Source: a virus. Taken from it: DNA of 21,190 nt. Of this stretch, positions 1 through 21,190 are shown piece after piece. The stretch covers positions 1 through 21,190 of the IMG/VR virus record IMGVR_UViG_3300008108_007865. One strand, given 5' to 3'. The notes below the pieces were generated by a model. That model was not told the DNA's origin, ran no database searches, and saw only the letters and a list, made by a program, of their open reading frames with translations. Made by a program: the position numbers and the translations under genes. Position 1 is the first letter of the stretch; each line of letters begins with the position of its first letter.

Positions 1-477
1 TTCTATTTGTTTATTTGTAAATGTACCGTCTTTTCCTTTGACTTCAATGCATTTATCAAATCGTTTAACCACATCAAACCCAAGATAGTCTACATGTTTG
101 TCTCTTGCAAAGTGCTCATAAAAAGAACCATAACCACAACCGATCTCTCCAATAATAGTTTTCCCAAACCTGCAATCGCAATTATTAATACCCCAACTAA
201 CTAACCCCAGCATACCAGAATACTGGGCTATTTTGTTGTTAGTGTAATTTGCCTGAGAAATAGAAGAAGAGTTTGTTTTATTAATATATCCATTGCAAAC
301 AGTATCAGTATTAAACCATTTATCAGTAGCCTTCCAAAATGCTTTTGGGCTAATTTTATCTGGATCGAGTAAATCGACAGTGTACTGTTTATGGAGGTTC
401 AAGTCATTATAATAATCTGAAACATTGTTCCATCCCTGATTTTTCCAAACATCGATAATTTTATTTTTAGTCAGCAT
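1..477 (-). CDS. SAM-dependent methyltransferase, N-terminal part (cut by window start)
   Basis: The reading frame starts with ATG at 477 and stays open to base 1, giving 159 residues with no stop, so the C-terminus lies outside the window. Around residues 110-120 it carries IGEIGCGYGSFYEHF, a typical class I methyltransferase motif I (E/DxGxGxG) that binds S-adenosylmethionine. It is followed by YLGFDVV, which fits the motif II strand ending in an acidic residue. The first 100 residues contain several Trp and Asn residues and no motif I recognise. The substrate cannot be read from the sequence; sugar or small-molecule methylation would fit the glycan genes at 3999-5697, but that is inference. 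It starts five bases after the prepilin-like gene stops, so the two are probably co-transcribed. Confidence 0.8.
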   Translation of the reverse strand, partial: MLTKNKIIDVWKNQGWNNVSDYYNDLNLHKQYTVDLLDPDKISPKAFWKATDKWFNTDTVCNGYINKTNSSSISQANYTNNKIAQYSGMLGLVSWGINNCDCRFGKTIIGEIGCGYGSFYEHFARDKHVDYLGFDVVKRFDKCIEVKGKDGTFTNKQIE

Positions 478-481
478 ATTA

Positions 482-913
482 TTAAAAATAACCAGTCTTA
501 AACCATAGCTCTCGTCTTACTGGAGAATCATCTGGAGCATTTGGTGGCCATATAAATGTAGTATCGATCATATTGAAATTATTTGATTTGTCTACGGTAT
601 ATTCTACCTTTATTGCAGCTTTGCTAGAATCATTTGTTATCATACCGTTCTCGTTTAAAAAGAATGTTCTGTTTTGAGATAGTGTAAAGTTTCCAACGTA
701 TGGTAATGGTATAGGCTGATCTCTATGCTCTCTTGGAAAGACATCCCATATACCAAAAATAGTTTCACAAAAATTGTTTGCTATAGTTTCGTTTTCAACC
801 GAACGGACGGAATATAAAGCAATAGAAAGTAAACCAAAAATACTTACTATAACGGAAGCAAATATTCCTATTGCCACAATTACTTCAATCAAAGAAAACG
901 AATTCTTTTTCAC
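482..913 (-). CDS. Prepilin-like protein with class III (type IV pilin) signal
   Basis: I place the start at GTG 913, because it gives the short basic leader MKKNS followed by FSLIEVIVAIGIFASV. This is the classic prepilin pattern: a positively charged leader, cleavage before Phe, Glu at mature position 5, and a hydrophobic N-terminal helix of about 20 residues. A TTG at 949 is in frame but would overlap the upstream gene. Residue -1 is Ser instead of the usual Gly. The mature part (about 138 residues) has a helix followed by a mixed region ending in RRELWFKTGYF, consistent with a minor pilin or pseudopilin of the PilV/GspI type. The segment after the motif (SIFGLLSIAL) reminds me of Verrucomicrobia cassette pseudopilins, which is memory and not a search. 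No prepilin peptidase or pilus ATPase is nearby, so host machinery would be needed. This is highly unusual in a phage. Confidence 0.75.
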   Translation of the reverse strand: MKKNSFSLIEVIVAIGIFASVIVSIFGLLSIALYSVRSVENETIANNFCETIFGIWDVFPREHRDQPIPLPYVGNFTLSQNRTFFLNENGMITNDSSKAAIKVEYTVDKSNNFNMIDTTFIWPPNAPDDSPVRRELWFKTGYF

Positions 914-929
914 AAAGCCTAATATAGAA

Positions 930-1265
930 TTATTCGTAGGACAAGTCAAGCCAATTTGTATCTTCGGGCATTATTTCCATTATGACGCCATGCTCTTTAG
1001 ACTTCTCAATAATATCCTCCAATACACCCCGACCGTACATATGCGTTCCATAGTTACTTTTATAGCATTTATAAATAGAACCGGAATAACCTTCAAACAA
1101 ATAACATTTATCACCTTCAGACACGTACTTTATTCCACTGTTCATTTTCCAGGAATTAGATCCTAGATAACCACCAAACCAGCAGCCAAACACTTTATAT
1201 GTCAAAGGAAATTCCCCTCCTTCAATCTTAACAACTACCCATCTCTCTGGTACATATTCACTCAT
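930..1265 (-). CDS. Hypothetical protein
   Basis: This encodes 111 residues rich in Tyr, Gly and Trp (for example WFGGYLGSNSW and YKSNYGTHMYGRG), with an acidic C-terminus ending EDTNWLDLSYE. I see no signal peptide, membrane segment or known motif. The start ATG at 1265 overlaps the stop of the YopX gene by one base (TAATG), and a GGAG about nine bases upstream is a good ribosome binding site. Translation is probably coupled to the YopX gene, as in other small-gene runs of phages. It is likely a small soluble accessory protein; I assign no function. Confidence 0.7.
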   Translation of the reverse strand: MSEYVPERWVVVKIEGGEFPLTYKVFGCWFGGYLGSNSWKMNSGIKYVSEGDKCYLFEGYSGSIYKCYKSNYGTHMYGRGVLEDIIEKSKEHGVIMEIMPEDTNWLDLSYE

Positions 1266-1645
1266 TATATTAACTCCGGTGTTTCAAATTTATTGCCTAT
1301 TACCTTTACTTTCCAATTATAAATTTCTTTAGAAAGATCATGTAACCATATATAAGCTAATGTTCCCTCTGTATCAGATGATTTAGCCATGACTAAGAAA
1401 GCACCATCAGCATATGATATAATTGCAGTAAACTTTTTAGTATCTTTATTCGTTAGGGGTCTTTCAAATTCTATAATGTCTCCTTCGTAAATAAACTTCT
1501 CATGATTGTCTTTCATTCCTGTACACTGACACGGAACTAAAAAAGCGTCATCAAAAAGCTCTTCTACATAACCGTTGTATTTGTAATTATGTATAAAACT
1601 TTGACCAGCTTTGCAGTAGAACTTAAAGTGGTTTTTTGGACGCAT
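1265..1645 (-). CDS. YopX-domain phage protein
   Basis: I chose ATG 1645, because the N-terminus MRPKNHFKFYCK then matches the usual YopX beginning (M-R-x-x-x-F-R/K-x-W/Y). A TTG at 1672 would overlap the upstream gene further. The 126-residue product has the two family hallmarks: QCTGMKDNHEKFIYEGDIIEF in the middle (family pattern QYTGLKDKNGKEIYEGDIV) and VKVIGNKFETPELI at the C-terminus (family pattern IGNIYENPELL). YopX proteins are common in phages and prophages, are probably oligomeric, and have no firmly established function. The gene is embedded in a run of overlapping small genes. Confidence 0.88.
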   Translation of the reverse strand: MRPKNHFKFYCKAGQSFIHNYKYNGYVEELFDDAFLVPCQCTGMKDNHEKFIYEGDIIEFERPLTNKDTKKFTAIISYADGAFLVMAKSSDTEGTLAYIWLHDLSKEIYNWKVKVIGNKFETPELI

Positions 1646-1880
1646 GTTTTCTTTTAAATGTATCGAGTTCAAAGTGATACTTAGCTATTGCAAAAAGTGA
1701 CTTAGTCTGCATTGCTGACCCACATTGTACGGTATATTGCTTAAGAGCCTCTATATCACCGCTTTTCGTATACTCATTATACAAACTTCGCATTCGCCTG
1801 CAATGGTTTCTTGCTTCTTTCCCGAGAAAGATTACAAAGGAACCAATTTTGTTTTCATTCCAATCGTTAAAAACTTTCAT
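1623..1880 (-). CDS. Hypothetical protein, basic
   Basis: This encodes 85 residues that are strongly basic at the C-terminus (HFELDTFKRKHASKKPL), with a predicted helical core containing RNHCRRMRSLYNEYTKSGD. I recognise no family. The start ATG (1880) shares the ATGA overlap with the stop of the preceding gene, and the 3' end overlaps the YopX start by 23 bases. The charge pattern would allow nucleic-acid binding, but nothing specific supports it. Confidence 0.68.
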   Translation of the reverse strand: MKVFNDWNENKIGSFVIFLGKEARNHCRRMRSLYNEYTKSGDIEALKQYTVQCGSAMQTKSLFAIAKYHFELDTFKRKHASKKPL

Positions 1881-2323
1881 TTGTTATCTGTCTCGATCCC
1901 TACTTGCTTTACAGTAATGGTATCAAGACCGAGTGATATAGGCTCATTATCATTGTATGCAGGTGGAAAGGCAGTACCTAAGCTCGGTTCACAGGAGCTC
2001 ATATGCATCATAGGACTAAATTCACCGAAATCAGTAGAGAGAAATGTTTCAGCAGAGTCAGTATACATTGTATCTTTTTTAATCATATCGTTATAAGTTT
2101 TATTAAATTGCGTTAGATAGTGCTCAAAATCATCATATTCATCAAAAGCATTATAAACGTAATCAAACAACCACTCCTCACCTTCCTTGCTCATATTCAG
2201 CTCATATGCTAAGCGGTCGAAGTAAGTCTTTTGTACTTCTTCAAGCTCGTTAATAAACGTTTTTGCTTTGTAAATAGCATCTTCAGGATGCCGTCCATCT
2301 GATGTGTAATGTTCTGTTTTCAT
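1877..2323 (-). CDS. Hypothetical acidic protein
   Basis: This encodes 148 residues. The first 85 are predicted helical and acidic (HPEDAIYKAKTFINELEEV, FDEYDDFEHYLTQFN). The last 60 are low in charge and rich in Pro, Ser and Met (SPMMHMSSCEPSLGTAFPP), probably a flexible tail. I see no recognisable catalytic motif, signal or membrane segment. It overlaps its downstream neighbour by an ATGA and its upstream neighbour by one base, so it is translated as part of a polycistronic message. I assign no function. Confidence 0.68.
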   Translation of the reverse strand: MKTEHYTSDGRHPEDAIYKAKTFINELEEVQKTYFDRLAYELNMSKEGEEWLFDYVYNAFDEYDDFEHYLTQFNKTYNDMIKKDTMYTDSAETFLSTDFGEFSPMMHMSSCEPSLGTAFPPAYNDNEPISLGLDTITVKQVGIETDNK

Positions 2324-2514
2324 TATTTTGAATTTATAAGTCCTTGAATTTGTTCAACCGACCAATCCTTACATATTGCTACGCGAATTGTTTCGTTCTT
2401 TTGCTTTGTAGATAGGTATGATAGATAGTCACCTAACCCCATACCGATGAACATGGTAATTACGATTGTTACTATGGATAATATTATCCAATCCGGTTTA
2501 TTGTTCTGATTCAT
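2323..2514 (-). CDS. Small single-pass membrane protein
   Basis: This encodes 63 residues. Residues 8-27 (DWIILSIVTIVITMFIGMGL) form one clear hydrophobic segment, preceded by a short polar N-terminus. It is followed by a soluble tail, KQKNETIRVAICKDWSVEQ, ending QIQGLINSK. Small membrane proteins with such a C-terminal helical tail are common in phage accessory regions, where they are candidates for host envelope modulation or superinfection exclusion; no such function is shown here. It overlaps the upstream gene by 17 bases. Confidence 0.65.
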   Translation of the reverse strand: MNQNNKPDWIILSIVTIVITMFIGMGLGDYLSYLSTKQKNETIRVAICKDWSVEQIQGLINSK

Positions 2515-2680
2515 AAAAGTCTAGTCTATATCTAAATATTGTTTCGTCTACATTTACCAAATAAAGGTACCATTGCCCTTCTTCGTTTTGTGTATATACA
2601 TTAACGATTTCGTATTTTGGTTTATATAGTTTAGCTACAGGAATAATTGGCTCCACATAAACTTGATTATTTGGTTTCAT
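2498..2680 (-). CDS. Hypothetical small protein
   Basis: This encodes 60 residues with alternating hydrophobic and polar residues (KYEIVNVYTQNEEGQWYLYL, VNVDETIFRYRLDFYESEQ), suggesting a small beta-rich fold of four or five strands. It has no Cys, membrane segment or known motif. The start ATG at 2680 lies inside the 3' end of the SH3b gene (14-base overlap), consistent with translational coupling. I recognise no family. Confidence 0.65.
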   Translation of the reverse strand: MKPNNQVYVEPIIPVAKLYKPKYEIVNVYTQNEEGQWYLYLVNVDETIFRYRLDFYESEQ

Positions 2681-3014
2681 GCTTTACGAGTATTAGTCTA
2701 TCTTTAAATATATATCCTGTTCTACCACTTTCCGTATATACTTTAAACCAATTACCTGATGTGCCTATTATCTCTAAATTTGTATCGTTTAAAATTCTAG
2801 CAAGCGCAGGGGATGACACATCCGGCCGTTCTCTCATATAAACCCAGCCATCCCTATCATCTACAATTCCATACTCTCTTACTGTCTTTCGCTCTGCTAC
2901 AGCTTGGTATACTTCTTTATGTACAGTGTGAAGCTTATCGTAAACACCTACACCTGCAGTAACTAATGCTGCTACACCTGTCAAAATTGCGCCTATATAT
3001 TGCCAGTTATTCAT
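2667..3014 (-). CDS. Membrane-anchored bacterial SH3 (SH3b) protein
   Basis: This encodes 115 residues. Residues 8-24 (AILTGVAALVTAGVGVY) form an N-terminal hydrophobic anchor. The C-terminal part (about 50-112) has the SH3b pattern: WVYMRERPDVSSPALARIL, then NDTNLEIIGTSGNWFKVY and SGRTGYIFKDRL. That is N-terminal 'x-N/M-V-R-x-x-P' followed by 'G-x-W-x-K-V' and 'G-x-x-G-Y-I/V'. Such domains bind peptidoglycan or proteins at the cell envelope. With the anchor, the domain would face the periplasm. Possible roles are in lysis or envelope modification; it has no hydrolase domain of its own. Confidence 0.78.
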   Translation of the reverse strand: MNNWQYIGAILTGVAALVTAGVGVYDKLHTVHKEVYQAVAERKTVREYGIVDDRDGWVYMRERPDVSSPALARILNDTNLEIIGTSGNWFKVYTESGRTGYIFKDRLILVKHETK

Positions 3015-3195
3015 TTACTGAAAAATTTGTATCTTTTATAGTATTTTCTTTTTGCATTCTTAATAGATGTCTACCGTATCGCATTATAGCTCCCATAGCA
3101 TATGCGTCAAGCTTTTCTAAACACCCATCAGCAACAAGACCGCTTTCATAGAAAGCTACATCTTCTGCTTCTTCAAGACACAGCTTCTTGCTCAT
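3007..3195 (-). CDS. Conserved hypothetical phage protein
   Basis: I chose ATG 3195, which has a GGA about nine bases upstream; the longer frame begins inside the coding region of the upstream gene. The 62-residue product contains EAEDVAFYESGLVADGCLEK and AIMRYGRHLLRMQKE, a pattern I recall from short uncharacterised proteins of tailed phages. It is probably a helical soluble protein. It overlaps the upstream gene by 23 bases and the SH3b gene by 8 bases. Confidence 0.68.
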   Translation of the reverse strand: MSKKLCLEEAEDVAFYESGLVADGCLEKLDAYAMGAIMRYGRHLLRMQKENTIKDTNFSVNE

Positions 3196-3655
3196 CTTTT
3201 GTTTTCCAATATTTCTCCATCTCTTCACTACAAGCCACATAACCGTGCTTCCTGGCTTCCTTTCTACAAAGAGTTTTAAGCCACCATCCTCTTTTACAAA
3301 GAGCACCGCTTTCGCCAGTTACCTCACAAGTATTTCTAGATTTTCTCTCTGCTTCAGAAATAATATCGTCAATGATACTATCTTGAATTTTATCTGCTCC
3401 ATAAACACTTACGTAAAAGCGAAGATCACCATATTTTTCTTTAATTTGATCTGCTACTACTTGTACTTCTCTACCATCCTTGGAGCAAAGATCACAGAAG
3501 TATTGCATTTTCTCCATGCACTCATCTAGTAAATTATACCACCCATCATCGCATTCGAATCCCCATGCCATACAGGTCGTCTTTGGATCTCCACGAAAGT
3601 CACGAAGGATTTTAGGGTATTTTTCGACTAGTTTAAGCTGTAGTTCTTCCGTCAT
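3173..3655 (-). CDS. Conserved hypothetical phage protein with degenerate Cys ribbon
   Basis: ATG 3655 is the likely start (MTEELQLKLVEKYPKILRDF); an in-frame TTG at 3694 only adds a non-conserved tail. The 160-residue product matches a widespread phage family I recall by its pattern: ELxxKLxEKYPKI, then CMxWGxExxDGWYxL, then QIKEKYGDLRFYV, then a C-terminal Cys region with W.KTLC. Cys110, Cys120 and Cys130 remain, but a partner expected near residue 113 is Thr, so the zinc site may be degenerate. The function of the family is not established. Confidence 0.75.
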   Translation of the reverse strand: MTEELQLKLVEKYPKILRDFRGDPKTTCMAWGFECDDGWYNLLDECMEKMQYFCDLCSKDGREVQVVADQIKEKYGDLRFYVSVYGADKIQDSIIDDIISEAERKSRNTCEVTGESGALCKRGWWLKTLCRKEARKHGYVACSEEMEKYWKTKDEQEAVS

Positions 3656-3694
3656 AGTACCTATGATAGTCTGCAAAGAGTATAAAATCAACAA

Positions 3695-4009
3695 TTAAAA
3701 ACCATCAAAATTATTTTTTACCATCTCTTCAGCTAAATTTACTTGCCAGCAATTGTTCTTATAATCCCAATGGCGAATATCTATAATCTGAAAATAAACT
3801 TCTTTACCTAGCAAACTGAGTGCTAATCTTACCCCAGCGTGATCTTCTCGAAAACCGATTTTAAACTCTATGCTAAAAATGTGCCAGCTATCCGTAACAC
3901 ATTGCATTTCAAAATCTTTATGTTTTGTAAGTTTTTTATGAAAATAAAAATATGATTTAAAAATATTTTTATCTTTCCAGAAATTTCGAATTGAAAAATT
4001 AACGTACAT
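3695..4009 (-). CDS. Conserved hypothetical phage protein
   Basis: This encodes 104 residues. The core reads IFSIEFKIGFREDHAGVRLA, ALSLLGKEVYFQI and DIRHWDYKNNCW. The combination of an 'xDHAGxxL' stretch and a 'xxDxRHWDY' stretch recurs in uncharacterised phage proteins I remember, and suggests a beta-rich fold. I see no membrane segment. ATG 4009 overlaps the end of the nucleotidyltransferase gene by 11 bases, so translation is probably coupled. Function unknown. Confidence 0.7.
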   Translation of the reverse strand: MYVNFSIRNFWKDKNIFKSYFYFHKKLTKHKDFEMQCVTDSWHIFSIEFKIGFREDHAGVRLALSLLGKEVYFQIIDIRHWDYKNNCWQVNLAEEMVKNNFDGF

Positions 4010-4721
4010 ATGTGTTATATATTTGTGTTTTTATACTGTCCCATGTCCCGAGATCAATATAGTCATCAATCTCTATTGCTCTCGCTTTATAGAGCACTGT
4101 TTCTTTGAATGATGGCTTAGTACTTGTATAAAAGTGCTGAATGGTATTAAGCGCATCATCAAATACTCTCTTTGTAAATGCAAGCCCGCCCCAATAAGCA
4201 TTAAAGCGATCACCTATATCGCAAGGCTTATCATCATAATCTACCACTTCATTACCCTTTACATATAATGCACCTCTAGTTGTTAATATAGAGGGTGAAT
4301 CTTCTTTTTTATAAAGAAAGGCAAACTCTGAATTATCAAGTGTATTGCATATAGTTGTTACAATATCTATGGAAGGATTTATTTTAAGGATAGTATCCGG
4401 CAACAAAACAAGATTTTTTTCACCGAGCAAATGTTTAGTGCTCTTAATAGATCCCGGCACATCTTTTTCTTCAGGGTTAAAATAGGTAAAAGAGATATTA
4501 AACCGGTGCTTATACTTACTTAGATGTTGGATAATGTCTGTCTTGTCTTCGGTTATCGTAATAGCGAAATGCAAATCACTTCTATTATAAGCAGAGAACA
4601 AATCAAATGTATAATCGATCAAACTTTTATCTTTTTCAAAGCTATATATTTCCTTTGAATACGGTAAGCCTAATCTCTCACCTTTACCTGCGCATGGTAG
4701 GATAACAGTTAATTTACACAT
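3999..4721 (-). CDS. Sugar nucleotidylyltransferase-like protein (GT-A fold)
   Basis: This encodes 240 residues. The N-terminus MCKLTVILPCAGKGERLGLP followed by YSKEI is the NTP-transferase signature (GxGxRxxP-x-x-K), which binds the nucleotide. LVLLPDTIL (Asp109) fits the metal-binding aspartate. The C-terminal IDDYIDLGTWDSIK matches the end of RmlA-type and related enzymes (W/YxDIGTxxxY). The expected reaction is sugar-1-phosphate plus NTP to NDP-sugar plus pyrophosphate; the sugar cannot be assigned. It is shorter than RmlA (about 290), with no extra C-terminal domain. It is divergent from a GT61 glycosyltransferase, so both may serve glycan modification of virion or host surface. The 58-base gap to that gene holds two palindromes. 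Confidence 0.8.
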   Translation of the reverse strand: MCKLTVILPCAGKGERLGLPYSKEIYSFEKDKSLIDYTFDLFSAYNRSDLHFAITITEDKTDIIQHLSKYKHRFNISFTYFNPEEKDVPGSIKSTKHLLGEKNLVLLPDTILKINPSIDIVTTICNTLDNSEFAFLYKKEDSPSILTTRGALYVKGNEVVDYDDKPCDIGDRFNAYWGGLAFTKRVFDDALNTIQHFYTSTKPSFKETVLYKARAIEIDDYIDLGTWDSIKTQIYNTYVR

Positions 4722-4744
4722 TTTTAAATAATATTATTATCGAG

Positions 4745-4775
4745 TTTGCATAATGCAAAATATTTTATAAAATAT
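4745..4775. promoter_or_regulatory. Two perfect palindromes in a divergent intergenic region
   Basis: Between the divergent starts at 4721 and 4780 lie two adjacent perfect inverted repeats. Bases 4745-4759 are TTTGCAT-A-ATGCAAA (7-base arms). Bases 4760-4775 are ATATTTTATAAAATAT (8-base arms with no spacer). The first has the form of a dimeric repressor operator. The second contains TATAAAAT on both strands, one insertion away from a T4-type late promoter core, and could be a bidirectional promoter element. AT-rich DNA produces AT palindromes easily, so the first site is the stronger one. Confidence 0.45.
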
Positions 4776-4779
4776 CTTA

Positions 4780-5697
4780 ATGGTAGAGAAAAAATTAAAA
4801 AGCTTTTTTTTAAAAAGAAAGTTTTGGTCACCACAAATGCAGGAAATTTTTCATGAATTCAAGCATTATGAAGGTATAGAGTATGCATTTTCTGGCGATA
4901 TTACTGTCGATCACTTATATCATATACACAATACACCAGATAATGTTTATAGGTTGCTTACTAAAATGATACCTTCTATAATCGAAATGAGTAAAACTGA
5001 GGATCTCAATATACTCGTTTCTAATATTGATTCAAAAAATAAGCCTCTTAAAGAGTACATGAATCTACTAGGTATTAAAAATATTCAGTATTATAATATA
5101 CAGGATATAAAATATGTAAAGAATTTACAACGCCTACCATTTAATAAATTACATGCTGGTCCAGGGTGTGCTTTGACATTAGATGTCCTTACACGATATA
5201 GAAGTCTGATTACCGGTACTACAGATTATAAGAAAATAGTTATAACACGCAATAATAATAGATCAATACCAGATAATATTATGATGTTCCTGTTAAAGAA
5301 AGGGTTTCAACCTGTGACGCTCGAAGAGATGTCGGTCCAGAATCAAATCAATCTCTTCGCTGGTATTACACATGTAGTAGGAGCACAAGGTGCAGGGTTT
5401 GCAAATTTAGTTTATTGTAACCCGGGTGTCAAATCTTTAGAATTATCTGCAGGCTTTGATTTAAAATTATATACCAATCTCGCTAATCATATAACTGATA
5501 CTTTAAACGTTAAAAAAAGAATATCGCATCTACGAATTGACCGCGATGAAGTATTTACAGATCCTAGTTATACTAAAAAATATGATAAATTTACAAGAAA
5601 ATGTAAATTTTACAATGCACCAATAAAGCTAAGCTACGATAGGTTTGTAAGTGAATTTAATACCCATTTTGACGATTTATCTTCTAATGACAAATGA
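4780..5697 (+). CDS. GT61-family glycosyltransferase
   Basis: This encodes 305 residues and is one of only three plus-strand genes. The C-terminal half carries the GT61 (DUF563) signature: KKIVITRNNNRSIPDN near 151-166 (family pattern 'hYhSRxxxxxRxhxNE'), then GFQPVTLEEMSVQNQINLFA, then GITHVVGAQGAGFANLVYCN around 195-213, where the GAxGAGxxN segment is the most conserved part. These enzymes transfer sugars such as xylose or GlcNAc from NDP-sugars. No signal peptide or membrane segment is seen, so it acts in the cytoplasm. It has no Shine-Dalgarno and an AT-only leader. The 3' end overlaps the convergent gene at 5677 by 21 bases. It probably works with the divergent nucleotidyltransferase. 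Acceptor unknown. Confidence 0.85.
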   Translation: MVEKKLKSFFLKRKFWSPQMQEIFHEFKHYEGIEYAFSGDITVDHLYHIHNTPDNVYRLLTKMIPSIIEMSKTEDLNILVSNIDSKNKPLKEYMNLLGIKNIQYYNIQDIKYVKNLQRLPFNKLHAGPGCALTLDVLTRYRSLITGTTDYKKIVITRNNNRSIPDNIMMFLLKKGFQPVTLEEMSVQNQINLFAGITHVVGAQGAGFANLVYCNPGVKSLELSAGFDLKLYTNLANHITDTLNVKKRISHLRIDRDEVFTDPSYTKKYDKFTRKCKFYNAPIKLSYDRFVSEFNTHFDDLSSNDK

Positions 5698-5889
5698 TTT
5701 AATACGCAACAGTTCATCTTTCGGGCAAGAGCGATACTTTCCATCCCACCAATTAGTTTCAAAAGGACCGCAAACATCTATCTCTGCTGTAGATGACACA
5801 GTATCATAATCACCTTCATACCCATCTACAAGTATAAGCGTCTCAGGATCTAGCTGTTGTAACAATTCTATTAACTCTTTTGCTTTCAT
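5677..5889 (-). CDS. Conserved hypothetical small phage protein
   Basis: This encodes 70 residues beginning MKAKELIELLQQLDPETLIL followed by VDGYEGDYDTV. The pattern 'xELIExLxxLDPxxxVxVxGYEGGYxDV' is common in small uncharacterised proteins of phages and some bacteria. It has an acidic centre, three aromatic residues in NWWDGKY and a basic C-terminus. It overlaps the upstream gene by four bases (ATGA) and the convergent GT61 gene by 21 bases. Function unknown. Confidence 0.72.
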   Translation of the reverse strand: MKAKELIELLQQLDPETLILVDGYEGDYDTVSSTAEIDVCGPFETNWWDGKYRSCPKDELLRIKSFVIRR

Positions 5890-6173
5890 TTCTTCTTTTT
5901 CTTTTTCGGTGTTTCTTTTTTAATACCTAATGTCTTATCCATCAACATCTCTACATCATCTATAGTAACACCCATACAGCCTGTAATACCGATTATATGA
6001 TCTATTACTTCTTTATAGAGATCATACACAAAAGCATCATCTTCTATATACCTTTTAAATTCTGCAGAATCGACAAGAGAGCGAAGAGCTTTTGAGTGTT
6101 TATGAATTTGCCCAATATGCGTTGTGAAGATATCAATCAACTGGTTACCGGTAGATGGTTTATGTTCTTTCAT
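5886..6173 (-). CDS. Hypothetical protein with poly-lysine tail
   Basis: This encodes 95 residues, predicted mostly helical, with an acidic middle (YIEDDAFVYDLYKEVIDHI) and a C-terminus ending KKETPKKKKKK. The lysine tail comes from an A-rich sense-strand run (5886-5915) that could also promote ribosome slippage, so the exact C-terminal length deserves caution. No motif is recognised. It is divergent from the small plus-strand gene at 6213, with 39 bases between them. Confidence 0.62.
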   Translation of the reverse strand: MKEHKPSTGNQLIDIFTTHIGQIHKHSKALRSLVDSAEFKRYIEDDAFVYDLYKEVIDHIIGITGCMGVTIDDVEMLMDKTLGIKKETPKKKKKK

Positions 6174-6199
6174 TATGATAGTAATTATGGCTTATATAG

Positions 6200-6207
6200 T
6201 ATAAATA
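6200..6207 (+). promoter_or_regulatory. TATAAATA, T4-like late promoter core
   Basis: This is an exact match to the core recognised by gp55-type late sigma factors in T4 and related phages, in a 39-base divergent intergenic region. With T4 spacing (core at about -13 to -6), transcription would begin at about 6213, the A of the ATG of the small plus-strand gene, giving a leaderless message. Short AT motifs occur by chance in this DNA, so the evidence is positional only. Confidence 0.4.
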
Positions 6208-6212
6208 ATTAT

Positions 6213-6320
6213 ATGGAAAAGCTAAAAGAAAAAGTTATTGATTTAATCACAAAGTACCCGAAGCTTACAATTTTTTTAGGTGGCTTTGTTAGCGGCTATC
6301 TTTTTAGAGCGATTTTCTAA
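6213..6320 (+). CDS. Very small membrane protein on opposite strand
   Basis: ATG 6213 gives 35 residues: MEKLKEKVIDLITKYPKL followed by TIFLGGFVSGYLFRAIF. This is an amphipathic basic N-terminal helix and one short hydrophobic segment with a GGxxSG helix-packing pattern. A longer in-frame extension to 6096 runs back through the coding region at 5886-6173 and is not credible. It has no Shine-Dalgarno, but TATAAATA lies just upstream. The last 45 bases overlap the convergent gene that ends at 6276. The clean amphipathic/hydrophobic organisation argues for a real protein; a holin-like or superinfection role is possible but unsupported. Confidence 0.5.
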   Translation: MEKLKEKVIDLITKYPKLTIFLGGFVSGYLFRAIF

Positions 6321-7064
6321 TATTGCTTTGTAAGGTTTCTGTACAACAACATAGTATAAGGAATCCTTCTCTTCAATTTTCATACCGCTACCTCCAGGGA
6401 GCTTTTTATTCTTGAAAGCTTTCTCTACCGTATCCCATACACCACTCCAGTTATTGCTTTGCACCAATGATGCAATTTTTGGTTGATATCTCTTAGGAAT
6501 GATAAATTCCTTTTTCGGTACCCAATATGCTTTTGTTTCTGGATCAATCACTTTCGCGTCAGGAATGTTAGATATATTAAGGACACCGTCACCGTCCACA
6601 CCCATATCTCGGTAACCATCATTTCGTTCATAATGTAAAAACTCTTCTATTGCTTTTTTGATCTCCCAGGCAACAGTACCCCTCGTCATTTCTTTACACC
6701 CTACACCGAATGATGAGTTAGGATGGTCAAGATGAGGTCTAATTTTTTTATTTACCCAATCTTCACTTTCTCTTACAATCTCTCCACTTTCATCATACTC
6801 ATTATTATATTGATCATAGAACCCACCGTGACCATCATATTCTCTCTTGGCGTTAGGAGGGAATGCGATAGACCTTATCACATTTTCTATGTATTGACCT
6901 TCTTCATAAGTAAGACTTCTATCCCAATAGACTTCATCCATAGCCATTTTAATTTGACCGGATTGAAGACGAGAATAGGTTTCAAGAGCTGAAATAAGAA
7001 CTAATAGATGTTGCCGTTCAAACTCTATTTGAACTCTTTTAGATTTATTATTTTGTTTCTTCAT
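6276..7064 (-). CDS. Conserved hypothetical phage protein
   Basis: I chose ATG 7064 (MKKQNNKSKRVQIEFERQHL), giving 262 residues; the upstream in-frame extension is inside the preceding gene. The N-terminal half is helical, then come EYDGHGGFYDQYNNEYDESG, DHPNSSFGVGCKEMTRGTVA, and DMGVDGDGVLNISNIPDAK. The C-terminal 90 residues (IIPKRYQPKIASLVQSNNW to the end) look like a separate small domain ending in a basic helix. There are many Asp, Asn and Gly residues but no catalytic motif I can name. The 3' end overlaps the small plus-strand gene. Function unknown. Confidence 0.7.
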   Translation of the reverse strand: MKKQNNKSKRVQIEFERQHLLVLISALETYSRLQSGQIKMAMDEVYWDRSLTYEEGQYIENVIRSIAFPPNAKREYDGHGGFYDQYNNEYDESGEIVRESEDWVNKKIRPHLDHPNSSFGVGCKEMTRGTVAWEIKKAIEEFLHYERNDGYRDMGVDGDGVLNISNIPDAKVIDPETKAYWVPKKEFIIPKRYQPKIASLVQSNNWSGVWDTVEKAFKNKKLPGGSGMKIEEKDSLYYVVVQKPYKAILENRSKKIAANKAT

Positions 7065-7248
7065 TGATATCAAATGTTGCGTTTTTAAAAATTTTAATCT
7101 GATCAGAACGAAAATGTAATACTCTGCCACCATTCTCAAGCGCTACAGTCCATATATCGTTCTCGAATGTACCGCTATTGCAGACATATATTGCATACCC
7201 ATTACCCATAGGTGTAACGACAGGGATGGGTGATTTAAATTCGAGCAT
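7048..7248 (-). CDS. Hypothetical small beta-rich protein
   Basis: This encodes 66 residues with strand-like alternation: SPIPVVTPMGNGYAIYVCN, NDIWTVALENGGRVLHFRSD. The pattern 'G-x-G-x-x-x-Y-V-x-x-x-G-x-x-x-N-D-x-W-x-V-x-L-x-x-G' suits a small barrel, such as a phage accessory SH3-like fold, but no family is assigned. It overlaps the downstream gene by 17 bases. Confidence 0.68.
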   Translation of the reverse strand: MLEFKSPIPVVTPMGNGYAIYVCNSGTFENDIWTVALENGGRVLHFRSDQIKIFKNATFDINEETK

Positions 7249-7252
7249 TATA

Positions 7253-7846
7253 TTACCCGATCCTAATAAGAATCATTCTCAATTTATGAAGCAGATTTGC
7301 TACAGCATACAAGCTAATTTCAAGTTTTCTGCAAAGGAAAGACCAGCCAGTATACTTCTTTAAGCAGTATACTACTCTATACTTTACACTCTCACGCTCT
7401 TTTAACATCTCTTTGATCTGCTCATTGTTCTTTTTATGTTTATCGAACTCAACAAACTCTATCTTGTCTAGCTTACCGTACGTAAAATAAGCATTATAAT
7501 CGATAAAAAAACTATAATCTTCATCATAATCTTCATAACAATAAAACCGAACAACACCATGGTAATTTTCTTGAGGTACGAGCTCTTCTTTTTTTATGTT
7601 AACCTCTTTCCATAGATTCCATGGTTTAATATCTTTATTTTTTCTCTCTTCTTTTGTATACGGTATATACTCTCGGTCAACTACAAACTCATATAGCTTA
7701 TCATCTTCACCTATAACATACTCACTCAAACAGTTTTCAAAGCTTTTTGTTTGGTATTCTATTTCTTGCCAGTTGATATTAAGATGCTTTACTTCTTCAG
7801 GCAGAGGAAGATCTTTTTTAACTTTTAGTGTATCGTACATTCCCAT
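7253..7846 (-). CDS. Conserved hypothetical phage protein (MGMYDT family)
   Basis: This encodes 197 residues starting MGMYDTLKVKKDLPLPEEVK. This start, followed by a 'W-x-x-x-x-x-Q-T-K-x-x-x-x-x-L-x-x-Y' stretch (residues 26-43), is a pattern I recall in uncharacterised phage proteins, in which the N-terminal domain is small and beta-rich. The middle is very rich in Tyr, Asp and Glu (FYCYEDYDEDYSFFIDYNAY). The C-terminus is basic and hydrophobic (FLCRKLEISLYAVANLLHKL), possibly an amphipathic helix at the membrane. It has five bases to the next gene on either side. Function unknown. Confidence 0.75.
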   Translation of the reverse strand: MGMYDTLKVKKDLPLPEEVKHLNINWQEIEYQTKSFENCLSEYVIGEDDKLYEFVVDREYIPYTKEERKNKDIKPWNLWKEVNIKKEELVPQENYHGVVRFYCYEDYDEDYSFFIDYNAYFTYGKLDKIEFVEFDKHKKNNEQIKEMLKERESVKYRVVYCLKKYTGWSFLCRKLEISLYAVANLLHKLRMILIRIG

Positions 7847-7850
7847 AGTA

Positions 7851-8114
7851 TTATATATCTGTTAGTTGATTTATTGCTCTACCAAGAGCAATTTGATTAC
7901 CCATCTTTCGGTTCCATGTCTCTTTTTCTGAACATCTCGCAGCACCGGTAACAGTATGACCTGTAGGTGTTGTAATGTTTATTACAGTAACACCACCCTT
8001 AGGAGCAAAGACCCGTACACTACCATCGATTCTTTGCTGATAAGCTACAGGTCGACTATGTAATACTTGAACTTTATAACCTTTCTTACGTAGTTGTGAT
8101 ATTGTATAGTTCAT
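7851..8114 (-). CDS. Conserved hypothetical small phage protein
   Basis: I chose ATG 8114 (MNYTISQLRKKGYKVQVLHS), giving 87 residues; upstream in-frame codons belong to the small membrane gene in another frame. The centre reads GGVTVINITTPTGHTVTGAA, followed by RCSEKETWNRKMGNQIALGR. The pattern 'LRKxGYKVxVxHxR...GGVTxxxITTPxGxxVxGxAxCSxxDxxxRKxGxxIALGRA' recurs in phage and integrative-element proteins I remember; no role is established. The ATG overlaps the stop of the upstream gene (ATGA). Confidence 0.75.
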   Translation of the reverse strand: MNYTISQLRKKGYKVQVLHSRPVAYQQRIDGSVRVFAPKGGVTVINITTPTGHTVTGAARCSEKETWNRKMGNQIALGRAINQLTDI

Positions 8115-8230
8115 AGAATGATAATACCGAGGATTACAAAAAGTGCAACGATAAAAAAGCAAGCTACCTGCTTTGGATAAAAAATGTATATACCGGTGAG
8201 GAAGTCGATAATCGTATTAATAAGTTTCAT
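8111..8230 (-). CDS. Small membrane protein, 39 residues
   Basis: The product reads MKLINTIIDFLTGIYIFYPK followed by QVACFFIVALFVILGIIIL. It is very hydrophobic, with a clear C-terminal membrane segment from about residue 21 and an amphipathic first half. The ATG at 8230 follows the stop of the LysM gene by three bases, and its TGA overlaps the next start (ATGA), so its place in the operon supports it being translated. In this position, after a lipoprotein and a LysM membrane protein, it may belong to an envelope or lysis cassette, but it has no specific holin feature. Confidence 0.6.
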   Translation of the reverse strand: MKLINTIIDFLTGIYIFYPKQVACFFIVALFVILGIIIL

Positions 8231-8233
8231 ATG

Positions 8234-8713
8234 TTAAAGGAATTTTAAACGTTGCCCTGCTGCTAATTTATTAACATCACTGATGTTATTGAGTTTTTGT
8301 AGCTTGATAGGATTGAGTCTATACTTTCTAACAATACTATAGAAAGTATCTCCTGGCATAACAGTATACTCTTTTACAAGAGTATTGACTTTTTTAACTT
8401 GTGGCTGTTTCGCATGAGGCCAATCACTACCAGGCGTTTGCTTAGGGGTTGCTACCGGTACAGGGGTAGGTGCAGGAGTCGGAGAGGGTACAGGCGTTGC
8501 TTCCGGTACACCTACATACACAGGAGCCGGCTCTTCAAGTAACTTTTTATCCTCTTCAATCTGCTTTTTATTTTCTTTCACCTTTGCATTGATTACTGGT
8601 GATGCCGCAAAACCTACACCGATAATTGCATGAATTGCAAATACGATCCAAAAAGCTGTTCTAAAGCTAATAGATGTAGGTTTAAGTTCTTCGGGAATTT
8701 CAGGTTTTTTCAT
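8234..8713 (-). CDS. Membrane-anchored LysM protein
   Basis: This encodes 159 residues. A polar N-terminus (1-19) is followed by a membrane segment at about 20-40 (AFWIVFAIHAIIGVGFAAS), a short charged helix (KVKENKKQIEEDKKLLEE), a Pro/Thr/Val-rich linker (about 66-92), and a C-terminal LysM domain (about 114-159): YTVMPGDTFYSIVRKYRLNP then LNNISDVNKLAAGQRLKFL. LysM binds N-acetylglucosamine of peptidoglycan. The predicted topology is N-in with LysM in the periplasm. The gene directly follows a lipoprotein gene (one base between). This overall layout is common in bacterial cell-envelope proteins and suggests either a captured host gene or a lysis/spanin-like component. Confidence 0.85.
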   Translation of the reverse strand: MKKPEIPEELKPTSISFRTAFWIVFAIHAIIGVGFAASPVINAKVKENKKQIEEDKKLLEEPAPVYVGVPEATPVPSPTPAPTPVPVATPKQTPGSDWPHAKQPQVKKVNTLVKEYTVMPGDTFYSIVRKYRLNPIKLQKLNNISDVNKLAAGQRLKFL

Positions 8714-8714
8714 A

Positions 8715-8996
8715 TCAATTAGCGTAATATGCTGCTTGCATTTTCTTATAGATTTTTCTTGTAATCTCTTTACCGAGATCTGTCACAGTTGGCTCATCAC
8801 TATCTACAACATACACAGGGCGCGCTACAACTACAGGTCGCATAACCGGAACAGCAGCGTGGGTAGGTTGTGGTACCATTACTGGCCTATATTCACCAAC
8901 ACTATAATAGTTAATGGTGTGTTTTACCTTGCTGCCTGTTGTGCAGCCCGTCAATGAAAGCAACGTCACTGCTGTTGCTATTTTTATTACTTTCAT
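8715..8996 (-). CDS. Small lipoprotein
   Basis: This encodes 93 residues with a lipoprotein signal: MKVIKIATAVTLLSLTGCTT, with lipobox LTGC and Cys18 as the acylated residue. The next residues (TG) do not include an inner-membrane retention Asp at +2, so outer-membrane placement is likely in a Gram-negative host. The mature part has a Pro/Val/Arg-rich stretch (RPVMVPQPTHAAVPVMRPVV) and a C-terminal helix (DLGKEITRKIYKKMQAAYYAN). Short proline-rich lipoproteins are typical of outer spanins. The LysM membrane protein downstream could be the inner partner, though neither is a proven spanin. Confidence 0.78.
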   Translation of the reverse strand: MKVIKIATAVTLLSLTGCTTGSKVKHTINYYSVGEYRPVMVPQPTHAAVPVMRPVVVARPVYVVDSDEPTVTDLGKEITRKIYKKMQAAYYAN

Positions 8997-9052
8997 AATA
9001 TTGAAGAATAGTTGAATTCATTGTCACCTGCAAGCCTTTTTTTGTAAAAAAG

Positions 9053-9125
9053 CTACGGAGATAGGACTCGAACCTATAACCCTCAGATCCAAATTCTGAT
9101 GCACTACCAATTGTGCTACTCCGTA
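9053..9125 (-). tRNA. tRNA-Gln (anticodon TTG)
   Basis: The cloverleaf folds fully. The acceptor stem TACGGAG/CTCCGTA has seven pairs, the D stem is GCAC/GTGC, the anticodon stem TCAGA/TCTGA encloses loop ATTTGGA with anticodon TTG, and the T stem ATAGG/CCTAT encloses loop TTCGAGT. The first pair U1-A72 and discriminator G73 are known identity elements for glutaminyl-tRNA synthetase, supporting Gln. CCA is not encoded (GCTT follows). It lies six bases after tRNA-Glu in the same transcript direction. Confidence 0.88.
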
Positions 9126-9131
9126 TCAAAG

Positions 9132-9206
9132 TGGCACTCCCAAGGGGATTTGAACCCCTACTACCACCGTGAAAGGGTGGTGTGCTAACCATTACACTAT
9201 GGGAGC
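9132..9206 (-). tRNA. tRNA-Glu (anticodon TTC)
   Basis: The gene reads GCTCCCA acceptor, T8 A9, a D arm with GG, anticodon stem CCACC/GGTGG around loop CTTTCAC (anticodon TTC), T stem GGGG/CCCC around TTCAAAT, 3' strand TGGGAGT, G73 and an encoded CCA. The first acceptor pair is G-T (wobble). It lies seven bases downstream of the stop of the gene at 9213-9407, so it is probably transcribed with the RNA ligase operon and from a TATAAATA site at 9232-9239. Confidence 0.9.
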
Positions 9207-9212
9207 GTGTCA

Positions 9213-9407
9213 TTATTTATTACGATTATCGTATTTATAGAATTGATGGTAGTGTGTATCAAAATAATCACCGACGTCAAATCTATTCCATATATCTTTG
9301 TCAACGAAATATTCAGTTATACCTTCATCCTCATCTTCCATATAGAAAGAATAGCGCGTAAAAAACCAAAATCCCCATTTATCTTTGTGTATAATTTTCA
9401 TAGGCAT
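9213..9407 (-). CDS. Hypothetical small aromatic-rich protein
   Basis: This encodes 64 residues with many aromatic and acidic residues: KWGFWFFTRYSFYMEDEDEG, DIWNRFDVGDYFDTHYHQF. Start ATG 9407 overlaps the end of the RNA ligase gene by 10 bases; ATG 9401 is an alternative. I see no motif or membrane segment that is convincing. It sits between the RNA ligase and the tRNA-Glu gene. Function unknown. Confidence 0.65.
   Translation of the reverse strand: MPMKIIHKDKWGFWFFTRYSFYMEDEDEGITEYFVDKDIWNRFDVGDYFDTHYHQFYKYDNRNK
9232..9239 (-). promoter_or_regulatory. TATAAATA (minus strand) upstream of the tRNA pair
   Basis: This is an exact T4-like late promoter core, read on the minus strand, at the very 3' end of the gene at 9213-9407. 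It is about 26 bases upstream of the mature tRNA-Glu 5' end, which would leave a short leader for processing. It may be coincidental because the motif sits inside a coding sequence (codons for YKY). Confidence 0.3.
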
Positions 9408-10483
9408 TGATGCATTAATTTTATTTTATGTTCGTTAGTTAATTCCTTATTATTCAGCATATGGAAAATATAAGACGTTCGATTAGTATTTGTATATGTT
9501 GCAATTATGAATTCAGCTTGTTGTTTTCTTGTTTCAAAATTTCGTATGCTTTTGACAAAATCCTTCATACTCTCTATCAACTCTGCTACATGGCTACCAG
9601 TATCACATATCTTTGTAATTAATGGATCAAGTTGCCGTACAATTTCAAAATCAAATTCTGTCTCTATCTTCTTAGAGAAGACGTCATACGACGGCATGCC
9701 AGATTCTACATAGTATTCAATCAAGTTATTTTCAGAGTTCAATTGAGATTTTACTCTATGAAGAAATAAATACCAGTCAGATTTTAATTTAATTCGGTTT
9801 TGCCCATTATTATACGATATAACAATACCTTCTTTACCTTTCCAGTGCTTAATTGTTTCTGCTATTTTAGAAAGATCATTAGTATCTAAGAAATTATATG
9901 ATTGAGGCACAGGCATCTGCCCGATCTTTCTCCATATATCGATTAAATCAGATGAAGAGACAACACACATTCCGTTCTTGTTTATGGCGCCAATAAGATA
10001 GAATTCTATTTGCTGTGGTCTAACAACAATAACATTATTAGGTGTTACAATCTCAAACAAAAGAGTTAAGTGTTGATTGTCTTTTAAAAACTCTTTTACT
10101 TTTGGGTATCTCTCTGGTAACAATTCAAAATCTCTAGCGTTTTCTTGCAATGTATAAGAAACAGTTCCTCTCGTTCTCATTGAGAACTGCTCATTAACAT
10201 AGTCTGCAATAAGCAAAGAGCCGTCGATTTTATCTTCAAGCTTCCAGTCATTAAACTCTTCAGGCTTTGGATAACAGTCAGGCTTTTCACCGTAATTAAA
10301 AAACTTTGGAAAGCCAGAAGATAAAACATTACCTTCTTTATCTGTAATCAAAGAGCGGTAAAATAAATTATTATTACTCCACTTTGCGTCAATTTGCGGA
10401 GTTACAAGATAACAATCTAAACCGCAAAACTTATTCGGAGTAATATTAAAATACCCTTCTTCTACTGGTAAATGTACTTTCAT
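9398..10483 (-). CDS. RNA ligase, T4 Rnl1-like
   Basis: This encodes 361 residues, close to T4 Rnl1 (374). All nucleotidyltransferase motifs are visible in order: motif I EDKIDGSLL with catalytic Lys85 (KxDGS), SMRTRG (101-106, motif Ia/III region), FEIVTPNN with Glu144 (motif IIIa), KEGIVISY with Glu218 (motif IV), and NRIKLKSDWYLFLH with Lys232 and Lys234 (motif V). The helical C-terminal domain (about 245-361) matches the tRNA-specificity domain of Rnl1. The expected role is ATP-dependent joining of 5'-phosphate and 3'-OH RNA ends, as in repair of tRNA cut by host anticodon nucleases. It starts directly after the AAA ATPase gene stops (TAAATG) and lies upstream of two tRNAs. No polynucleotide kinase is in the window. 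Confidence 0.9.
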   Translation of the reverse strand: MKVHLPVEEGYFNITPNKFCGLDCYLVTPQIDAKWSNNNLFYRSLITDKEGNVLSSGFPKFFNYGEKPDCYPKPEEFNDWKLEDKIDGSLLIADYVNEQFSMRTRGTVSYTLQENARDFELLPERYPKVKEFLKDNQHLTLLFEIVTPNNVIVVRPQQIEFYLIGAINKNGMCVVSSSDLIDIWRKIGQMPVPQSYNFLDTNDLSKIAETIKHWKGKEGIVISYNNGQNRIKLKSDWYLFLHRVKSQLNSENNLIEYYVESGMPSYDVFSKKIETEFDFEIVRQLDPLITKICDTGSHVAELIESMKDFVKSIRNFETRKQQAEFIIATYTNTNRTSYIFHMLNNKELTNEHKIKLMHQCL

Positions 10484-11506
10484 TTAGAATCCCATTCTAG
10501 ATGTTTTGAAGTCAGACGAACATGGCTTCAAATCAAGTAGATCGCGAATTCGCTTAACTGATTTTTCAAATGGATTACCGAGACATTTAACAGATATAAC
10601 AAGCTCGGTCATAGCTGCAAATGTAAAGTTATCAGTTGCATCAACCCATTTTTTAGCTTCTGCTTCACTTATCTTTAATTTCTGAGTAAAGTAGAATAAG
10701 CGCATATCAGGCTCAGGGTAACCTATTTTCACTACACGATCAAACCTTCTCGGTCTGCCAATAAGACGCTTATCGAGCTTCTCAGGGTAATTGGTGGTAG
10801 CTATATTAAGTACATGATCAATAGAGTCTTCACCGTCAAGCAATGTTAAGAGATGTGAATCTCCAAACCGATCTACAATAGCATCGATATCTTCAAATAA
10901 GCAAACAATATCACGATTTGGCTCAATTCTAGAAAAATATTTTAACCCTTCCTGAACAGTGCTTGGATGTGTATCGCATATGAATACAATACCACCATTG
11001 TCAACAATCTTCTGTGTAATTTGTTTTATAAGTACAGTCTTACCGGTACCCGGCGGACCATAAAACATATATCCCCGTCTCTGCAAATAGCCATACTCTT
11101 CAAATACTGTTCGTTTCTTCCAGAAATTCTGTATCTCGCCAACTACATCCTCAATTAACTCATCTCTAAAAGTTAACCATTCATCCGATTTTATTGGTGA
11201 TGGCTCGAATAAAGGCATGCCATTTTCGGTTTTGAATATCTTGTATACACCCGGGCTAAGTCTCTTAACAGTCTTACCACAAGGTATAAATGCATCACCA
11301 AATTGTGAGTATTGTATATACTTCGTGCCATATTTTGCAGCAGCGTCACTCTTCTTTAAAATTAATTTTTCGGGCGGCCTCATCATTTCGCGTTCAAAAG
11401 CACTCTCTTCATCATCTTCATCATCGTACTCTGGATCAGAGCCATCCATTTCACTCTCATCACCAAAATCGTCGAGAGTACTTTCGTCCTTTTTTGATTC
11501 AAACAT
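10484..11506 (-). CDS. AAA+ ATPase with acidic N-terminus
   Basis: This encodes 340 residues. The first 40 are very acidic (DDFGDESEMDGSDPEYDDED). The ATPase core has Walker A GPPGTGKT (150-157), Walker B IVCLFEDID (200-208), sensor 1 ATTNYPEKLD (Asn239) and arginine finger region GRPRRFDRV (250-258). GRPRRFDR is the pattern of BCS1/FtsH-type AAA proteins. Residues 60-125 form a substrate or adaptor domain with no name I can give. A role as an unfoldase or RNP remodeller is expected, but the substrate is unknown. The gene lies between a metallophosphoesterase and an RNA ligase with minimal spacing. Its start has no Shine-Dalgarno and is preceded by TATAATATATTTT. Confidence 0.9.
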   Translation of the reverse strand: MFESKKDESTLDDFGDESEMDGSDPEYDDEDDEESAFEREMMRPPEKLILKKSDAAAKYGTKYIQYSQFGDAFIPCGKTVKRLSPGVYKIFKTENGMPLFEPSPIKSDEWLTFRDELIEDVVGEIQNFWKKRTVFEEYGYLQRRGYMFYGPPGTGKTVLIKQITQKIVDNGGIVFICDTHPSTVQEGLKYFSRIEPNRDIVCLFEDIDAIVDRFGDSHLLTLLDGEDSIDHVLNIATTNYPEKLDKRLIGRPRRFDRVVKIGYPEPDMRLFYFTQKLKISEAEAKKWVDATDNFTFAAMTELVISVKCLGNPFEKSVKRIRDLLDLKPCSSDFKTSRMGF

Positions 11507-11548
11507 AAAATATATTATACTACCACGAAGTTATTATACAACTTGTAA

Positions 11549-12241
11549 TTATTGATGCATCCATAGCTCATTGATATCGAGCAATCTATGTTTACAATTA
11601 TTAATTTCTTCAGCCCAGCTAAAGTGAAAGTGTCCATATAGATGCGATGATGGCTTACATAGCTTGAATATCTCATCCATCACAGCACGCTCATCGGTTA
11701 AATCTTCAATTAAATACGCATCCTCTCTTGCCCAACCATACACCATTTCATTAAAGGTCTGCGGTGAACACCATGAGGGCGCTGTATGTGTTACAAGAAT
11801 ATCAACCTTTTGACATAAATCTCTATCAAAGACGACACCTTCATTTTCCCAGTATGAGATGTTAACCGCCCTACCTGTTCTATCAACAGATATAGCACCA
11901 CCTATAAACTGAATGCCGCTAGAGCCATATTCACCAATGGTATAGTCTTCAATCAGCTCAAAGTTATCTAAGCATACTCTATTGTTGCCTTTGAAATAAG
12001 CAGGGTCATCGTGATTACCTCTAATACCATAAAAGCTAATACCGTTTTGCTTGAATTGCTTATTAAGCAAATCACACATTGCCATATCTTCATATGGATT
12101 AAAGCCAATACCCATGTCTCCTACTGAGATGATATTTACGTTAGAAATTTTTTTAGCTTTTATTATAGAGAGTAGGTCACTCCATCTTCCATGATTGTCA
12201 CCGAAGAACAATAATGGCTTCTCAGCATTAAGTTTTAGCAT
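11549..12241 (-). CDS. Calcineurin-like metallophosphoesterase
   Basis: This encodes 230 residues with the complete motif set: FFGDNHGRWSDL (Asp15, His17), ISVGDMGIG (Asp42), GIRGNHDD (Asn76, His77), LVTHTAP (His152) and HLYGHFHFS (His204, His206). These residues bind two metal ions and hydrolyse phosphomonoesters or phosphodiesters. The GDxHG...GNHD form resembles phage and bacterial phosphatases of the diadenosine tetraphosphatase/lambda phosphatase class. Substrates in such phages are not known; a nucleic-acid end-processing role would suit the AAA and RNA ligase genes that follow, but this is inference. Confidence 0.88.
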   Translation of the reverse strand: MLKLNAEKPLLFFGDNHGRWSDLLSIIKAKKISNVNIISVGDMGIGFNPYEDMAMCDLLNKQFKQNGISFYGIRGNHDDPAYFKGNNRVCLDNFELIEDYTIGEYGSSGIQFIGGAISVDRTGRAVNISYWENEGVVFDRDLCQKVDILVTHTAPSWCSPQTFNEMVYGWAREDAYLIEDLTDERAVMDEIFKLCKPSSHLYGHFHFSWAEEINNCKHRLLDINELWMHQ

Positions 12242-12247
12242 TATGTA

Positions 12248-12892
12248 TTATTGTGGTGTGCTACCTTGCTCGTTCTGGAATTCAATAAGATCACCTTTAA
12301 GCTTCAATCCTGCGATGTTATCTGCGTCAAGGATGAAGTTACGGATTTTTGTTGATTTGAAGCCAAGCTTCTTCTTCAAATCTTCTTTAGCTTTCGTAAG
12401 CTCACCAACAGGGCCTTTCTTCGGTGTTGCAGCTGGTGTGATCTCTTCATACTTGACAGGAAAGCCAAAGATATGAATCTTATCGTTCGTGGTATTAACC
12501 ATTACACCTTGACCGAGCTTGACATAAGGTTGCTCTGCAACTTTGCGCTGCTTAGGATTGAGGATCGACTCTTTTGCCTGAGCTTCAAGATCGCTCTCTG
12601 GTTGATAGTCGCGAAGCTTCTGCATGTCTTCTTCTTTAGCGCGCTTATAATCGACGTTAAAGTTAACAGTGTAAATACCTGATCCACCGGAAGTCTTGGA
12701 CTTGTAGTAGAAAGAACCGAATGTTGCGCCTTTACTGAGATAGCCCTTAAGAAGGTTGACAAGAGTTGTAAAGTCGGTACCTTGCTGAATGCTGCCTTGC
12801 TGCTGAGGTGCTGGTGCTTCAGGTGCTTGCTGAGCATCGTCTTCGTTGATGCTGACATATTTGTTGACGAGTTGATCAAATGTAGTATTCAT
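12248..12892 (-). CDS. Unknown protein with virion-targeting-like leader
   Basis: This encodes 214 residues. N-terminal MNTTFDQLVNKYVSINEDDA is followed by a Gln/Pro/Ala-rich linker (AQQAPEAPAPQQQGSIQQG). The body is Lys-rich with Gly/Ser-rich stretches (KSKTSGGSGIYTVNFNVDYK), then a basic helical region. The INE at residues 15-17 resembles the I/L-x-E site cut by T4 gp21-type prohead proteases. No Cys is present. Codons are clearly more GC-rich than in neighbours (30 of 60 in bases 12541-12600), as seen for highly expressed structural genes. TATAAATA lies 10 bases upstream of the start. It is probably an internal virion or structural protein; it shows no known domain. Confidence 0.72.
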   Translation of the reverse strand: MNTTFDQLVNKYVSINEDDAQQAPEAPAPQQQGSIQQGTDFTTLVNLLKGYLSKGATFGSFYYKSKTSGGSGIYTVNFNVDYKRAKEEDMQKLRDYQPESDLEAQAKESILNPKQRKVAEQPYVKLGQGVMVNTTNDKIHIFGFPVKYEEITPAATPKKGPVGELTKAKEDLKKKLGFKSTKIRNFILDADNIAGLKLKGDLIEFQNEQGSTPQ

Positions 12893-12902
12893 ATTACATC
12901 TT

Positions 12903-12910
12903 TATTTATA
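12903..12910 (-). promoter_or_regulatory. TATAAATA (minus strand) upstream of the gene at 12248-12892
   Basis: This is an exact T4-like late promoter core in the 48-base intergenic gap. The spacing to ATG is ten bases and the sequence TATAAATA-N5-GTAATATG is shared with the site before the plus-strand gene at 16102. Both downstream genes encode proteins with virion-targeting-like leaders, which fits late transcription. Confidence 0.5.
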
Positions 12911-12940
12911 TAAAAAATGCTTGGAACGTGCAACACTTTT

Positions 12941-14053
12941 TTAGCTGACCTTTAGAGTTTTTCCTAAAGTCGAGATTGCAGCCTTCTTATTAGATACAAT
13001 AACTGTCTCTACTGCAAAGTTTACATCTGTATAATTTACGATAGAGAAGGCATTCTGCCAGTTAGCAGCTGATGCATAAAGAGGCTTGTAAAGAGGCTTG
13101 AGATTACAAGCACATCCGTTCTCATAGACACGAATAATACGCTCTTCTTGTGTTCCGATAGATGGAATACGCTGAGTAGTCATACCAACACGGTGAGTAT
13201 GATTAGCCATGATCGAGGTAAACCACTTCTCAAAGAGACCGCGAGCTGAATAACCACCGTGACGACGAACAACGTCGCCATGCATGACTATAAAGCCAGG
13301 TACTACCTCTACATAGTCAACAAGCTCAACCCTACTCCACGACGCTTGCGGTAGGAAGACTGACTTATACGAGAGTTTATCTTTGATCTCAGGGAGCTCA
13401 GCAATCTCACCAATACGATCGCTCAAATATCTCCACCAACGACCCTCATTACCATCACCGGAGTGATTAGAGTTAGTCTCATAGATCTTGGTACCAAAAG
13501 GTGCAGTGATATCATGAAGCTGTTTAAGGAACTTATGGTATGCTTCACGCTCTTTAAGTAGAGAGCAAGTATAGCGAACGTCCTTTGGATAACGGCTAAT
13601 AGCAAACATGTCCAACGTATCGCCGTTTAATACAACAGTAGAAGGTTTAATCTCCTTTACCGCTTGAAGAAAGATATCAAGTACATTCCAGTCTTCAGTA
13701 CCAAAGTGACAGTCACCAAGAACAAGTGCATACTTATTAGGCGTTTCATTTACCTGTGGAGCTGGCGGGGTATCGTAATGAATAGGAGCAAGCTGAAGGA
13801 TAAAGTCCTTAAGATCCTCAATAGCATCTTCTGGTGCATTGTCGATTGCTCGCGTATAGGGTACTGGAGGAGCAAAATCATAATCAGATTGATCTTCTAC
13901 TTGCACTGATGTACGTGTTGGTCTACGTCTATCCATAACCCAGTCCCAGACCGTAGACGGCTTGGAATCGAGAATGGCAGCTATTTCTTTAAAGCTGCAT
14001 CCCTCACGGCGTAGTTCTTTTGCTTGCTGTACTTTTGATGTTTGGTCTGTCAT
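12941..14053 (-). CDS. HTH-metallophosphoesterase fusion
   Basis: This encodes 370 residues. Residues 5-44 (QQAKELRREGCSFKEIAAIL, DSKPSTVWDWVM) form a resolvase-like helix-turn-helix. A linker of about 60 residues follows. The calcineurin-like domain has LVLGDCHFGTED (Asp114, His116), VLNGDTLDMF (Asp145), TNSNHSGDG (Asn196, His197), VMHGDVV (His258) and ANHTHRVG (His285, His287). Two sites differ from consensus: NSNHSGD replaces GNHD and ANHTH replaces GHTH, but the metal-binding residues remain. Phosphodiesterase activity is likely, and DNA binding is inferred from the HTH. The codons are GC-richer than most of the window (28 of 60 in bases 13261-13320). Similar fusions occur in other large phages as I recall; their role is unclear. 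Confidence 0.85.
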   Translation of the reverse strand: MTDQTSKVQQAKELRREGCSFKEIAAILDSKPSTVWDWVMDRRRPTRTSVQVEDQSDYDFAPPVPYTRAIDNAPEDAIEDLKDFILQLAPIHYDTPPAPQVNETPNKYALVLGDCHFGTEDWNVLDIFLQAVKEIKPSTVVLNGDTLDMFAISRYPKDVRYTCSLLKEREAYHKFLKQLHDITAPFGTKIYETNSNHSGDGNEGRWWRYLSDRIGEIAELPEIKDKLSYKSVFLPQASWSRVELVDYVEVVPGFIVMHGDVVRRHGGYSARGLFEKWFTSIMANHTHRVGMTTQRIPSIGTQEERIIRVYENGCACNLKPLYKPLYASAANWQNAFSIVNYTDVNFAVETVIVSNKKAAISTLGKTLKVS

Positions 14054-14089
14054 ATATTTAAAAGGATGTTATTTTATGTTTTTGATTAA

Positions 14090-14224
14090 TCAACTCTTAA
14101 TTATGTTTACGGCTGTAAAGAGCGCTGCATAAACAATAGTTGTAATAAAAAAGAGAAGAATGGTCCAACATATTGCTTCAACTAATATAGCAGGTTTATT
14201 TTCATTATCGGGATTTAATTTCAT
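14090..14224 (-). CDS. Small membrane protein, 44 residues
   Basis: ATG 14224 gives MKLNPDNENKPAILVEAICW then TILLFFITTIVYAALFTAVN and IIKS. A polar ten-residue N-terminus precedes one long hydrophobic segment (about 12-39). Upstream in-frame sequence (to 14380) is the two tRNA genes read as protein and must be excluded. The gene begins 12 bases after tRNA-Tyr ends. It has no Shine-Dalgarno and no recognised family; it is a typical phage accessory membrane peptide. Confidence 0.55.
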   Translation of the reverse strand: MKLNPDNENKPAILVEAICWTILLFFITTIVYAALFTAVNIIKS

Positions 14225-14236
14225 AAAAATAATAAA

Positions 14237-14322
14237 TGGTGGGTGTGGATGGATTCGAACCAACTCAACCAATGGTAACAGATTTACAGTCTGCTGCGAC
14301 TCTCCAGCTTCGCCGCACACCC
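14237..14322 (-). tRNA. tRNA-Tyr (anticodon GTA)
   Basis: The acceptor stem GGGTGTG/CACACCC is perfect, followed by A73 and an encoded CCA. The anticodon region CAGACTGTAAATCTG gives loop CTGTAAA with anticodon GTA. A long variable arm (TTACCATTGGTTGAG) shows a class II tRNA, as expected for bacterial tRNA-Tyr. The T arm has TTCGAAT. It lies four bases downstream of the tRNA-Met gene. Confidence 0.9.
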
Positions 14323-14326
14323 AAAT

Positions 14327-14401
14327 TGGTAGCGGGTGTGGGAATCGAACCCACCTAAAGAGGCTTATGAGACCCCCCAATTCCCAGAATTGTAACCCGC
14401 A
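14327..14401 (-). tRNA. tRNA-Met (anticodon CAT), initiator-like
   Basis: Fixing the register by the encoded CCA (14327-14329), A73 is preceded by T72, and base 1 is T, so pair 1-72 is a T-T mismatch while 2-7 pair perfectly with 66-71 (GCGGGT/ACCCGC). T8, A9, D stem CAAT/ATTG, anticodon stem GGGGT/GCCTC around loop CTCATAA, and T stem GTGGG/CCCAC around TTCGATT all fold. An unpaired 1-72 and A11-T24 are known marks of bacterial initiator tRNAs. Against this, only two of the three conserved G-C pairs next to the anticodon loop are present (T31-G39 replaces the third). An elongator Met or CAT-Ile tRNA remains possible. Confidence 0.8.
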
Positions 14402-14449
14402 ATTTATAATTAATATATTACTATACTATTTTATTATATTCAAGCTTTT

Positions 14450-15154
14450 TTATACCTTTATATAAAAAAAGCCGTGCTTATCCTTACACTTTGTAGGATC
14501 AACAATAAACATGGTAATGGTCTTACGTAAGAAGCGTGTAAGCTCTACAGAATGCCAAGATTCTTCACTTCTACGAAATATTGTTGCTCTGTTGCCTTGT
14601 GCTTTCACTTCTTTTACCGCTGTAAAGCTTTCATCAGCGTTTTTAATTAATAAATCCGTGCCTGGCATAGGTAAGTATTGTACCCTACCATCTACCGCAC
14701 CAAAAGATGGGAAATATATAATCATCGAAACATACTTAGAAATATTATCAGTATGTGGCTCTAAAGCTTGGCGGTTTTCATGTGGCAAATCCCAACAATA
14801 ATCACACATCCACCCTATATCACCATCAACTTCTACATTGAATTTATTCAAAATATTTTCAGCTAATTCTCTGGTAAAGATTTGTGAGAAAGTTTTGTAT
14901 AGATTTTTTGCTTCGGGATTAGGATTCGACGTTTCAAGATCAAAAGCTGTTTTGATAAATCGATACTTCCACTTCATAAAGTCATGAAACCCTATATCCG
15001 TGTGTTCAGGAAAATAGCGATTTAATTGACGGTAAAATTCTTTGGGTAAAAAGTCATCAATTACAACATGTTGAAAAGGGTATTCTTCTACCTTTGTCTC
15101 ATTTATCTTCTGCGTAATGAAACTACGCACTTCATCTGCTTTATCTGCAGCCAT
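14450..15154 (-). CDS. 2-oxoglutarate/Fe(II)-dependent oxygenase (prolyl hydroxylase-like)
   Basis: This encodes 234 residues. The iron-binding facial triad is visible as LEPHTDNISKYVSMIIYFP (His134, Asp136) and SWHSVE (His201), with Arg210 (RFLRKTITMF) as the expected 2-oxoglutarate ligand. The N-terminus EEYPFQHVVIDDFLPKEFYR matches the P4H-type opening 'xPFxHxxIDxFLPxxxxxxL'. It therefore hydroxylates a protein, nucleotide or small molecule using O2 and 2-oxoglutarate. Such enzymes are frequent in marine T4-like phages, with unknown substrates. The gene lies upstream of the tRNA-Met/Tyr pair and 13 bases downstream of the metallopeptidase. No Shine-Dalgarno is seen before the start. Confidence 0.88.
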   Translation of the reverse strand: MAADKADEVRSFITQKINETKVEEYPFQHVVIDDFLPKEFYRQLNRYFPEHTDIGFHDFMKWKYRFIKTAFDLETSNPNPEAKNLYKTFSQIFTRELAENILNKFNVEVDGDIGWMCDYCWDLPHENRQALEPHTDNISKYVSMIIYFPSFGAVDGRVQYLPMPGTDLLIKNADESFTAVKEVKAQGNRATIFRRSEESWHSVELTRFLRKTITMFIVDPTKCKDKHGFFYIKV

Positions 15155-15167
15155 ATAATAAGATTTA

Positions 15168-16055
15168 TTACTGTATGTAATTAAAAGCTAGATTATTTTT
15201 CTCAAAATAATCTTTTGCTTGATCGATCATTTCACGTGAAAGGTTTACCATCTTTAATTGATACTCTCTACGCAATTTTGGATCTCTACTCATAACAGAA
15301 AAGAACTCTTCTCTATGCGAGATAGGTGCAGGTAAAGGCAATTCTTTATATTTTAAATAATTCTCTGGAGGTGTTTTCGCAAAAACTTCTATGCTCTTTA
15401 AGAATGTTTCGAGCTTAATAGTATAATATCTTATTACATTACTTGCTTTATTTTTAGCAATTTCATCTTCAATAACTTTTAAATGACTATTAAATGCCTT
15501 ACGGATCTGTGCTACAAGACCACCGATAGTCGCTTCTCTCTCCATAGGCTCACTATAATAAGCAGCTTTTCTCTTTGGACCGAATTGCTTTGCTGTTACA
15601 GCACGTGAATATGCTGTCGACATTTTTTTATAATGCTGTACAGCGTGTATCGTTTCATGAGTAATCGTCTCGTGTATATACGATGACGATTCGTATTTCA
15701 AGTTATTATGATATAAGAAAATCTCATTACCGTCATCAAAATATACACCACCGTCACTACCCTTACTATTAAACACAACAAAGACGTTTACAGTGCGCTT
15801 TTCTTTTGTAGAGCGATCTCTAATGTGAATAGGTCCAAGAAAGTCATACCGTGGTTTGAGCTTGTTAGATTCTGGCTCAATATTAAGTTTTTGATATAGT
15901 GATGGACTGAGAGGTTCAGATATTTTTTTAATACCCTCAGAATCCAAGCTCTGCATTTTTTTAACATATTTTGCAGCGAGTCTATCTACCTGGGTTTGTT
16001 CTGTCTTATTGAGCGCAAACACTCGCTTTTCAACAAAAAATTCCTTAAAGTTCAT
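15168..16055 (-). CDS. HEXXH metallopeptidase with virion-targeting-like leader
   Basis: This encodes 295 residues. The leader MNFKEFFVEK resembles T4 capsid-targeting sequences such as MKTYQEFIAE, with a possible prohead-protease site after Glu9 (FVE). The catalytic segment is YIHETITHETIHAVQHYKKM, with HETIH at 133-137 as zinc ligands and catalytic Glu. EPMEREATIG (about 169-178) offers the downstream Glu ligand expected in gluzincin-type proteins. The C-terminal 100 residues are helical and basic. It is probably a zinc peptidase packaged in the head or acting during assembly; the target is unknown. It is divergent from the phosphoribosyltransferase-like gene, with 46 bases between. Confidence 0.8.
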   Translation of the reverse strand: MNFKEFFVEKRVFALNKTEQTQVDRLAAKYVKKMQSLDSEGIKKISEPLSPSLYQKLNIEPESNKLKPRYDFLGPIHIRDRSTKEKRTVNVFVVFNSKGSDGGVYFDDGNEIFLYHNNLKYESSSYIHETITHETIHAVQHYKKMSTAYSRAVTAKQFGPKRKAAYYSEPMEREATIGGLVAQIRKAFNSHLKVIEDEIAKNKASNVIRYYTIKLETFLKSIEVFAKTPPENYLKYKELPLPAPISHREEFFSVMSRDPKLRREYQLKMVNLSREMIDQAKDYFEKNNLAFNYIQ

Positions 16056-16083
16056 TTAATATTATTTAGTAAATACTAGAGGT

Positions 16084-16091
16084 TATAAATA
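16084..16091 (+). promoter_or_regulatory. TATAAATA upstream of the phosphoribosyltransferase-like gene
   Basis: This is an exact T4-like late promoter core in the 46-base divergent gap, ten bases before the plus-strand ATG. It shares the arrangement TATAAATA-N5-GTAATATG with the site at 12903-12910. A weaker ACTAAATA on the minus strand (16063-16070) precedes the metallopeptidase. Confidence 0.5.
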
Positions 16092-16101
16092 TAATTGTAA
16101 T

Positions 16102-17211
16102 ATGCGGAACTTCAAGAATTATTTTTTTTCGGAAAATATTTATAGAGATAAAGATTCTGGTAAGCTGATCTATAAAGTTAATCCGAAAGAAATAGCCAAA
16201 CTCGGTGCATTTCTTGATGATAATCAGCAATTAGTAGCAAAAGAAATATTTTTAAATACAACGGTAAAAGGAAATATGTCTACTTATATTCCTACAAAGC
16301 AAGCAAAAATGTTTATTGGTTATGATGTTTATTCTACTACGTCAGGTGAGGGAAAAGAAGTAAGAAATAGTGTATATGCAACAGTAAAAGGATCAAGTAA
16401 TTTATATAAAGGTGCAGGGTACGATAAGCCATTTCAAGCTATACCAAAAGAGGATTATGAGATGTTAATAACGAGAGCAGTTGATGCATTTATCGGCACT
16501 GTAACTGCACCATACGACTTTATCTTGTATCCGTCAAGTAGATCGTCGCACGCACAAGATATTGCTGAAACGATAGCTAACAAATTAAAAACAAAATTCT
16601 CAAGTGGTATAATGCAAAAGCGAGCACAAAATTGCTCAGTACAGAAAATACCCAAAAAGCTCGTTACACCAGATACAATGAAAGAAGTTGTCCGTATTAA
16701 TGAGCTTGTTGAAAAAACTGTTTCTTTAATTGAAAAATTTGCAAATACTACGTTAAGTAGTGAATCAAAAAATAAAGTCACACAATTTTTAACAGATGCG
16801 CTTGTTGATTTTCTTTATACAAAAGCAACAACCGTTGAACCCAATACAGAATTCTCTACTGCATCACACCTCCGTTCTACTTTTAATGAAGCAATTTTTA
16901 AAGACGCAGTTGACACTTTAAACGCTGGCAGCTTTATACCAGAGCTACAAGGTAAACTTACAGGATTTAAGATGAGCGGGCATCTTGATGCATACAGCGA
17001 TTCACATTTTGTTCTTGATGAACTTATTCAGCAATTAAGCCAATACATGGGCAATGCTAAATCGAGAGAATGGATAGGAGCTACAAGAATTCTCGCTGTC
17101 GATGATAATATTAACAGTGGTGATATGTATAAACAACTCTCGCCACTTGGTAATACTTTAAAATATTGTGATTATTTCTTTCTGATGAAAGATTTAAAAT
17201 ATAAGATCTAA
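16102..17211 (+). CDS. Phosphoribosyltransferase-like protein with virion-targeting-like leader
   Basis: This encodes 369 residues. The leader MRNFKNYFFSEN looks like a T4 capsid-targeting sequence (F-x-x-F-F-S-E). The type I PRTase features are split by a long insert. YDFILYPSSRSSHAQDIAET (about 138-156) is the strand and first loop. About 175 residues later comes RILAVDDNINSGDMYKQL (329-346), the PRPP-binding motif (hhhhDDxxxxG). Enzymes of this fold transfer phosphoribosyl groups to bases or release them, but the base-binding hood cannot be identified, so activity is unproven. The insert (about 170-320) is helical. It is one of three plus-strand genes and has its own TATAAATA. Its stop overlaps the convergent gene at 17208 by four bases. 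Confidence 0.75.
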   Translation: MRNFKNYFFSENIYRDKDSGKLIYKVNPKEIAKLGAFLDDNQQLVAKEIFLNTTVKGNMSTYIPTKQAKMFIGYDVYSTTSGEGKEVRNSVYATVKGSSNLYKGAGYDKPFQAIPKEDYEMLITRAVDAFIGTVTAPYDFILYPSSRSSHAQDIAETIANKLKTKFSSGIMQKRAQNCSVQKIPKKLVTPDTMKEVVRINELVEKTVSLIEKFANTTLSSESKNKVTQFLTDALVDFLYTKATTVEPNTEFSTASHLRSTFNEAIFKDAVDTLNAGSFIPELQGKLTGFKMSGHLDAYSDSHFVLDELIQQLSQYMGNAKSREWIGATRILAVDDNINSGDMYKQLSPLGNTLKYCDYFFLMKDLKYKI

Positions 17212-17402
17212 ATTAGCTGTGAGACTAATTGCTCTATCTCTCTGTCGAGCTCTTCAAGCTCTTCCTCAATACTATTAAGCTCATTCAATAGCATAGTAGC
17301 TTTGTCTTTATCAATGTGAAAAGCGTCAAGAATATCATCTTGCATCTTCTTTACATTATCCTTTGTTTCTGCAACTTCTGCCAGTTCTTTATATATGTTC
17401 AT
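17208..17402 (-). CDS. Small coiled-coil protein
   Basis: This encodes 64 residues, strongly acidic and helical. The C-terminal half ATMLLNELNSIEEELEELDR followed by EIEQLVSQLI has heptad spacing of Leu and Ile, predicting a coiled coil. No other motif is seen. The start ATG (17402) overlaps the preceding stop, and the 3' end overlaps the convergent plus-strand gene. It could be a dimeric adaptor or scaffold; no function is assigned. Confidence 0.68.
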   Translation of the reverse strand: MNIYKELAEVAETKDNVKKMQDDILDAFHIDKDKATMLLNELNSIEEELEELDREIEQLVSQLI

Positions 17403-17578
17403 TTAAGTATAATTTGTTTGTTGGTCATGAGGTTTGTAACACGATAATTACGCTCTTCTACCGGGTAGTACAAGCTATATTTTGCGTAATATTTCTTTAC
17501 TTCGTCCATTGTTTTGAATGGCGACAACATAACGTCGTACCATGCACATTTCACTCCTCTGCGTTCTACTTTATACAT
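17399..17578 (-). CDS. Hypothetical small protein
   Basis: I chose ATG 17578 (MYKVERRGVKCAWYDVMLSP), giving 59 residues; the longer frame lies inside the RNA ligase gene. It is basic and Tyr-rich (YYAKYSLYYPVEERNYRVTN), with strand-like alternation at the C-terminus. No family is recognised. It starts one base after the RNA ligase stop (TAATATG), consistent with coupling. Confidence 0.65.
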   Translation of the reverse strand: MYKVERRGVKCAWYDVMLSPFKTMDEVKKYYAKYSLYYPVEERNYRVTNLMTNKQIILK

Positions 17579-17579
17579 A

Positions 17580-18593
17580 TTAGTCTTTATAGTTTCTATT
17601 GATAAGTTTAAACCCAAGTGGTCTCCGTGATTCAAATGAACGCGGGTAGCTTGAAGGTCTCACAACAATACCTTCTGCCTCCCAACCACTAGCATATTTT
17701 TGCTTGTCCGCAAGTTCTTGTAGTTTTTGCAATGGGTCTGTCCATAACTTAATAGTAGATGCTACTTCTAGTTTTGCAATCAAAGGTACGACATCACATT
17801 TAAGTTCATTTTCACAAAAATTCTTCATTACATCATATGACATATAAATACCACCTGTTTTGATTTGAAAAACAAATATACGTACATCTTCGAGCTTGAG
17901 CGGGTTTCCTTGAATACCATTACCTGTTAATTCACCTTGAATAACACCTGTAAAGCTTTGTGGTATGTTTAGCTTTCTGGCTGCTTTCCAGAAAGCTGAG
18001 TTTTCTGTATCCTTCTTTGATAGATTTCTTGAGCATACTTGTGTTATTTTACCTTCTTCAACTATTATTGTAATACTACTACCGTCAATCTTCTGTGTTA
18101 TAGTGACTTCAGGTTCACTATGCAAGACTTTTTGCACGAGCTCTGGATCATTTAATCCATTATCCTCATCTGTCTTTGAGGCAAGACTTGTAGGAAAATC
18201 ACCGACATTTTCACCAGCAAGATGAGCTGGTATTTCTTTTACATATTTTTTAATGCCAAGAAGCTCGGTTAAATTTTCCCCTACAACAGTTGTTTCGGTA
18301 AATTGTGGTGTAAACTCACTCAAAGAAACAACCAATCCTGAACTATATTCACCACGAAGTTTGATGTTTTTGATTCGAATAGGTTTATCGGGGTTATTTT
18401 TATCAGCTAAGAAATCTGACCAATGGTAGCGTGGTACTATACTATCAATGGTAATGAAGATGACTTTATCACCTTCTTTATGAATTCCTTTCTTAACCAC
18501 TGTTTGCCACCCGAGAACTTCTGCAATTTCTAAAGAATCAGCATTCGGATGCTTTCTAATATTTTTGATTATCTCAATAGATGCGAGCTTCAT
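17580..18593 (-). CDS. RNA ligase, DRB0094 (Rnl5) family
   Basis: This encodes 337 residues. The N-terminal 110 residues form the OB-fold module of this family (IIKNIRKHPNADSLEIAEVL then WQTVVKKGIHKEGDKVIFI), which resembles the tRNA-binding domain of synthetases. The nucleotidyltransferase domain follows: motif I TQKIDGSSITI with Lys168, motif III CSRN (Arg189), QGEL with Glu221, motif IV EGIVVRP (Glu307) and motif V GFKLIN (Lys329). In family members the OB domain is N-terminal, as here, in contrast to Rnl2. The enzyme seals 3'-OH/5'-phosphate RNA ends, possibly also with DNA 3'-OH. This is the second RNA ligase in the window and belongs to a different family from the one at 9398-10483. Confidence 0.9.
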   Translation of the reverse strand: MKLASIEIIKNIRKHPNADSLEIAEVLGWQTVVKKGIHKEGDKVIFITIDSIVPRYHWSDFLADKNNPDKPIRIKNIKLRGEYSSGLVVSLSEFTPQFTETTVVGENLTELLGIKKYVKEIPAHLAGENVGDFPTSLASKTDEDNGLNDPELVQKVLHSEPEVTITQKIDGSSITIIVEEGKITQVCSRNLSKKDTENSAFWKAARKLNIPQSFTGVIQGELTGNGIQGNPLKLEDVRIFVFQIKTGGIYMSYDVMKNFCENELKCDVVPLIAKLEVASTIKLWTDPLQKLQELADKQKYASGWEAEGIVVRPSSYPRSFESRRPLGFKLINRNYKD

Positions 18594-18633
18594 GCTCTAT
18601 ATCATAGCAGCAAATACTAGTGAATCAAGCTTT

Positions 18634-20454
18634 TTATTTTGCTTTTAATAACTCAATTTCTGCCTTGAGCTCTTTAATGCTTGAAACAAGAAGAGGAATC
18701 ATCTTGATGTAGTCGAGACTTAGATAGCCGTTATCACGTTCAAGTATTGCTTCTGGCAATATTTCACGCACTTCTTGTGCTAAAAGACCGACGTCATGAC
18801 CTTTTCTCGTGCAAATGCTTTCGTCTACTTCTTTCCAGTCAAAGCTATATGCTTCTATTTTCTGAAGTTTTTCAACTGAATTACTAAGCGGTACTTTATT
18901 ATCCTTTAATCTACTATCAGATACGAAATAAGCAACAACGTCACCTGTAGATCTTAAAGTAGTTCCTGTAATAGTACCGCCGTCAATTGCACCAGTACCG
19001 GCGTTAATAGTGTTGTTATTTGTGGTGATTGTCGTTGATGTTATTGCTCCGCAACCTATAGTATCACAAGTAAGATCACCGGTACCCATGGTGATATTAT
19101 TATTTTGTGTGTTAACTGTAGTACAGGTAATGGCACCCGATCCGAGAGTACCGTTAACATGCAATAAGAAAAGCGGGTTATTAGTGCCTATACCAACGTT
19201 GCCATCCTGCCTTATTCTCATCCTCTCCGCCTGAGCTGATGTAGTTGATGTACTAGGTCTATTTGCAAAAATTATATCATAAGCGCCATTGGCTGTATTC
19301 TTTACACCAATTCTTGCACCTACATTCGTACCTGTTTCTTGGAAAGAAATCGCTTGCTCACTAAAATTGTTATCTGATGCAAACAGCTTTAAGAAATCTG
19401 TACCACCTTGCCATGTTGTACTAACACCAGCTGATGTATTTTCAACTTGTAACCGTACGCCAGGAGCTGTTGTACCGATACCTACGTTGCCAGCTGTATC
19501 GATAGTGAGACGTGTGGTTGTCGCAACATCTGCCCAATTATTAGCTATTTTAAATTTATCACCATCACTATTATCTATACCTGTTGACCATCCCGCCACA
19601 CCGTTGATATCATACGAAATAAATGGGTCACCGGCAGCTGCACCATTAGTACGTAAAGCAATGGATGCATGCGCTGTAGCATCAGTACTGTTTGAATTTT
19701 CAAATCGACCGGATGCGGTATTATTATTAACCGGGTTACCGAAAGTAGAGCCATTTGCTACTACAGCTAATCTGCAAGCTGGTATGTCAGTACCTATGCC
19801 TGTATTACCAGCTATGTAACCACCGCCATTCTCTACACGCAATGCAAGTGTACTATTGCCGCCGAGAACTTGAAAATATTTAGAAGCACCGAGAGTGTGT
19901 ATTCTGGCGTTACCAGCAAAGTTGTCAATTTGAAATGTTCCATTTGTACCAGCGCCTACGAGCTGTATTTCTCCACCTTCATTTGTACCGTCTTGTGGAT
20001 CAACACGCAAATAATTAACAGCAGCTGTTCCATTTACATCGAGCGTAACACCCGGTGCTGCAGTACCTATACCAACATTAGTACCATCATCATACACATT
20101 AGATGTTGAAGTTAATGTGTTGGAGTCTTGCCACTTTGGAAGATAATTTACCGTACCATTACCATCAACCATACCGCCAGCTGTACCGGACCAAGCACCA
20201 GAATTTATTGTTCTCTGTTGTACGAGACCGTTAGCATCTACTACAAGTACAGTATCTGTCGAACCGGCAGCTATAGTTCCTATTGTAGCAGTGCCGGTAG
20301 CATTGAGATTCCTCATCGTGGTATCCATGTAAGTTGCATTACCACGATTCCAGAAATGTATCATACTAGTACCAGCATCGAGTGTACCAATCTCAATATC
20401 ATTGCTGTTATCACCACCAATATAGCGTAGGTGTTGAAGTACCGATACCGACAT
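18634..20454 (-). CDS. Tail fibre, C-terminal part with S74 chaperone (downstream of frameshift)
   Basis: The real protein sequence begins near 20430 (RYIGGDNSNDIEIG); ATG 20454 and TTG 20481 are possible but probably non-biological starts. It has a repetitive beta-rich shaft with several NVGIGT-x-x-P-G-x-x-L-x-V units (for example NVGIGTAAPGVTLDVNG), typical of trimeric fibres. The last 97 residues are the intramolecular chaperone/peptidase S74 domain: FVSDSRLKDN with the Ser/Lys dyad (Ser521 and Lys526, counted from TTG 20481), then LAQEVREILPEAI, GYLSLDYIKMIPLLVSSI and a C-terminal coiled coil. The chaperone directs trimer folding and cuts itself off before the catalytic Ser. It is out of frame with the 20411-21190 segment. 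Confidence 0.85.
   Translation of the reverse strand: MSVSVLQHLRYIGGDNSNDIEIGTLDAGTSMIHFWNRGNATYMDTTMRNLNATGTATIGTIAAGSTDTVLVVDANGLVQQRTINSGAWSGTAGGMVDGNGTVNYLPKWQDSNTLTSTSNVYDDGTNVGIGTAAPGVTLDVNGTAAVNYLRVDPQDGTNEGGEIQLVGAGTNGTFQIDNFAGNARIHTLGASKYFQVLGGNSTLALRVENGGGYIAGNTGIGTDIPACRLAVVANGSTFGNPVNNNTASGRFENSNSTDATAHASIALRTNGAAAGDPFISYDINGVAGWSTGIDNSDGDKFKIANNWADVATTTRLTIDTAGNVGIGTTAPGVRLQVENTSAGVSTTWQGGTDFLKLFASDNNFSEQAISFQETGTNVGARIGVKNTANGAYDIIFANRPSTSTTSAQAERMRIRQDGNVGIGTNNPLFLLHVNGTLGSGAITCTTVNTQNNNITMGTGDLTCDTIGCGAITSTTITTNNNTINAGTGAIDGGTITGTTLRSTGDVVAYFVSDSRLKDNKVPLSNSVEKLQKIEAYSFDWKEVDESICTRKGHDVGLLAQEVREILPEAILERDNGYLSLDYIKMIPLLVSSIKELKAEIELLKAK
18637..18927 (-). other. S74 intramolecular chaperone domain
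   Basis: These bases encode FVSDSRLKDN to the end of the fibre. The SDSRLK segment puts Ser and Lys five residues apart, as in the endosialidase chaperone (Ser911/Lys916). The predicted cut lies before the first Ser. The C-terminal helix (SSIKELKAEIELLKAK) is the trimeric coiled coil. Confidence 0.85.
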
Positions 20455-20985
20455 TTGCGTTTGTACCTGGTGTAAGAACAATATGACCTGAACCGTCTGT
20501 TATTTCATTGGTGATGGAAAAATAATTTTGTGTTGCATTTCCAAATCCTGTCCATGCTTTTCTACCTGCTGCTACACCATCGGGATACCATCCAATATAG
20601 CTGTGGTCTGTACCGACAAGACTTAAAGTCTGTGCATTTGCAGTAAACCGACCGTCTCCTGCAACATCAAGCTTGGTGCCTGGGGTAACTACATCTATAC
20701 CAACATTCCCGTTTGTTCCGAGCATTCTGATACCTCGCGTGCTATCTGACCACGGTGCTATTACAAAATTACCTGTTTCTTTTGTACCTTCACTAAAGAT
20801 AATAGCCTTATCGCAATCTCGAACTATTGGATTCCAAGATCCTTGGGGCAAGGAGGTATGTATTTGCGTCCAACCGCAAGACCCTGTAACGTAAATTTCT
20901 GCAATGCTGTCATTCGTGTTTTCACCGTCAACGTGCAGTCTACCTTGCGGGCTAGGAGTGCCTATACCTACGTTTCCACCATTCT
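19170..20985 (-). repeat. NVGIGT-type shaft repeats in the tail fibre
   Basis: Seven copies of [N]-[VT]-G-I-[GD] are seen in the minus-strand translation at roughly 20957-20985, 20682-20712, 20430-20460, 20053-20085, 19781-19812, 19463-19495 and 19170-19203. On the plus strand they appear as recurring 'ccTAtACCaACgtt' blocks. They are spaced 250-400 bases apart. They are coding repeats of the shaft, each followed by a Leu-x-Val strand. The unit with P-T in place of P-G-x-x-L-x-V is the one at the frameshift. Confidence 0.7.
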
Positions 20986-21190
20986 TTATAATAAAAGCAG
21001 TTTCGCTATCATCATAAAATGCGGCAACGTCGGTAGCTCCTGTTTGCTTTACATAAAGAGCTACATCTGAGCCTGCGTTTATGATCTGCATCGAACTCGT
21101 ACCTGTAATAAGAGTATCAAGACGTGAATAAGTACCGAGAGCTGTAAGATTACCAACAATTGTGAGATCACCATCGATAATCATGTTATC
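20411..21190 (-). CDS. Tail fibre, N-proximal part (open at window edge, ends at frameshift)
   Basis: The frame is open to base 21190 (D-N-M), so ATG 21184 is probably internal and the true start lies outside. The sequence begins MIIDGDLTIVGNLTALGTYS, a common fibre opening. It continues as repetitive beta shaft with NVGIGTPSPQGRLHVDG and NVGIDVVTPGTKLDVAG units, and a region with GRKAWTGFGNATQNYFSITN. It ends abnormally at NVGIGTSTPTLYWW-stop, in the middle of a repeat unit. The downstream sequence in the next frame is more of the same kind of shaft, so the two segments are one gene that has lost its frame by a net +1 shift. Confidence 0.8.
   Translation of the reverse strand, partial: DNMIIDGDLTIVGNLTALGTYSRLDTLITGTSSMQIINAGSDVALYVKQTGATDVAAFYDDSETAFIIKNGGNVGIGTPSPQGRLHVDGENTNDSIAEIYVTGSCGWTQIHTSLPQGSWNPIVRDCDKAIIFSEGTKETGNFVIAPWSDSTRGIRMLGTNGNVGIDVVTPGTKLDVAGDGRFTANAQTLSLVGTDHSYIGWYPDGVAAGRKAWTGFGNATQNYFSITNEITDGSGHIVLTPGTNANVGIGTSTPTLYWW

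Follow-up and report, generated by a model that had tools for sequence, protein, structure and literature searches.

A lone minor pilin carried by phages, its very probable origin in Verrucomicrobiota and its proposed action in a host filament

Some phages are known to disable the type IV pili of their hosts for superinfection exclusion (PMC11656802, PMC11436027, PMC8764522). Tip, Aqs1 and Zip control type IV pili (PMC11656802), and a filamentous-phage protein also acts on these filaments (PMC8764522; reviewed in PMC11436027). Our literature searches found no paper on phage-encoded pilins and none on the function of the Verru_Chthon cassettes, the bacterial pseudopilin loci to which the gene described here is related. 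The PHROGs collection has a phage family named "pilin", PHROG_3433, which it classes with morons, other auxiliary genes and functions of host takeover.

The window, by which we mean the whole 21.2 kb of viral DNA analysed, encodes near one end a small protein with a prepilin-type N-terminus, and the features of this region are as follows.

1..477, minus strand: gene downstream of the pilin, cut by the contig end, with weak methyltransferase similarity
482..913, minus strand: minor-pilin-like gene of the phage, encoding 143 aa from a GTG at 913, the reading frame being open at exactly these bases
536..550, minus strand: C-terminal WPPNA segment, from the alignment of phage and bacterial rows
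836..898, minus strand: hydrophobic N-terminal part of the mature protein (F1, 898-896; E5, 886-884), helical also in a low-confidence structural model
899..913, minus strand: prepilin leader (M/V)KKNS, MNKKA in most relatives
914..949, minus strand: possible leader extension with an alternative TTG start, in frame with the pilin
930..1265, minus strand: partner gene F2, a phage protein of 111 aa
1265..1672, minus strand: YopX-like phage protein, one of the small accessory genes in this run

The protein begins V/MKKNS-FSLIEVIVAIGIFASVIVS, with F-S-L-I-E-V at the mature N-terminus, and has the features of a class III signal, namely a short basic leader, an aromatic residue (Phe) at +1, Glu at +5 and a run of about 20 hydrophobic residues; starting at the in-frame TTG at 949, 36 bases upstream of the GTG, would give a leader of 17 aa. 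The prepilin-type signal that the earlier note had read on this phage protein is thus borne out by the leader, F1 and E5, and by the Pfam N_methyl motif, which lies above its cut-off in 6 of the 7 full-length viral relatives. Its stress on Ser at -1 is not, as this residue is a minority variant found only in the window and L003, with Ala in the remaining viral copies, and we reject it as a key feature; bacterial relatives have Ala (29) or Gly (14) at this position. Profile searches gave a mixed result in that N_methyl and TIGR02598 both matched, but the window copy falls under both cut-offs: N_methyl reaches 18.3 bits (E 0.0017; cut-off 21.2 bits), and the top NCBIfam model, TIGR02598 (Verru_Chthon cassette protein B), reaches 25.0 bits (E 1.7e-5; cut-off 51.4). 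The gspI and pilV models match at the N-terminus, with 21.1 bits (E 3e-4) against an equivalog cut-off of 44.35 and with 14.2 bits (E 0.05) against one of 52.2, respectively. No PHROGs family, PHROG_3433 included, matched below E 0.03, and the PDB offered nothing usable by sequence or by fold. A first AlphaFold model, of low confidence (mean pLDDT 50.8), has a helix at residues 8-58 and three strands, and a second model from a deeper alignment was worse (mean pLDDT 48); a fold search with the low-confidence model returned no significant match and no pilin. Towards the C-terminus, the W and first P of the WPPNA segment are common to every row of the alignment of phage and bacterial proteins. 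Judged by its sequence, then, the product of 482-913 is a type IV prepilin-like protein on a phage.

The same gene recurs in other phage sequences, in which the earlier note had advised to look for it, with seven complete copies and one partial copy, 85-94% identical, on contigs of eight other metagenomes. Every contig that extends far enough to show the upstream side of the pilin has F2 there; the two genes share 8 bases in four contigs and are parted by a 75-aa ORF in two, and in most relatives the genes downstream are other than that at 1..477 of the window. In contig L066 two F2 paralogues (4690-5028 and 6001-6336) flank a 329-aa gene, which suggests a hot spot of accessory genes in the neighbourhood of F2. 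Genes for rIIA, a DnaE-type polymerase and RNA ligase stand on several contigs of the group, which also has a weak baseplate-hub match, and the window encodes an S74 tail-fibre protein and two RNA ligases, so we take the pilin-bearing phages to be large tailed phages. The two window ligases differ, being of the T4 Rnl1-like and RNA_ligase/PHA02142 types (9398-10483 and 17580-18593). Elsewhere in the window are a nucleotidyltransferase-like gene (3999-4721, by eye), a GT61 glycosyltransferase on the opposite strand (4780-5697) and a 2OG-Fe(II) oxygenase-like gene (14450-15154), and a related 134 kb phage contig has a tmRNA called by ARAGORN with the unusual tag EAEYIFNNADEFLAGFEEESCALAA (L050:17898-18311). 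Within the group's contigs, all of them fragments, neither a second prepilin nor the other cassette genes (D, C and A) were found.

For its bacterial relatives, we ran a codon-degenerate form of the N-terminal motif, F-[ST]-L-[IV]-E-V-[IV]-x-A-I-G-I-F, over 84,980 species genomes. It gave 27 matches, of which 26 carry Verrucomicrobiota labels; the remaining one, labelled Betaproteobacteria, is probably mislabelled, since its protein closely resembles those of Puniceicoccaceae. An earlier genome scan with patterns from the full pilin alignment had found no match, these patterns probably being too specific. A profile of the phage proteins, run on 388 Verrucomicrobiota genomes and then on 213 genomes of one order, retrieved full-length bacterial matches with E down to 6e-22; the order is Chthoniobacterales, as it includes genomes titled Chthoniobacter flavus and Chthoniobacterales. 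Top relatives are 33-38% identical to the phage pilin over 125-142 aa (E to 2e-25), the closest group comprising L107, L130, L131, L132, L133 and L135, and the window pilin is 38% identical to L130 over 142 aa and to L107 over 137 aa. In their genomes the best of these relatives stand between a D and a C gene, as protein B of D-B-C pseudopilin cassettes, and L107 itself scores 33.9 bits with TIGR02598, also below the cut-off of 51.4. In an IQ-TREE phylogeny the phage clade (support 100/100) is sister to the six closest bacterial proteins, with 99/98 for the joint group. The resemblance to Verrucomicrobia cassette pseudopilins that the earlier note pointed out, and its suggestion of capture from a bacterium, are both upheld by this full-length homology and by the tree with bacterial pseudopilins that it had called for. 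These comparisons leave little doubt that the phage protein is a minor pilin that originated in a pseudopilin cassette of Chthoniobacterales (Verrucomicrobiota).

Scanning viral contigs for the verrucomicrobial pilin motif brought up a different lone cassette-B-like pilin in G614 and G615 (contigs of 82 and 218 kb). Like the window type it stands inside a dense run of phage genes, and about two dozen gene families are common to the two groups of phages at low to moderate identity; the pilins themselves, however, are only 26-31% identical to the window type, have other genomic neighbours and have Gly at -1, where the window group has Ser or Ala. They match nothing in PHROGs. In the tree they group with other bacterial proteins than the window type does, and constraining all phage pilins together was rejected (p-AU 0.008), the bacterial rows having been fetched with the first phage profile, so that closer bacterial relatives of the second type may have been missed. 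By this phylogeny, a second phage lineage has captured a cassette-B pilin separately.

This places the gene among other phage-encoded prepilins, which the earlier note had believed to be rare. Prepilins as such are not: besides PHROG_3433, a start pattern of the GFTLIELLxVIAI type occurs with other prepilin types in at least 120 stretches of viral contigs, some of which may be host-derived. The cassette-B type of the window, in contrast, matches none of these, and what is new is that phages have captured a single cassette-B minor pilin, and have done so twice. Many of the at least 120 viral prepilins are DUF1559 (PF07596) proteins, which recur in sequence clusters, the biggest of 14 and 10 contigs, and several adjoin rIIA/rIIB or UvsX/DnaB-like genes; in L199, L206, L234, L235, L245, L253, L257 and L260 such prepilins lie near these genes, apparently alone, in other large phages. 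On a 104 kb viral contig, a 385-aa ORF (L174:4412-5569) has a GFTLIEVLIALGILG prepilin motif in its interior, after an N-terminal region rich in cysteine, and may be a fusion or have a wrongly assigned start. A tblastn search of named phages with a generic prepilin N-terminus gave no match, though low-complexity filtering may have hidden the query.

Whether the pilin serves the phages at all can be judged from its distribution and its substitution pattern. Its position close to one end of the window contig might speak for host DNA joined in assembly, and a chimeric joint there had been named as grounds for doubt; but contigs from eight other metagenomes have this gene with the same surroundings, several of them together with phage genes, and with nine contigs sharing one setting we regard host contamination or chimeric assembly as refuted. 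The gene is, on the contigs compared, optional among related phages: it was not found in relatives whose polymerase is 81-91% identical, on contigs of up to 134 kb, and where F2 is present without it other small genes occupy its place. This accessory distribution is what one would expect of a host gene picked up passively and useless to the phage. Yet pairwise Ka/Ks is well below 1 (0.08-0.30 in 35 contig pairs), indicating that the pilin is under purifying selection, and its phage-like composition, its presence on at least nine contigs and the second, separate capture all tell against a passenger, which we reject as very improbable. Third-position GC is 0.24, as in the phage, and 0.59-0.72 in the bacterial cassette genes, which points to an old capture and long residence in the phage. 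At silent sites the pilin has diverged less than the other genes that two contigs share: it lies under their median in 35 of 35 contig pairs and under the single gene in 293 of 313 comparisons; although the pairs are not independent, the direction is uniform, and the gene has therefore probably been exchanged between phage backbones that diverged earlier. Use of the hydrophobic helix by the phage itself, in the virion or in lysis, for example as a membrane anchor, would suit a phage-encoded, membrane-targeted protein and finds nothing else in its favour, whereas the optional presence of the gene, its place among small accessory genes and the retention of the full cassette-B C-terminal domain make such a role improbable.

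We favour the explanation that a captured cassette minor pilin has been kept as a working pilin which enters and alters the host filament, and put the probability of this reading as a whole at roughly 0.55. Made from the accessory-gene run during infection, the protein would go into the inner membrane, be processed by the prepilin peptidase of the host and then replace the host protein B in the initiating (tip) complex of a type IV-like host filament, so that the filament is changed or stalled. GspI/PilV-type minor pilins are the model for entry into such a complex, and peptidase processing and entry of the phage pilin are inferred by analogy with them. Of the six genomes with bacterial relatives of the pilin, five encode a prepilin peptidase, and genomes with such relatives have 5-7 PF00437 ATPases, including ones of PilB/GspE size and tandem ones of PilT size. 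A lone protein B without its partners must act within the machinery of the host, and action of the phage pilin inside the host filament is likely. Its net effect is a more tentative matter: inhibition of the filament or superinfection exclusion is possible by analogy, the likeliest benefit being that other phages would be excluded or that progeny would be kept from sticking to the infected cell, and we lean to exclusion because known phage proteins achieve it by other routes. The pilin might instead be an active subunit, an auxiliary gene whose product helps infected cells by boosting or retuning a filament or secretion pseudopilus of the host, for instance in surface attachment, polymer degradation or DNA uptake. 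The signal, Glu5 and the C-terminal signature show no damage and evolve under purifying selection, the whole protein was kept in the capture, PHROGs puts the phage pilin family among auxiliary and host-takeover genes, and the evolutionary data fit such a role nearly as well as that of an inhibitor. However, a protein B that comes alone, with no D, C or A, cannot build the complex, the presumed host already has the cassette, and no accompanying filament gene is seen on the contigs, which are fragments; we consider an active subunit rather less likely.

As to the host, it is only the kinship of the pilin gene to Chthoniobacterales cassette B that points to Verrucomicrobiota, in keeping with the hint in the earlier note. 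Compared with the 213 Chthoniobacterales genomes, the DNA of the window matches essentially only at tRNA genes, and its RNA ligase found no match in them. Four tRNA genes are present in the window, at 9052-9206 and 14237-14401, and its tRNA-Gln gene is up to 85% identical to tRNA genes of Chthoniobacterales, the one group covered by this comparison. Shine-Dalgarno-like sites precede 5-9% of phage starts (window group, G014 and G017), which is about background, and the upstream regions are A-rich. A Bacteroidota host, considered from the missing Shine-Dalgarno signals, was set aside, since sampled Verrucomicrobiota loci also show few such sites and the scarcity does not discriminate.

More broadly, large phages of Verrucomicrobiota may repeatedly take over single minor-pilin genes of the cassettes, whose products would mimic filament subunits and seed or stall the filaments of the host, a generalization for which we put the odds somewhat short of even. 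If true, pilin mimicry would be a general viral takeover strategy in Verrucomicrobiota and their relatives, beside the viral DUF1559 prepilins. From its sequence the pilin also gives a hint at which hosts large uncultured phages infect. That viruses copy protein B suggests a role for the enigmatic Verru_Chthon cassettes, whose filament therefore probably matters at the cell surface.

Among known systems, the phage pilin most resembles Verru_Chthon cassette protein B (TIGR02598) of the Chthoniobacterales group, with which it shares a similar length, the N-terminal motif and the C-terminal W-P segment. It differs from that protein in its phage-like composition, in its C-terminal tail and at mature position 25, where Ser replaces Pro; it also stands alone, without D, C and A, and like L107 falls below the TIGR02598 cut-off. 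GspI and PilV minor (pseudo)pilins belong to the same superfamily, but their equivalog cut-offs are far from reached. PHROG_3433 and the viral DUF1559 prepilins are likewise prepilin-type and phage-encoded, yet they are other prepilin families, and the PHROG match spans only about 40 N-terminal residues of DUF1559 proteins. With Tip, Aqs1, Zip and PfsE the phage pilin would share its proposed outcome, phage control of a host type IV filament; these proteins, however, target PilB, PilZ or PilC, and none is described as a pilin. The known controllers hit the motor, the platform or regulators; a tip-type pilin taken from a host would work as one of the subunits of the filament itself, an action that is directly testable in a heterologous pilus system.
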